Of a DNA stretch of 64,000 nucleotides, positions 1 to 64,000 are shown piece after piece. The DNA is from Heliocybe sulcata (lineage: Eukaryota; Basidiomycota; Agaricomycetes; Gloeophyllales; Gloeophyllaceae). Location: the NCBI GenBank assembly GCA_004369045.1, contig ML213505.1, positions 221,021 through 285,020 of the forward strand, read 5' to 3'. The notes under the pieces were generated by a model. It was not told the DNA's origin and searched no databases. It worked only from the letters and a program-made list of their open reading frames with translations. Made by a program: the position numbers and the translations under genes. Positions within the stretch are counted from its first letter, which is position 1. Every line of letters starts with the position of its first letter.

Positions 1-1357
1 GGATCTTCTACTGAACGCCGTACAGTGTATTGACGATTCGTGCACAGAGGTTGCTGTCAGCTTGAACTCGAACGATGTTACGATCTACTCGCGTCAGGGG
101 AAGGAATGGAATGTTACTGATACCCTTTCTGAGGTGCGTCTCTAATGCTGTCGAGCATCGGACAGAGACTAACGCACGAGGCGGACGTCTGCAGCATGAC
201 AAGCTCATTACGTCCATCGACTGGGCGCCCAACTCCAACCGCATTGTGACTTCCTCCCAAGATCGTAATGCTTACGTCTGGCAGGAGACCCAGGACCCAC
301 AGACGGGGAAGATGGTGTGGAAGCCGACTCTAGTCTTGTTGCGTGTCAACAGGGCGGCGACGTTCGTGCGGTGGAGTCCGAACGAGGACAAGTTCGCTGT
401 TGCTACCGGTGCTAGGTCCGTTCTGCCTTTTCTGACACAAGATGCTGGAAGATGACCGGAATTCAATATGCAGGGCTATTGCCATCTGTTCTTACGACGA
501 GGAGAACAATTGGTGGGTCTCGCGGCACCTGAAGAAGCCCATCCGGTCGACGGTGCTCTCGATTGACTGGCACCCCAACAATGTGCTGCTGGCCGCCGGA
601 AGCGCTGACATGAAGGCGCGCGTCTTCTCCGCTTATATCAAGGACGTGGATTCGAGGCCTCCTCCCTCAGTCTGGGGTGAGAGGCTGCCTTTCAACACCG
701 TCTGCGGCGAATACAGCAGTCCTTCTGGTGGCTGGGTTCATGCGGTCGGGTTCTCCCCGACTGGAGATGTCTTGGCCTTCGCCAGTGAGCATGGATTTCT
801 CGTGCATAAATGCCTTATCTGAAGAATGAATCACAGGTCACGACAGCACCGTCTCCATTGTTTACCCTAGTGGACCGGTCATCTACACGATCAAACTCAA
901 TTCCCTGCCCTACGTCACGTTGACTTGGACGGCCGAGGACTCCCTGGTCGCTGCCGGGCACGACTGCCAGCCCATAGTCTTCTCCGGGAGCGCGGGCGGT
1001 TGGCAGCTCGTCGGAACTCTGGATGACACTAGTACCAGCAAGTCGAATGGCGGGACTCGCGGCTTCGGTGTTGCCGGCTCGCAAGTGGGTCGACTGAATA
1101 GCGCCGCCTTCCATACGTTCCGTCAGGCGGACAGCCGCGGCAGCTCCTCCCCTACGTCTGCGGCTGGGTCGGGCGCCACCGACACGGAGTTGCTGACCGT
1201 GCACCAGAACACTATCACCAGTATTAGGCCGTTCTCGGGTAGCGCGGAGAAGGTCGACCAGGTCAGCACTACAGGTGTTGACGGGAGGTTGGCGATTTGG
1301 GATGTGAATAATGTGGCGGAGCTCACTGGGAAGATGGGAGCTTTGAGACTGCATTAA
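1..1357 (+). CDS. Arp2/3 complex subunit ARPC1 (p41-Arc), WD40 protein, 5' truncated by window edge
   Basis: This WD40 beta-propeller subunit of the Arp2/3 complex nucleates branched actin at endocytic patches and hyphal tips. The reading frame is already open at base 2. Exons read 2-133, 195-415, 474-784 and 837-1357, giving 394 visible residues, close to the full family length, so only a few N-terminal residues are missing. Diagnostic segments are [23 protein letters not shown] (seen as blocks SIDWAPNSN and DRNAYVW), [16 protein letters not shown] and the [11 protein letters not shown] repeat. The third intron (785-836) has a GTGAGC donor inside an apparent open frame and restores the [12 protein letters not shown] block. 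A Ser/Gly-rich insertion near 1040-1180 lengthens the C-terminal region. It converges on DAD3, with 103 bp between stop codons. Identification rests on the family signature; confidence is high. Confidence 0.93.
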
Positions 1358-1460
1358 GAGAGATGTGAACAGGCTGAATGATGTCGACGAACATTGAAGC
1401 AATAAATATATCTTACAGTATGCTCGTGGTGATTGTGGGATGGGATCGAAGTGCTGTTGC

Positions 1461-1932
1461 TTATGGTTGTGCCGTTGTGTCGCCCTCGGATGTAAAAGAA
1501 TCCGATGCCTCATCGGCGGCTGGTTGCTCATTGATGACGCCCCATGCAGACACTTTGAACTATGCGTCGGACGTCAGTACTATTGCGTTCCCAGGTCCAG
1601 GCTGAATGAGCTCACCAATGTCATCACCATGCCCATCTTTCTTTCCAGGACTCTCAGGCGCTCCAGGAGGTCTTGGTCGGGTCCCTCACTAAGCTGTCGC
1701 GTACGGACGATCAGCTGTCGGAGGTCATCAGTACAGCCAACGGTCTCAATCATCAATCGTGAAGCAGCACTGGACAGGAATCATGGATGATAGCAGGGTG
1801 GATACTCACATCTCTGATATTCTGATTCAGCTTGGCGTATTCCCATAAGACGTCAGCTTCGAGCTGTGTGAGACCTGGATGACCATCGTAGGGATTAAGC
1901 TCGTATATCTCAGCAGTTGCTGGGGATGCCAT
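1461..1932 (-). CDS. DAD3: DASH/Dam1 complex subunit Dad3
   Basis: Dad3 is a small subunit of the fungal-specific DASH (Dam1) ring that couples kinetochores to spindle microtubules. Exons on the minus strand are 1810-1932, 1616-1714 and 1461-1559, all phase 0, coding 106 residues (the yeast protein is about 94). The N-terminal half carries the family signature NPYDGHPGLTQLEADVLWEY (residues about 13-32), followed by LLERLRVLERKMGMVMTLF and the WGV motif near the C-terminus, which only appears when the second intron (1560-1615, GTGAGC donor) is removed. The last 25 residues are acidic and unconserved. No continuous open frame spans the gene, so a simple ORF scan misses it. The start is the only ATG ahead of the conserved block. 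The junctions and motif order leave little doubt. Confidence 0.93.
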
Positions 1933-4531
1933 GGCCTATCAATAGGCGGTAGCCAGCGCAGATGACGGTCAGGACGCAATGCAGTCGGAGAGGGCGTGCC
2001 GTGACACGTACTTAGTGTGACAAGTCGCGTGCTGAACGAGCGTCACGTCACGCTTGCTCTTCTGTCTCGGACGCGCGTCTGCAAATTGAGCAGGCTTCGA
2101 ACACGTTTTGATGGGAGTGGGATGCTTCTTGCAAGTTCGTCCCTCGTCTTATTGTCTTCTTATTTTAATCTTGCGCTGCTCTTTCCGTCAATTTGCAAAG
2201 AAAATGAGATGGGTTGGGTGAGATAATAGCGCAGCAGCGAGAGCGACGATCGTTCCATCCGTTCGCTCCATGGCTTGATGCCCGGAATGTGGGCCTAGTA
2301 TAGGTTGGATCTTATTGGTTGGAGGATGGCGATTGTGATTTACTTACTCTCTGGGTAGAGCGATATTGCAGCGTACTTTGTCCAGGCGCCGGGCACTATC
2401 ACTTGCATCTGTCGCGGGAGACCAGACGTCTGGATGAAAGGATCCAGGAATTCAATGCTGGTTCCCCTCACGAATCATCTTGCTTGGTCCGACATTGGTG
2501 CGGCGTAGACCAAACCCCGTATACAAAATCCGTAGAGTCATCCTATGTTCTTCAGCGGCACGGCCTTGCGCCTCAGTTTATTCGACTGGGTCAGGCGCCG
2601 TTCCCAGATACAGTCGACTAGGCGCTGTGCTTCTCCTAGGCTCTATTTGGTGGCTGCTTTCCACTGGTCCAAGTCTCGGCAATTCCAAACATGCAATGGG
2701 ACGCAAGTAACCGGGCATGGGACCGCTTCCATTCAATGTGTTCTCCCGACATTAAATAATTCCCCAACCATCATCCCCAACTCAAGGAAGAGCAGCCCAA
2801 GTTTCGTGGGCCACTGCTTGGAACCCTGCGCCGTTGTCTCTTGCCGTTCAGCGAGAGCCCGCTGCTCGGTCTCGTGTTCCGGAGGTTTTCTCTAGGCAAT
2901 GCTACCCCAATTATTTATTTTGGACTGCTTCCCCCGTCTTCCACTCGATATCTGTGGCCACAGAGTCTTTCAGTCAGGAGCCAGGGATAGTCATACTATA
3001 TGTCTTCTGCAGTCAGGTTATAATGTTCACCTGGCACATACTGCTCGGTGAGCACGCAGTGTTCAATGCCGAACCCTAGGAAACAGAAATAGCATGACCT
3101 CCGCAGAGTTCTCTCAGACTGGCGGTCTTCCCCGGTGCCGAGCTACTTTAACTTCTCCGTCGACGTCAGTGATAACCATATATCGCCGAGCAGCTAGTCA
3201 GGCAGAGCACGGTGGCCGTTAAGCATTCCACCCAGTTATAGCCATACGGTAACGTTATGCATCGTGAGACGGAGATTGACTTTCTTCATTCCATCGGCGC
3301 GACCATCCACAGGGATAGACCGAAACCCAAACCTAGATTATGCTAACGCTGCTGTGGTGGGCCGAACGGATCACGGAGACGTGCCAGTGTCAGATCATTC
3401 CTGGCATGGCACAGCTATAGCCAGCTTCCAAATTCCCGCCTGCAGCTTAGGCGCAAGGTAGACGCCGGTATGTCGCAGTGTGCATACTCCCGACGTCGAT
3501 CTCGGTGACCTGTGACTATGGTGGAATGTATAGTTTGTGTAAGGCTCCAGATCGCACTCACGGGCTTGGTCTCTGTCCTATTTCCATGCATTGGCATGTG
3601 ATGTGCTGTATCCGGACAATTCTGATATCATATTACCTTAGGCTGCAAGCCTATGGCTTTCTCATGAAGACTTGCGCACCTCGACGGTTTTCTGGTAGAG
3701 ACAACAAATTGCTGTAGAATGCAGGATCCATAGGCATCCATACTCTCACAGTATTGGCTGTTTTCATAATAAATCTTCCTTTCGTTATCGAGCACTGCTT
3801 CTCGGAGGCGAAATGGAATACCGACAACAATAATAAGAGCGCGTAAACCCGCCTGCTGTGATCGACGAGTTCATACTGCCTACAATCAGACATCAATACT
3901 AATACCTTGCGACGTTGACATTTCATAGATCTTCACAGGTTGATCCACGGTCGAGATCATTGATACGATATTTCTGAGGATACCTGAGAGAGCCACAGGA
4001 GATGCCTGATACAGGCCGTGACGAGGTCACAGGCAGTGCTTCTCCGCCTGCGCATTCAGCGCTAAGTTACGTTAAGGCCTACGCAGAACAATAACGACGG
4101 TGCTTACAGGCGGTCGCTCTCGGTGGCGACGTCAGGACGGATATAAGCGAAGGTCGGCAGAAATGGCCAGCATGAGGCTCGCGGGTCTGTCACGGGCGTC
4201 GAGACAATAAGAAGATCGAGTTAGGAGGGCGCGGGGCTGCCCTGCTTCGGGTGCGTTCCGAGAGACAATACCACGCCCGTGCACTGCTCCAAGATCCCCC
4301 AAAATGCGTCCAGTGCCGAGCCCAGTCCTATTAAATATTTATGCCACCAGTGCAGCACATCGCTCGCTAACCCGCTGGTTCAGACCCGCCGTCTCCGCAC
4401 GTCCGTCGTAAGAGACACAGCTATACACCCGTCAGTCGTCTGATCGTTGATTCCAGGTCTCCCCAGCGCCGCCCTCCCATTGGACCTGACCTACCAATTT
4501 GGGTGCTGCGAAAGTGCAAGCCAATCGAGCA
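1933..4531. other. Gene-poor stretch upstream of DAD3 and the Clp1-like gene
   Basis: No conserved protein motif or convincing spliced gene was found on either strand. Open frames are short (up to about 116 codons) and show no family signature. An AT-rich block TATTAAATATTTATG near 4330 lies about 200 bp ahead of the Clp1-like start and may be part of its promoter. The region could hold long regulatory sequence for the Clp1-like gene, a non-coding RNA, or degraded mobile-element sequence; nothing seen decides between these. Confidence 0.4.
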
Positions 4532-5697
4532 ATGTCTGGAAACAATAAAGGAGGCCAACCCGCGCCTGTCTTGTCCCATCGTAAAAGCCCGCTCCGGAAG
4601 CCTGCTCTCCGCCTCGGGATACCTCCACCACTGCCCGTCCAACCACCCGCTCAGCCAATGCTCCCTCCGTTCGTTCCTCGGCCTTTCCCGCCGCCCGCTC
4701 TGGAAGACGTTCCTCATGAATACATTATTGATCAACTCCACCGGTTGGCCCCTCGGTACTGGGGTAATATGGAAACAACTGACTGTACACTGAGTGAGTC
4801 TGCATCACGCTGCAGATGGTATTTTAGGAGATTAAACGACATGGTAGTCATCCCGGTCTTCGACCCACCCAAGCTCGACTCGACTGCTCTCCAATCGTCA
4901 GGCCACAGCGGCTACGTCTACTCGAACCCGAATGGTCATGATCCATTAGGGAGACGTGCGACTGAGCCTAATCTAAACGTCGCCCCTCGAATTGTCATGA
5001 AGGTACGTTGCAAGCGCCACTTTGTTCTCAAACCCGATGTTCAACCAGACCACCCCAGTTACACATGGATTACTTGTCGGCGCACTCGACGTTCCTCCGC
5101 GCTCTATTCAGCGGCGCCAACCCTCTCGACCTCATCAACACGACTCTGATGCCTTGCTCTTCACACCCTTCCGCGTCTCATCCCCGACAATCCTGCTCCT
5201 CACCATCACCACCGCCCAGTCCTTCGCCCATCACTCCCATGTCTCCCCTCCAACAACCCTTCTGCCCACGACGCCGCCGCTCACCCTCCTCGTCCCACCA
5301 GCTCCCCTCCCTCCTCCCCTCCTCCCCTCACCACCCGATCGTCTACCTGCCCATCCCCGACCCATCCTCGATCCGCCTCCTCATGCACTTCATGTACTTC
5401 GGCAGAACCGACTACATCGAGGCCTGCCTCGCCCGCGGCGACGTCAGCTGGGACGGCCTCGCCAAGAACGTAGAGTACCTCGGTATACGCGGTATACGTG
5501 GCTGGCTGGCCGCATGGCTAGCCAGGCTCGAGTCCGACGACGAAACGGACACGGACGCCAACCAGATGGATCTGGACGGCGACACGGAAGTGGAAGACTA
5601 CATGTCGGATACCCAAGCGGAATCCCCGAGAGGCCGCGATCCCTCCCCTCGCAGTCTGTCGCGGTCAGGATTGAAAATAAAGAAACTACCTACTTGA
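4532..5697 (+). CDS. Clp1-like protein with a BTB-type fold
   Basis: Exons 4532-4793, 4848-5002 and 5059-5697 encode 351 residues. In mushrooms Clp1 (clampless1, 365 residues in Coprinopsis) is needed for clamp-cell formation downstream of the mating-type homeodomain genes; Ustilago has a homologue. Here an N-terminal Pro-rich tract (PPPLPVQPPAQP) is followed by HRLAPRYWGNMETTDC, DCTLIIPVFDPP across intron 1, and the BTB-like segment MDYLSAHSTFLRALFSGANP in exon 3. A long Ser/Pro insertion precedes IVYLPIPDPSSIRLLMHFMY and NVEYLGIRGIRGWL. The C-terminus is acidic then basic. The first in-frame ATG (4532) was used. The BTB-like character is seen; the Clp1 assignment is from memory of the family's pattern and length and should be treated as probable rather than proven. 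It could simply be another fungal BTB/POZ protein. Confidence 0.65.
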
Positions 5698-7286
5698 GTA
5701 GTATGCTGCTCCCGTTGCTCTAGTCTCGACATTTCATGATCCGTGCATCATGGGCCATCCGAGCTGTATCATTATCCCCGGACGTTCGACATACGAGTCC
5801 ATCGCACACGTTCTTTCGCATAACTTATTGGTAATCTCTATTATTATCTTAGCCCTCTCTTTTCTCCGTTACGACCCATACGGAACTCGTGTATATCCAC
5901 CGTCCCCCTCCTCTCCTTCGTTCCGATGGGGGGATACTACATTCATACGGACTACACTCGCATACGCTCCTTATATCACATAGATTCACGATCTTTACTC
6001 ACTATATCCCGTCCATTATTTTGTATTTACTCACTGTCAAATTGTCGTATGTAGCTTGGAGTCTCAGACAGGTGTATTACGTGCAACTTCCTAACCATCA
6101 TCTCCCAGCTCGGGCAACAAGGCTGGATTGCGTCGACCAGTCACTGCGTACCACTTCACCGAAACTGAACCAACAAGTCATAGATAACGCGGCTATCGAT
6201 GGCCAAGACCGGCCTCCTCTGCTCGGAATATCTGAGCGGAGGGCGGTCCGACAAAGTGAAACATGGGACATCACACGCCCCCCCCCCCTCTCCTAGGAAG
6301 CTCGGAGAGTTCGAGCTCGAATGTGCTGAGGCGGTATCGCACAGTAACCCAGGCCCATGCATCACCCATGTAACGCATGCGTCCCCAGGTTGTCTGGCGA
6401 GTCCCTTCGTCGGTGGGATCCATCCACTCGAGTCCACTGGGTGAGTAATCGGAAGCCCGTTCGATTCCTTCCCTCTTATCGTGTCTCTTCGATCTCACCG
6501 TCTGCGGTCCAGATACGCTGCATCATTTCCATTTGCTGGCAGAATGCAAGAAGCCCTGCACTTCCGAATGGACCGCAGTGCGTTGATTGGCGATGCGCAC
6601 GTATCCAGCCGAGTACGCAACTTCGGACCGTCGCAGTAAGCGGAAAGACGCCCGTCCAATTTGCGGACGACACGCAGGCAAGTACGGGTATACGAAGGGG
6701 AACTGGGTCAAGCCTGCTCCTGCCTTGCTGTCCATTTTCATCTCAAAGTGACCCTCCGTTCACGGTGCCTCGGTACTCTGAATCGCCTCCTCGGATGAGC
6801 TATCGGTCTTGGGATTAATGACGGTGGCGCCAGGCCAACCTCGATGGGCATGGTCGCATTCTGGTGAATGCTCTGCTGATCGCTGCGATTCAATTCCGAC
6901 ACCACTCCTGAATTGGTCGGCGCTTACGCAACGCCTAGCGCATCGCAGAATCACAAAGCAATTCCATTGTTCGTTAACTGAAAGGCGTTTGCCGCTCATC
7001 CGAGCTGGAGAACGCCATGTGCCTTGGTGCCCCACGATTCGGAGTGTCGACACAAACGGGTGGCGGCCCTGTCCCCCAAAGGCTGTTCTCCGCGACTGCA
7101 CTAGTCGATCATGCGTAAAGTACATGTCACAAATCTGGCACAACACCAGACTCCCTTCGCAGTGCCAACAGTAGTGCTGAACGGCGCAATCTTCGGCATC
7201 GGACAGATAACTGGGTTGCGCTGCCCAGAGATGAATAGCTGCAGTAAAACCGATACAGGACCTTCAACGTGGTGCGAAAGTGATGA
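5698..7286. other. Gene-poor stretch between the Clp1-like gene and TilS
   Basis: The first few hundred bases are probably 3' UTR of the Clp1-like gene. From about 6150 to 7200 several open frames of 65-150 codons exist on both strands, but none carries a recognisable motif, and frames, directions and splice sites are inconsistent. A C-rich run of about 11 C's lies near 6281. A coding gene with several short exons cannot be excluded. Confidence 0.4.
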
Positions 7287-9175
7287 TTATAGCGCATCCA
7301 GTACGCGGGCCTCCTGGATGGAAACGACATTAGCTGGGTCCACCACCTCGGCAGATGACTTCTGTCCATGCTTGTCTAATGAACTCCAGCTTGTCCTAGC
7401 CAGCACGGTCGAACCACCGGACCATCGCCAGACAAGACAGGGTAAATACCAGCGCGTCTCCGGTTCCACTAGAAGCTCCCCGTCCTGAGTACCTCTGACA
7501 GCCTGTATCCGGTTTATGACCCCAGCAAGATTACCGATGCTGATGCGCAACAGGAAGCGGCAGTCCCAAAGAAGTTCTCGATCTGCTTGAGAAGCGATTG
7601 CGGCACTATCTTCGCTGACCAAGTGCGAAACGTCTAAGCATAGAGGGTCCCTTTGGGTGGAAGCGCCTATGCGCTTGGAGAATGGAGGCTGTCGAGACGC
7701 TATCCAAGCTGTGTGAAGATCTTTGTCAAGACCCAGCGCTGTTGGTCCGCCTTTGGATACTAACAACTTGAACCGTCCGTCCTTCCTGAGAGATACGGGA
7801 GTCCAGAGCACGCCACCTCCCGCAGCAAAGGGTTTAACTTCATTGCTGGTGATGAGTGACGAGAGCTTCCCAACAATCCGGTCCAAACTTTCAGTTCGTC
7901 TGTGGGCTTCGGCCTCGACAGAACCCCAGGGATGGAACGAGACATGACGCAAGATGCGAAGTACCATAGCACGTTGGACGGCCTCGTCTGTATTTGAGTG
8001 CAGCAATGAAGTTGTGAAAAGAACGGTTGACGGCGGGGACGCATGTCTGCAGCGCTTCAAGCTTCGGGTGACTATAGAGATATGCTTAGTGTCCTCGGCG
8101 TCAGAAGGCTGGGGATGGGGAAATACCAATGTCGTCAACTTGCTCTCTCCGGATAGAGAGTCTCTGCACTGCTTGATATAAGCGAGCGCTTCCCAGACTT
8201 ATGCCAATTGAGAACCGTGCTGGTGGCTGAGAGCCCAATTCGGCAGATCCTTCTGTGGGAGGGCAAGAACCAGTGGGCCGTGTACGCTCATTGGATCGCT
8301 CCGTGGCTTCCGCTTCTTTGGGACGTACAGGGAAGTCACCTTGTTCGGACGTTTGGGACAAACGATGCCGTATCGCATTCCGAATAGTCGTTTCGGGTTG
8401 AAAGTTGGTCTGGTCGGTGACATAATCCAGATCATTCTCTTCGCATGTTGCAAGAATCCTGCTCTGTATTCAAGTACTATTAGCGTTTCGTCAAAATGAC
8501 AGTGCTGACTCCTTGCCTTCGGAACAGTCAGTAAAGGGCGCACGATCCATCTGCGCATTCCTTTGATGCCTGCCCAACCCAGTGAGCCTTCCCTATCGCC
8601 AAAGCCCATGCCCCATCGGCGGCAAGGTCTCATACCAGCAGCACCAAACTCCGTGGTGCCCTTTGCCATACGTAGTAGTGCCGTTTCGATCTGGTCATCT
8701 GCGTGATGACCAAATGCGATTGTTTTGCATTCAACCTCGGTCATAGCATCAAACAGCAAATGATAACGAGCATCTCGAGCGGTTTTCTCAAAAGACCGGA
8801 TGGGTTTGGATGGAAAGGGAGGTTGCGACCAGGAAATCTTTCTTGTCACATGCTCGACGCCCAGAGACGCAGACGTTCTGCTGCAATGGTCTGCCATAGC
8901 CGACGAACTTTCTTGAAGGCCATGATCAATCGTGAGCGACACCACAGACGTAGGAAGTCCTGTTCCCGCCTTATCTTCTACGAGACGCTTCAGAAGGAAC
9001 AACAGGCATGTCGAATCAGGACCGCCTGAATTAGCGACAGCTATTTGCGTACGCGTTCAGCACTAGCGCTACAGACTGGCGGAACTGAAATACCAAGCTT
9101 CTCTGACCAGCCTTGTGGAGGAGCACATTTTGCGAAAAGCAGGCGAAATTCAAACTTGGATATGGGTTGTGGCAT
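7287..9175 (-). CDS. tilS: tRNA(Ile)-lysidine synthase (TilS-type PP-loop ATPase), probably mitochondrial
   Basis: TilS converts the wobble C34 of tRNA-Ile(CAU) to lysidine so that it reads AUA; in eukaryotes it would serve mitochondria. Exons 9094-9175, 8517-9040, 8127-8463 and 7287-8071 give 575 residues. The PP-loop SGGPDS (about residues 32-37) appears only after removing a 53-bp intron (9041-9093), which yields LAVANSGGPDS. Further motifs are TIDHGLQ, FGHHADDQIET and the GMRP(C) segment, then RPLL and DQTNF typical of the family. Intron 2 (8464-8516) starts with GC (AAG|GCAAGG), the rest with GT. The C-terminal half (about residues 320-575) is poorly conserved. The N-terminus is basic/hydrophobic (KFEFRLLFAK), which fits import into mitochondria, but cleavage was not modelled. 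Confidence 0.92.
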
Positions 9176-9615
9176 AAGAAGCACCGCTCGCGTCAGAAGT
9201 CACTCATGGTCACGAGCAAGGAGGCATGACTCTCAAGGGGATATTACGACCGCCTATCAGAACAACGCAGAGCAAATAAAATAGCCTCCGAAGATAAATA
9301 GATGATGATTGGGCATGCATACAACAGCAGCAGAGCAACTATACAAGATAGCGAACGAAAGCGATAGTCCACGTCCGTTCACTGTCCCGTGTCCATGATT
9401 AGTGCGGAGAGGGGGATATTCAAGACAAGATAGTCAGGCAAGTTATACAGTTATCCGAGACTAGGACACAGAAGGGTTTGCATAATGTTAGTGGTCGTAC
9501 TGTAGAAATGAAGCAAGTCAGGCCACAAAGAAGAAGATCTATATATCCAGCCACACGTTCGACATTAGTCATACCATTCCTGTTTTCACCAAGCATTGTC
9601 TTCGCGTTCGTGCAA
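9176..9615. other. Intergenic: TilS promoter and YTH gene 3' region
   Basis: No coding signal. The 440 bp lie between the TilS start and the stop of the YTH gene, both on the minus strand, and so contain the YTH 3' UTR and the TilS promoter. Nothing else recognisable. Confidence 0.5.
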
Positions 9616-12305
9616 TTACTGGAAGCCAGCCATGCTGCCCATGTTCGGCATGTTCATGAATTGTTGCGCGTTCATCGGCACCGGGCTCGGGTGACGCATC
9701 ACGCTCTGCATTGCCGCGGGATTGGCGAACTGCGGGTTCATCTGCATCTGCAGCAACGGGTTCATGTTCATCCCAGGCATCTGCATGGAGTGCGTAGCGT
9801 AGGCCAACGCATTGGGGTTGGACATGGCGAACGGATGCTGCTGGGGGCTGGTAGGAGAGACTTGACCCGACCCCTGCAACGACATCGGCTGCTGATTAGG
9901 CGATGCAGCCTGTTGCTGCATGTGTGCCTGAATCTTTTGCATGGCCTGCAACTGTCGGGCTGTCAGCTCCGATCCAACACGATGGTAACATTGCAGTGGA
10001 CATACCTCGTAAAATGCGAAATCTTGCAGTAAAGACGTCCGTGCGGGATGAGTGTGGAAGATCTTGAGCATCTCCATCCCAGCCTCTGGGGGGAGCTCTT
10101 GCGTATCCCTGGAGTTTGTCACAGGCTTCCTCTCCTGAGTGTTGCTACAGAAACTATGTCACTTGCGGTGGAATAGACGCATGATACGACGCTTACCTGA
10201 GCCGGATGTGACGCAGATTGGCGTTGGGGATGTCCCGCACGAAGATCCACCTGACTTTAAACACGCCCTTCCACTTGTCGGACGCCCAGACAGTGCTGCT
10301 TCGTGTATAGTCGACTGGGGTCAGCATCTCCGCCATACCGCAAAAATGCCCACTAGAATGGATGATGGTGAGACGCTACGATCGCGCATTAGCAGGCAGA
10401 AGCGGCGAACCTAGCATTGACACTGAAGAACAAGTAGATCGGACCTCTGCCCGCCGTCTCCTTGAAAGCCTTATCCAACCTCTTGTTTCCAGGATCGGTA
10501 GAGCTCCAGATCTCGTACTTCAGGGACTTGTGAACATCATCTTCAGTGTACGACTTGATGACAAAGAACCGTGCCTGCACACACAATGTTAGCTAACCAA
10601 GAGAACGCCGTGGGACCAGATGACTGACGAAAGCAGGCTTGCTGTCAAAGTCGACCGGATTGTAACCCTTGGTAGCGATCAAAGTCGGGACGTCAATCGG
10701 CGAAGTAATGAACCCGGGTGCCGCCCCGTTGTTCATATTCATTTGACCTTGCATCCCGGACTGCACAAACCCGCCATAGTTGGTATTGACTCCCAGCCTC
10801 GGCGCCTGCCCATTGTTTCCCGTGTTTTGATTTTGCAGGTAATGATTCGGAATAGGCGGAACGGCGGGGACATCCTTGCCGCCTTGCGAATTGTAGATTT
10901 GATGGAGGTTGGGGTTCGATATGCGGCCACCAAGCAGGCGCTCCTTCTGGTCCCAGGTAGTCGTCCCGGTAGCGGTGATAGGCACTTGGTCACGGGGGCC
11001 TTGATCACGGTCGCTCCTCTCATTCACAGCGCGTTGTTGCTGTCCGACGGCCTGCCCAACAGGATTCACATAGGCGGATGCGCTGACGGGTCCCTGCGCC
11101 GGCGTCTTCCGTCCCTCAAGATCCGTAACAAGGTTCAATTTCACCCCACGTCCATTATTATCGTTCCGCAGGTTGTTGCCGCGCATTGATCCGAGTGCCT
11201 GAGCCGGAGGCGGGTGCGCCGGGTTGAATCGAGGAGGGTGAGCAGATTGTCCGGCGGGGTAGTTGGTGGGATAGGCCTGGTTGCCATTGCCAGCGACGTC
11301 CAGATTCGAGAGGGCGCGCGACACATCATCGATAGAGGTGTTCGGCGCGGCGTTCCCAGTGGGCGTGCGCCATTCTGTGCCTGGTGTACTCCAGGGTGAG
11401 CGAGAGCCCAAAGGACTCGTGGGATACTGACCAGAACCCTGCTGAGCCTGGCGAGCAAAGTACGACTCGTCTTCGTAAGCATGTTGGTTGTGATCGTCGT
11501 CGTACCCTTCATCAGCATTCGTGGGGCTTGGACTTTGAGGATAGCCGGAGCCGTGGTGGTTCTTCAGCTGCGTGCCAGCGTGGAGAGTACCAGCTCTCCT
11601 CAGGCCGGAGGACGTGTGCTTGACACCAGCGGACGCAGCACCGAGGGTGAGACTCTGGTGCCTTCGGACACCAGCAGCTGCCGGCGGGGGCGACGGGATT
11701 TGGTGAGGAGCGAAGTGAGGAGAAAGGGGTGAACCGGAACCATCCATCAGTTGCTGGTGACCGTGCTCAGCGTCAGATGATAGCTAGTAAGGGGAAGGAT
11801 ATGTGCGTCAGTGCGTATTATGCAGCGGATGAGAGAACAGGCACACCTCATCCTCATGCCTCAGGCCTCTCATGTCGCGTTCCCAGTCTTCCTCGTCGCC
11901 GTCGTGACCAGCAATTGCAGTGAGACTGTTGATACCTCTAGGGGTAAGACTGCCGGGCTGTCTCACAGCTACGATGGGTTGGATTGATGAGAATGGTGAC
12001 CTGGCATGTCGATGATGGAATGGAAGATTAATATGAGACACACCTCTGTTATTGTAGCGGATGGGCAAGGAAGCCTGCCTATGCAGGTTACTCTTTTCTC
12101 CTACGGCGCCTAGTCCACCGATCCAGTCATGATCTACAAACTCATCTTCATCATCAAGCGGGGGATCCTGCGCCTCCTCTGAAATCGGTACACGGCTACT
12201 TGGTCTCGCAGGCCGAGATGATCCAGCACCAATGGTATGGTGCCGTCGGACGCCCGTGGAAGACAGAGAAGACGGTAGCTGAGGCGGCGTAATTGGATGA
12301 GACAT
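9616..12305 (-). CDS. YTH-domain m6A RNA reader (YTHDF type)
   Basis: YTH proteins bind N6-methyladenosine in mRNA and control its decay or translation. Exons 11847-12305, 10629-11783, 10411-10574, 10197-10352, 10006-10129 and 9616-9951 give 797 residues. Residues 1-538 are low-complexity (Ser/Pro, Asn/Gln) with two VRRHxxxGA-like repeats ([25 protein letters not shown]). The YTH domain spans about 539-686: [72 protein letters not shown]. The Trp residues in KYEIW and SDKW are expected cage residues for the methylated base. The tail (687-797) is Met/Gln-rich. A GTGTGT...CATCGTAG segment at about 11973-12048 in exon 1 could be a 75-nt in-frame intron. The intron 4 acceptor was set at GGAGAG|G by reading phase. 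Confidence 0.92.
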
Positions 12306-12785
12306 TTAGGGATCGTGCTGATTATAACTTTGGTATATTCCAACCGTGGACCAGGGCGACGCTGACGACGTCGAGCACCGTCAATTAAAGAGAAATAGGA
12401 GCGAAAGGAAACAAAGGACGAAGCAGAGATGGTACAGAGGGTGGGCGATAGGAAAGTCGCGGATAAAAGGTGGTGGCCGTGTTGCCTTGCGCACACGGTG
12501 ACGCTCTCACCCTTGCGGTCTCGAGCTCGGGGATTTGACTACAATTGATCGCTGAGGATCGCCTCGTCTGTCTCATGACTGCACTGCAATCAGCGTCGTG
12601 ACTAGGTTAACCTCGATAGAAACACCCTCGAGTTTTGGAAGCGTCAGTACCCATCTGAGTTTGCATCAAGAAATAGAAATGTCGACCCTATGCAGCGTGT
12701 CGACTCCTCAACTGAGCAGTTTGGCTTCTACACGGTTCTTATGACACGGCTTTGAGCCGTCTCATTCAGTCAGATGAGTCTGAAT
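12306..12785. other. Divergent promoter region between the YTH gene and the Gfd2-like gene
   Basis: The 480 bp separate two start codons on opposite strands. No coding signal, tRNA or clear TATA element was seen. Confidence 0.5.
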
Positions 12786-14478
12786 ATGCAGCCGGGTTAC
12801 TATGAGATCGGATGGGGCGGTCATATCGTACCCAAGTACGTGGAACCAATCCCTACTCGATTGAACTAGCCGGACATGTATGCAGGTCGAGCTATAAGGA
12901 TGATCCAATCTATTCTGAGGTTGCAGGCCCAAGATCCGCCCTTCGCTCCGAAGAGACTGGTCAAGTCGAACTCGTCCTGGGTTAGCCATGTTCGTGTCCG
13001 GAGAGCTTCCATCAACTGATTAAGCCAAGGGATACGTCCTAACGGAGCACCGAGTCTGCATCTGACAATCGACCAAACGCGTCTTCTCAGCCGGGCCATC
13101 TACATTCGCAAATATTCACCAGCACCCCCTTCAGACTTCATTTCACTGAGTCCAATATCCTTCCGATATGAAGAGGAGCTCAAGAAGACTGTCCTTAAAT
13201 TTAAGAAGAACAGTTTCTATTCGGGTGCGCCTCCTGAAGTGGGCAGAAGCAGAGGTTTGTTCGAGCAGCAAAGGTAAGCTTGCACCGCGAAACATAAACC
13301 ATCACGCAAGCTAACAAGTTAACACAAGAGTGCTGTACCGTCTCATTCTCGGGGAGATCGACTTGGCGAAGTTCTGCCTCAGTGACCCATCATGGATGGA
13401 CAAGTTCAAGGTTGTCTCCCTATTCGCGAATACCTGGGACAAGGACGGACGTCCAATAGAAGAACGCCGTCGCGACCCTCGTATCCTTGACCTTGGCTGG
13501 TATGAGGCAGAACTACTGTCGCCCACAGCGCCTCTAGTGCTTCATCACTTCGAACTTGACGTGAAGCGCGGATTGCGAAATGGCAAGAATATTACGCGAA
13601 AGGTGGACAGACTGTATTCTCACCCCAACCAAACTCCCTGCTGACGTTCTCATAAGAAATTAGAAAACAGCGAGACGCTGCCACTAGGAGACCTCAGAGC
13701 CAAACTAAGGGAGCTAACCCAGAACCTCGAACATACCATTCTCCTAGTGTACGACTGGCCCAAGACCCTGTCTATACTCCACTATCTCAGTGTCAACTGC
13801 GACCACTGGCGCGACGACGGCCTCCGCTCTCTCCTCTTGCCAGACAACCCCAACCCCGACTACCGTCCTCCACCTCGACACCATGTAAGCCCAGCCACAC
13901 TCCTTCCCTGTCCTCGCCAGTACTCATTTGCGCAGAACCCCCGTGACCCGCGCTCCCGCCAACGCTCCCTCTCCCCCAGCCCTTCAACCCGCCTGCGCTC
14001 CCCGCCACCCCCGCCCCGCCGCTCCTCCGTCCACATCGTCGACATCAGCGCTCTCTGCAGGCTCCTCAGCATCACCTTCCCCTCCGTCACCGAAGCCGCC
14101 CGGCGCCTCGGAGTAGACGTCAAGCCTAACGAGATGTGTGCTGCCAACGACACCGAGTACGCTTTACTCGCCACCCTTCTTCCTTATTCTATAACTTATC
14201 TGGGTCTCGAACTGTGTAGACTGCTGGTGCGCATGTGGATGTCCATGTCCCAAGGCCCAGCGATTGACGAGCAAACCCAGCGTCGCAGCGCCCTGAACCT
14301 CCAGGCTCTGCAGCAAGGCACGAGGAACACCGCTCCCGCTGTCGAGCCAGCCAACGAAGATGATGATATCGACCCGAATAATATCGACCCGGGGGATATC
14401 CAACGAGCGTCTAGGGACGCCCGGGGTACCAACCCTTACGATGAGCTGCTCGACGAAGAAGACTATGACGAAGAATGA
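12786..14478 (+). CDS. Gfd2/YDR514C-like protein with RNase-H (DEDD exonuclease-like) features, degenerate
   Basis: Proposed exons are 12786-12835, 12886-12980, 13048-13273, 13329-13602, 13664-13884 and 13936-14478. Junctions keep phase; intron 2 (12981-13047) has a CCTAACG branch site. The core reads KFKVVSLFANTWDKDGRPI, ILDLGWYEAELL, HHFELDVKRGLRNGK, TILLVYDWPKTLSILHYL, SALCRLLSITFPSVTEAARR and AANDTEYALLATL. The order resembles fungal Gfd2-like domains, where the first strand carries VDxE and the last helix carries HNAGNDA. Here the first acidic pair is absent (SLFANTW) and only ND remains of the last motif, so it is probably catalytically inactive. The C-terminus is acidic. The 51-bp intron at 13885-13935 is optional because the frame is open through it. 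Family assignment is an inference; gene reality is fairly secure. Confidence 0.6.
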
Positions 14479-14738
14479 GTGCTGGACTGTATATTTCGTT
14501 TCTATATTTGTTGGATTCACTGTATCTGTGTAAACTTGGATAGGCGTACCATGTCTGAATGTTGCTCGAACATAAAGTACAATCAATCGCCATTGACGAG
14601 TGACCGAGCCCTACAACGGACTCTAGCACGACGGATCGTAATGATACTACCCCTCAACTAACAACATTCTCACCGACAAGACAACAAACAGCTCGCTCCA
14701 CGAAACCTTATCTACACACCCCCGCGCAAGGCCCTCAC

Positions 14739-16568
14739 TCAATCAGTAAACTTTATACTGTGACTCTCCATCTACACACCGTCCATCAGCCCCATCCAAC
14801 CTATAAACCGAGAGAATGAGACGCACCGTAATCTCCCCACCCCGATAACTCCCCCTTTTCTTCTTATTCTTCTCCTTCCTAAACCCAGCTCCGCGCGTCA
14901 CGATCAAATCCCGACTCGCGCGCTCGCCATAGTCGTTCTGCGGGCCGCCCTGTGACACCCATCACCACCAGTCAGAATGAAATCCACGAAATCCTGTCCA
15001 ATGAAAGCGCACCTTGCCGTCGTACGTATTATCCCTCAACCGCTCGTCCACAAACTTGACGTGGTCGGACTTGATCCGCGAAAACGGCACATTGGATTTT
15101 CTCGGACCTTTCTTTTTCTCCCCACTTCCATTCCCATTCCCATTGCCAGCCCCGGGGGGAGACTCGGAGCGCTCGTTGGACGACACAGCCGTGGGCACAG
15201 CCGCGCCGTCCTCGTCCGTGCGGCGTTTCTTCGTGACGGCGGTTTGCTCTTCTCCCTCTTCCTCGGCAGAGGAGGTGAGTTTTTTTGTCCGCGCTTTTGA
15301 GGGGGAGTCGGAGTCGGAGTCAGACGAAGAAGAGGACGAGGAGGAAGAGTGTTTTGTTTTGGACGCTTTGGACTTCTTCGCAGCTGGTTCCTCCTCCTCC
15401 TGCTCCTCCTCCTCCTCACTTGAGCTCGAAGAAGAGGATGAAGGGGAAGGGGATTTCGTTTTTAATGCCTTGCCCTTCTTCAGTGCTGGCTTCTCGTCCT
15501 CGTCTTCGCTCTCACTCGAGCTTGAAGAAGAAGCCGACGAAGAGGAGGGCGAAGGAGATTTCGCTTTGGATACCTTGCCCTTCTTCGGCGATGACTTAGC
15601 AGCTAGCGTCTCCTCCTCCTTCTCGCTCTCACTCTCGCTGGAGCTCGAACTGGAGTCAGAGTCGCTACTCTCCGCCTTCTTCTTCTCGTTCTTCACCGCT
15701 CCGGCTTTCTTCATCTCCTTCGCCTTCTTCGGCTGCTCGTCCTCGCTACTACTGTCCGAGTCGGAGTCCGAGCTCTCCTCCGCCTTCTTCTCATCCTCAT
15801 CTTCACTGGAAGACTCTGAGTTATCACCCGAGCTGTCCGAGTTGTCTTTTCCGCCTGACGAGAGGGTCTTGCTGGACGACGAGGACGGGGACTTGGCTTT
15901 GGCTTTGGCCTTGGTCTTGGTTATTTTAGCCTTTGACGGAGATGGGGATGCGGACTTCGTCTTGGACTTGGATTGTGTTTTCGCGGATAGCTTTCGCTCG
16001 GCGGAGCTGGACGCGCTGGAGTCTGGTGGGGATATATGTGAGATCAAACAACGGAGTCTCTATCAAATGATTCATACCTGATTTAGAGCTGGAGTCTGAG
16101 TCGTCCTCAGAGGAGGAGGAAGAAGACGCCGCCTTCTTTACAGACTTCTTCTTTTCAGCATCCGAATCAGATTCCGAGTCCGAGTCCTCCGACGAATCTG
16201 AGCTCTCATCATCACTCCTGCCAAAGAAGAGCGTATAGCGAGACCGCCTATGGACGATAGTTAGAAAAGCAAGGACACGGACTCACGATGCCTTTAGTGC
16301 CTCTGTAGATTTTCCGCCACCCAGAAGCTTCCACTGCCTTACTATCTCTTCCAAAATGGGTCCTTGGCTGGCAGAGTCGTCGTTTAGGGCTACAATATCC
16401 TTGGCTGCTTTCTTGAGCGCATCTGCGGCTTTTTGGTGGGAGCGTCTGGTCAGGAAGGAGTGGACGAGGGTGTAGGTTGCTGTAGTGATTTATCAGCAAG
16501 AGTCCTCGTCTCAAGTACTAGCAAATACACATACTGGTGAGGTTCTTGTCTGTGGATGTGGCCGCCAT
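14739..16568 (-). CDS. SRP40: SRP40/Nopp140-type nucleolar phosphoprotein (LisH + SRP40 C-terminal domain)
   Basis: Srp40/Nopp140 is a nucleolar chaperone of box C/D and H/ACA snoRNPs. Exons 16535-16568, 16287-16479, 16078-16217, 15013-16022, 14827-14949 and 14739-14771 give 510 residues. An N-terminal LisH-like helix (TYTLVHSFLTRRSHQKAADA) is followed by a long tract of Ser/Asp/Glu runs alternating with Lys-rich KKGKxxKxKSPSPS blocks, typical CK2-site repeats. The conserved C-terminus reads PFSRIKSDHVKFVDERLRDN, YGERASRDLIVTRGAGFRKE, KNKKKRGSYRGGEIT and SHSIKF; it is split by two introns, so the end only appears after splicing. Intron 2 was set to 70 bp (acceptor GGCAG) rather than 39 bp because this joins two acidic Ser runs in frame. 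It diverges from RIB4 with 158 bp between starts. Confidence 0.93.
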
Positions 16569-16726
16569 GTTGAAGAGAGCAAGACCCAAAGCGGTGGCAA
16601 GAGCGCGTCCGATCATCGAAACTTTTGCCTCCCATTACCGCCTTCGGACAGATTCCAAACAAGCGCAAATATTGTATACTGATCTCTGGACTAAATTTAG
16701 AATGCTGCTATAGCGCTCTCATTACC

Positions 16727-17420
<694 letters not shown>

Positions 17421-17736
17421 GTCGAGAAGGAAGTAAAACGGAAGGAAGTTTAGAAGATGTACGAAAGGTTCAGGACAGTTCAGCAATTGTATTCTGTTCC
17501 ATGTATACATACGGCCGGATGAACATATTGGATACTCCCGGACATATATTCATTCCCTCCTCAACGAATGTAATCCCAGGGAACATCGATTGCATTGTGT
17601 ATGATTTCACGTGACATATGCCGTCGCTGACGGGGATTGCAATCGCGGAACGGGATTCTGCGTACTGCGACCATGTCATAGTTATAGCCATACAGCGTCA
17701 ACCATAGTCTACTCATACCACATATTTCCTTCCGCC
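17421..17736. other. Intergenic between RIB4 and GTR1
   Basis: About 315 bp with no coding signal. It holds the RIB4 3' region and the GTR1 promoter. Confidence 0.5.
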
Positions 17737-18999
17737 ATGAAGAAAAAGGTATGGAACAGCGTCTCAAAACAACACTGCTAAAGATGATTACTTTATGCCA
17801 GGTGCTCCTGATGGGAGCCTCCGGGAGCGGCAAGACTTCAATGAGATCTCTGATTTTGTGAGCACCGTCGCCTCCAAGCCATTCACGATAACCGACCAAA
17901 CTATGCAGCTCAAACAACCCCGCGTCCCTCACTGCGCGCCTTGGCGCGACCATCGACGTCGAGCAGAACCACGTCCGCTTCCTCGGCGACCTCATCCTCA
18001 ACCTCTGGGACTGCGGCGGGCAGGACGCCTTCATGGACTCGTACCTCTCCACGCAGCGCGCGACCATCTTCTCGCACGTCGGCGTCCTCATCTACGTGTT
18101 CGACGCCGAGTCGCGCGAGCGCGCGAAGGACCTCGAGTACTACCGCGACTGCCTCGACGCGCTGAGGAGGTACTCGAGCGAGGCGCGGGTGTTCCTGCTG
18201 GTGCATAAGATGGATCTGGTGAGGGAGGGCGAGAGGAAGGGCGAGCTGGAGAGGAAGAGAAGAGAGCTTGTGAAGGAGAGCAGCGGGATGGGCGTCACGG
18301 TGTTTGGGACGAGCATCTACGACGAGAGTCTGTACAAGGTGCGCTGCACTTCCTCTTTATACCGCACACCTAACCGAACGCCCCGCAGGCCTGGTCCCGC
18401 ATCGTCCACACCCTCATCCCCAACGCCGCCGTTCTCTCTCGCCACCTCACCACACTCGCCGAAGCCTGCAGCGCCACCGAAGTCATCCTCTTCGAACGCA
18501 CCACCTTCCTTGTCATCGCCACCTCCGCCTCTCCTCCCTCCGCCTCCGCCTCCTCCCCGCCCACAGTCTCCCTCCCACCCCTCCCCTCTCCGCCACGCAG
18601 CCTCAAATCACCCACCTCGCCCTCCTTCTCGCTTCCCCAGACCGATCCCGAACCGGAGCCAGAAGAACCCGAGGACGACCCCCACCAAATGAGCCCAACC
18701 CGCTACGAGCGCACCTCGGAGCTCATCAAAGCCTTCAAATACTCCTGCTCGCGCTTCCTCCGACAAGACTTCCACGCCCTCGAGATGGAGCTCGCAGAGT
18801 TCACCGCCGTTCTGGACGAGCTGACCAAGAACACATACGTCATGATCGTCGCTCACGACCCTACAATTGGTGCGTCCATGTCTTTCGGGACAGATGGCAG
18901 GTCACTGACGATGGCACAGAGACGGCCGCGCTCCGGCTAAATATCCGCCTTGCGCGTCGAAAGTTCGAAGAGCTACAGGGCGACAGCCTCGTCTCATGA
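17737..18999 (+). CDS. GTR1: Rag GTPase Gtr1 (RagA/B orthologue)
   Basis: Gtr1 pairs with Gtr2 on the vacuole and, when GTP-loaded, activates TORC1 in response to amino acids. Exons 17737-17748, 17802-17857, 17909-18338, 18389-18869 and 18920-18999 give 352 residues. The first exon codes only MKKK. Motifs: P-loop GASGSGKTS (about 9-17), the Rag-specific RLGATIDVEQNHVRFLG, WDCGGQDAFM, VLIYVFDAES and HKMD. The C-terminal Roadblock-type half starts at WSRIVHTLIPNA and has a Ser/Pro-rich insertion in the middle (about residues 215-265) before KAFKYSCSRF. It ends RRKFEELQGDSLVS. Convergent with the Ca2+ exchanger. Its GAP subunit gene IML1 lies 20 kb downstream in this window. Confidence 0.94.
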
Positions 19000-19396
19000 T
19001 ATAGGCACTGCTACGCGAGACCGCCCAGGATACTTGTAATTTATACTGCTCTCATTGCTCAGCCATGCTTTGCTTTCATGTCTGCTATCCACTGCCACTG
19101 AGCTACCGTGTTTTACTGTCCGATATCCTATGTAATGATAACGAATTAAAGTTGACTACAAGAAAGATTTAGATATAGACAGACTAACAATCATATAGGA
19201 GAACTCGGAACGAACGAGATGAATATCCGTACTCGATAGTAAACCGGATGCAGGGCTATACAATCGGCAACAGAAAGTAAAGCGATCCGTCACTCGCATC
19301 TTCGACCACCGGGAGCCCGAGTTCAACACCCAGATTCTCCAAACGACCCAAGCTGCTGCACGGCCTTTCGGCTTTTAACAAGCTCACTTCGTGCCC
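19000..19396. other. Convergent 3' intergenic region between GTR1 and the Ca2+/H+ exchanger
   Basis: About 400 bp holding the 3' UTRs of two convergent genes. No coding signal seen. Confidence 0.5.
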
Positions 19397-21527
19397 TCAG
19401 GACACCCAGACTACACCGCCATCAGCACACTGCCCCGAACCAACCGAACCAGCAAAGGAGGCCACTCACAAGCAAGCGCAATAATCAAATACAAAGTGAT
19501 CAACATCACACCTTCCATATAGTTGCTCTTGCCGTCCCTACACACACCACATCAGCCACCTCGCACCTCTCACGCCAAGTTGGAGGGAGCGACTTACTGG
19601 ATAAGGAGGTTCACGAGCATGACCGAGATGAACAGCGTGATCGTCTGCGCACATATTTAGCATTGATCGGGGTAGAGATTCAGAAGAGGGGGGCTGTGGG
19701 CGCCAATCATGGGTGGATAACGTACCTCGAAGTCGGCGAAGAAGAGTGTCAGATCGCGATCGGCGCTAGCAGCATGGTGGGTTAGCGTCTATGGAGAAGT
19801 TACGAGAGGAAAGGACGGAGGACGTACATCCAGCCGACGATGACCAAAAGCGGGACGACGAAGGAGGCAATTTGCTATATACAGAAAAACGAGTGAGCAG
19901 GAGTAAGGTAGAGAGGGAGGGGAAGGTGAAGGTGCGCACAATAGAGCTGCCCACACAGATCCCGATCGTGAGCTCCATCTTGTCTTTCATCGCCATCCAA
20001 ACGGAGGTGACGTGTTCCGCTGCGTTTGCCTTGGGAGGGTGCAATTGAGTGAGATCAGATTAGGTATGGGAGGAAGGAGTAGGAGGAGGAGAGGGAAGGG
20101 TACGCACGACGATGGGGAGCAGGATGAGGCCGATGAAGGCTTTAGGGATAGAGTACCGCTCCGCGACTTCCTCGATAGAGGCAACGACTGCAAGGAGCAT
20201 TTATAATTTGTCGTCATATGATCGGGGGACTGGGGACTTACGGTAATCCGCACAGAAGGACGTGACCACAGTCACCAAAAGTAACCTATCAACACCTCAA
20301 CATCAGCGCACCGCGATCCACACGCGACCCGCAACACCTACGCGCTCCCAGCCGCAACCATGTTCATCCCAGGCTCCACTTCCTCCTCCTCTCCCTCCGC
20401 CTGGAAGAAATCCGCATGCGTCTTCAGCTGGAACACCAAATACAGCACATACACGAAGAGCAACAGCAGAGCCGTCCCGCGCGAGATGATGAGCAGCCCG
20501 GGCTTCGTGTCGTCGAGCTCAGGGAGGGAGCCGTTGGGTTCGTTGTTGAGCAGGGTGAGGAGGTGCTCGAAGGTAGCGGTGCTGTTGCGGTTTTGGGCGG
20601 AGTGGTAGGCGGCGGGGATGACGAGAGCTGTAGGGAGATGGAGAGCGATTAGGTGTAAAGCCAAAAGGGAAGATGACGGGAGGGGACTTACTGATGCAGG
20701 CCAGGGTCATTAGCTTGTGTGATGGTGTTTTGTTAGAGCAGACAGGTTTTTTATATGGTAAAACATACCGAACTCGCACTACGGTGTGTTCAGTATACAT
20801 TTTTTTTTATTGGTGGTATGCTAAGAAGACTGGACATACGTCTGGGCACCAGTAACTTGGAAGTTGCTTTCTTTGAAGTAGATGCCCCCTGCCAAGAAAG
20901 AGCATCCCAAGACCAAGAGGAGGTTGGAGAGAATTGATCCCAGCATCTTAGGAGCACTATGCGGTTAGCACGAGATCTCATCTGGAAAAAGACGCTACCT
21001 ACAGATGTCTGAACAATTCGCAGCTCGCCTGCAACATTCAGTATTCGGTGGTAGTTCGGCGAAATTGCCTGACGACATACTGACCTTGCATTAAGGCGGC
21101 AATGCCGACGATAATTTCGACAGCGTTGCCAAAGGACGCATTGAGCAGACCCGAAAGCGTTTGACCGAGTTTCAGCGACAACTGCTCTGTAGCTTCACCC
21201 AGAAGCTGCCGTACACAAATCAACATTCATCGCTGTGCGGTACCTGAGCATAGCAACATGACGTACCTTCGCAAGGGGCATGATAGCAATAAAACTAAAC
21301 GAAAACCGGAGCGCCGCATCCCAATTCGCAAAGTGCGATATCACACTCAAAGGGACGAACAACAGGAGGATATTGAGCCAACTCCCGAAGAGAAAGTACC
21401 TGTACGACTGCAGCCACCCGGGCTGGCCCTCCGCTTTTATGGCGGCGAGCATGCGGTGGGACAGCGGCTGGCGCTCAGAGACGCCGTTGCCGTTCTCGAG
21501 CAGGGGGCTGGTCTCGCTGGCGGGCAT
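19397..21527 (-). CDS. VCX1: Vacuolar Ca2+/H+ exchanger (CaCA/CAX family), 15 exons
   Basis: Vcx1-type exchangers load Ca2+ into the vacuole in exchange for protons. Exons: 21267-21527, 21085-21205, 21003-21028, 20840-20946, 20769-20778, 20692-20713, 20342-20627, 20242-20285, 20108-20187, 19940-20029, 19828-19874, 19726-19765, 19598-19644, 19470-19537, 19397-19410; 420 residues, all phases consistent. The first CaCA alpha repeat reads LLNASFGNAVEIIVGI, then ELRIVQTSMLGSILSN; the second reads ANAAEHVTSVWMAMKDKME (His/Glu site) and GSSIQIASFVVPLLVIVGW. An acidic loop (EGEEEEVEP) separates the halves, as in yeast. About 11 membrane helices are expected. The N-terminus is cytosolic (ETSPLLENG). 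Exon 5 is only 10 nt (gives TASS across its borders) and the final exon 14 nt (FWVS end). Confidence 0.95.
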
Positions 21528-21688
21528 GGTAGTGGTGGACGGAATGGCTTGAGCAGCAGGAGCTGTGCAGGCCTTGGATAGGCTTGGCAGTAAACCGGCA
21601 ACCAGCCAAGTTGCCGTGATTCAATCAACAAACTTGACATCACTCTACTTATATTGTTTCTATTTCTATGTCTACGTTATGTCTATGT

Positions 21689-22450
21689 CTATACTTTCTC
21701 GTCTGGGTTCTCTACCAGCGCCTTTTCAATTTCCTTATCCAAGAACGAAACATCCGCGAACGTGACCAGCCTCCCGCGTCCCGTCTCATCCACGTCAATC
21801 GTTGTCACCGACACATTCGGGATCCTCCACACCGACAACTCTCCCTCCGACACGACCTTCTTTGACTCAACCAGCGACCGCACCAGGGCGCCTATCGCAC
21901 CGCCGTGAGACGTGACCAGGACGTGCCGCGGATTGCTCGAGCCCGGCGCCAGGCATTCTCCTTGGACGATCGCGCGCTCCCACCACGCCTCCAGGCGGGC
22001 GTAGAACCGCTGCGCGTCTTCGAGCGCGCTGGGGGCGCTGACCATCTTGCGGGCGATAATCGGCTTGCCTTGAAGCTCGCCCATGTGCTGCAGCGAAATC
22101 AGAAAGCTTCCCGTGAGTAGCCCAGCTCGCACTGACCCGTTCCCTCAGCGCCTCGTCCTTTCTCAACTCGACCTCGGGATGGTACAGCAAGATCGTCTCC
22201 GCCGTCTAAGTCGTTCACGACATTCCATCAACTGAAGACCTCCAGACACCAGACGACTCACATCCTTCGCCCGAGTCAAATCACTGCTCCACGCCGCCTC
22301 AAACGGCACCTCCCTCAACGCCTCCGCCACCATCTTCGCCTGCTCTATCCCCACCTCATTCAACTTCGTATCCAAATGCCCTTGCATAATGCCGTCCCGA
22401 TTCTCCCTCGTCTCCCCATGGCGCACAATGTACACCCTCGTCGTCGGCAT
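21689..22450 (-). CDS. Histidine phosphatase superfamily (phosphoglycerate-mutase-like) protein
   Basis: Exons 22262-22450, 22137-22205 and 21689-22087 give 218 residues. The N-terminus has the phospho-acceptor motif VRHGET (about residues 9-14), then QGHLDTKLNEVGIEQA and AWSSDLTRAKDT, typical of the cobC/GpmB-like branch; TAETILLYHPEVEL joins across intron 1. The second catalytic His lies in VLVTSHGGAIGALVRSL near residue 165. The substrate is not predictable from sequence: fungal relatives act on fructose-2,6-bisphosphate-like sugar phosphates or other phosphoesters. It lies upstream of and on the same strand as the exchanger, 161 bp from its start codon to this stop. Confidence 0.9.
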
Positions 22451-23174
22451 CGATGGTCTGTAACCCTAACCCTTCTCCCTCATCCGTCTATAATTAATTA
22501 TTCAAGATGTGATTGTGAAGAGCACTGCCGATGAGGTCATCGCTACAGTCATATCCCCTCAAATCCTTTCTGCGCTAATAGAGTGTATTCGCTACGTTAT
22601 TTACCAGGATTTCGTAGTTATGGAATAGAGTGGGGCTCTTCCAGAACTACAGCCAGCCGGTGCGTCATCTTATGCCAAAACTCGTGCAGCCGTATTTCCA
22701 CAAATTCTCCGGTAAATAACCTAGCGAATACACTCTAATTCTGCTAGCTGTCCCTCGTCGCCCGCCCCGCTACCCACATGTCAATCTGACAAGGCTGGGA
22801 GCAGAACGCGAAGTCCATCGTGGAGCCTGTCTGTCGAGAAGCAGCCCCAGAAAAATCTCCGCTACCCCCGCGCCAACCTGCTGGTCTCACCTGACTGGCC
22901 ACTCAAGTCCAACTATCGCAACAATACAGCGTACGCGGAGCGCAGGGGAAACAATGGAGCACTTGTAGTCGCCATTCGACACATGATAGTACAGAACGTC
23001 ACATTGTCGATCACTCCGCCATGTTCATGTACATTTATACACCCTATACACACCATTTGCCCCTCCCTTCTATACAGACCCTCCCTTCAAGCTCTCTTTA
23101 CCTCTCAAGCAGGACGATTAGTTTACACTCGAGAAACGGACCAAGCGAATCCAGTTGAACCCAACTGCGAAGAA
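22451..23174. other. Intergenic region containing an inverted-repeat element
   Basis: Holds the phosphatase promoter and the 3' end of DOA1. Apart from the inverted-repeat element at 22579-22737 no feature is seen. The part 22980-23170 is T/C-rich with CTATACAC-like strings. Confidence 0.45.
22579..22737. repeat. MITE-like inverted-repeat element, about 159 bp
   Basis: Bases 22579-22605 (TAGAGTGTATTCGCTACG then TTATTTACC) are repeated in inverse orientation at 22711-22737 with one mismatch over 27 bp. The interior is non-coding; sequences next to the arms (GGATTTCGTAGTTATGG and the inverse of CCGTATTTCCACAAATTC) also match loosely, so the element could fold into a long imperfect hairpin. Size, terminal inverted repeats and lack of coding capacity fit a miniature inverted-repeat transposable element. 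A target duplication is not clear (AT-rich flanks, possible TA). The family is not recognised. Confidence 0.7.
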
Positions 23175-26100
23175 TCACAACAGCCCATTGACTTCCGCCA
23201 CAACAGGCCTCTCCCGCTCGCTAAACTGCGCAGGCACTACCGCAATGGCCTGCCGGAGCTCTGCCACCTGGGTGTCGTCCAAGGGTGCCTTCTGCTCCTT
23301 CGCCGCGTGTACCTACTCAGATGCACATCTTGAGCATTAGAGCCGGATTATTGGGACGCTGACATACCACATTGCCCAGAGCCACCAACGCGCGGTGGTA
23401 CGCCTCCGACTCTTGCTTCTCCGTCTTCAGCACCTGGAAAATCAAGCCGAGCAGCAACCCCCGGATACCCACGTCGAACCGCTTCCTCAGCATAGTGCAC
23501 GACACACTACGGGCGAAGAGGTCAGCCTGTCAACTCAATTCTGGACAGCTGGCAGCCACCCACTTGTACAGCACCGTCGCCAACACTACCCTGCCCTTTG
23601 ACGAGAGCACGTCATACCTGCCTTGGTGCAGCCGCTCCAGGATCTGCGCTATCCATCAATCTCCCTCCCCGAGTCACAGGAAACATACCACGAACCAGCT
23701 TCGCCCAATCACTATTCTCCACCATCCTCGCGCCGCTAAACGCGTTCGCCAAAGCACGCAGCAGAAGCAAAATGTTCGTCTCGCGCGGCTTCGACAGCGG
23801 CTGCGTCCATGGCTGGCCCCAGTCCGCGCCCGCAAACAGCGCCTCCATAAAGCTGAAACGCAGCTCCTGCGAGGAGAACGTGTTTGGCGAAAAGGCGATG
23901 ACCAGGCGGCTGAGATCCATTACTAGGAGAGGAGATCGTGAAGTGTCAGCTCGTAAACGCGGACAAGGAGACGGACCTGGGAAACGCTGCGATGTCGGCC
24001 AGCGGTCTAAGATGGATGTGATAGCCTCGAGGTGCTGGGCATTCAGCGGTGTGGACGGCACGGATCCTGAGGTCGCTTGTGTCAGGAATAAGAAGGCCTC
24101 GTCTATCATGCGGATCTCCTGAGGATACATAGCCAAAGACGACGCGGACTGCATCTCGCGGTCAGAAGAGCACAGATAAAACATCCAGTACTGCAAGGCA
24201 CGCACTATCTCGTTCCTCAGAGCTTCGTCGATCTCATAGAGCTTGTGATGCATAGCATTCACATTTGCTTGGTTCATGGCACGAGGCTCACGCTTCAGAA
24301 AAACCGTCAGCATTCTGCCGGGCAGTGGACGCACAGGAAGCTCGTACAGCTGGCAAGATAGATCGCAGGCCAGTTGGAGGCGCCAATGCGGGAGAAGTAG
24401 GGGGCGAGACAGGCGGGGGAGCAGCAGGCGACCCAGAGTACCTCGAAGCACCCGTATATGGATCGGACATGGCCAGAGGAGCGGGCGCAGCAGCTCCTGA
24501 GTATCTCGAGGCGCCAGTATATGGGTCGACAAAGGAAGAGGACCCAGTCGCAGGCCCCGTGCTCGTCGAGCCAACATATCTCGAGGCACCTGCCAAATGT
24601 GAGTTGCCTTGACGCGGGAAGGAGACCGAACCAACGGTCACCTGTGTACGGATCGACGAACTCTGTACTTCCACTTGAATGTTGCCTTCGCGAAGCGTCT
24701 GAATTCTGCTCAATGTGCCGTACCACGGCATCGAGGTGCGCCATAGGGATGTTATTGCGTTCCAAGAACCGTTGGGCAGCCACGTAAGGGTTTTCTGATG
24801 AATGAACAACGTGAGGTGAGGTGCGCAGTCTGAATTGTCTTTTGTTGGGCTGGACCACGTACCTGATTCATTATACGGCAGTTTCAGCATTTGCCCGTCG
24901 CCGATGTCTACATCCCATACATGGTCGTACCCTTTGTATTCATCGTTATCATCATTGGCTCTGAGAACTTCCCCGACTTGCTGCCATGTGAAGGCCTGCG
25001 CGTCCCACTGCAACCGACAGATTACATATGCCCATATACGGAATCTCACCTGCTTTACAACGTACCTGGTAGGCCTCGACTTTGTCGCCGTTGCGTATCA
25101 TCTTAGTTTGCCCCGAGTGTGATCCTGCGGCAGCACAGAGTTGATTCTTGTCAGCAGGTGCTGAATCCGGAATCGTGGAAGACAAACCAGGCTGGGAAAG
25201 ACCCTCCATGCCAGGCAACTCGGCAACCTTGACATTGCCGATCTGTTGAGCGGGTAGCGTTTGCTTTGCGACTGCGTCGTCGTATTCTTTCAGATCACCT
25301 GCTGTTGCCCACCGAGACTCCACAATGCTGAAGACGCGGACAATACCGTCGCTCGACCCGGCCACAATGTCGCCGTTCGGCATCGTCGATACAGACCAAA
25401 CTGAGACGGCAGGGACAACGATGGTCTGCGCGCATTCTCCATCTAAAAGAGGCAAGTCACAACTTTTGAATACAAATAGAGTTTGGGAAATGTGCGAACC
25501 TCTCCAAACTCGAACACTACGGTCTTCACCGCATGATACCAGGCCACCATCTGGGAGCAGTGAGAGCGAATAAATGAAGGATGTGTGCCCCGTTAGCGTG
25601 TAGACCACATCGCCACCGAGGGTCCAGACACGAATTTCGCTGCACAACATTGGATCTGATGCGCTCGGGGGATTTAGTCTTGTACGTACCTATCGTTGGA
25701 GCACGATGCGAATCCGATATCGGGAACAACCGTCAAACCCCGCACTGCGTCCTGGTGACCTTCGAAAGTCCGCACAACGCTCTCCTTCTGCCAAAGCTTG
25801 ATCGTCTTGTCCGCGGAGCCTGAGAGACTGTCGGGTTTCGCTCAAGCGCAATTGCACGTCCATGCTCACCTGTTAGAAACTGCTCGTCGTCAAGGGCGAT
25901 GACTGCCCAGACAGAGTGCGCGTGGCCTTTGAGGTCGTATGCTAGTTGAAAGTCCTTCCATACTTTGGCGGTCCTGCATGACTCGTTAGCAAGAGCTGTT
26001 GTGCTCGAGAGACGCCAGATTACTTGTCCCATGAGCCTGATATGACTGTGCCATCCGCGAGGGCGTGTAGAGTGCACACATTGTCCGAGTGGCCAATGAG

Positions 26101-26499
26101 AGAATAGCTAGGTTCCGCCTTGCCCGAAGCTATGTCAAAGACATTGATGATTTTATCTTGCCCTCCGGCAACCACATAACCTAGCACGTTCAGATAGTTA
26201 TAGGTGACCAAGAAGATCTGGGCGCACCTTGTGAAGCATCTTTGGACGGAGGGAGGTATGTTAGCGCATTCACGAATCGATCGCCTGCTTTGAGTACATG
26301 CGTGCTCGTGAAGGACGAGCCAGACGTCCTGTCCCAACAGATTGCCGTCGAGTCACGCGAAGCAGATAGAATGAGGTCGTTGGACGGCGAAGCTACAGCT
26401 CTGACCTAGGATCGGCGGTTAGATGGAGGTCCTTGCACAACTCGCCTCACATACGTCGGCTGAATGAGCGGACAACGTCGCGGATAATTTGTATGACAT
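23175..26499 (-). CDS. DOA1: Doa1/Ufd3/PLAA-type ubiquitin-binding protein (WD40-PFU-PUL)
   Basis: Doa1 (Lub1, PLAA) binds ubiquitin and Cdc48 and keeps free ubiquitin levels. The first exons are 26455-26499, 26228-26405, 26024-26180, 25870-25973, 25690-25819, 25500-25639, 25066-25442, 24863-25007 and 24642-24794; several more reach the stop at 23175. Seven WD40 units start at MSYKLSATLSAHSAD and include GQDKIINVFDIASG, GSADKTIKLW and CGEDRSVRVW. The PFU domain begins WDAQAFTWQQVGEVLRAND. A linker with three copies of DPYTG(A)SRY-like sequence precedes the PUL armadillo domain (ALRNEIVRALQYWMFYL; FRFSFMEALFAGADW-like segment; ALVALGNVV). The junction near 24300 (linker to PUL) is the least certain. 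Total is roughly 840-850 residues. Confidence 0.9.
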
Positions 26500-27743
26500 T
26501 GAGCTCGTCGCTGCGCGCACTTGAAGGGTTCTGAGCTCTCACAAGGGACTATGAGGAAGGAAAGAAGATGCAGTGGCCGAAGGACTTGTAAGTCGACCCC
26601 GAAAAAGGACGCGTCGCGTGCAGTCGCGCGTAGTCTAGACCGAGCAATCCTTCCCGCATCCAACTCGACCAATCACAGGCGCTATCGATATGTTGCATTA
26701 TTTCCATGCAACGTGTCAGGGCCATTCCCACAATCATTGACTACAATCTATTTGCTATGAAAATGTACACCTCTCAAAACGACCCCAGAGCCGTAAATCA
26801 GACAATGGGGAGATACCTGGGTGCGTATGCCGTCCCTGATTCGTCTCCGGGAATCCTCGCCATGCAGTTCACTGACCGTGGAGGTGCGAGGCGCAGCGAA
26901 TTGCCAAACGGCAAGGGGATAAAGAGAAAGAATGGCATCAAACGAGTGTTATAATGGACGACTTTAGGGTAGGCTTTTCTTGTACCGCCGGGTCCAACTC
27001 ATCCTCTGCTTCTAACTCCGGGACAACCGAGACTGCACCAGGCTGCCGGTAGCTGGCACCGCGGTCAGCGTGCAGGGCAGCTCTGGCGGATACCGGCGAT
27101 GACAAGCTTGAATTCAGATCCTGCGTAGACTGCATCGCATCGAGGCGTCCCAATTCTAGTGCAGGCCTGGCCAGGCTCCATCGATCCTCCCACTGCCCGC
27201 CAAGAACGGGTCCTGTCATCATCCATCACTAGAGCCTGTATCTTCGGCCCTCTTCGATGTGGCGTCATGGGTATCTGACAAAGTAGTTGATGCTGTCACC
27301 CATCCAGAGGGTCCAATGGTGCTACCTATGCTTGTCAATGCTGTTCTCCCGCCACAGCATTCAACTGAATACTCTCCCACTCTCAGATAGCTTCTGGTCA
27401 CTCTGGTCTGACTAACATCCTGTTCGGATCAACTGAGAGTCGCAAACCAGACTGCTGGCATCTTTCTGTTCTCTTTCTCAAGTGCCACCTCATGGAGGTA
27501 TCAAACCCCCGTATAGGTAGAAGCCTATGCTGTTTCCGGGCCCGATCCAGAACACGACTAGGCTCCCCTGATCCATTTAGAACCTCCCCTTGCTCGTCGA
27601 ATTCAGTATCGCCAACAGACCTCGGCCACAAGGCGATCCGGATCACACACTCTGTCCACGAGCCCATGCAGATCAGGCCGAATCAGTACTGTGGCTCCGC
27701 TCTAAGAACCAAGTATCAGTGCGCGTTCTAGCCCACCGCTCGA
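26500..27743. other. Gene-poor stretch between DOA1 and the dioxygenase
   Basis: Short open frames of at most about 94 codons, no motifs. The proximal 200 bp are the DOA1 promoter. The remainder resembles degraded, GC-rich former coding sequence, but no family was recognised. Confidence 0.4.
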
Positions 27744-29044
27744 TCACTGACTGTTTAAAGCGCAACTGACACCACTATCTCGAACGTTAACTCTGTTACG
27801 GACCGATGTTTCTAGAGAACGACGCACATCGCCACACGTGATTGGCTGGTATTTGGCTGGATTGTCGTCGGTAATGCAGGTTGGGAGCACACTGCAGGTC
27901 TCGTTGAAATTAAAGCCTGTCACAGGTCAATGCCTTGGGATGCGGGGGACTAGCTCTGGACGCACCGAAGAAGAAAGGCATGGACAGCCTGTCGTGGGGA
28001 CTCCGGTTGAAGACCCGGTGCACAGTGGACACAAACCGGTCGTTGGTCAGACGCATCAGGTAATCCCCAATGTTCACTACAAACGTCCCCTCCACTGGCG
28101 GAACCTTAAGCCACTCCTGCCCCTTCAAGACCTGGAGGCCCCCGCTCATATCCTGCCACAGCAAGGTAAAGCACTGCAAATCCGTATGCGAGCCCAGGCC
28201 GACCTCGTCCCCGGCGTTCCGGATCTCCTCGGGCGTCATGCCAGGGTAGAAGTTAAACACGCCGTCGGACCCAGGGTACGTCGTGACCCGGTCAAAGTAA
28301 TCCTCTGCTAGATCGAGCGCTAGCGCGAATACTCTGACCAGGCGCCGCGATAGTGTCAGGCACGCCTGCCAATAGCGCAGCACGTCCTGTTTGAAATCGG
28401 GAAGGTGGGCGGTGCCTTCCCATACGAATTCTTCGCCTCGGATGTAAGGCTGCACTTCAGGCGGTATCGCGTCGAGGTCTTTAGGTTCGGGATCGTACTC
28501 GGGTGCGTACCGCCAACCTAGGGTTTCTCGCGTGTCTGATGCTTCGTTAGCCAATGGTCATCGGTTTCCATACAAAACCGACGGCATACCTTTGCTTTCA
28601 CTCGGACTAGCATGGCTACCCCGCGGAGGCGAATACCCGTTGAAGTATTTGGACTTCGCTCGTGTCACCAACTCTTTAGCTTGCATCGGCTGCTTAAAAA
28701 AGCTGCGTATAAACCCGAGAAGTCAGCGCCCAAAAATCCATGCTCGCACAGCGATGAGCGTACTTTACGGCCTGTCTTCGCGCAGCATCTATAACATCCT
28801 CACCAATCCCATGGTTCTTGATGTAGAAGAACCCAATCTCATTGGCCGCTTTCTTAATCTGCGCTGCCACCTTTCTGCGCTCATCCAAGTCGCCATATAT
28901 GCCCTGGAGATCGATGATCGGCACCTCCTGTGCTGTGCATTCCCTCGGAGGCGCTGTAGATACAGTGCGGTACACTGGTCCATACGCCGTGCGCAGTTCA
29001 AGCTTATGGAAGCCTGGCTCGATGGTGGCGGTTGTCCTAGACAT
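27744..29044 (-). CDS. 2-oxoglutarate/Fe(II)-dependent dioxygenase (isopenicillin-N-synthase-like)
   Basis: Exons 28764-29044, 28590-28702, 27966-28541 and 27744-27916 give 380 residues. The N-terminal DIOX_N part reads VPIIDLQGIYGDLDERRKVA and EIGFFYIKNHGI; then NFFKQP and KYFNGYSPPRG. The double-stranded beta-helix core carries the iron triad HTD (in GLGSHTDLQCFTLLWQD) and His in FVSTVHRVFNRS, with the 2OG-binding RLS just after (HDRLSMPFFFG). The C-terminus NFNETCSVLPTCITDDNPAKY is characteristic of fungal members and appears only after the last 49-bp intron. Substrate unknown; relatives act on small metabolites, flavonoid-like compounds or amino-acid derivatives. No biosynthetic cluster surrounds it. 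Confidence 0.9.
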
Positions 29045-29639
29045 CGATGCGACTCCCTTCAAAAGATAGCTGCGGGATAGCGATGTACGGAGGTATCTTC
29101 CGTCGGCGCATCAGCGATAGTTAAAATGCCTATGATCAGGTCCTTCGCACAGCACCTTCGACCAGATATCTGATAAGAGTCTGGTGTAGGATGACAAATC
29201 GACCTTCCACAGACGGCACTTAGAGACAAAAGCAGTGTCATATAGTGGGTTATCCTGTCATTGGAAGTCCGTTGAGAGAGATAGAAGCAGAGAAAGGCCT
29301 GCCCAGTGCCCACTGGTATTTCAAATAAATGGGTACAAGTTTAACGTAATGAGGTTATGGCACTGCCAACCGCAGGAGCCCTGATGCAGATGAAATGGAC
29401 GTCTATTCATAGTTCTATTAACAGCAGCATGCGAACGGACATACACCGTCACTTTACACGAGGTTAGGCACCGAGGTACGCTAGACAGGTCAAGCAATGA
29501 TCGCGAGGCTCAATAGGCAGGTCAGAATCGCGCAGAAAAGATAGGCCAGAGAAAGCAGAGCAGAGGAAGGCGAGGAAAGCAGAGCAGAGGAAGGCGAGCA
29601 GGAGACGAAAGCAGCATCAGAAAGCAGCGGCACTGCAGT
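29045..29639. other. Intergenic between the dioxygenase start and the HOP1 stop
   Basis: Dioxygenase promoter and HOP1 3' region. Apart from a short tandem duplication at 29552-29598 nothing is seen. Confidence 0.45.
29552..29598. repeat. Two-copy direct repeat, 24-bp unit
   Basis: AAAGCAGAGCAGAGGAAGG followed by CGAG occurs at 29552-29574 and again at 29576-29598, one base apart. Purine-rich, non-coding; a local slippage product. Confidence 0.75.
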
Positions 29640-32600
29640 TTAGTCCCCAAGATCGACGCCTGACACCACAGATATCTTGACTTTCTTGCTGAGTTTAGGC
29701 TGGTCGTCCGAGGATCGCAGCTTGCGCTTGAGGTCCTTGTCCTGGAGAGCTAAAGCTGGGTCTGCCATGATCTGTGTTTCTGCCTGCGTCTGCGACCCAG
29801 CATAAGCACCTGGAGGAGGCAATATGTTGTTCGATATAGACTGTTCGGATAACCTGCAAACATGTGCAAACACGGTGAAGTGACAGAGACATATGAACAT
29901 GAATATGGAGTCCGTACTGTGCACCATTCGTCTTTCCACTACGCAGCTTACGCAGCTTGTGCTTGGGGCGCTGTCGTGCTAGACGTGAGAGACCCTAACA
30001 GCAAGGCGTGGACATGGACGTGACTGACCAATTCAGACAGTCCAAGAATTCGCTTCTCTACATCAGGGTCGGGACTGAAATAGTCATGATATGCGACGCT
30101 TCGTTTCGAGGAGCGAACGAATCTATACGACTTCTTCTGCAAGTTCTTGCGCTTCGCCTGCTTCCCTTTGGCTTTGCTCTTGGCCGCACGGCCGCGAGTA
30201 TCGAGAAGGCCAATTTCATCCGTCTCATCCGAAACCTCTTCAACGAAACCTGAATACAGTCAGTACTGTGTCCGCGAGGGGAAGATACTTTCAGAATACC
30301 CTCAGCCTCCAGTCTCTTGAATAGCTGACCCGCGACGGCCGCCTCACAGCCTGTCACAAGGGACAGTGAGTATCGCAATGAATGCTCGGAAAGAACGTAC
30401 CAATGATCTTGCAAAATTCAGATAGTGATTCTGGATCACGCTCCTCCGCCAGCTTGACAGCTCTCCTGTGATCCTATGTGAATATGCTCTACTGCGCCAG
30501 TAAAGTATTGGTACGCACCTGAATAAAGCCAGATCCTTGAATTTGGCGATCATGCTGGGATAGAGGTCATGAACAACGATCAGATCCCAGTTCTGATCCG
30601 CCTTAACACGGCAGTCAAAACATGAGAACTTGACAGGGAGTCGTTTGTCCTTAGCAGAGTGAAATCTGTACGCAGTCAGATCGCACCATCCAAACAGTGA
30701 ACCGGATCCCATACCCCATACACCTGTAACACCGCTCGATGATACACACTAGACATGCGTAGTTGGTGTGGAAACATACCAAACGTGATACCATCGACCA
30801 CAAGAATTGCACCAGCATTGATCTTCCTCCTCCAACTATAATAAAGGGTAACGATCAAAGTTTCGGGCATCGTGCTTGACACTCTCACTTGTACGCCGCA
30901 GTCGCAGTCCAAGCCTTTATCCAAGACCTCGTCCGCGACTTTCTCGTCCAGAGACATACGTCCAGGAGACGCAGTAGGCGCTTTGCCCCCGAAAGACTCT
31001 ATAGGATCCTCGGTGAACGAACACTGAGGAATGGCTTGGGTCTCTAAGTCTGAATCCGAAGCATCAATAGGGAACGCGTCGTCGAAACAGCAGCTTGGGA
31101 CGAACCCAACATTTCAGAGTCGCCCAAATCTTCCGTCACCGCACTCTTACCGGCGGCCAGATTATCCATCAGCATCAACGTATCCACATGACCTTCGGAC
31201 GTAGGCATCAGAGTATCATCACTCTCATCTCCAGTCAGGTCAGACGGCGGAAGTGAGGGAGATCTGGCAGGCGAGGTCTCTTCGAGGTCCATCCTTTGCT
31301 CCTCGCAAGGCTGCTGAGTGAACGACAGAGGCTGGGTCTCGGGTATGTCCCCTGCACCGTCAAGGCCATGTTGTAGATTCTTGACGGGCGTCAGTTATTT
31401 TAATTATGTATAGGAGGCTGAGACTCACAAGTTCTCTGACTTGACTAGGAACACTTTCAGATACTCCAACAAAGACAGGACCATCTTCGTTAAGATTGAC
31501 CCCGCACGCTCGGAGAATCTCGTCTCTGTGTTCTGACCCAAATTTCGCATCGCCACCGTCCTTACCGGCGGCGTCTACGTTTATGGGAATAATATCGCCC
31601 GTCTCGTTCCGGATGCCCAGCGGTTCCACAGTTTCAGCGTTTGCTTTGCCGGGTGGAAGATAGTCGGGGTCGTCATCTCCCTCAGCGTCCATATCCGTAA
31701 GACCATCTTCAGCGTCCCAGATGATGCATCGCTTCTCAGCATCCTTCACTTGCAACTCGTTCTCTTGAGCTCTGCTTGCAGCCTCTTCAGCAGGTGTCAG
31801 ACTCGGGGCACCTTTGGCTGAAGGCCCGCAAGTCCCGGCAAAAGCGGCACTGTTGTCTTCCCTTGAAGGCAAGTATGCCGAGACGGACGCGATACGGACA
31901 TCGACGCTGAGTCGGTACTTAGGTAGGCAAGCTTATATCATACTTCGAAGAGGATACATCACTTACCCATGCCAACCGGTCTCGAGGCGACCGACGCTGC
32001 ACTTCTCGGGCATCTCGCGTTTGTCGTGGGTGGCAAAGTACCACTTGTCCTTCTCCAGGTCACCAGCGCGGAAATGAGGTGGTTCATAGTCGTCCGGAGT
32101 GTGATCATGATAGAACAATTTGAAGGTAGCATATCTGCGCCCTATAAGAGAGTTAGTATGATGTATATATCGACTGCCAATGAGCCTACTTGGTAAGGCA
32201 TCCATCTGTGTCGTAGCTTGTATGAGGTTCTTGACTAATGTCTTTCAGCAGATTAGTAAGAGAACGAAAGCCAACAAGCTGAGTTAACAGGGTACCTTAA
32301 CACTCCGTTTCACTTCCCCCAATGTAGGCGTCTTTCCCTGCTTGATGGCCTCTGCAACTGGATCGGCATCCTCACCATGACACTGATTCAGCGACATCTT
32401 CATAAGATCATCACCGAGGGACATAATTGGAATGGCCGCATCGCTTCCAGGAGGCTTATAGTACTACAGACGGATATCAGTTTTATGACCAGAACAATGG
32501 ATAGGCGCATACATTAAAGTTGAACGTGTATGCCTCAACAATGCTGTAACACGCTCAGTAGATTACGCATTACAACGTGCATATATGCTCTTACTTATTG

Positions 32601-33248
32601 GGATCTTGTTGATCCTGGGAGTCAGTCAGAAAAGGATGATACAGCAGGCACAGGTAACGACTGACCAGGTACACAGCGAAGATGAAGCTGCGCAGATACT
32701 GCTTTTGGAGTGCGTCGAAGATGCCGTTTTCCTTGAGCGCATATATGCAATAAATAATTAGCGGCCAACACCGACGAGAGACCTACTAAGAAATCTAGTA
32801 ACTTGTCCGCCTCCTCCGTAAATCCACGGGTCACAGTCATTATCTTGAATCCACTGATGTTGCGTCTAGAGCTACAATCGGAAGAAAAGGAGGCATGGCT
32901 ATCAATAGATTGGGATGTAGATTCATTGCTGCTGGTCATTAAGTAGCCTGAAATATCGTGAGAACTCGGGACTGTACAATAATATAGTTCAACTCACTTT
33001 CGCTGAAATTGTCGGCTGGGAGCAAATTCCTAAGGCAAAGCAATAAGTAGCACTCAACCGTTACAAGGTAGCTCGTCGTACCGTAGATATGTGATGCATC
33101 CCAGTCCCGCTCTCAGTAGTGTTTGTACACAAGCCAGACTCTGGTCAGCAGTCAACTATACACCGCTCAACGTCAGTTCAATGAGCCGGCGGCTGCGTGT
33201 AATAAGTATAACCTGTGTCTGAGATGTCCTAGTGCTTTGTGCCTGCAT
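29640..33248 (-). CDS. HOP1: HORMA-domain meiotic axis protein Hop1 (HORMA + PHD-like zinc finger + winged helix)
   Basis: Hop1 builds the meiotic chromosome axis and promotes interhomologue recombination. The gene has many short exons. Exon 1 (33213-33248) codes MQAQSTRTSQTQ and joins SLACVQTLLRAGLGCITYLR, then NLLPADNF. Further HORMA segments are MTVTRGFTEEADKLLDFL, EAYTFNF(K)YY, IMSLGDDLMKMSLNQCHG and RRYATFKLFYHDHTPDDYEP. A middle acidic linker (about 31040-31870) is disordered. After splicing, CDCGV is followed by EDQCWCNSCGRWYHVWCMGF, FHSAKDKRLPVKFSCFDC, a PHD-like finger, then a winged-helix part (ALFRRAVKLAEE, FCKIIGCEAAVAGQLFKRLE). The C-terminus is basic (KLSKKVKI), fitting a closure motif or nuclear signal. 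Not every internal junction was fixed. Confidence 0.88.
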
Positions 33249-33756
33249 TGTGATGATGAGGGAGAGCAAAGAGGATAAGAGGGGAGGACGAGGACCAGAA
33301 GCGCGCTCAGTCGGACTCTGAAATTCAGGCGCGCTCTGCACGTGATACCCAATATTGTGGAGGAATCGAGATCTAAGATCTGGATCTGCTGAGTTTGGAT
33401 CCGTATTATCTCTCGTTCTTCTACCACGGCCAGGGAGTATGGCTTGTATTATTAATGTTGGCGGCACATGGGACCCAGAAGGGTCCATCTGCACCTTAAC
33501 TACGAGCATCATAATTAACACTGCAAAAGCGCTGAGTTGGGCTTCTCCAGCGGCTAAGGAAGCTTTAGCCACGCCTCGCTACAGCCTTCATCGTCACATC
33601 CTATTTTTCGTTTGCCACATAAAGCCACGAGCCGCACTCTATAAAGGCAGGTATAATTGCAGTGCATTCTTCAGTACTGCCACCTCTTTGCTTTTAAACT
33701 CCCTCTTCCCTGACCGCTCCGTTCCATTCGAGCCTACTCAGGCAGCGCCACACGAA
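33249..33756. promoter_or_regulatory. Divergent promoter between HOP1 and the cyclin gene, with a TATA box
   Basis: The 508 bp separate two start codons on opposite strands. A TATAAAG box at 33640-33646 lies about 111 bp ahead of the cyclin ATG. No coding signal, and no HOP1-side TATA box was found. Confidence 0.5.
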
Positions 33757-35041
33757 ATGTCAGGCCCAAATCCAAAGCATCCCTCCAGCCTTATCCCTTC
33801 CTCAGAGCACAACTTGCTCATCGAAGAACTTCTACGCATCCCGAACTGCCACTGGTGGCTCATCGGTACGCATTCTGCTCTACAATGTTCGTGTGGCGTC
33901 GAGCTAACATATCGTGCCCACGCAGATTATATGACGCGCTGGGTATGCCGCCTAGCCAACGTTTACACCGGAGACCACCCGTCGAGGACATTCCCGGCTC
34001 TGAATCTCTACGCCTACTCCGTCATCGTTCAGGCCTCGATACCAACGGCGGTTATTCTCCGCACAATCGTGTACCTGAGCCGTGCCACACATTATCGCGC
34101 CGGCTGCGTCGAGATGGTGCACCGAAAAATATTTCTAGGAGCAATGATGAGTGCGTACAAGGTATGTGGCACGTTGCGAATAGTATTCCGGTCGCTCAAG
34201 GCTCACCGATATTTCACCCTAGTGCGCCAACGACGCGACCCACAAAGGATCATCCTGGTCGCGCTTCTCCCAACATTTCTCTCCCCAGCAGATTCTACAG
34301 ATAGAGCTCGACTGGAATTTCTCTCTCGACTTCGAATTCGAGTTGTCAGATGATGACATTCTCCAACATTATGAACCGCTGAAACAAGCCTGCTTCCCTC
34401 CTCCCGCCGGTTCTCATGAGATTCGCGCTGTAATGGCCCAGCCCGCAGTTACTCCGATCCATTACGAAAGGCCACAACGTGCCCTCGTATCTAGCTCTCC
34501 TCCGGACTTCGACTCCGAACCGTCCCCTGCCTCCCCGTCTGCATCCGGATCCAGATCCCCCTCGCGATCCTCCTCTTCGCCATTCAACCAGTCGCTGGAT
34601 GGCTCGACACCAGAATCCACGCTGGTGTCACCATTACCAAGGCCTGCACGCAGAAGGAGACGGCCGTCTCCCGTCCCTTCATATGATCATGGTGTATCCG
34701 AGCGCTCACGTTCGCGGCAAGAAGATCTGTCAACCGCTCCAACATCACGAGAACGTGCCCAACACATCCAGCGACATTGCTCCGGAAGCGCCCAGTGTCC
34801 TGGGTCGCCGGAGGACCCAGCAATTCTTCACCGTGTCCTACGGGTTCTTCGCAGCCACGGGCATCCGATACCCAATGTCCTGGCTGTTTGGGAGAGGAGC
34901 CAGAAAGTATCCGACTCTCTTCCCGGTCAGGATAGACATACCCCAGTGGACGCACCTCGCCACCGCTTGAGGTCGAAGCCATATGACCATCCTCACGCAT
35001 CCCGCGTTGCTCGTCGCTCGACAAGAACCCGGGCTTTCTGA
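33757..35041 (+). CDS. Cyclin (Pcl/Pho80-like N-terminal cyclin box)
   Basis: Exons 33757-33865, 33926-34161 and 34223-35041 give 387 residues. The cyclin box covers about residues 30-165: DYMTRWVCRLANVYTGD, LYAYSVIVQASIPTAVILRT, VYLSRATHYRAG, HRKIFLGAMMSAYKCANDAT and QILQIELDWNFSLDFEFEL. The K-C-A-N-D-A-T stretch after the second intron matches the YK(Y/C)xND(S/A)T motif of fungal PHO80-type cyclins that activate Pho85 or Cdk5-like kinases. The remaining 220 residues are Ser/Pro/Arg-rich and disordered with many SP/TP sites. Partner kinase and timing cannot be told. It diverges from HOP1 across 508 bp. Confidence 0.85.
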
Positions 35042-35534
35042 TTCATCTATATTCAATCTAAATTGCACCTTCTTGTATACCAGTACATCTTCAGGTCTAA
35101 TTGCGAGACTCGCTCCCGAACAACTTACATACCGCGGCACACGAGGCACGGCCAAGAACGAGGTTATTGGGCATTTGTTCGGGAATAACATTCCATTCCA
35201 TTGGATGGGCGTTAATCTAATGATAGGCGATGAGGACTACGACTACAAAGTCTATCCTTTGAGGGAGGTTTGAGATGCAATGCTACGCATACTTGTCTTG
35301 GGAAGTCCATTGTGCTAAAGGAAGAGAACCATAAAGACATATCCACATGAATGGCGATAGAAAGAACTGACATTGAAAGCAGATCAAATAGAGCAATACT
35401 AGCGAAATAGCAACAAGAGGCAGATAGAGACTCAGAGGGTCCGTAAGCCCAAGCCCGTAATGACGAACATGGAAAGGGTCAACATTTCGAGAGAGGCAAG
35501 TGTCAGCGAGGCGTCCTCAGAATGCACCACCAGC
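35042..35534. other. Convergent 3' intergenic region
   Basis: About 490 bp between the cyclin stop and the stop of the membrane protein. No coding signal recognised. Confidence 0.45.
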
Positions 35535-37116
35535 CTAGTCAGAGTACGCTGGCGGCGGTGCCTCCCCAGAACCCCGATTCGCCCCGGACCCGGAGGCAGA
35601 AGGCCCGGGGGGAGACTGCGGCGCCCTCCCCCCATCCCGATGCACAACCACACTCGCCGACTCCCTCCTCGGCCTATACGACGCCTTCTCCCCACGCGTC
35701 GAAGCCGACTCCGAGCCCGCGGCAACAGACGCAGGCGACATCGGCCGGGTCTCCGGATTAGCTACCAGCAGCATCCTCCGCCTGTGCTCCTCCTGCGCAG
35801 TCCCGCTCCCCACACTCTGCGCACTGCCGAACTCGTAGCCTATATCAGAGCCCAGACCCAGGCCGTCGGTGTTGGGATTCCACTCCGCCAACGCAGGTTG
35901 AGCCGTGGGACCAGGGTGATACACTTGCTGTTGCTGGATTAACGGCTGCATGGATCCCGAAGTCGATGGTCTTGATGAGGCTGTGTGCGGTTGGCTGTGA
36001 CTTGGAGAGAGCATCGCTCCGGTTACCATGAGCGGCGTAAGAGAATTATTACGTCCATGAGCGTTGGGCGAAGCAGGATTTGTGCCGGCACCCATAGTCG
36101 GAGATACGGCCAAAGTGTCCGCCGTGGTTTGCGAATGGTGGTCAGCGGACAATGGGGGTGTGGAAGCTCCTACAAGGCCATACTGGTATGGCTTAGGCTC
36201 GCTACCCAAATCCAGAGTCCGCGACTTCGCCCGCTCTACCGGATGTGCGGGAGTGTCGTCGGGGCCGTCGTTAAATATATCGTCAAAGTTGTACCGCCGT
36301 CTCCGCCTGCGAGAACACAGTCACGTTAATCAGATACGTTCACCGAGACGGAACCAATTGCCACGTACCACATGAGCCAAATGATTCCAACCAATGCCAA
36401 AAGCCCGACGACACCACCGATCGTACCGCCAATGATGGGAGCCAGCGCGACATTGCTGTGGCTGCCACCGCTACCACCTTGATTTGACTGAGGCGTTGCG
36501 GGCACTGAAGTCGGAACATATACGGCGGTCGGCGTCCCAGTCGAAGTGAGTGTCAGGACAGTAGTAACCACCGCCCCATCTGCAAGAGTTGTAGCTGCAC
36601 TAGTGGTATAGGTGGACATCGGCGTGGACGTAGTCAGAACGGAGGAGGTCGTAAATGAGGTGCTTGACGAGGAGCTATGGGAGGTGTCTGATGGTGGCGG
36701 CGTCGGAGACGTTGGAGGCGGTGTCGGCGGTGAGGTGGGCGGTTGAGTGGTATCTCCGTTCGAACATGAGGTAGAATAGAGCGTAGCAGTCGCCTGGGTC
36801 TGCGTAACCGTTATGGTAAGGACGGCCGGGACCTGCACAGTACTTTCGCTTCCAGCTATACGTCCAGTCTGTCAAGAGACTGAGACACAGCTCGCATGTG
36901 GTCGCACTCACCAGCAATAGTGCTGACTGCTGTCACCTCCGTCGACGAGATGCACCCGGTCGAATTACCGACCGTACCTGTAGCCAAACATGAATCGGAT
37001 ACGATGGTCGTCACCGAAGCCGGCAAGGTGGTAACCTCATTTGAAAACGATGTCGAGAGCGACTCAGAAACGACAGTCGTATACTGTGTCGCAGTAGGAA
37101 CGGTGTTACACGACAT
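35535..37116 (-). CDS. Single-pass membrane protein with mucin-like Ser/Thr-rich exterior and PPPAY tail
   Basis: Exons 36912-37116, 36369-36855 and 35535-36306 give 487 residues. The N-terminal 205 residues are rich in Ser/Thr/Val with paired Cys (SCNT, DSCLATG, GCISS, TSCSNG) and a Pro-rich stretch (PPTSPPTPPPTSPTPPP), then many Thr repeats suited to O-mannosylation. A hydrophobic helix APIIGGTIGGVVGLLALVGI (about residues 209-230) is followed by a stop-transfer RRRRRY. The cytosolic tail of about 255 residues is Ser/Pro/Gln-rich and ends GEAPPPAYSD, a PPxY motif that WW-domain ubiquitin ligases such as Rsp5 bind. No classical signal peptide is visible. The layout resembles fungal wall-stress sensors (Wsc/Mid2-like), but there is no WSC domain. 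Function unknown. Confidence 0.82.
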
Positions 37117-37757
37117 TCGTCTTTGACTTGAGTAATTATCCTGCGGGCCACGCTATTGTCGAGCTGGTGGTCGGCGTCGGGGAGTTCGTGCAACAGCGAA
37201 AACAGGAGGCTGTGGTGGACGTGAAAGAACGAGCGCCTTGGCCCTTGTTGCACCTAAGGAATGATAGCGCAAGGAAAGAGGGGTCACAAGGCGAACCAAG
37301 AAAGAGAGAAAAGACTAGACGCAGACTCTGCACAGCAGTCGGGTCCCTACCTCAGCCGAGCGACTCTTCCAGACAAAGACACGTGCAAACCTCGTGTTTC
37401 CGGGAAATGCCGGGACCACTTTGGTCCCGCTGCCACAGCCACACTTTTGCTTCGGTCCGTTCACTGTTAGACATTTCAGGGACGCTGGTGGATAGCCACA
37501 GGGTTTACAAGTATACGCAGGGTTTACAAGTATACGCGTGTTTGTTTGACAGAGCTGTCCGATGCGGCGAGCAATACTGTAGGGACAGCGTTATTAAACA
37601 GATTACTTCGAGTCTCAAGACACCAATACGCTATATCACCGATTACACCAAGATATGCACTAGAAAAACAAATTCGAGCAGTCAAGACTCCGAATATTAT
37701 TCTTTATCAGCTATGGATCGGACATGTCAGGGACATCATATAGACTTGAATGTCCAC
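37117..37757. other. Intergenic, promoter of the membrane protein; short direct repeat
   Basis: No gene recognised. An exact two-copy repeat GGGTTTACAAGTATACGC occurs at about 37500-37538. The long open frame on the plus strand crossing this region has no motif and overlaps a coding gene on the other strand. Confidence 0.45.
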
Positions 37758-38543
37758 TTACCTCGTTGCCGTCCGTCTCATTTCTTTCCGCTGAGGGATA
37801 TCCTTCTTTCCAAGCGCCTGCACTTGGCTCTTCTCGTCGGGTATCTCAGAATCCGAATTCACGCCTCCTTCGGACTCCTCAGACCTGATGATCGACAGCC
37901 GCCTGTACAACTCCAGGTCTATCTCTTCTTCCCATGCCCTGCCTTCTTCCACCTTCTCCTGGGTATCCGGATGACGCTCCCTGGGACTCTGATGTATAAG
38001 GTGAACCTGTTTGACCTCGACAGCGGCTTCATTGTCGACGTTCTGCTCGCTATCCACAGGAGAAACCACCTCGTGTTTCCGTGCGACCTTCCTCCACAAA
38101 CTTCGGCTCACGTCCGCCATCCTCCTCCCGAGCACTATAACAGGGTCTTCCTCTTTCGTGGGACTTGATATTGTCGATACCGTCACTGTCTCCCCTCCAT
38201 CCGTGACATAAATAGTCTCCCCTCGTTCTGCTGCGGCCTGCATCTCCTGCATCAATCGCCTATTCCGCAAGATCTGCGAGCGCGATCCGACACCATACTG
38301 GAACGATGGGTGACGGGATCGAGGTTTCTCCGCAACAGGCAGGGGGGCGAACTTGACAGTAGATCCGTTACTGTGCGTCGGGAGGGACGGAAGTGATCGT
38401 GCTGTGTGCAGCTCGGTGGAGGGTATACTGAGGGAGGGGTCGCGCGAAGACTCCGGACTGGATGACGGAGAGGCGGGGAAGGAATGGAATTTCTCTTCTA
38501 TGCACAGTAACGAGTGACTGGGGTTGGATTCGTCGGCAGACAT
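37758..38543 (-). CDS. Uncharacterised protein, acidic/charged, no known domain
   Basis: A single open frame of 261 residues from MSADESNPSHSLLCIEEKF. The first 100 residues are Ser/Pro-rich with SLPSLPTHS; the middle holds RNRRLMQEMQAAAERGETIY and VIVLGRRMADVSRSLWRKV, predicted amphipathic helices; the C-terminal third is charged, with EEEIDLELYRRLSIIRSEE. The last codons (ACG AGG TAA GTG) double as a perfect GTAAGT donor; splicing to CATAG at 37708-37712 would change only the last residue. Divergent from IML1 with 394 bp between starts. I do not recognise the family; codon usage and conserved-looking basic/aliphatic helices argue for a real gene. Confidence 0.65.
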   Translation of the reverse strand: MSADESNPSHSLLCIEEKFHSFPASPSSSPESSRDPSLSIPSTELHTARSLPSLPTHSNGSTVKFAPLPVAEKPRSRHPSFQYGVGSRSQILRNRRLMQEMQAAAERGETIYVTDGGETVTVSTISSPTKEEDPVIVLGRRMADVSRSLWRKVARKHEVVSPVDSEQNVDNEAAVEVKQVHLIHQSPRERHPDTQEKVEEGRAWEEEIDLELYRRLSIIRSEESEGGVNSDSEIPDEKSQVQALGKKDIPQRKEMRRTATR

Positions 38544-38937
38544 GATTTCAAGAAAGAAGGGTATACGCGTAGCAAGCGTTAGCAGGTAGACAGAGCGAGG
38601 CTGAGGTCCTCTATAAATTAGTGCCAGTCGGCAGCCCCAGGCAAGAAAACGAAGGAACCCTAGACGAGATGCAGACGACGACAGCGACAAAACGGAAGGT
38701 AACCGGTTAACGAGCCCTGCCGACACTTTTGGGTTTTCGGGCGAACTGATGGTGCCTCTAAGCGAGCCATCAATTCCATCATGCGGCATTGCAACTGCGT
38801 CGGAGCCGCCTATCGCGGGGCGCGTCTGGGCTCGTCTACTGAAACGTACAAAACTTGGCTTGGTTGAGGAATCTGCGTCTACAGCGTCTACAGTCCAATG
38901 AATGTGATCTAAGCCAGTATCACTACATAGCAGCAGT

Positions 38938-41900
38938 ATGTCGACGTCCCGCCAAGAATCGCAGCACCCGCAGTTCACCCGCCGTCGGTCCAACACTGCG
39001 ACTTCGCTCTTCAAAGGCCCAGTAGCGCCTCTCAAAGTAGGAGACAAAAAGACGTTCACAATATGGGTCCACGATCCCAAAGACTCGCCGAATGTGCTAT
39101 TCAACCAGACACTATGGCCGGGGATCGCGGAAGGAGACATGCTCTCAGTTCGCTCGCCCGGGGCAGACGAGTCGGCCGGGTTCTTCTTTGTCGTGTCCAA
39201 GGACGAGGGTAATGTGAAACCACCCCAGGTGCAGGTCACATCTCACCCTCGACTGTTGAGCTACTGGGCGGTCAATGGTTTGACCATGGATTCGCTTTAG
39301 ATCCGTACCCCGACATATGGCCGATACCTTCGGGATGAGAAATAATGGCGAGGTCTTGTTAACCAAGGTACATCTGCTGGAGTTATAAACTTCCAGACGG
39401 AACTTACATCGTTCTTATAGGTCGAGAAAGACAAATTCTCCGCTGATCATATCGAGTTCATATTCCAAGACCAGTATCTTGGCAGAAATGATATGTGGAG
39501 GCTCGGAAAGCAGCTTGTGGGCCAATGTGTCTACGTCGAACAAGATGTATCCTTTATTGGTGCCTTTGCTGCGAAGATACAGGCTATATTCATTGATGGC
39601 AAGCGGGTACGGGATCATCTGCGCACAACAATCGTGAGCCATATTTATATCAATGATTCTAGGTATCGGCGGCGTATGTCACATCCGCCACCAGAGCTAT
39701 ATATCGCTCTCTCACAGCCCGGACGACCATATTCATCCAAGTCTGCCGAGAGCTCTGGGAGTTCGCTGGCGACGGCGAACGGTACACCGAAAAAATCATA
39801 CACTCCTTCCTCCCAGCGCTGTTCAACAAATGGCGCGAAGCCGGTACAAACCACATCGTGACCATAGTTCTAATATCGAGAGTGTACTATGATGCCTCCG
39901 AAACCGAGTATGCTGCTGGTCCACTCCGCCGAGACGATGACGGCAACTGGTACAAGGACTTCTACAAGGTTATCACGGATCTGGAGGTTATATATGATTG
40001 GAAGCCTACTTTGCTCATATTGAAGGACTCCTTCGTGGCGTTCCAGCGTGATATCCTGCTCACCCACCACTACCACCGAGCTCTAGTTGGCTTTCCTTCC
40101 CAAGCCTCTGAGGATCCTCTGGATCAGGTGCGACTAGTCGGCCGTCTCTCATGCGCTCATGAAGGCCCCATCCTTGAGGCCATCAATTTGGGTCTGAACC
40201 CGACAGAAACCCATTACATCGACCGCTCGCTATCTCAGACCGGAGCACCGACGATTCTCATCACTCCCGGAACAGGCTACTACAAGGTGTCGAAACAGCT
40301 GCTTAGATTGACTACGGTCCGTATGTTGGACCAAGGTTTTGGCCTGGATCTGGTCTCTTTGGCGAAGCCACCCTTGCACCAGAGCCCTATATTCTCATTT
40401 AAGGGTATCGAGCCTGAGCTTCGTGCTGAAAGAGATGGAAGACTAGGACCGCGGATAGTTGATCCGCTTTGGGGCGGTGACGATGACCTTGAGGAATCTC
40501 CCGGGCGGGAGAGGACCACGTTCTGGTGGGACCCGTTCTGGATGACGGTGTCCTTCTGGGACAAACAAATGGACTTGCCGTTCAGAGAAGATAGGTAGGC
40601 GAACCACTTGCCCCGTAAGTCATGACAATATTAATCCCTGGGTTAGGTTTATAGCTCGTGCCAAGATGTACGAAGTTGAGATGCTGGGTCTTCTGGACCA
40701 TGATGTCCTCTCCAGCATCGAGGTACCCTTCATACCAGAGCAACGGACTGAAGTCGGGACTCCATCTTCCGAAACTGAGCCAGACAACAAGCTGTCCAAA
40801 CTAGAGGCCGATTTGTTCGACCAGAACGTGTTCTCATTTCACCGAGAGCGAAAGCCCAGTACAAGTACAACAGGACGAAATTCCCTGGCCTCCTCCGTCA
40901 GCGGTACCATAGTTGCACCTTCGTCGCTCCGGTCTTCCATCATGTCCCACCGGTCCTCCATGATCTCGCAGGGCACTATATCGAGTTCTAACAAGATTCA
41001 TCCGATTGAAGAGAGCCCTCTGAGATCCCATCGTGACTTGCCAGAGGAACACCCTTCTGATTCGGAGCGTCCGTTATCCACGGCCTCCTTTCATGGGTTA
41101 AGCTCCTCACCTTCTCAATCATCGATAATGTCGAGTCGGTCAACTGTATCGGCGCGCACAGTGTCGTCTGTGAACCCGGATGGGCGACCTCGAAGACCAG
41201 GGTCGGTCCGTAGCGTCTTGAGTACTAGGTTCTCTGCCCCCAATTGGTTGTTCAACCCCTTTCGGAGCGGACCTAGTCATCCGGAAACATCTCCTATCAC
41301 TGCGGCCGGCGCCCCTGCAACCAACAGTGAAACGCCGATTTCTACTGTGTTAGATGCCACTTCCACTACTCCGACCGCCGCTACACCTATATCGCGAGGC
41401 CCGCTGCCGGTGACCATTAGGAATGCTGCGCCAAGACGATTGGCGGCAAATAGGACCCTTGAGGAGGACACTTTTGGTCCCCAGCGAAGGCTTTCCTCCC
41501 CGATGAATACTCCTCCTACACGAGATGACACGAGTTTCGGCACCAGGAGGAACACCGCTTTGAGTCTATCGATTCCTCCGATTTCTTCGTCTCCCAGCTT
41601 CAGGACGAATCCATCCAGGCCGAGGGCTTCTGTTGCGCCAAGCCAATCCACGTTGGCTCGCCGCTGGGAACATATGTTTGCTCAACCGTTGTACAAGCAT
41701 GACATCAAGTGGAAGTCTATGACCACACCTGGATGCCTTCCACTCACGACGGAGTACTTCCCTTCTACCTCCGATCTTGAGAATTCATACGACGTACATG
41801 AGTACGGGATATACATCGACCCTACGGAAATCAGATCCTTCCTGGTAAAGCCTCCCAACGTCAGTGGTTCTCCAGATCAAGAACGGCGGGCATGGGCCTT

Positions 41901-43963
41901 GATGATCATGAGAGTCATGGCGGCTGTGAGGTTGGCGCAGGGCTTTCAATTCATTCTGCAACCGAAGCGGGTGCATGGGGAAGATGAGCGGAATCCTCTA
42001 CGACGGACGCAGTCCTTCATGACGGATGAAGAGCTGATTCCTAAATTTGGGGGTGCTTCGCAAGTTCTGGTTTCTCCTGATGAACCCGTGTACCTCAGCA
42101 TGAGCAACGAGATCCACCGTATCTCATATAACCGTGAAGGCGAAACGGTGCAGATCCGACGATATGTCAGACGGATGCCTCCACTTCGTCCCTTCCAGTA
42201 TCAGTGTCTAATATGGCCGAAACTCGGCGTGGGCTATACCGAGTTGAAGACGTCCTTCGTGTCTCATGGCCTGGAGAACTATCTCTGGAATAGGTGGGTG
42301 ACGCCCTGTCTCGGGTTATCGCCTCACTAATGGTTCTCAGACTAGACATGGTTGTTGCGGGCGTGGAGCCGCAATTCAACGAGTCCTTAAGATATTGGAG
42401 AACCCGTTTCGTGGTCATACCAACAGCGGAGTCACCCTCTGCAACTATCGGCCCTGCTGGTGAAAAGCTTAATGAAGAGGAGATACGACTATTCGGCATG
42501 GACAAGCTCGCTGAGCTTTTCACCCGTCTTCGTTGGCGACCACCAGAAGAGAAGAACAGTCCTGTCACTCCCGTACGATTCCTGCCCACAGACCTCGGAC
42601 CTACGACATGTCTCTTTGACGAACACCTCGTCGCGCAGCTGGACGAGATCCACGCCAAAGGACCTCTGAAGAAGAAAGCCAAGAGCGATAAGGATATAGC
42701 GAATATGTCTGTTGCCAACATCGCCAAAGCTATGCGGGAAGACGATGGCGTGCCAATCAAAGACCGTCGGTGGCACAGCAGGAGATACACAAGCGTTTTC
42801 ACTGGTACAGATTTCGTTTCTTGGCTGGTGCGGGAGTTCAGAGACGTTTCCACTCGGGAGCAAGGCGTGGAAGTCGGGCAGAAGTTATTAGATCAGGGAC
42901 TGTTCGAACATGCGAGAGGAACACACGGCTTTCTGGACGGGTAGGTTCCATACAATATCCAAGACAGGCCTACAGCTTACTTTTATCACTCTAGTCATTA
43001 TTTCTACCAGCTCAAAGGCGAATTCGCTGTTCCCATGACACCAAAAACCGGCGGATGGTTTGGCAGATCGTCTCGCCACGTATCTAACGCTGAAGACACT
43101 ATCCCACGCTCAGGGTACTATCCCTCGAGTTCAGCAAAGGTGAACAGTCCCAGGAAGGCGAAAAGACAGCTCATTTTGAGTCAGAGCATGATTATCGACA
43201 TAGACCCAGCAAAGGTGCGTCCAAAGTACGTTCAAACTAGGATGAGCTGACGAGATGTGCGTTTTTCTGCTTTCAGAGAAGCGACCAGGCCGAATGTGTG
43301 GTCCTGCATCACGATATTATCCACAACCCAGCAACGTGCTTTCACTTTGAATTGCACTGGATAGGAACCACGGCGCGGTGCATCGAGGACATTCTGCGTC
43401 AATGGAGCCGTACAATCGAGAGATACGGCTTGAAGCTAGTCGAAGCTTACGTCGGCCAAATTGCGGACATCAGAGACCGCAATGCTTTCCAGTCCTGCTT
43501 CCCCATCCGCCTCGTTATCCCTCCACCTTTCGTCCCTGGCATGGAGAGTCGCGTGCCGGAAGGCGCACAAGCGGCGTATTACTTCGAATATGCGCTCCTC
43601 AGGCGATTCGGATTCGTTTTGGACATCGAGGCAGCCCATCTATATCCAGACCAGGTGGATGTGAACTATTCGTATCGCCGATCGTCCTTCAGCTACTCTC
43701 AGTTCATCCATCGTTCAGGGGTAGCTTTCGTCCAGGTCCTGCCGAACGGGCGCGGCTTCCTGTTTCTGACCAATCGCCTCTTAGCTCCTGGGAGAATGGG
43801 GACGCTGAAGAGCAAAGAGCAGCGGCCGGCGATTGCGGCGGAAGAGCTCAGAGTCAGGCTCCACGCGTTCTGTGAAGACGCTAAGCAGTTAATGCAATTT
43901 TATGATGAAGAGCAGGCACATTTGCATGATGCGCAGGAGGAACCGGATCCGATCAGTATATAG
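38938..43963 (+). CDS. IML1: Iml1/DEPDC5, GATOR1 (SEACIT) subunit, GAP complex for Gtr1
   Basis: Iml1 is the core of the Iml1-Npr2-Npr3 complex that makes Gtr1 hydrolyse GTP and so shuts TORC1 off in nitrogen starvation. Exons 38938-39230, 39301-39367, 39421-39606, 39663-40594, 40647-42293, 42341-42940, 42995-43214 and 43277-43963 give 1543 residues, close to yeast Iml1 (about 1580). N-terminal blocks: TFTIWVHDPKDSPN, ADTFGMRNNGEVLLTK, FIFQDQYLGRNDMWRL, AIYRSLTARTTIFIQVCREL; then RDILLTHHYHRALVGF. A Ser-rich linker precedes the DEP domain (about 1165-1260, RYTSVFTGTDFVSWLV). The C-terminal domain holds FHFELHWIGTTARCIEDILR. The first intron fits only with a GC donor (GT|GCAGGT) or an unusual site, judged by phase. 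Stop lies 18 bp from the NAA20 stop. Confidence 0.94.
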
Positions 43964-43981
43964 CGTAGTTGGCCCTTCTCG

Positions 43982-44769
43982 TTACAATACACTGCCGTCG
44001 TGCGCGCTCACGACTACATCTCTGCCATTGGCGCGTACGGACCGTCGTTGAGGATCTCGGGATAGAGGTTTACGCATGTCTGTACATGAAACCCATTGAG
44101 CTGAAAGTGCAGACCGAGAGAAGAGCTGGTGCACGTACCGAAGGCGTCCTCTTCATCTCTCCCTCCAGGCCCCAGTCCCAAATTCCCATAATACTCCCGT
44201 ACCCTTCGGTAGACGCTATACCCAAGGCCTTCATACATCCCTATCGCAACCTTGTTCATACAGCGGACGTATAGGTCCACGAAGAAGCCCTTGTATGTCT
44301 CGTCTGAGACAAACTCCAGGAGGGCCATCATCTTGCGCCCCAAGGAAAGACGGCGGTACTCCGGAGCGACGGACAGCGCTGTGACGTGTCCGTGCCACTC
44401 CGTACCGGTGCCTTCGGCCTTTCCAAGGACTGTGAGGGGGTAAGATACAATGCGGACTCCCGGGAAAGTAATGAAGGGACGCACCATAGCCCATTAGCCG
44501 GCCGCTGGGTGCTTCTTGCACGCAACAGAGGTCGGGCCACCTCGTCAGGTATTGCAGGTAGAATGAGATGCCATACTGATAGAACTGCTTATGAGCATCG
44601 TTCAATTGCTATGCAGAGCGCACATACCGTCTCAGTCCAAACATCCAAGTTACTGCCGCCGGCGACATCCGTTGTCTCAAAAGAGGTGAAGGATCTGGGA
44701 CTGATGGTAAACTCACATGTTGTTGAACTTGAAGATGTCCGTAGCTCTAAATGGTCGCAGCACGCTCAT
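43982..44769 (-). CDS. NAA20: NatB catalytic subunit, N-alpha-acetyltransferase Naa20 (Nat3/Nat5)
   Basis: Naa20 acetylates protein N-termini beginning Met-Asp/Glu/Asn/Gln, acting at the ribosome with Naa25. Exons are about 44717-44769, 44629-44652, 44485-44575, 44139-44429 and 43982-44079, 185 residues. Conserved parts: MSVLRPFRATDIFKFNN, NLDVWTET, SFYLQYLTRWPDLC, GKAEGTGTEWHGHVTALSVA, the acetyl-CoA loop RRLSLGRKMM, FFVDLYVRCMNKVAIGMYEG, LGYSVYRRVREYY, and the terminal DMRKPLSRDP. Exon 2 is only about 25 nt. The tail after DMRKPLSRD is basic. Length and motif order match yeast Nat3 (195). Its 3' end is nearly fused to that of IML1. Confidence 0.93.
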
Positions 44770-45476
44770 GGCTTGATTCCTGGGATGCTCGCTGAGTAGC
44801 TTTTGGGTTGTGTATGGTCGGAAATCAAGCGCAACATCTTCGGCGAGTCCGCGACCCGTTTTGCACCGATCCCGACGCCCCCTGGCGCAGCTGTAAATCT
44901 TCTTGCTCGGGCAGCTACGAGTCAAGTAACTTCATCAAACTCGTGTCTTAGACTGCAGACGCATGTTGATGGATAAAGGTACCCCGCATTTATCGATGGA
45001 TTAAGGGTTTGACTCTAAAATCTGCATCTATATGGACACAGCCGCGTACATCCGCATATTATGGAGCTCAATTTGGGCAACAAGCGGCCTGCAAGCACAA
45101 TAACGTGCCTTATCGATGAGAACGACTGCTTTTGCGCGGACAAGGTCGTCGCAACCGCGGGATACTGGCCGAAGCCCCTTACACATGGCCGCCCAATTTA
45201 GTAAGTGCCCCTTCCATTGTAGGAAGGCTGTGGCATACTACCCGACTCTTTGTTCCTTGCCTCGAGGAGCACAATAGCCGACAGAATGATCGTTGAACCG
45301 TATCGATAGGTATAAAATGCTGAGCACGGGCTTGGGGTCGCCACCTTTTGGTCACTCACGCCCCTGCAAGCTTTCTCGTCCTCCAACTCCTCTGAAAGTG
45401 CTGGACACTCCTGTTCTTGATACGATTTAGAGGTTCTGCGTCTCTGAATTAACGACTTGATCATCTATTATTCATC
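44770..45476. promoter_or_regulatory. Divergent promoter region NAA20 / DUF7598 gene, with TATA box
   Basis: Seven hundred bases with no coding signal. A TATAAAA box at 45311-45317 lies 160 bp ahead of the downstream ATG. CGATAAGGC/TTATCGAT-like strings recur (45000, 45110, 45300). Confidence 0.45.
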
Positions 45477-46478
45477 ATGATACTGCCCAACGCTCGCGGT
45501 TGTTAGTTCCATCTCCCACATTCTCTGAGCGCGGATCTCATAGATGGAAATAGATGTCTTCATCGGCCTCAACGTCATCCGTATCCTGAGCCTGATCGCC
45601 CTCTTGCTTGTCTTCATCAGCAGCATCATAGTCATGGTGCACGATGTTGGAGCCGTGAACGACTTCCTCTCCGCGACGTCAGCTGACGATGCCACCGCCG
45701 AGGCCATGGAGGACTGCGACTACATCGGCGACAGCACCGTCCCCAACCAGCCCGCAGGCGCCTTCTGGGCCGTGCTCAACCGCCTGCTGATCATATTCCA
45801 AGTGATCATCCTCATGATGGCCGAGATTGGATGGCCCGCTCCGTTCTTCGAGAAGTACTTCCCCGTCCTCGGGAAAGAGTTCGGCTTGGGCGCGCTCGGC
45901 GTCTTCCAAATTTTGTTCGTTTCATTCCATTCACCTTGTATCCCGACCCGGAGCTGAACGAGACATCCACAGGATCGGCGCCGCAATCCTCTCGCACCAC
46001 GTCGACAAGTTCACGCAAGTCGCCGCCTTCTTCCTCTTCGCCATCGGGCTGCTTAACCTCATCCTCGGCCTCATCTTCCGCGAATCCGCCAAGGCCCGCC
46101 GGTCAATCACCTCCTGGCGCGCCGAGCGCAAAGGCGTGCTGCCCACCATCAAGGACATCCGCCCGCAGGCCACGGGCTCGACCGCGCGGACGTACTACAG
46201 CGATAACGAGAAGGCACATGCGTTGGAGTCGGAGTACGGCAGCATGAAGAGCCACAAGGGGTATGGGTTTGGCAGGCAAGGGGAGAAGGCTGCTGGGTTG
46301 AAAGGTAGCCCTAGTTTTCTCATTTCTTATACTATTTCTGACGATATTTGGCTACTTAGGTTTCCTCATCTCCAAGCCTATCGAATCGCTCCCGCGATAC
46401 TCACCCGCAACCAAACCCAAGCGGGAGTCCGCCCCGCGCACCAACCCCTTCATTCGGTCCAGCGCCACGGCATTCTAA
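45477..46478 (+). CDS. Four-helix membrane protein of the fungal DUF7598 type
   Basis: Exons 45477-45498, 45554-45914, 45973-46304 and 46360-46478 give 277 residues. Exon 1 codes only MILPNAR and is joined through a GTTGTT donor to DVFIGLNVIRILSLIALLLV. Predicted membrane helices: about 9-33 (LIALLLVFISSIIVMV), 76-98 (LLIIFQVIILMMAEIGWP), 118-132 (GLGALGVFQILIGAAIL) and 145-165 (AAFFLFAIGLLNLILGLIF). The exterior loop holds paired Cys-Asp. A cytosolic tail of about 110 residues is basic and ends KRESAPRTNPF. The DUF7598 label is from memory of similar fungal proteins. An alternative start at the ATG inside intron 1 (45544) would give a slightly different N-terminus but is less consistent with the family. 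Confidence 0.78.
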
Positions 46479-46811
46479 ACCTTCAATCAACCTCATTCGA
46501 CGACCATTCACATGCAAACCTCTATTGAATTTGACCGCTTCTGCTGGGCAAAGCGACGAAACCATAATGCACAAATTATCGACACGAACCTGCCGCGAGC
46601 CTCAGCGAGTCTCAGACATTGATTGACCTTCCTTGATGGATAATGTACAGTAGTACCGTGCGTAATATATGCGCCTCTTGTAGCCATAGCTCTGTACGAT
46701 ATTCCAGAGCCGCCCGGTTGCGGTAATCGCTGTATATTATAAGGATTAATGGACAGTGATATATGAGCCCGTCCGAGAGTATCAATTGAGGTTCAGGCCT
46801 CAGGAGCTGGC
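46479..46811. other. Convergent 3' intergenic region
   Basis: About 330 bp between the stops of the DUF7598 gene and the zinc-knuckle gene. No coding signal seen. Confidence 0.45.
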
Positions 46812-48053
46812 TCAGTCTGATAAGTCCATATCCTCGTCGGCGTCAACATTCGACTGGCTATGCACAGTTTGTCCGTCCGAAGCTGGAAGACGTGGCGGTG
46901 GCGGAGGATCCAAGGGAGGGGCTGGTGGTGGTAAGTGCGGCGGAGGAGGTGCTTGCATCTCAGGTGGCGGCAGCGGAGGGGGCAAGCCTGGAGGTGGAGG
47001 TGGAGGGGACAAGCCTGGAGGTGGTGGTGGTGGTGGAGCAGCCTGCTGCGCAAGTATCCGACGCCAAAGGGCATCCCGATCCACGCTGAAGGTGCTTTCA
47101 TTTGACTCCCGACTGATACTGAAGGTCCCTTGGTTGGACTCAGAGGCATCATCCGGAGGGAACAGAGGTGGTAAGGCTGCGCCCTTGTACACGGGTAGGA
47201 GGTCGGAGGAGAAGTAGGTCGGTGGGTAGGTTGCCCAGCGGCTGGGTCCACTTATGGTAAGCGCATCGAGGCTAGGGCTTCTGCCGGATGCCTCTCGGTC
47301 GTCCTCTGCCGCTGACTCTGAAGAGACTTCAGAGGTCTCGTCGTCCTCTCCCTCCGAGGCATGAGCTTCCGCCGTTGATGACTTCCTAGCGCCCAGGTGG
47401 TGCTTGATATCCACCTCCTCCTTCCCACCGTCTCCATAAATGAAGAATGTCTCCTCCTCCCCTTCGTCCTCCTCCCCTTGACGCTCTCCAAGAATTCGCA
47501 TCGCAACGCTCTCCCTCGGATCCTTCGTCCCCACCCACCCCGGCGGGTAACCCCACTCAGCCATATTCCGCAGCCACTCCACCCGATCCCCTTTATCTCC
47601 CTCTTCCAGCCCTAGAGCTTCCCGTAGCATAGCACCTGTCACCTGCCCCGGCTCGAACTCGTCCAACCACCGTAGGCACTGGCTCTTCCAGGCCTCAACC
47701 TCATGAAACCGTCGGGAGGTGTCCAAAGAGGAGGAGTGGTAGAAATTGTACAGTTGGCGAGAGAGGGAGATGAGCTGCCGATCGTGCGGGAGGGGACAGG
47801 CGGAGATGATGTGCTCGGGGGAGCCGCAGTTGAAGCAGCGACTTCGACCATCGTCTGGGGATACTTCATCGGCAGCTCCGAGGATATCATCCGTGTAGCG
47901 TTCATAGTAACAGCCGCTGTCCGTCCACACGCGCCATGACTCTCGTCCTAGTCCAGACGACCACTGCGGGTTAGGGTCGGCGAAGCAGAGCTGGTCCAGA
48001 TTCACTCCCCCTCCCTCTTCGGCTGCAGGGGCAATTTCGTCTCCTGCTCCCAT
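46812..48053 (-). CDS. CCHC zinc-knuckle / PSP-domain-like protein (ZCCHC8-like)
   Basis: One open frame of 413 residues if started at the ATG at 48051-48053. Early on it reads FADPNPQWSSG, then a zinc knuckle CFNCGSPEHIISACPLPHD (C-x2-C-x4-H-x4-C) and a following RQLYNFY and GAMLREALGL-like region with PPGWVG, as in PSP-domain proteins of the NEXT/RNA-surveillance type. The next 150 residues are acidic (GEEDEGEEETFF). The C-terminus has an extreme poly-Pro region (APPPPPPPGLSPPPPPPG) ending MDLSD. The start overlaps the 3' end of the upstream glutaredoxin-like gene by 52 bp in another frame; an upstream non-overlapping first exon cannot be excluded. Confidence 0.8.
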   Translation of the reverse strand: MGAGDEIAPAAEEGGGVNLDQLCFADPNPQWSSGLGRESWRVWTDSGCYYERYTDDILGAADEVSPDDGRSRCFNCGSPEHIISACPLPHDRQLISLSRQLYNFYHSSSLDTSRRFHEVEAWKSQCLRWLDEFEPGQVTGAMLREALGLEEGDKGDRVEWLRNMAEWGYPPGWVGTKDPRESVAMRILGERQGEEDEGEEETFFIYGDGGKEEVDIKHHLGARKSSTAEAHASEGEDDETSEVSSESAAEDDREASGRSPSLDALTISGPSRWATYPPTYFSSDLLPVYKGAALPPLFPPDDASESNQGTFSISRESNESTFSVDRDALWRRILAQQAAPPPPPPPGLSPPPPPPGLPPPLPPPEMQAPPPPHLPPPAPPLDPPPPPRLPASDGQTVHSQSNVDADEDMDLSD

Positions 48054-48416
48054 TTGTCGAGGGCCTGCGTCACCGTCTGCGCGTCCCAGCGACCCTTGGC
48101 GATCTCCTTGCCCTCGAGATGCAGAGCTGGGATCCAGTAGACATATTTCTTCTTCCACTTTTCCTGGCCCGGATCTTGGATGTTGATAATATCCAGTTGG
48201 AAGGGCCGCTGAGCAAAAGACAAGAGTAAGCTATTCACCGAGGCGACTGGTACGGGCTTACTGTCGCTCTGACCTTGGACAGCTCCGCCTTCGCAATCTG
48301 CGTGGTCTTGTCAGCGACGACGATGAGATGAATAGAAGACTTTTTACGTCGCAGAGGGAGCAGTTTGGACCGGAGAAGAGAGTTAGCCTTGCAATGCGCC
48401 CTATGCTGGAGGCCAT
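48002..48416 (-). CDS. Glutared­oxin-like protein (DUF836 / YDR286C-type)
   Basis: Exons 48348-48416, 48262-48297 and 48002-48208 code 103 residues. The N-terminus MASSIGRIARLTLFSGPNCS carries the CxxC-like NCSLCD motif at the tip of a thioredoxin-fold strand. IAKAELSKVRAT spans exon 2, followed by RPFQLDIINIQDPGQEKW, YVYWIPALHLEGKEIAKG and a helix. This matches yeast YDR286C and human C5orf63, small glutaredoxin-like proteins of unknown thiol chemistry, possibly mitochondrial. Phases across both introns fit exactly. The last 17 codons overlap the start of the zinc-knuckle frame on the same strand. Confidence 0.9.
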
Positions 48417-48879
48417 GAACAGCGCTGGAGAGACTTCAACTTTCAGAGCTACCTCGGAAGCTTTTGCTTTCAGGGACGGATCTCAGATGAAATTGCAAGA
48501 AGGACCCTGGACAGCTATATCCCATTATGGTTGAGGGTTGCTCTTTATCAGGTCGTTTGCAGAGATTCATCAATCAAAGTGCAGAATAAAATATGTTATA
48601 AGTTTTGCTACTAGTCTACTGACTCTCCACTGTCGACAGCTACAAGCCTTTCAGTCTTTTGTCCCCATGATTTGTAGCTGTGTTCGAGGTCAGAAATGGC
48701 GATTGGCTTCTGAGATTGGCTTGATCCTGCTCGCGTGGCGAATTTATGTAAATCGGGTGAGGAGGTGCGACGAAGTGGTTGTGCATGTCGACGGAGTTCT
48801 CGAGTCTCATAACTGACGCGACCAACACAACCAGAGGCTTGCCTTTCCTCTGCTAACACCCGTCTTCAATGCCATCCCA
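48417..48879. other. Divergent promoter region, glutaredoxin-like / CCCH-AAA+ genes
   Basis: 460 bp; no conserved coding motif and no clear TATA box. A short plus-strand frame (about 48538-48816) is motif-free. Confidence 0.4.
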
Positions 48880-51800
48880 TGCCCGTTCCCGACCCTCCCT
48901 GGAAAGTACGGAGTAAGTAATCCACCACATTATCTGTACTCCTGTTGCTGACTAGCATGCTGCAGCGCGGCCATGTCCATTTTACTCCCAAGGCCGGTGC
49001 TTGTTTGCTGACTCGTGCAATTATCTGCACGAGGTCAAGATTAGGGCGACCCCAGTCATCACTGCGAAGGAGCTGCAGGAGGCTGGCCGATCGAGCAGCG
49101 ACTCCGCGAGGGAGGGGCCACAGCAAGACATTCTGAAAGAGAACAATGGTCGTCTCATGTCGCCTCCACGGTCTCCGCGTATGCAGAGTCTATTGGCAGC
49201 CTTGGGAGATGCTATAACTCCGGAAGAGCCGGATCCGCTGGAACTTCCAGAAGCTGAGGAGGATGCTCAAGACAGTGTGGTATCTGCTGGAACTACTGTA
49301 CACCCTATGCGGAAGGGGGATGCGGAGAATGTCGTCCTCCAAGTACCTATCGCCAAAGAAGCGCTGGAGAAGGAGGGCATCGCTCCCGTCGATGGCAATA
49401 CCTCGTCGCATGGCCTCGGACTGTCACATCCAATTGCCATCCCGGGCTCGCACGAGGAGAATGTCCAACTACCCGTTCCGGAAGTTAGGGAGGATGGTGA
49501 TCCTTCTGCGGAAGATATCGCTTATTCTGGTCAAGAACCCTTGCATCCTTCACCCATCCAAGAGTCAGGGGTTGAGAGTGTCCTGTTTTCCGCATCTGAA
49601 GAAGATGAAGGAGATCAGGCGGACGTCGAGCGGGATTCTGCTCAAGATACCATCGCCCCACTTGTCCACTCTCTCTCTCATCCCAGTCCCGTCCAAGAGT
49701 CCCTCTTAGCATACACCTCAGATTCCACCTCCTCTCCCTCCCTAGCCTCGCAAAGCGCAGACCACACTCCCTCCCTACCCCCTCATGATCCTTCTCCCTC
49801 GTCATCGTCCCCCCCTCACGCCGACCACCCCTTCGACATGCTCTCCCCAGTGTCCCTCGCTGGCGGCGCGCCCCCTACACCCTTCCCCCTCGACTTCTGC
49901 TCCCTTGAGCGCGCAGACTCGGTCGACTCGGGCTACGCCGACTCTTGGACGGGTCCCACACCTCTCGTCCTATCCCCACCCCGCTCCCCCGGCCCCAGAG
50001 CATCTACGCTGAGTCTGTTGAGCAGCCCATTTGGGACGCCCGCGAGGATATTGAGGAGGGTGAGTGTACAAGGGATTTTGTTGAGTCCTGGGAAGCCCAC
50101 TTTTTCGAATGGGAAGGAGGAGGATGAAGAGGGGGACGGGGAGCCCACGCCCTCTGCGCACGTGGATGGTGACGCGGATGATCTCGACTCCTTGGACTCG
50201 TTCGAGCTGGATGAGGGTCCCGCCTTGGATATGAACGACAAGAGCTCGTCGTTCCCGTCTCCGCAGCGGCAGTACAGCCTTGATTCGCCTGCCGAGGGGT
50301 CGTTTCACCCGTCAGCGCATTCTAGTCTGTCGTCTGGTATCATGGATGCGTACTATGGGTACAATGAAGACCCGCAAGAGGCTAGCGAGTCACGTACGGT
50401 CAAGCCGGGATCTGTGCAGCTCCTTGCGAGGGATGTGGATGCTGCGTCCCCACTACTTTCTGAACCCCTGCCAGACTATGCTGTCGAGTCCCGGGAGAGT
50501 CCTCGCACTGTCCAGTCTCGGCCTGCGAGTCTGTCTACGCCAGCTGCAGATGGAAGTCTGCTGAGCTACGCGGACGAGCTTTCCAGCCCCGCAGCCGAAA
50601 GTGCAAGTGCTCTGGGCTACGCCAACGATCTTTCCACACCCGCAGCCCAAAGTGCGACTGCGCCGAGCTGTGTGGATGAGCTTTCGACGCCAGCAGCAAG
50701 CCCGCTCACCTCCGAGGATGAGTTGGCATCATCTCGCATTGGCTCTGTTTCCCTTTTGTCGTTTCCTCTTCCTCTGCAAGCACCGTCATCGTCACGAGAA
50801 CCATCATCCTCATCGCCGCCACGGCCACTACCACTATCACAGGAATCTCAGCCGACGGACCTGGCGTCCAGTCCGCAAGCCAGGGTTGTCACTCCCTCCA
50901 CTTCTCATTCACCCGTGCGAGTTGTCACTCCTCCCACCGCTCATTCACCCGCTATTCAGGTTCATGCTGTACCCACCACTAATAGTCCCATTCCCTCCCC
51001 ATCGTCAGCTCGTTCACGCTCTTCACTCGTATTGGCCCAGTCCAACGACGGCAGTCAGAATCAGAATCATGAGAATGTTGCTTCTGTCTCTCCGTTGCCG
51101 AGCAAGAAGGTCCCGTTAGCATTTCGGCGGAGACCTGCTTCCGTAAGTCAAGGCTTGCCGAAATTTCAGAGTGTGTGTACTTACGATGTGATGTTGACGG
51201 CGATCTTTTTGTAGATGCAAATTCGCGCTGCTTCGTTCGGTCCGGCTGGTAACTACGAGGCGACAGGAAGTCCGAGTTCCCCCGCCATAGCAACCTCGCG
51301 AAGTTTGGAGCACTCGCGATCGACGTCGCCTGCGTTTTCTGTGGAGGGGTCATCGAAATTGAGGCCCCTGCGTCTTGTGAGTCTTTTACTTGCTGCTTGC
51401 TTTGTGACATTGACGAGGAGCTGACGGGCGGAGCAGTCACGTATTCTTAGTCCTTCGTCGTTTGAGTTTTCAGAGCCTGGTCCGTCTAGTAGACCGTTAT
51501 CTGTGCAGAGTTATAAGGGTGAGTTGCTGATGCTGTTTCTTGCGGTTGTGGGTGTTGTGGTACTGATATCGGTCGTTGTGGAGATTCTATGCACGCACCT
51601 AAATCACCAAGTGTATCATCAGAGCAGTCTATTTCCGATTTGCAATTGGTGGGTGCCACTTCTTCAGCTCAGTCTGCGACTGCGATTGACATGTGTACCT
51701 GCAGCTTTCCTCTGCACGTTCATCATTGATACCCGAAGACATACGCGACATGGTCGCGCGGAACAATCACGCATCACCATCACCATCCACTCACTCTCAC

Positions 51801-53715
51801 TCTAGTAAACCGTATAATGCGCCTCCTCTATCCGCACCTATTAATCGCCCTATTTCTTGGTTAAAATTTTCGCATACCCGGCCGAGCTCCCGGGCGTCTC
51901 TATATGATCAGTCCCCTGCTCGGGCGTTGAGCAGGCTGTCGGAGCCGTCGTGGCACCAGGACGGTGACGAGGCTTCCGACGATGAGGACCACGACCGCTA
52001 TGACCACAGGACTGTCCGCAAAACCCCATCTCCGCTCCCCGGCGCAGCGCCCTCGCGAACCAGACCCGTCTCGTCTATTTTCCATTCTCCGCCTGCCTCC
52101 GCCCTCCCCACCGTATCCTTCAGCTCCCGACGTGCCTCCTCGATCTATCTCCACTCTCCTGTACCTACTCCGAAGCCGACCTTGATGTTCGCGATAGCGT
52201 CAGACGATGTCGATGAGGTAAAGCGGGTGCTGGACAGCGGGGAGGCGGGGCCGAACGAGCAGGTGGGACCGCAGAGTGCACTGGCGTTCGTGTTGACGAA
52301 TGAGAGGTTGAAGAATAAGATTGGGATTGTGAAGGAGCTGTTGAAGCATGGGGCGGATCCAGGGGCGTTGAGGAGTGTGGAGAGTAATCCACCGGAGGTC
52401 GGGGGTGGGGAGGAGGAAGAGGAAGAGGTTGTGATGTTGAGTCCACCGCGGGAGACGACGTTGGAGGGGATGGATCCGGCTACAAGGTGGACATCAGTGT
52501 TTCTGGTTATTTTGGACTCTTATGGATTTGGGTTGGTTTGTGTTGCAGGTATTACATTTCGATGGCCGATAATACGGACACGCGCCGTGCTTCAGCGCTC
52601 ATTCATCGCTCGTTCTTTCGGCCGCTGGCGAGGGTACGGTACGACATCATCGGCCAGGATCGGGCATTGGAACAGCTGTTTCGAGTGTTGAGTATGAACT
52701 CCCAGTCGTTCTCTGTGGCACCATTGGTGGTACTCCTTTGCGGTTAGGCGTGTTTTGGTTTTGTCAATTTTGGGACTGGGTTGCTGATTGTGATATAGGA
52801 CCGAGTGGTCACGGCAAGAGTCTGCTGGCGAGGAAATGTGAGTGCAATCAGACTTAATCTGGTGAGATATATGGACTCACTGCTCTCGTAGTCGGGTCGC
52901 TCCTCGAAGTTCCAACCCATACCGTCAATATGACTACACTACGGTCAACACATGACATATGGCAGTCACATTCCATGAACCCTTATGAGGTATCCTCTAT
53001 CATTCATCTGACCCGATGGATGTGCTGATGATAAATTAGGAGCCGTCAAGTTCTACTCTAGCGGAATTCTTGATTGACAATGAAAGGAAGCGCTGCGTCG
53101 TCGTCCTTGATGTACGTGCAATCGGACGATATATGGGGTTAATGGCTGCTGATAGTACTTATCTTACAGGAGATAGACAAGACGGAAGATGAGAAGTTCC
53201 TCTTGTCTCTGCTCATGCCTTGGGAACTAGGTCGGTGTTCTCCTGAGGCTGGGCGCCGCCACATCGACGTCCGGAAGGTCATATGGATCGGGACGTCAAA
53301 CATCGGACACGACCTAGTGTTTGCTCACGAAGCAGAGAGAGCTGCCCCATATTCCAAGCTGTCGCGAGACGAGTATGTCGAGCTTATGAAGCAGTTACGG
53401 CCGGTCGTTTCGGATCGCCTGGGTGTAAGCATCTTCTACTTTGACCCTAAATCGCCTCTAACTGACTTGACTACACAGCCATCTCTCATTTCTCGAGTTA
53501 CGACAGTGCTTCCATTTGTACCTTTCACGGAGGACGAGAAGATGGCTATCGCGGCGGAGGCGCTTTTCACACTTGGGAAAGACATCATTCAGTCGCTTAC
53601 GCCCGAGACTGTCGAGGGTCTGATTCGGAGAGCTTTGGAAGACTATCTGTCGGATGAGGGTGCAAGATGCTTGTATAGGAGTGTATCTACTTTGCTATTG
53701 GATTTACCCATGTGA
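48880..53715 (+). CDS. CCCH zinc finger - ankyrin - Clp/HSP100-type AAA+ ATPase
   Basis: Exons: 48880-48913, 48966-51142, 51215-51376, 51437-51518, 51584-51648, 51705-52486, 52549-52742, 52799-52837, 52892-52989, 53040-53111, 53170-53424 and 53479-53715, all phases consistent, 1398 residues. Residues about 12-36 form a CCCH finger (RPCPFYSQGRC, then LFADSCNYLH). A long disordered Ser/Pro/Asp region (about 60-980) follows with imperfect SYADELSSPAA repeats. Ankyrin-like helices (FAIASDDVDEVKRVLDSG, IVKELLKHGADPGAL) cover about 998-1060. The AAA+ module has RYDIIGQDRALEQLF, Walker A GPSGHGKS (about 1166), Walker B CVVVLDEIDK (about 1233), sensor-like WIGTSNIG and EGARCLYRSVSTLLLD at the end. 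ANK-plus-Clp pairing resembles animal Skd3/CLPB, but that is mitochondrial and lacks CCCH. An exit beyond 53715 by further splicing is possible. Confidence 0.82.
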
Positions 53716-55076
53716 TGTTTGGCCCGTTCTCGAGAGGCAGCTACCTGTGACCAATTTGGCAGGCGAGTTGCTATTCGTGGAGATTCACGTGGCTTCGTCC
53801 ACAGAGGAAGTCTCAACCTCCCCAACGACTCTCTCGACTTCGAGCTTACGCCTGTCCAGTTCAACTCGCTCTCTGGTGGTGATGATTTCTGCACCTTGAG
53901 TTGTCGCAGGTTTGCTCGATGGCGAACGGCTTCTCGTTGCTAGAGATTTGGTCGACAGACAAAGTTATCCGCGAGCTCTACTATGAGAGACAAGAGTATC
54001 CAGCGGACAAGGCTGCCGTGATCATGTCCGGTATGAGGCACAACAACGCGGTCATGAAGCCATGTTCCTGCTACGGTTGAGCTCCGGGCAGGGGGGACGT
54101 CGCCAGCTGGGCTATAGCACAAGCAATGCATCCAGAGAGAACCCCACTATTATTTCCTTCGCTCGGCCAGACCTCCCAAGCGGTCGCTAAGACTCGATTC
54201 CAGAGAAAGCCAACTGCGCTTTCTCTCTGGCACTAGCGGTGGGAATATCATCATGGACATGACCAGGTGGCACCAGAACGGTATCCAGACCAAAGCCGAA
54301 CATGGTCTGATGTCTGGTATGAGACCGCTCCTTGAACACATCAAGGGCTGATGAGACCGGCAATGCTAACTCACTGTCGGCCTCGGCCACTTCTGCAGGG
54401 CACTCAAGTTTATATGTATCGCTTTCACATCACGATTTGCTGATGGCATCACTTGGCGCATGCCCAACGTACGACGGATTTGCGTCCCATTTATCTATTT
54501 TGAGGCAATGTCATTACGGGCTTGTCCTGACTGACCGGCCTTGCCTTCGTGGTTCTGTTGCTGCGATGTGGCAGCTAGCTGGTCACTTTCTAGCCCATAG
54601 TCTTGTACTGAACACCTCGGGCGGACTAGTGCTTCTGCGACCAAATGTACGTGATCCTATATTTAATGGCCATGCAGTTATTCTCTAATCAATGTCCGTG
54701 AAGCACTGAATAGCCGATTGCAGAGTCTCGCTTGCTACCAATATCCAGAGCGCGGCACTGTTCTCTAGCCTTCATCCGCCATCAAGCATCCGGTCCTGAC
54801 TAGAATGTGATCAGTGCGCATGATGCAGACCGCGATGTACCACCTGGCTTCCATCATTCTGAGGGCGTTTCATGCCCGCATGCAGTGCGTATCCCACAGT
54901 ACTGATGCAAAAGGCGCTGCAGTCTGGTTACTTCCACTATTTTTTTTGAATGCTGGTTTGCATTCGTCTGGTATAAAGGGGGGGGTGTTTTCGAGTGACT
55001 TTCTTCAGCACCCTCCCAGCCCATCCCTCGAACACCAAAGCCCTTCAACATTCTTATATTTGTAACCTCCTCTGCC
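53716..55076. other. Gene-poor stretch with possible coding remnants
   Basis: The first 250 bases keep a plus-strand frame (53719-53943) that could be a further exon of the AAA+ gene or a relic. Between about 53920 and 54352 two plus-strand frames without start-to-stop logic read LEIWSTDKVIRELYYERQEY and FLSGTSGGNIIMDMTRWHQ, possibly remains of a decayed gene. CAGAGAAAGC near 54201 can pair with GCTTTCTCTCTG near 54218. No intact gene was recognised. Confidence 0.4.
54972..54978 (+). promoter_or_regulatory. TATA box of the secreted protein gene
   Basis: TATAAAG followed by a run of G lies 105 bp ahead of the ATG at 55077 of the cysteine-rich secreted protein. A pyrimidine-rich stretch follows, as expected of a strong, regulated fungal promoter. 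Confidence 0.55.
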
Positions 55077-55770
55077 ATGATGTTCAAGCTCTCCATCCCC
55101 GCCGTTCTCGTTGCCCTCGCTGGCTATGCTCTCGCTCAGGAGTCTCACACAGTCTCCGTATGCTGCTCTTTGTTCTATCCTCCATATTGCGGCAGATACT
55201 AACATACTTCTTCATCCTCCGTGATAGATGACCAACAACTGCGGCTCTGGCAACCCCGTTTTTCTCTACCAGGGCCACCCTAACCCCCAGGGCCCTGGGA
55301 CCGTCAGCGGACAGCTCCTCGGCGGTATCGCCTGGCTCAACGGATACTCTGGCGCTAACTGTCTGAGCTCTGGCGTCAACTGCGGCGCCGTTGAGTTCAC
55401 CCTCCGTAACGACTCCCCTAACCAGAACGCCGCGGACTTCACTCTGGAGCCTCAGCCCGAGAACGGTAACCACCGCTTGTACGTGTCATCTGTGATATTC
55501 GCAAACATAAGCAGGTTGATTGTTGAATAACATCTTTTGTAGCACATACCCGATGTCGTTCAGCTACACTGGCGGCGGGGCTTGCAATGGCCTCTCCGAC
55601 CACTGCTCGTCCGCTGGCAACTGCCCGAGCGCGTTTACTCAGCCTACCAACGGCCGGCCTCTTCAATGTCTCGGTGGAAATGCCGGAGTGAGTATTTCTT
55701 ACTTGATATTCGCTCTTGGAATCTTGGACTAAGCCTTTCCGGTGCCCAGATCCACATCCAGTTCTGTTAA
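55077..55770 (+). CDS. Small secreted cysteine-rich 'glycopeptide'-type protein
   Basis: Exons 55077-55157, 55228-55478, 55543-55687 and 55750-55770 give 165 residues. A signal peptide MMFKLSIPAVLVALAGYALA is cleaved before QESHTVS. The mature part has eight Cys (in NNCGSG, ANCLSS, VNCGAV, GACNGL, DHCSS, GNCPSA, LQCLGG and the final QFC), enough for four disulfides, and a thaumatin-like rhythm of short beta strands (VEFTLRNDSPNQNAADFTL, PMSFSYTGGGACNG). Similar Agaricomycete proteins are annotated as glycopeptides; their role is unknown, with secretion during growth on substrate or fruiting suggested. A TATA box and pyrimidine-rich leader suggest strong expression. Start is the first of two tandem ATGs. 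Confidence 0.85.
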
Positions 55771-56262
55771 ATGCCTCCTCCACGACGAGTTCACTCATGG
55801 TTGGTACTGAAGCCTGATTAGTTATTTATTGGTCACCAGGGTTGTATGTCTGTACTTTGGGTCTCATGAATGCATGTTCTGTCTACTGGCATAACTTCTG
55901 TCATTTTGGAAACACTCATGGTGTCGCCGTAGCGCCAGAAGTTCCTGTGCTCTTATTGCGATTCAGTACAGCATTAGCGAAGCCATCGTCCAAACAAACT
56001 ACTAACACTGAGCGCGTACTGAGCGCTGAGCACTGCACGAGACAGCAAGAATAACATTTTATCGCTTGATGTAATGTCCGGTCCTGAAAGGCCTGACCCG
56101 ACGACGCAGGTTGGCAGGCGACTTAATATTATCACGTGACTGCATCCTCTGGGATTTTCGTCTGAATCCGAGCACAAAACTCGGATACATCCAAGGCATC
56201 TGGCTGGGATGGATTCTGCTTCATAGTATTTGCTTCATAGTGCTATAATCTCGACCGTAACT
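55771..56262. other. Intergenic between the secreted protein and GUF1
   Basis: About 490 bp without coding signal; holds the secreted-protein 3' UTR and the GUF1 promoter. Confidence 0.45.
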
Positions 56263-59200
56263 ATGCATCCTGGCTGGCGAGATGCTTGCTTGAAGGTTCT
56301 GCTGCGCGGAAAGAATGTGCAACTGACTCTGCTGGGGGACCCCTGCCTGGTTCGGCCATGGCAGAGTTCACGAGGATTTCATGCTACAGCTACATCACGG
56401 GCGCCGAAAGTGAAGGCTCCAGCAATGGAGGACTTCCCCAGCGACCTTATTCGGTGAGTTCGGTGAGAGTTGTCCGAGTATTCCAACTAACTTATTCCAG
56501 GAACTTCTCGATAATAGCGCATATTGGTGCGTCTCGTCAAGCTGTATGCTGTGCTCAGTGATCAGACGTCACTGGCTGCTCTGTCAGATCATGGGAAGTC
56601 GACGTTGGCGGACAGGTGAGTGTGATACTTTTTCCAGAAGTGACTGCACTAACGGGTCCGATGGACAGGTTGCTCGAGGTATCTGCGCTCCATGCATGCT
56701 CATTGCCCGAGTCATATTGATATATGCGCCTATAGCTTACCGGGACAATCCAGAAGCTGCGAAAGGGAGAACAACAAATGCTTGACAAACTGAAAGTCGA
56801 GCGAGAACGTGGAATAACAGGTCAGTGGGCATTCATACATTCCCTCGGAGGAGCCGCGCTTCTATAACCTGCGCTTTGCATTTTTGGGATGGCTTGGTGC
56901 AAGATGACTGATGTGGTCCTGTGAAGTGAAGGCCCAGACTGCCAGCATGTTCCATAACTACATGAGTAAACGGTATATGCTAAATCTTATCGACACTCCT
57001 GTACGTCCCTCCGTTGTGAGCCCATAAGAAAGTGTGCTGAATGTCTGTCAACCTGCGCCGTGCCGCGACTATTCAGGGCCATGTCGACTTCTCTTGGGAA
57101 GTAGCAAGATCGCTCGCCGCATGCCAAGGCGCACTGCTTTTAGTGGATGCGTCACAAGGTGTTCAAGCGCAAACCCTGAGCGTGTTCCATGTTGCAAAAG
57201 AAAGAGGCCTAGTGATAGTCCCTATTCTGAATAAAGTGATTGCGCACGGCTGCTATCACTGACGAAGACCTGCAAGGCTGACTGAAGTGGTTCAAAGATA
57301 GACCTCCCTGCTGCAGACCCAGAGCTCATGGCTGCCCAGATGCACTCCACATTTGGCGTCGATACCTCCGAAATCCTGCAAATCTCCGCGAAAACAGGGA
57401 AAGGTGTAGAGTCTGTCCTCGAGGCCATCATCGACCGGATACCTGCCCCGAGATCAGCTATGGCCGAAGGCGACAAACGATTAAAAGCATTCCTGTTCGA
57501 TTCATCGTGAGCACCTTTTCACTACACATTCTGCCTTCCTACCTGATCTCCAGCTGTGCAGTTATGACAGATATAGAGGCGTAATATCATTGCTATCTGT
57601 GCAATCTGGTGTCATGCAACGGGGTGAATTTTGTCGGAAAGTCTAGCTTGGTTCATCCTGACCTTCATACGTCAGGCGACAAGATACAGTCTATCGCAAC
57701 GTCCAAGCGTTACGAGGTCACAGACCTGGGCATCATGCACCCGGAGGAGGTGCCCACTACGTCGCTCAGGGAAGGCCAAGTTGGATGGATGGTCTGCAGC
57801 ATGAAAGACAGCGGTGAAGGTAAGCTGTCTTGTACTACTGTTACACCGCCAAGAACGTTTCTTTGGCTTGTGATGACAAGTATACTAATTTAGCTTCCCA
57901 ATAGCTCACGTGGGAGATACTCTGCACAGAGTCGGAGAGACCATTGAGCCTATGCCGGGACTCAAAGCCACCAAGGCCATGGTACGCATGTCGATAATTA
58001 AGACAGCCTGCTCGACGTATCTACTTATCTTATTGTTCTCGCAGGTCTATGCAGGCATATTCCCTGTCGACAGCAACGACTTCGTGAAGCTTGAGGAGTC
58101 GATAAAGCGGGTAAGCTCACAATTCAGCAGGAAGATGAACCGCCGACTTATCGGGTACATCCTTTCTAGCTTACTCTGACAGACCGCTCGGTCACCGTGT
58201 CTCGAGAATCCTCGAGCGCTCTTGGACAAGGCTGCCGCCTGGGCTTCTTGGGCACACTGCACATGGATGTCTTCAGGCAGAGGCTCGAAGATGAGTATGA
58301 CGCAAATGTCATCATCACGGCGCCCACTGTTCCATACAAAGGTCAGGTGCAGTGCAAGCTGATCTCGCTATGTCTTCACTGACCCCCCTTACTGGCAGTC
58401 ATCTACAAAGACCGCGAAGTCTACGTCAGCAACCCGACCAACTTCCCTGATGTCACCAATCCGACTAGTCAGGTCAAGGAAGTCCAGGAGCCGGTGGTCA
58501 ATGCGTCCATCATCGTCCCCGAGCAATTCTTTGGCGACATGATGGATTTGCTCTACAACCATCGTGCCGAAGACATGGACTTTCGTTACATAAATGTTTC
58601 GGCGAAGGATTCTAGGTTAATCTTGACGGCGGTCATGCCCCTCAGCGAGATTGTTACGGACTTCTTTGATAAGTTGAAGAGCAGGTCGTCGGGCTTCGCG
58701 AGCTTCGAGTAAGTTGCTTCGCTGACTTCAGTCATGTGATGGACCTCACGCTGCCTTTGTCAGTTACGAAGATGCTGGTTACAAAGCCAGTAATCTAGCC
58801 AAGGTGACTGCTACAGCTACTATAATTCACATCTCAATTCATTCACTTACGAACCTGAAGATTGTTTTCCTTGTCCACAATAAACCGGTCGACGCTCTGG
58901 CCTTAATTGTACACCGATCGGCGGAGCAAGCAGTCGCCCGAACGTGGGTGAAGAAACTGCGTTCGTTCCCCTCATTACCTCGGTGACCCAACTCAACTGA
59001 AAATAACGTCCTTCAGAGAAGGTCATTCCTCGGCAATTGTTCGAGGTTCCAATCCAGGCTGCCGTCGGAAAGAAGATCATAGCCAGAGAGACTCTGTCCG
59101 CCATACGCTCAGACGTTACAGCGGGTATATACGGAGGTGAGTGTCCGCCTAAACTGGACTACAATGCCGAGTAATTGCTCATTGCTCCGATTACGCAGGA

Positions 59201-59317
59201 CATTACGAGCGGAAGCTGAAACACATCGAGAACCAAAAGGAGTCGAAGAAGCGCATGAAGAGATTTGGCAGCGTGGACTTGCCTCAGGAGGCTTTCTTTG
59301 ACATCCTCAGGAGCTGA
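56263..59317 (+). CDS. GUF1: Mitochondrial translation factor Guf1 (EF4/LepA)
   Basis: Guf1 is the mitochondrial LepA/EF4, a ribosome-bound GTPase that promotes back-translocation and fidelity under stress. About 14 exons; the start [16 protein letters not shown] begins a basic mitochondrial presequence ending near [14 protein letters not shown]1 (AHIDHGKST) is assembled from three exons around 56500-56615; then [38 protein letters not shown], and NKID split by the intron near 57238. Domain II follows ([28 protein letters not shown]), then [33 protein letters not shown], the LepA-specific [19 protein letters not shown] and [19 protein letters not shown], and the C-terminal [19 protein letters not shown]. 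Roughly 640-660 residues. It converges on eIF2B-beta. Confidence 0.92.
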
Positions 59318-59565
59318 TGATATTATGCAGCTGTCAAGACTACGCTCGTATAGTATGTGACATCGGTCCTGCGCGGATTCGATACTCGAGAACAAGTCTA
59401 ATCGATACGATAGCCTCGGGCAGCACTAGCTACATTGAGGGTATGCAGCGGCAGGGACGCTATGATTCCGTCCAGAAGGGGCAATCTTGAATACGATCGC
59501 CGAAGAGGGCTTTTTTGAAGCTCTCTCGGAGGAGGCCCGAATGCATGTTATGTCTTAGACTCTGT

Positions 59566-61057
59566 CTATAATTCGTGGTCTTCGTCGTCGTAGCTCTCCT
59601 TAATGAGCCTTTTCAATAATACTGTCAGCTTACGAATCAAGGCTGCAGTCGGGTGACTTACCGGTAGACGGAGGACGGAGGGTGGTCGCCACTAACAGCG
59701 TGTCAGTCACAAAGGACAATCACTCCGGATCTAATGAGAAAGCTTACTCGTTCGTGATGTATACGTTGATCAGTTCCGGCCCGACATAGTCGAAGTATGG
59801 ATTCACGACATCGACCTTGTCGACCAGAGAACCCTCTTCGAAGCCGAGTACGCTACTCGGGTCCGCAAAGTCGAGCGCCCCATACTCATGATATAGATTC
59901 CATAGGGGAGTGAGCTTGAATTGGCCAGCGCACACGACTACCGGCGTGCTGTGTGCTTGCGCGGCTGAGACTGCTAAGAGCGAGCCTGTGATGGCAAACA
60001 TGCCGCCGTTGGCGAGGATGGCGTGTGCGCCGAGGATGCACTTGTTGACGCGGGACATGAGGGCGTAGATGGACGAGTCAGGGACGAGGAAGGTGGAGAT
60101 GCCGGCGGAGGAGAGGGAGCGTGCCATTTCGTGGCCGCCAAATCTAGGTGAATGTTAGTAAGGCTAACGGCTGACGCCACGAAGGACTTACGAAGGTGCG
60201 GACTCGGCGACTATTACAGTGTAGTTTCGATAGTGCGCCGCAGCTTTTAGAAACGATTCGACCGTTTTGGAGTGGCCAATCGTCAAGACAATTTCGCTGC
60301 ATGAAACCGGATGAGGTCTCCTGTACCGACGGATAAACGACGGACTCGACCTACTCGGAATGTATATGGTCTCTTGCGCTTTTTGAGACATTGTCATACA
60401 CCGTTTCCAGTTCATCGAGGACATCTTGGATGGCCTCCATCAGAACAGGCTTCAGTCCTTTTGCAAATGAATCTGGGTCGTCTGGATCGTTCTCTCTCAA
60501 GCTCGTGGTCCTCGCCTCGGATTTTGGAGCAGCAAGGGTTTGCTTCCTGGGCTGACCTTGCGACACGAATTTCGATATCAAGAACGAGCTCTTCTGCGTC
60601 TGGGTTGATGGCCCCGCGCGGGACACGGCGTGGTACTCCTCCCGGACATGGTGCAAGACTTTGCGGACGGTGTTTCCGACAGTATGTTCTGGATAGGGTA
60701 GGGAAACAAAGGCAGATGCATTTAATAGACCTATCGAATGTACAGGGAAGGAGTACACAGGAGAGGGATAGACACCTTTGGGCTGCGCCTGCACTAACCT
60801 CCGGCCCACCGCTTTAATGATTTGAATCAACTGTTCGATGTTCGAAAATCGGGCTTTCGCAACGACTTGACGAAGAACGAGGACAGTTTCGATTGCGGTC
60901 TGTCTTGATCCTACCAGTTGCCTGTGAGATCATAGATCGTAAGAACGTGCCGACATGCAATAGACGACTGGGTTATTCACCTTCTTCTGAGTTTCGAGAC
61001 AAGAACTTCAACAATCCGTTGATTCGCCACATTCTGAATCTCTGGTAGAATTCCCAT
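59566..61057 (-). CDS. GCD7: Translation initiation factor eIF2B subunit beta
   Basis: eIF2B-beta (Gcd7) is a regulatory subunit of the GDP/GTP exchange factor for eIF2 and senses eIF2 phosphorylation. At least six exons. The N-terminus MGILPEIQNVANQRIVEVLV joins RRRQLVGSRQTAIETVLVLR and FSNIEQLIQIIKAVGRRLVQ across the first intron. Middle blocks: GNTVRKVLHHVREEY, ALQ/MEAIQDVLDELETVYDNV, then EIVLTIGHSKTVESFLKAAA and YTVIVAESAPS. The Rossmann-type C-terminal half has FGGHEMARSLSSAGIS, RVNKCILGAHAILANGGMFA and DVVNPYFDYVGPELINVYIT, and the short last exon codes YRLIKESYDDEDHEL-like residues. An insertion rich in Ser/Gln lies near residues 140-190. Divergent from CCDC12 (185 bp). Confidence 0.92.
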
Positions 61058-61242
61058 CGCGTGGCGATGGATTGAACGTTCGCTGGAACAAATGTAGAGC
61101 AAGCGGAAGAGATCTGTGGGCACGACAAAAATAGATCTGACTCACTTCATGGCTTGTCACACACTAATCACGTGCACGTCACATCCGTCACGACCATGAC
61201 TCGATCCAAGTGTTGCAGCCACCGCTCTGACCACTGCAGCCT

Positions 61243-61879
61243 ATGTCTCTCGCCGAAGCGTCCGAGTCGAGGAAAGCAAGGCTAGTAGCCTTGCGGAAGC
61301 GGAGAGCCGGTGAAGACGTCGATGAGGAGTGTGTGGTTCTCTCAACCTTGTAGTGACTGGCTTGTGCTGACGGGGTTTTCGCATCCTAGTGAAGACGCTC
61401 TTATCCGAACCAGAAACTTCGACCCGGAGACTCGTACCTTGAAGAAACGTACCCAGGATGATGAACTGGGAGACACGGTCGAGAAGGCCGTTGAAGGACT
61501 TGCAGACCAAATCATTGCTGAGGACGAAGAACGGAGAGGGCAGGACCTCGTATGTCCGTCCACTGATGATCTCGAGAAATTACTGACAAGGGCTGTGCTC
61601 GTAGGACTTGTTCAATATCGCACCGAAACGGCCGAACTGGGACCTGAAGCGCGAGATGGAGAAAAAGATGGCAAAGTTGGAGAGGCAGACGCAGAGGGCA
61701 ATACACACGCTCATCCGTACGTGACCTTTCATATTTCCTGTGCGAGCGGCGTCTCACGCGTGCAATTGCGCTCAGGGCAACGATTAGCTGCGCAAAAAGG
61801 GCAGTCAGACGACCTGGTTGGTGCCATGAGAGCGCAAGAGGATGTGGACATGCAAGAGCCCAATTCAGATGAAGAATAG
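61243..61879 (+). CDS. cwf18: CCDC12/Cwf18-type spliceosome-associated protein
   Basis: Cwf18 (human CCDC12) belongs to the Prp19/Cdc5-associated spliceosome. Exons 61243-61328, 61390-61549, 61605-61716 and 61776-61879 give 153 residues. The N-terminus MSLAEASESRKARLVALRKR is followed by RNFDPETRTLKKRTQDDELG, DTVEKAVEGLADQIIAEDEE, DLFNIAPKRPNWDLKREMEK and LERQTQRAIHTLIRQRLAAQ, in the family order; the C-terminus is acidic. Introns are placed at the exact phase needed for each block. It shares a 185-bp divergent promoter with eIF2B-beta. Confidence 0.93.
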
Positions 61880-62469
61880 TCGCCTTCCTTCTACGCCCCC
61901 TTTCTCGCTGCAGGCTATTTACTGGGAGTGATCCTGTACCACTAGGTTAGCGATGCTGTTTTCCGGTTTTCCTTGTAATTGATTCATCAGTCCTATCAGA
62001 CTCAAAATGCCGTTAGCCTTGTTCTTCCGTCTGCAAAAGCGCATTCGGCACTTCTGGGTTGATAAAGCAATGCCTTTGCTAACAAGGTGCCGGTTGCGTG
62101 GTCTTCTTTCCCGTATGTGCGGGTTCCTTCGTGGGTATTTCCTAAATATAACAGTTCCTCTAGGATATATGGGAGCCGCCCAATCTTCCGCAGCATGCAC
62201 TAGCTATATGGATACTACCCGGGACGTGACGCCTATTAATCCGAGTATCCGAACAACTTTGTCAGAATTCGTCGAGCATTGTCCTGCAGGCTGGTTGCTG
62301 GCTGGGGCTGGTTACTTCCGCGATCTCTGGATCTGATATACTAAACCATAAATAGTATGCTAGGATCGAGAAGCGTGAGAAATAGAAGGCAATGATTGGG
62401 ATGTGGCAATCTATATAAACCCTGCTTGCGTTCTGTCCGTCTTTCCTCTCCATCCTCCTTTCTATTACC
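61880..62469. promoter_or_regulatory. Intergenic between CCDC12 and elongin A, with a TATA box
   Basis: The first part is CCDC12 3' UTR. An open plus frame at 62007-62336 has no motif. A TATATAAA box at 62412-62419 lies 50 bp ahead of the elongin A start codon. Confidence 0.45.
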
Positions 62470-63713
62470 ATGTCCGACAGCGACCAGCAGCCTTCGAGGC
62501 GTTTCCCAAGCCTTGTCCAATATTGCCAGCGAGGTAAGCTCCGACGTCCGCGGTGTGACCGGAGGTTGAATAGATGCTCATTGCGACTACTCATCAGTTG
62601 CTTCTAACCACGTGGACTGTACGCCTATGCCCGCTCGGATGCAGGAAATCGACTGAACCAATGTTTGTTCAGCCATAAGCACCTTGGGCGATCTACCTTG
62701 TGATCTTATCAAGCCCATCCTAGGCAGCTGCTCACCAGAAACCCTGCTCCGACTCGAAGAAGCCTCCCCGGTCTGTCATTTGTTCTTTCGTTCGGTGCCT
62801 GCGAGTTAAGTTGTCCTTCTGGTGTAGCACATCCAGGACGAGACGTCAGGTACGCATCGCCGAGCCATCTGCATCGGCTTCTGGTGATGCTTGTCATTAG
62901 ATATTTGGAGACAGCTTTGTTTCCGTAAGCATGTTGTCCCATGTACCGATCGGTATGCAGACGACGAACCCGATTCGTGGCGAGGACAGTTCTTTGTATG
63001 TCGAAATTATTCCGTATATGCGGCCCACCTCTTACTTGCAATTGGGTACCCAGCTCTTGGAAAAGGAACAAGCCAAACGACTGGAGGAAGTGGGCTCCCG
63101 AATACGCAGCCAACGTCAACAAGCCGAGGAACGTAAGAAGGAATCACAGATAAAACTAACGGATAGACTCCCGCCGAGCAAGCGCTCTCGCGCATGTAGG
63201 TCTTAGTCTGAGAGGCCAGTGACAAGTACTAACGCCCTGCCTTCAGGGGGCGGCCCAACGCAACCCAAGAGCTTGTTCCAGAAGACCAGATCCTCGGCGT
63301 CTCGGATACAAAGGACCATGTACAGCTCTCCAATGCTGCCGCCCATGCCAGTCGCGAAGACCTACCGAAGTCTTCCCACCTCCTCCAGAAGCAGCCTTCT
63401 ACCCGCGGCCCCATCTGCGGCTGGAACGCCCCGTGTCACAGTGACAGCCGTGCGCCGACCTTCAAGCTCTTCAGTGCCTGTCGTCTCCAGCCCGCCCTCA
63501 ACTGCAAGTACCACTTCAGCTCCTCCTACGACTTCAGCGACGTCCCCGCCTGCCTCATACTCCTCTCCACCGGCACGTCCCGAGCCCATCCGCACCACCA
63601 AATCTCCTGTTGACAGCAAGAAGGACCCTATGTCGAAACTCTTCATGCCCAAACACCGACAGTCTTCCCAGTTGCCTCGTCAACCGATGGCAACTCCGGT
63701 TCATGGTAGATAA
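62470..63713 (+). CDS. ELA1: Elongin A (RNA polymerase II SIII subunit A, F-box-like)
   Basis: Elongin A binds elongin C and a cullin to ubiquitinate stalled Rpb1 or to promote elongation. Six or seven short exons begin with 62470-62533 (MSDSDQQPSRRFPSLVQYCQ), a 21-nt exon 62598-62618, then exon 3 from 62673. The elongin A domain reads ASNHVDS, LGDLPCDLIKPILGSCSPE, ETLLRLEEASPHIQDETSDI, WRQLCFRKHV, DSWRGQFF and the helical LEKEQAKRLEEVGSRIRSQR, KLTDRLPPSKRSRAW. The C-terminal 160 residues are Ser/Thr/Pro-rich, with a KSLFQK and SKLFMPKHR pair. The intron after GQFF was placed at GTATGT...CCCAG on the match LLEKEQ. Final coding exon starts near 63247. Stop is 63711-63713. Confidence 0.88.
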
Positions 63714-64000
63714 GGTATATGCGCTCATCTCCATTTTGTTCTTAAGCTCTAGCAAACTACGTAATCTTATTTGGGAACTTTCTTTCAATAGTCTCGGGAA
63801 TAGTCTCCTGCTTTGTTGTACTTTAGGCTCGCGTAGACCGCGTTTAGTATCGTATGTGCAACAGTTGCTGTAGCCCTCGTCGTTAGGACGGTTGTTCTAT
63901 TTTCAATGCGAAACTAAATAATGTCACACAGGATAGCCCCCCGGTCACAGACTATGCCTTCCTGTCCCTGCGAGATAGGCACCCCGTCACTCCCACCTGA

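Follow-up and report, generated by a model that had tools for sequence, protein, structure and literature searches.

A single gene on the forward strand of the window (the whole 64,000-nt stretch of DNA analyzed here) is predicted to encode a protein in which a CCCH zinc finger, a long linker, an ankyrin-like unit and one AAA+ module of the HSP100/Clp type follow one another (Table 1). The architecture itself we regard as highly probable. As to function, the best explanation, which we put at about even chances, is that this CCCH-linker-ANK-AAA+ protein of 1398 amino acids is an RNA- or partner-tethered, ATP-driven remodeler that probably does not act by threading.

Table 1 Predicted features of the gene, in window coordinates
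Feature	Position	Strand	Basis or remark
Whole gene, coding span	48879..53715	+	12 exons, 1398 aa; also predicted as one gene by a genome-trained gene finder
Exon 1	48879-48912	+	
Exon 2	48966-51142	+	
Exon 3	51215-51376	+	
Exon 4	51437-51518	+	
Exon 5	51584-51648	+	
Exon 6	51705-52486	+	
Exon 7	52549-52742	+	
Exon 8	52799-52837	+	
Exon 9	52892-52989	+	
Exon 10	53040-53111	+	
Exon 11	53170-53424	+	
Exon 12	53479-53715	+	
CCCH finger, residues 15-33	48974..49030	+	C-x7-C-x5-C-x3-H; Pfam cut-offs passed only as isolated N-terminal piece
Ser/Pro-rich linker, residues 46-990 (~945 aa), exons 2-6	49067..52154	+	Composition
51-nt repeat in linker	50563-50697	+	2.6 copies, 73% matches
Ankyrin-like unit, about two repeats, residues 998-1062	52176..52370	+	Weak Pfam, PDB matches, weak Skd3 ANK alignment
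Single HSP100/Clp NBD2-type AAA+ module, residues ~1130-1398, exons 7-12	52634..53715	+	Pfam, PDB, motifs
AAA+ motifs GPSGHGKS, VVLDEIDK, TSN, LISRV, GARCLYR	within 52634..53715	+	Present
Pore-loop-1 region NPYE / intron 9 / EP, residues 1208-1213	52978..53045	+	Stands where GYVG is expected

As proposed in the sequence-only reading, the twelve exons join without a phase break and no internal stop interrupts them, and the gene model places finger, linker, ankyrin-like unit and AAA+ module in that order in one predicted protein. All 11 introns of the model are GT-AG and 50–72 nt long, the median predicted across the whole genome being 54 nt. A splice model trained on the Heliocybe sulcata genome scores seven of them above 0 and introns 4, 6, 7 and 9 at −0.5 to −1.6. 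In every exon except 1 and 7, hence in 10 of 12, the frame used outranks the other two forward frames; in eight exons it ranks first among all six. The genome-trained gene finder likewise predicts one gene over all regions, but with different splicing in places: it favors by 1.5 nats an in-frame 48-nt intron (48997-49044) that deletes half of the finger, replaces introns 6 and 7 with others, and adds a C-terminal intron that extends beyond the stop. These introns were set aside: they either take out residues that Pfam or PDB alignments support or replace the homologous C-terminal end, and on this judgment the 12-exon model is preferred. A donor for exon 7 at 52692, which spoils Walker A (RPSGHGKS), was also rejected; that at 52743 restores CGPSGHGKS and yields a total of 1398 residues, in agreement with the C-terminus at about 1398 read earlier.

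Judged by its motifs, the C-terminal module is an HSP100/Clp NBD2-type AAA+ domain. In the full-length Pfam search, AAA_5 reaches 41.7 bits (cut-off 22), AAA_2 40.9 (27) and AAA 32.1 (21.2), upholding the proposed AAA_2-type module; the expectation that CCCH, ANK and AAA_2 would all be found in one protein holds in part, with AAA families passing at full length, CCCH passing only as an isolated piece and ANK remaining below cut-off. In the PDB, the best matches to this region include ClpB and Skd3/CLPB. The NCBIfam models ClpV1 (50.3 bits), ClpA (41.5) and ClpB (35.4) match over NBD2, all far under their equivalog cut-offs, and nine PHROGs families match, the best an ATP-dependent protease family (46.2 bits) and several of them clamp loaders. 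Five NBD2s were compared, from the Hsp104, Hsp78-like and Hsp104-like proteins of the same genome, ClpB and Skd3. Walker A, the Walker B DE, the sensor 1 N, an arginine-finger candidate (LISRV, identified by alignment alone) and the sensor-2 R within GAR align with them, the GAR alignment covering the three own-genome proteins only, as the aligned pieces of ClpB and Skd3 stop short of it. Identity to these NBD2s is 21.3–27.6% (ClpB, 27.6%; Skd3, 24.9% over 205 columns; the own-genome C9 protein, 24.9%). The predicted Clp-like C-terminus is retained in its GAR motif and not in PF10431 (ClpB_D2-small): the C-terminal 80 amino acids match no family at E ≤ 10, and none of the four PF10431 matches in the genome falls within this gene.

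All five compared NBD2s carry GYVG in pore loop 1, whereas the module in the window reads PYEE there, and contiguous GYVG-coding DNA occurs nowhere in the 64,000 nt. The alignment at this point is ambiguous. Both MAFFT and phmmer open a four-residue gap opposite GYVG; counted without gaps, the window tyrosine lies one residue off the pore tyrosine (His to Tyr, 11 versus 12; Tyr to Walker B Asp, 25 versus 24), so that an aromatic grip may survive. In Skd3 the pore tyrosine is required, the Y430A variant being devoid of disaggregase activity (PMC7343390). Because PYEE replaces GYVG and Skd3 needs that tyrosine, the earlier label ‘disaggregase-like’ is weakened and a disaggregase becomes the weaker reading. 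A true threading disaggregase or unfoldase, in which the PYEE tyrosine would serve as pore loop 1, the action would resemble that of Skd3 and the finger would recruit the protein to RNPs, is consistent with the retained ATPase motifs, the ungapped spacing of the tyrosine and the placing of ANK ahead of a single NBD as in Skd3, but the substitution of Pro-Tyr-Glu-Glu for a Gly-Tyr-Val-Gly found in every compared NBD2, the undetected PF10431 and the low identity make it unlikely. In the remodeler that we favor, the intact-looking active site would support ATP binding, assembly and hydrolysis, and, since the GYVG grip is absent, the cycle would more likely power assembly and disassembly or the remodeling of a partner than processive threading.

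The cysteines and histidine of the finger are spaced C15-x7-C23-x5-C29-x3-H33, in keeping with the CCCH pattern C-x7/8-C-x5-C-x3-H. In the full-length Pfam search the CCCH families stay under their cut-offs (PF00642, 17.1 against 20.5; PF18044, 19.7 against 24.6; PF18345, 22.7 against 29), and with the isolated N-terminal piece three of them exceed theirs (23.0, 25.4 and 29.1). A PDB search with the finger at E ≤ 10 returned 24 sequences, 22 of which are CCCH proteins by name or are known as such; the first matches include KIAA1064, ZGPAT, tristetraprolin and Yth1/CPSF4. RNA binding by a single CCCH finger may be weak, or the target may be a protein instead. We infer RNA binding here, and the finger would then anchor the protein on RNA or on an RNP.

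Ankyrin repeats, also part of the sequence-only reading, are recovered in kind and not in strength. No ankyrin family appears at E ≤ 1 in the full-length Pfam search of the 1398-residue protein; the isolated piece scores 16.6–17.2 for PF00023 (cut-off 21.1), and ankyrin is the only kind of family found with it. An 84-residue piece matches 139 PDB sequences at E ≤ 10, and nearly all of the 60 listed are ankyrin or DARPin proteins, by name or, as with tankyrase and RNase L, as known ankyrin proteins; RBL4, RBL7_C2_3, ‘Engineered Protein’, OR266 and D2-R3 are names among those 60 that do not tell. The lowest E value, 6.9e-6, belongs to a multi-repeat chain taken as a whole, none of whose individual stretches reaches E ≤ 10, and the region aligns weakly to the ANK domain of Skd3. 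A weak unit of about two repeats is thus likely on these alignments. It may dock a partner or set the oligomeric state, which in CLPB is determined by ANK (PMC9934407).

The linker is 19.4% Ser and 12.6% Pro and contains, as a 51-nt array, the ‘SYADELSSPAA’-type repeat noted earlier. Its description as disordered is supported by this composition and only partly by a charge-hydropathy index, which is on the disordered side in 10 of 18 linker windows; aromatic residues are scarce (F 1.9%, Y 1.7%) and K/R triplets number one, which lends the suggested condensate behavior no support. The linker has 47 [ST]P sites against 27.8 in shuffled sequences (reached in 0 of 2000 shuffles) and 24 Rxx[ST] sites against 12.1 (reached in 1 of 2000), an enrichment that suggests phospho-regulation, and it could act as a kinase-controlled spacer. 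These candidate sites, together with a divergent module that has lost GYVG, would also suit a phospho-regulated RNA-binding or RNA-decay factor whose effector is the finger and whose AAA+ domain serves as an ATP-binding scaffold, structural or regulatory; we consider this improbable, as the module keeps what hydrolysis needs, namely the DE of Walker B, the N of sensor 1, a candidate arginine finger and the sensor-2 R.

That two adjacent genes are present, one for a CCCH/linker protein in a frame open to 51214 and one for an ANK-AAA+ protein starting near 51215, is very unlikely: an ATG sits at the acceptor there, the coding signal is weak across exons 3–5, and a break forced on the gene finder at 51200 or 51500-51700 is cheap (6.6–7.9 nats, below the 10.5-nat minimum within the Hsp104 gene), but this cost exceeds the lowest values within four other genes predicted in the genome (0.4–2.3 nats), the halves are only 72 nt apart across intron 2, whose donor is GTAAGT and whose acceptor is TTTTTGTAG, and Ser/Pro-rich sequence runs on at both its sides. 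The in-frame model and the gene finder's one-gene prediction both support the single gene first proposed.

The gene is apparently single-copy, to judge from own-genome searches in which the best candidates were scored: ANK and exon-6 DNA each match this locus only; six of seven AAA matches are this locus, the other being a distant one at C8, a proteasome Rpt-like AAA. In the CCCH search, one of six matches is this locus, the other five being weak and elsewhere. In non-fungal collections, the AAA region matched by pattern 4 stretches of viral and 54 of prokaryote contigs, with no relative confirmed by a single-protein query, which finds close relatives only. Similar Agaricomycete proteins may exist in databases; they are not counted as evidence. 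The literature searched, largely at title and abstract level, yielded no description of a CCCH-ANK-Clp protein.

Compared with the CCCH proteins ZGPAT, CPSF4/Yth1 and tristetraprolin, the window protein has finger spacing and sequence similarity in common; we know of none of that type with a Clp-type module, and the finger would tie the HSP100/Clp family to RNA. With the NBD2s of ClpB, Hsp104 and Hsp78, its module shares Walker A, Walker B, sensor 1 TSN and the arginine-finger candidate, and its GAR matches that of the Hsp104, Hsp78-like and Hsp104-like proteins encoded by separate genes of the same genome (names assigned from sequence features); unlike them, it has one NBD only, no GYVG and no detected PF10431. 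Such a module, with an intact-looking active site, would allow a direct test of what an HSP100 ATPase can do without threading. Torsins are likewise single HSP100-related modules; they are described as lacking aromatic pore loops and an arginine finger and as residing in the ER and perinuclear space (PMC5425593), whereas the window module has the candidate finger LISRV. Its pore tyrosine aligns ambiguously; no torsin is among the 33 PDB sequences matched by the AAA+ region at E ≤ 0.1.

The closest likeness in architecture is to Skd3/CLPB (ANKCLP) of animals and choanoflagellates, in which ANK also precedes one HSP100 NBD2-type module. PMC4339202 attributes that fusion to the stem-holozoan lineage and names the basidiomycetes Cryptococcus neoformans and Puccinia graminis; a fungal case, here in a genome with Hsp104 and Hsp78-like genes beside it, would, if true, imply an older or independent origin. 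We tentatively propose, while thinking it rather doubtful, that fungi have a class of HSP100 derivatives tethered to RNA and regulated by phosphorylation, in which ANK and a single Clp NBD2 fused outside Holozoa, the GYVG grip for threading was lost and, unlike in torsins, the module's own arginine finger was kept, giving a non-threading, ATP-driven RNP remodeling switch. The expected departure from ordinary Skd3 is supported: Skd3/CLPB has four ankyrin repeats and GYVG, whereas the window protein has about two weak, sub-cut-off repeats, lacks GYVG and carries a CCCH finger and ~945-residue linker ahead of ANK. Skd3/CLPB is mitochondrial, whereas the window N-terminus is the finger, with no presequence visible by eye, and the protein may be cytosolic or nuclear, as first suggested; in pairwise identity its NBD is no closer to Skd3 than to ClpB or the C9 protein.

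The window protein is predicted from 12 in-frame exons encoding 1398 residues, matching the C-terminus at about residue 1398 placed by a sequence-only reading, and its introns (50–72 nt) are GT-AG in 11 of 11 cases. Introns in this genome (51 contigs, 31.6 Mb) are short and dense, with a predicted median of 54 nt according to a small custom gene finder trained on 200 kb of it from 30 seed ORFs (392 introns and 61 predicted genes in the last training round); such introns would suit a basidiomycete. Blind to the model, the gene finder also returns the single gene proposed by that reading, running from 48879 through the linker, the ankyrin region and the ATPase exons. It shares 9 of 11 introns with the 12-exon model; introns 6 and 7 are replaced by others, an extra C-terminal intron leads past the stop to 53899, and an extra in-frame 48-nt intron is placed inside the finger. 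In 10 of 12 exons no forward frame scores better than the model's, and in 8 it is also the best of all six.

That two adjacent genes occupy this stretch is improbable. When the finder was made to place an intergenic point, at 32 positions spaced 100 nt apart between 49100 and 52200, the cost was 6.6 to 30.0 nats, and the single gene is weakest at 51200–51700. Forced breaks in five other predicted genes of the same genome cost 0.4 to 36.1 nats, with a minimum of 10.5 nats inside Hsp104 and cheapest points of 0.4–2.3 nats in the other four; these yardsticks are predictions of the same finder, except for Clp genes with clear homology. By these costs, the single gene falls inside the spread seen for other genes, its weakest stretch coming below Hsp104 and above the other four. 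We consider the architecture, as a predicted gene, likely. The CCHC zinc knuckle frame sits upstream of it, on the opposite strand.

Predicted features in and beyond the window
Feature	Coordinates	Strand	Basis
CCCH–linker–ankyrin–AAA+ gene	48879-53715	plus	12-exon model
48-nt intron in finger exon	48997-49044	plus	in frame; weak donor, branch motif, AG acceptor
Intron 11	53425-53478	plus	54 nt, in frame, no stop
472-aa open frame, CCHC zinc knuckle and proline-rich tail	46815-48230	minus	PF00098 21.5 bits (cut-off 20.8)
GNAT acetyltransferase-matching open frame	44017-44493	minus	PF00583 31.8 bits (cut-off 20.7)
Small protein, signal-like N-terminus (by eye)	55077-55732		gene finder; no Pfam family at E<=0.01
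Second Hsp104-like gene	1005-4835 of L039, an own-genome stretch (G000:C9:1121500-1128500)		predicted

The finger has the pattern C15-x7-C23-x5-C29-x3-H33, and when the 56-aa N-terminus is scanned by itself Pfam CCCH families exceed their cut-offs, but in the full-length scan they fall below them. Its 24 PDB matches at E<=10, led by KIAA1064 (3.1e-4) and ZGPAT (0.0014), comprise two glutaredoxins and 22 sequences named as, or taken to be, CCCH proteins. Because the 48-nt intron falls within the finger, the gene finder's protein has only half of one; the finder favours its splicing by 1.5 nats. Splicing would destroy the finger, and might serve as a switch between isoforms with and without it.

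The linker (945 residues; Pro 12.6%, Ser 19.4%) contains the SYADELSSPAA-type repeat reported earlier, as a 51-nt array of 2.6 copies. Its composition agrees with the proposed disorder, but the charge-hydropathy index is below zero in only 10 of 18 windows, and no computation on the linker here supports the suggested condensate behaviour. Since [ST]P (47 versus a shuffled mean of 27.8; reached in 0 of 2000 shuffles) and Rxx[ST] (24 versus 12.1; 1 of 2000) are enriched, we read the linker as putatively phospho-regulated; Sxx[DE] is not enriched over shuffles (19 versus 23.4).

On its own, the ankyrin unit (residues 998-1062) stays under the Pfam cut-offs, and no ankyrin family is listed in the full-length scan. 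At E<=10 the PDB yielded 139 sequences, and nearly all of the 60 listed are named as, or taken to be, ankyrin proteins or DARPins. The best match, tankyrase-1 (6.9e-6), is summed over several weak stretches, none reaching E<=10 alone; the Skd3 ANK aligns at the corresponding place with only 0.5–1.4 bits.

The AAA+ module exceeds the Pfam cut-offs of AAA_5, AAA_2 and AAA, with ClpB and Skd3/CLPB among its best PDB matches. Aligned with ClpB, Skd3 and the own-genome Hsp104, Hsp78-like and second Hsp104-like proteins (our names, from sequence features), it keeps GPSGHGKS, VVLDEIDK and TSN; an arginine-finger candidate, LISRV, faces FINRI, LLNRL, FLNRI and FLNRL, and GAR is kept facing the three own-genome proteins, the aligned ClpB and Skd3 pieces stopping earlier. 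Identity to the compared proteins is 21.3–27.6% (192–272 columns), and 34.3–61.1% among those proteins themselves. Retention of intron 11 would lengthen the stretch from sensor 1 to the arginine-finger candidate by 18 residues. The second Walker A of the second Hsp104-like gene, possibly a degenerate paralogue, is GPSGTRKT, with Arg replacing Gly before Lys.

GYVG is present in 5 of 5 comparison sequences, including each predicted own-genome paralogue; the window protein has NPYEEP, and opposite GYVG both MAFFT and phmmer place a gap of four residues. In ungapped spacing its Tyr lies 11 residues after the conserved His, versus 12 in the others (for the Hsp78-like row the His-side figures came out as 15 and 39, having been counted from an earlier His), and 25 before the Walker B Asp, versus 24. 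Thus the Gly-Tyr-Val-Gly signature is lost from the predicted protein, and a tyrosine may still lie near the place of the pore Tyr. Intron 9, at the pore-loop spot, reaches a stop without GYVG in the exon's frame, and contiguous DNA coding GYVG is absent from the 64-kb window.

Excerpts of three papers state that Skd3 Y430A abolishes disaggregase activity with reduced ATPase retained (PMC7343390), that processive substrate translocation is judged unlikely for torsins, which are HSP100 relatives lacking aromatic pore loops (PMC5425593), and that ANK sets the oligomeric state of CLPB (PMC9934407). From these we infer, at about an even chance, that the window protein would act as an assembly/remodelling switch, tethered to RNA or a partner and driven by ATP. 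A threading unfoldase, for which the possible tyrosine and the lost signature weigh on opposite sides, is unlikely, and an ATP-binding scaffold, set beside the kept nucleotide motifs, is equally so.

No CCCH-ANK-Clp protein appeared among the papers listed by searches of open-licence literature; in the portion of Erives and Fassler consulted, the ANK-Clp fusion is described as stem-holozoan, and the basidiomycetes named are Cryptococcus neoformans and Puccinia graminis (PMC4339202). Two tested family features are missing from the window protein, GYVG and, by Pfam profile searches of its C-terminus, PF10431, so we refrain from placing it with ClpB or Skd3; its predicted nucleotide-site features are present, and we file it as a variant of the HSP100/Clp AAA+ kind. 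Skd3 has four ankyrin repeats, as given in an excerpt of its description (PMC7343390); about two are visible in the window protein.
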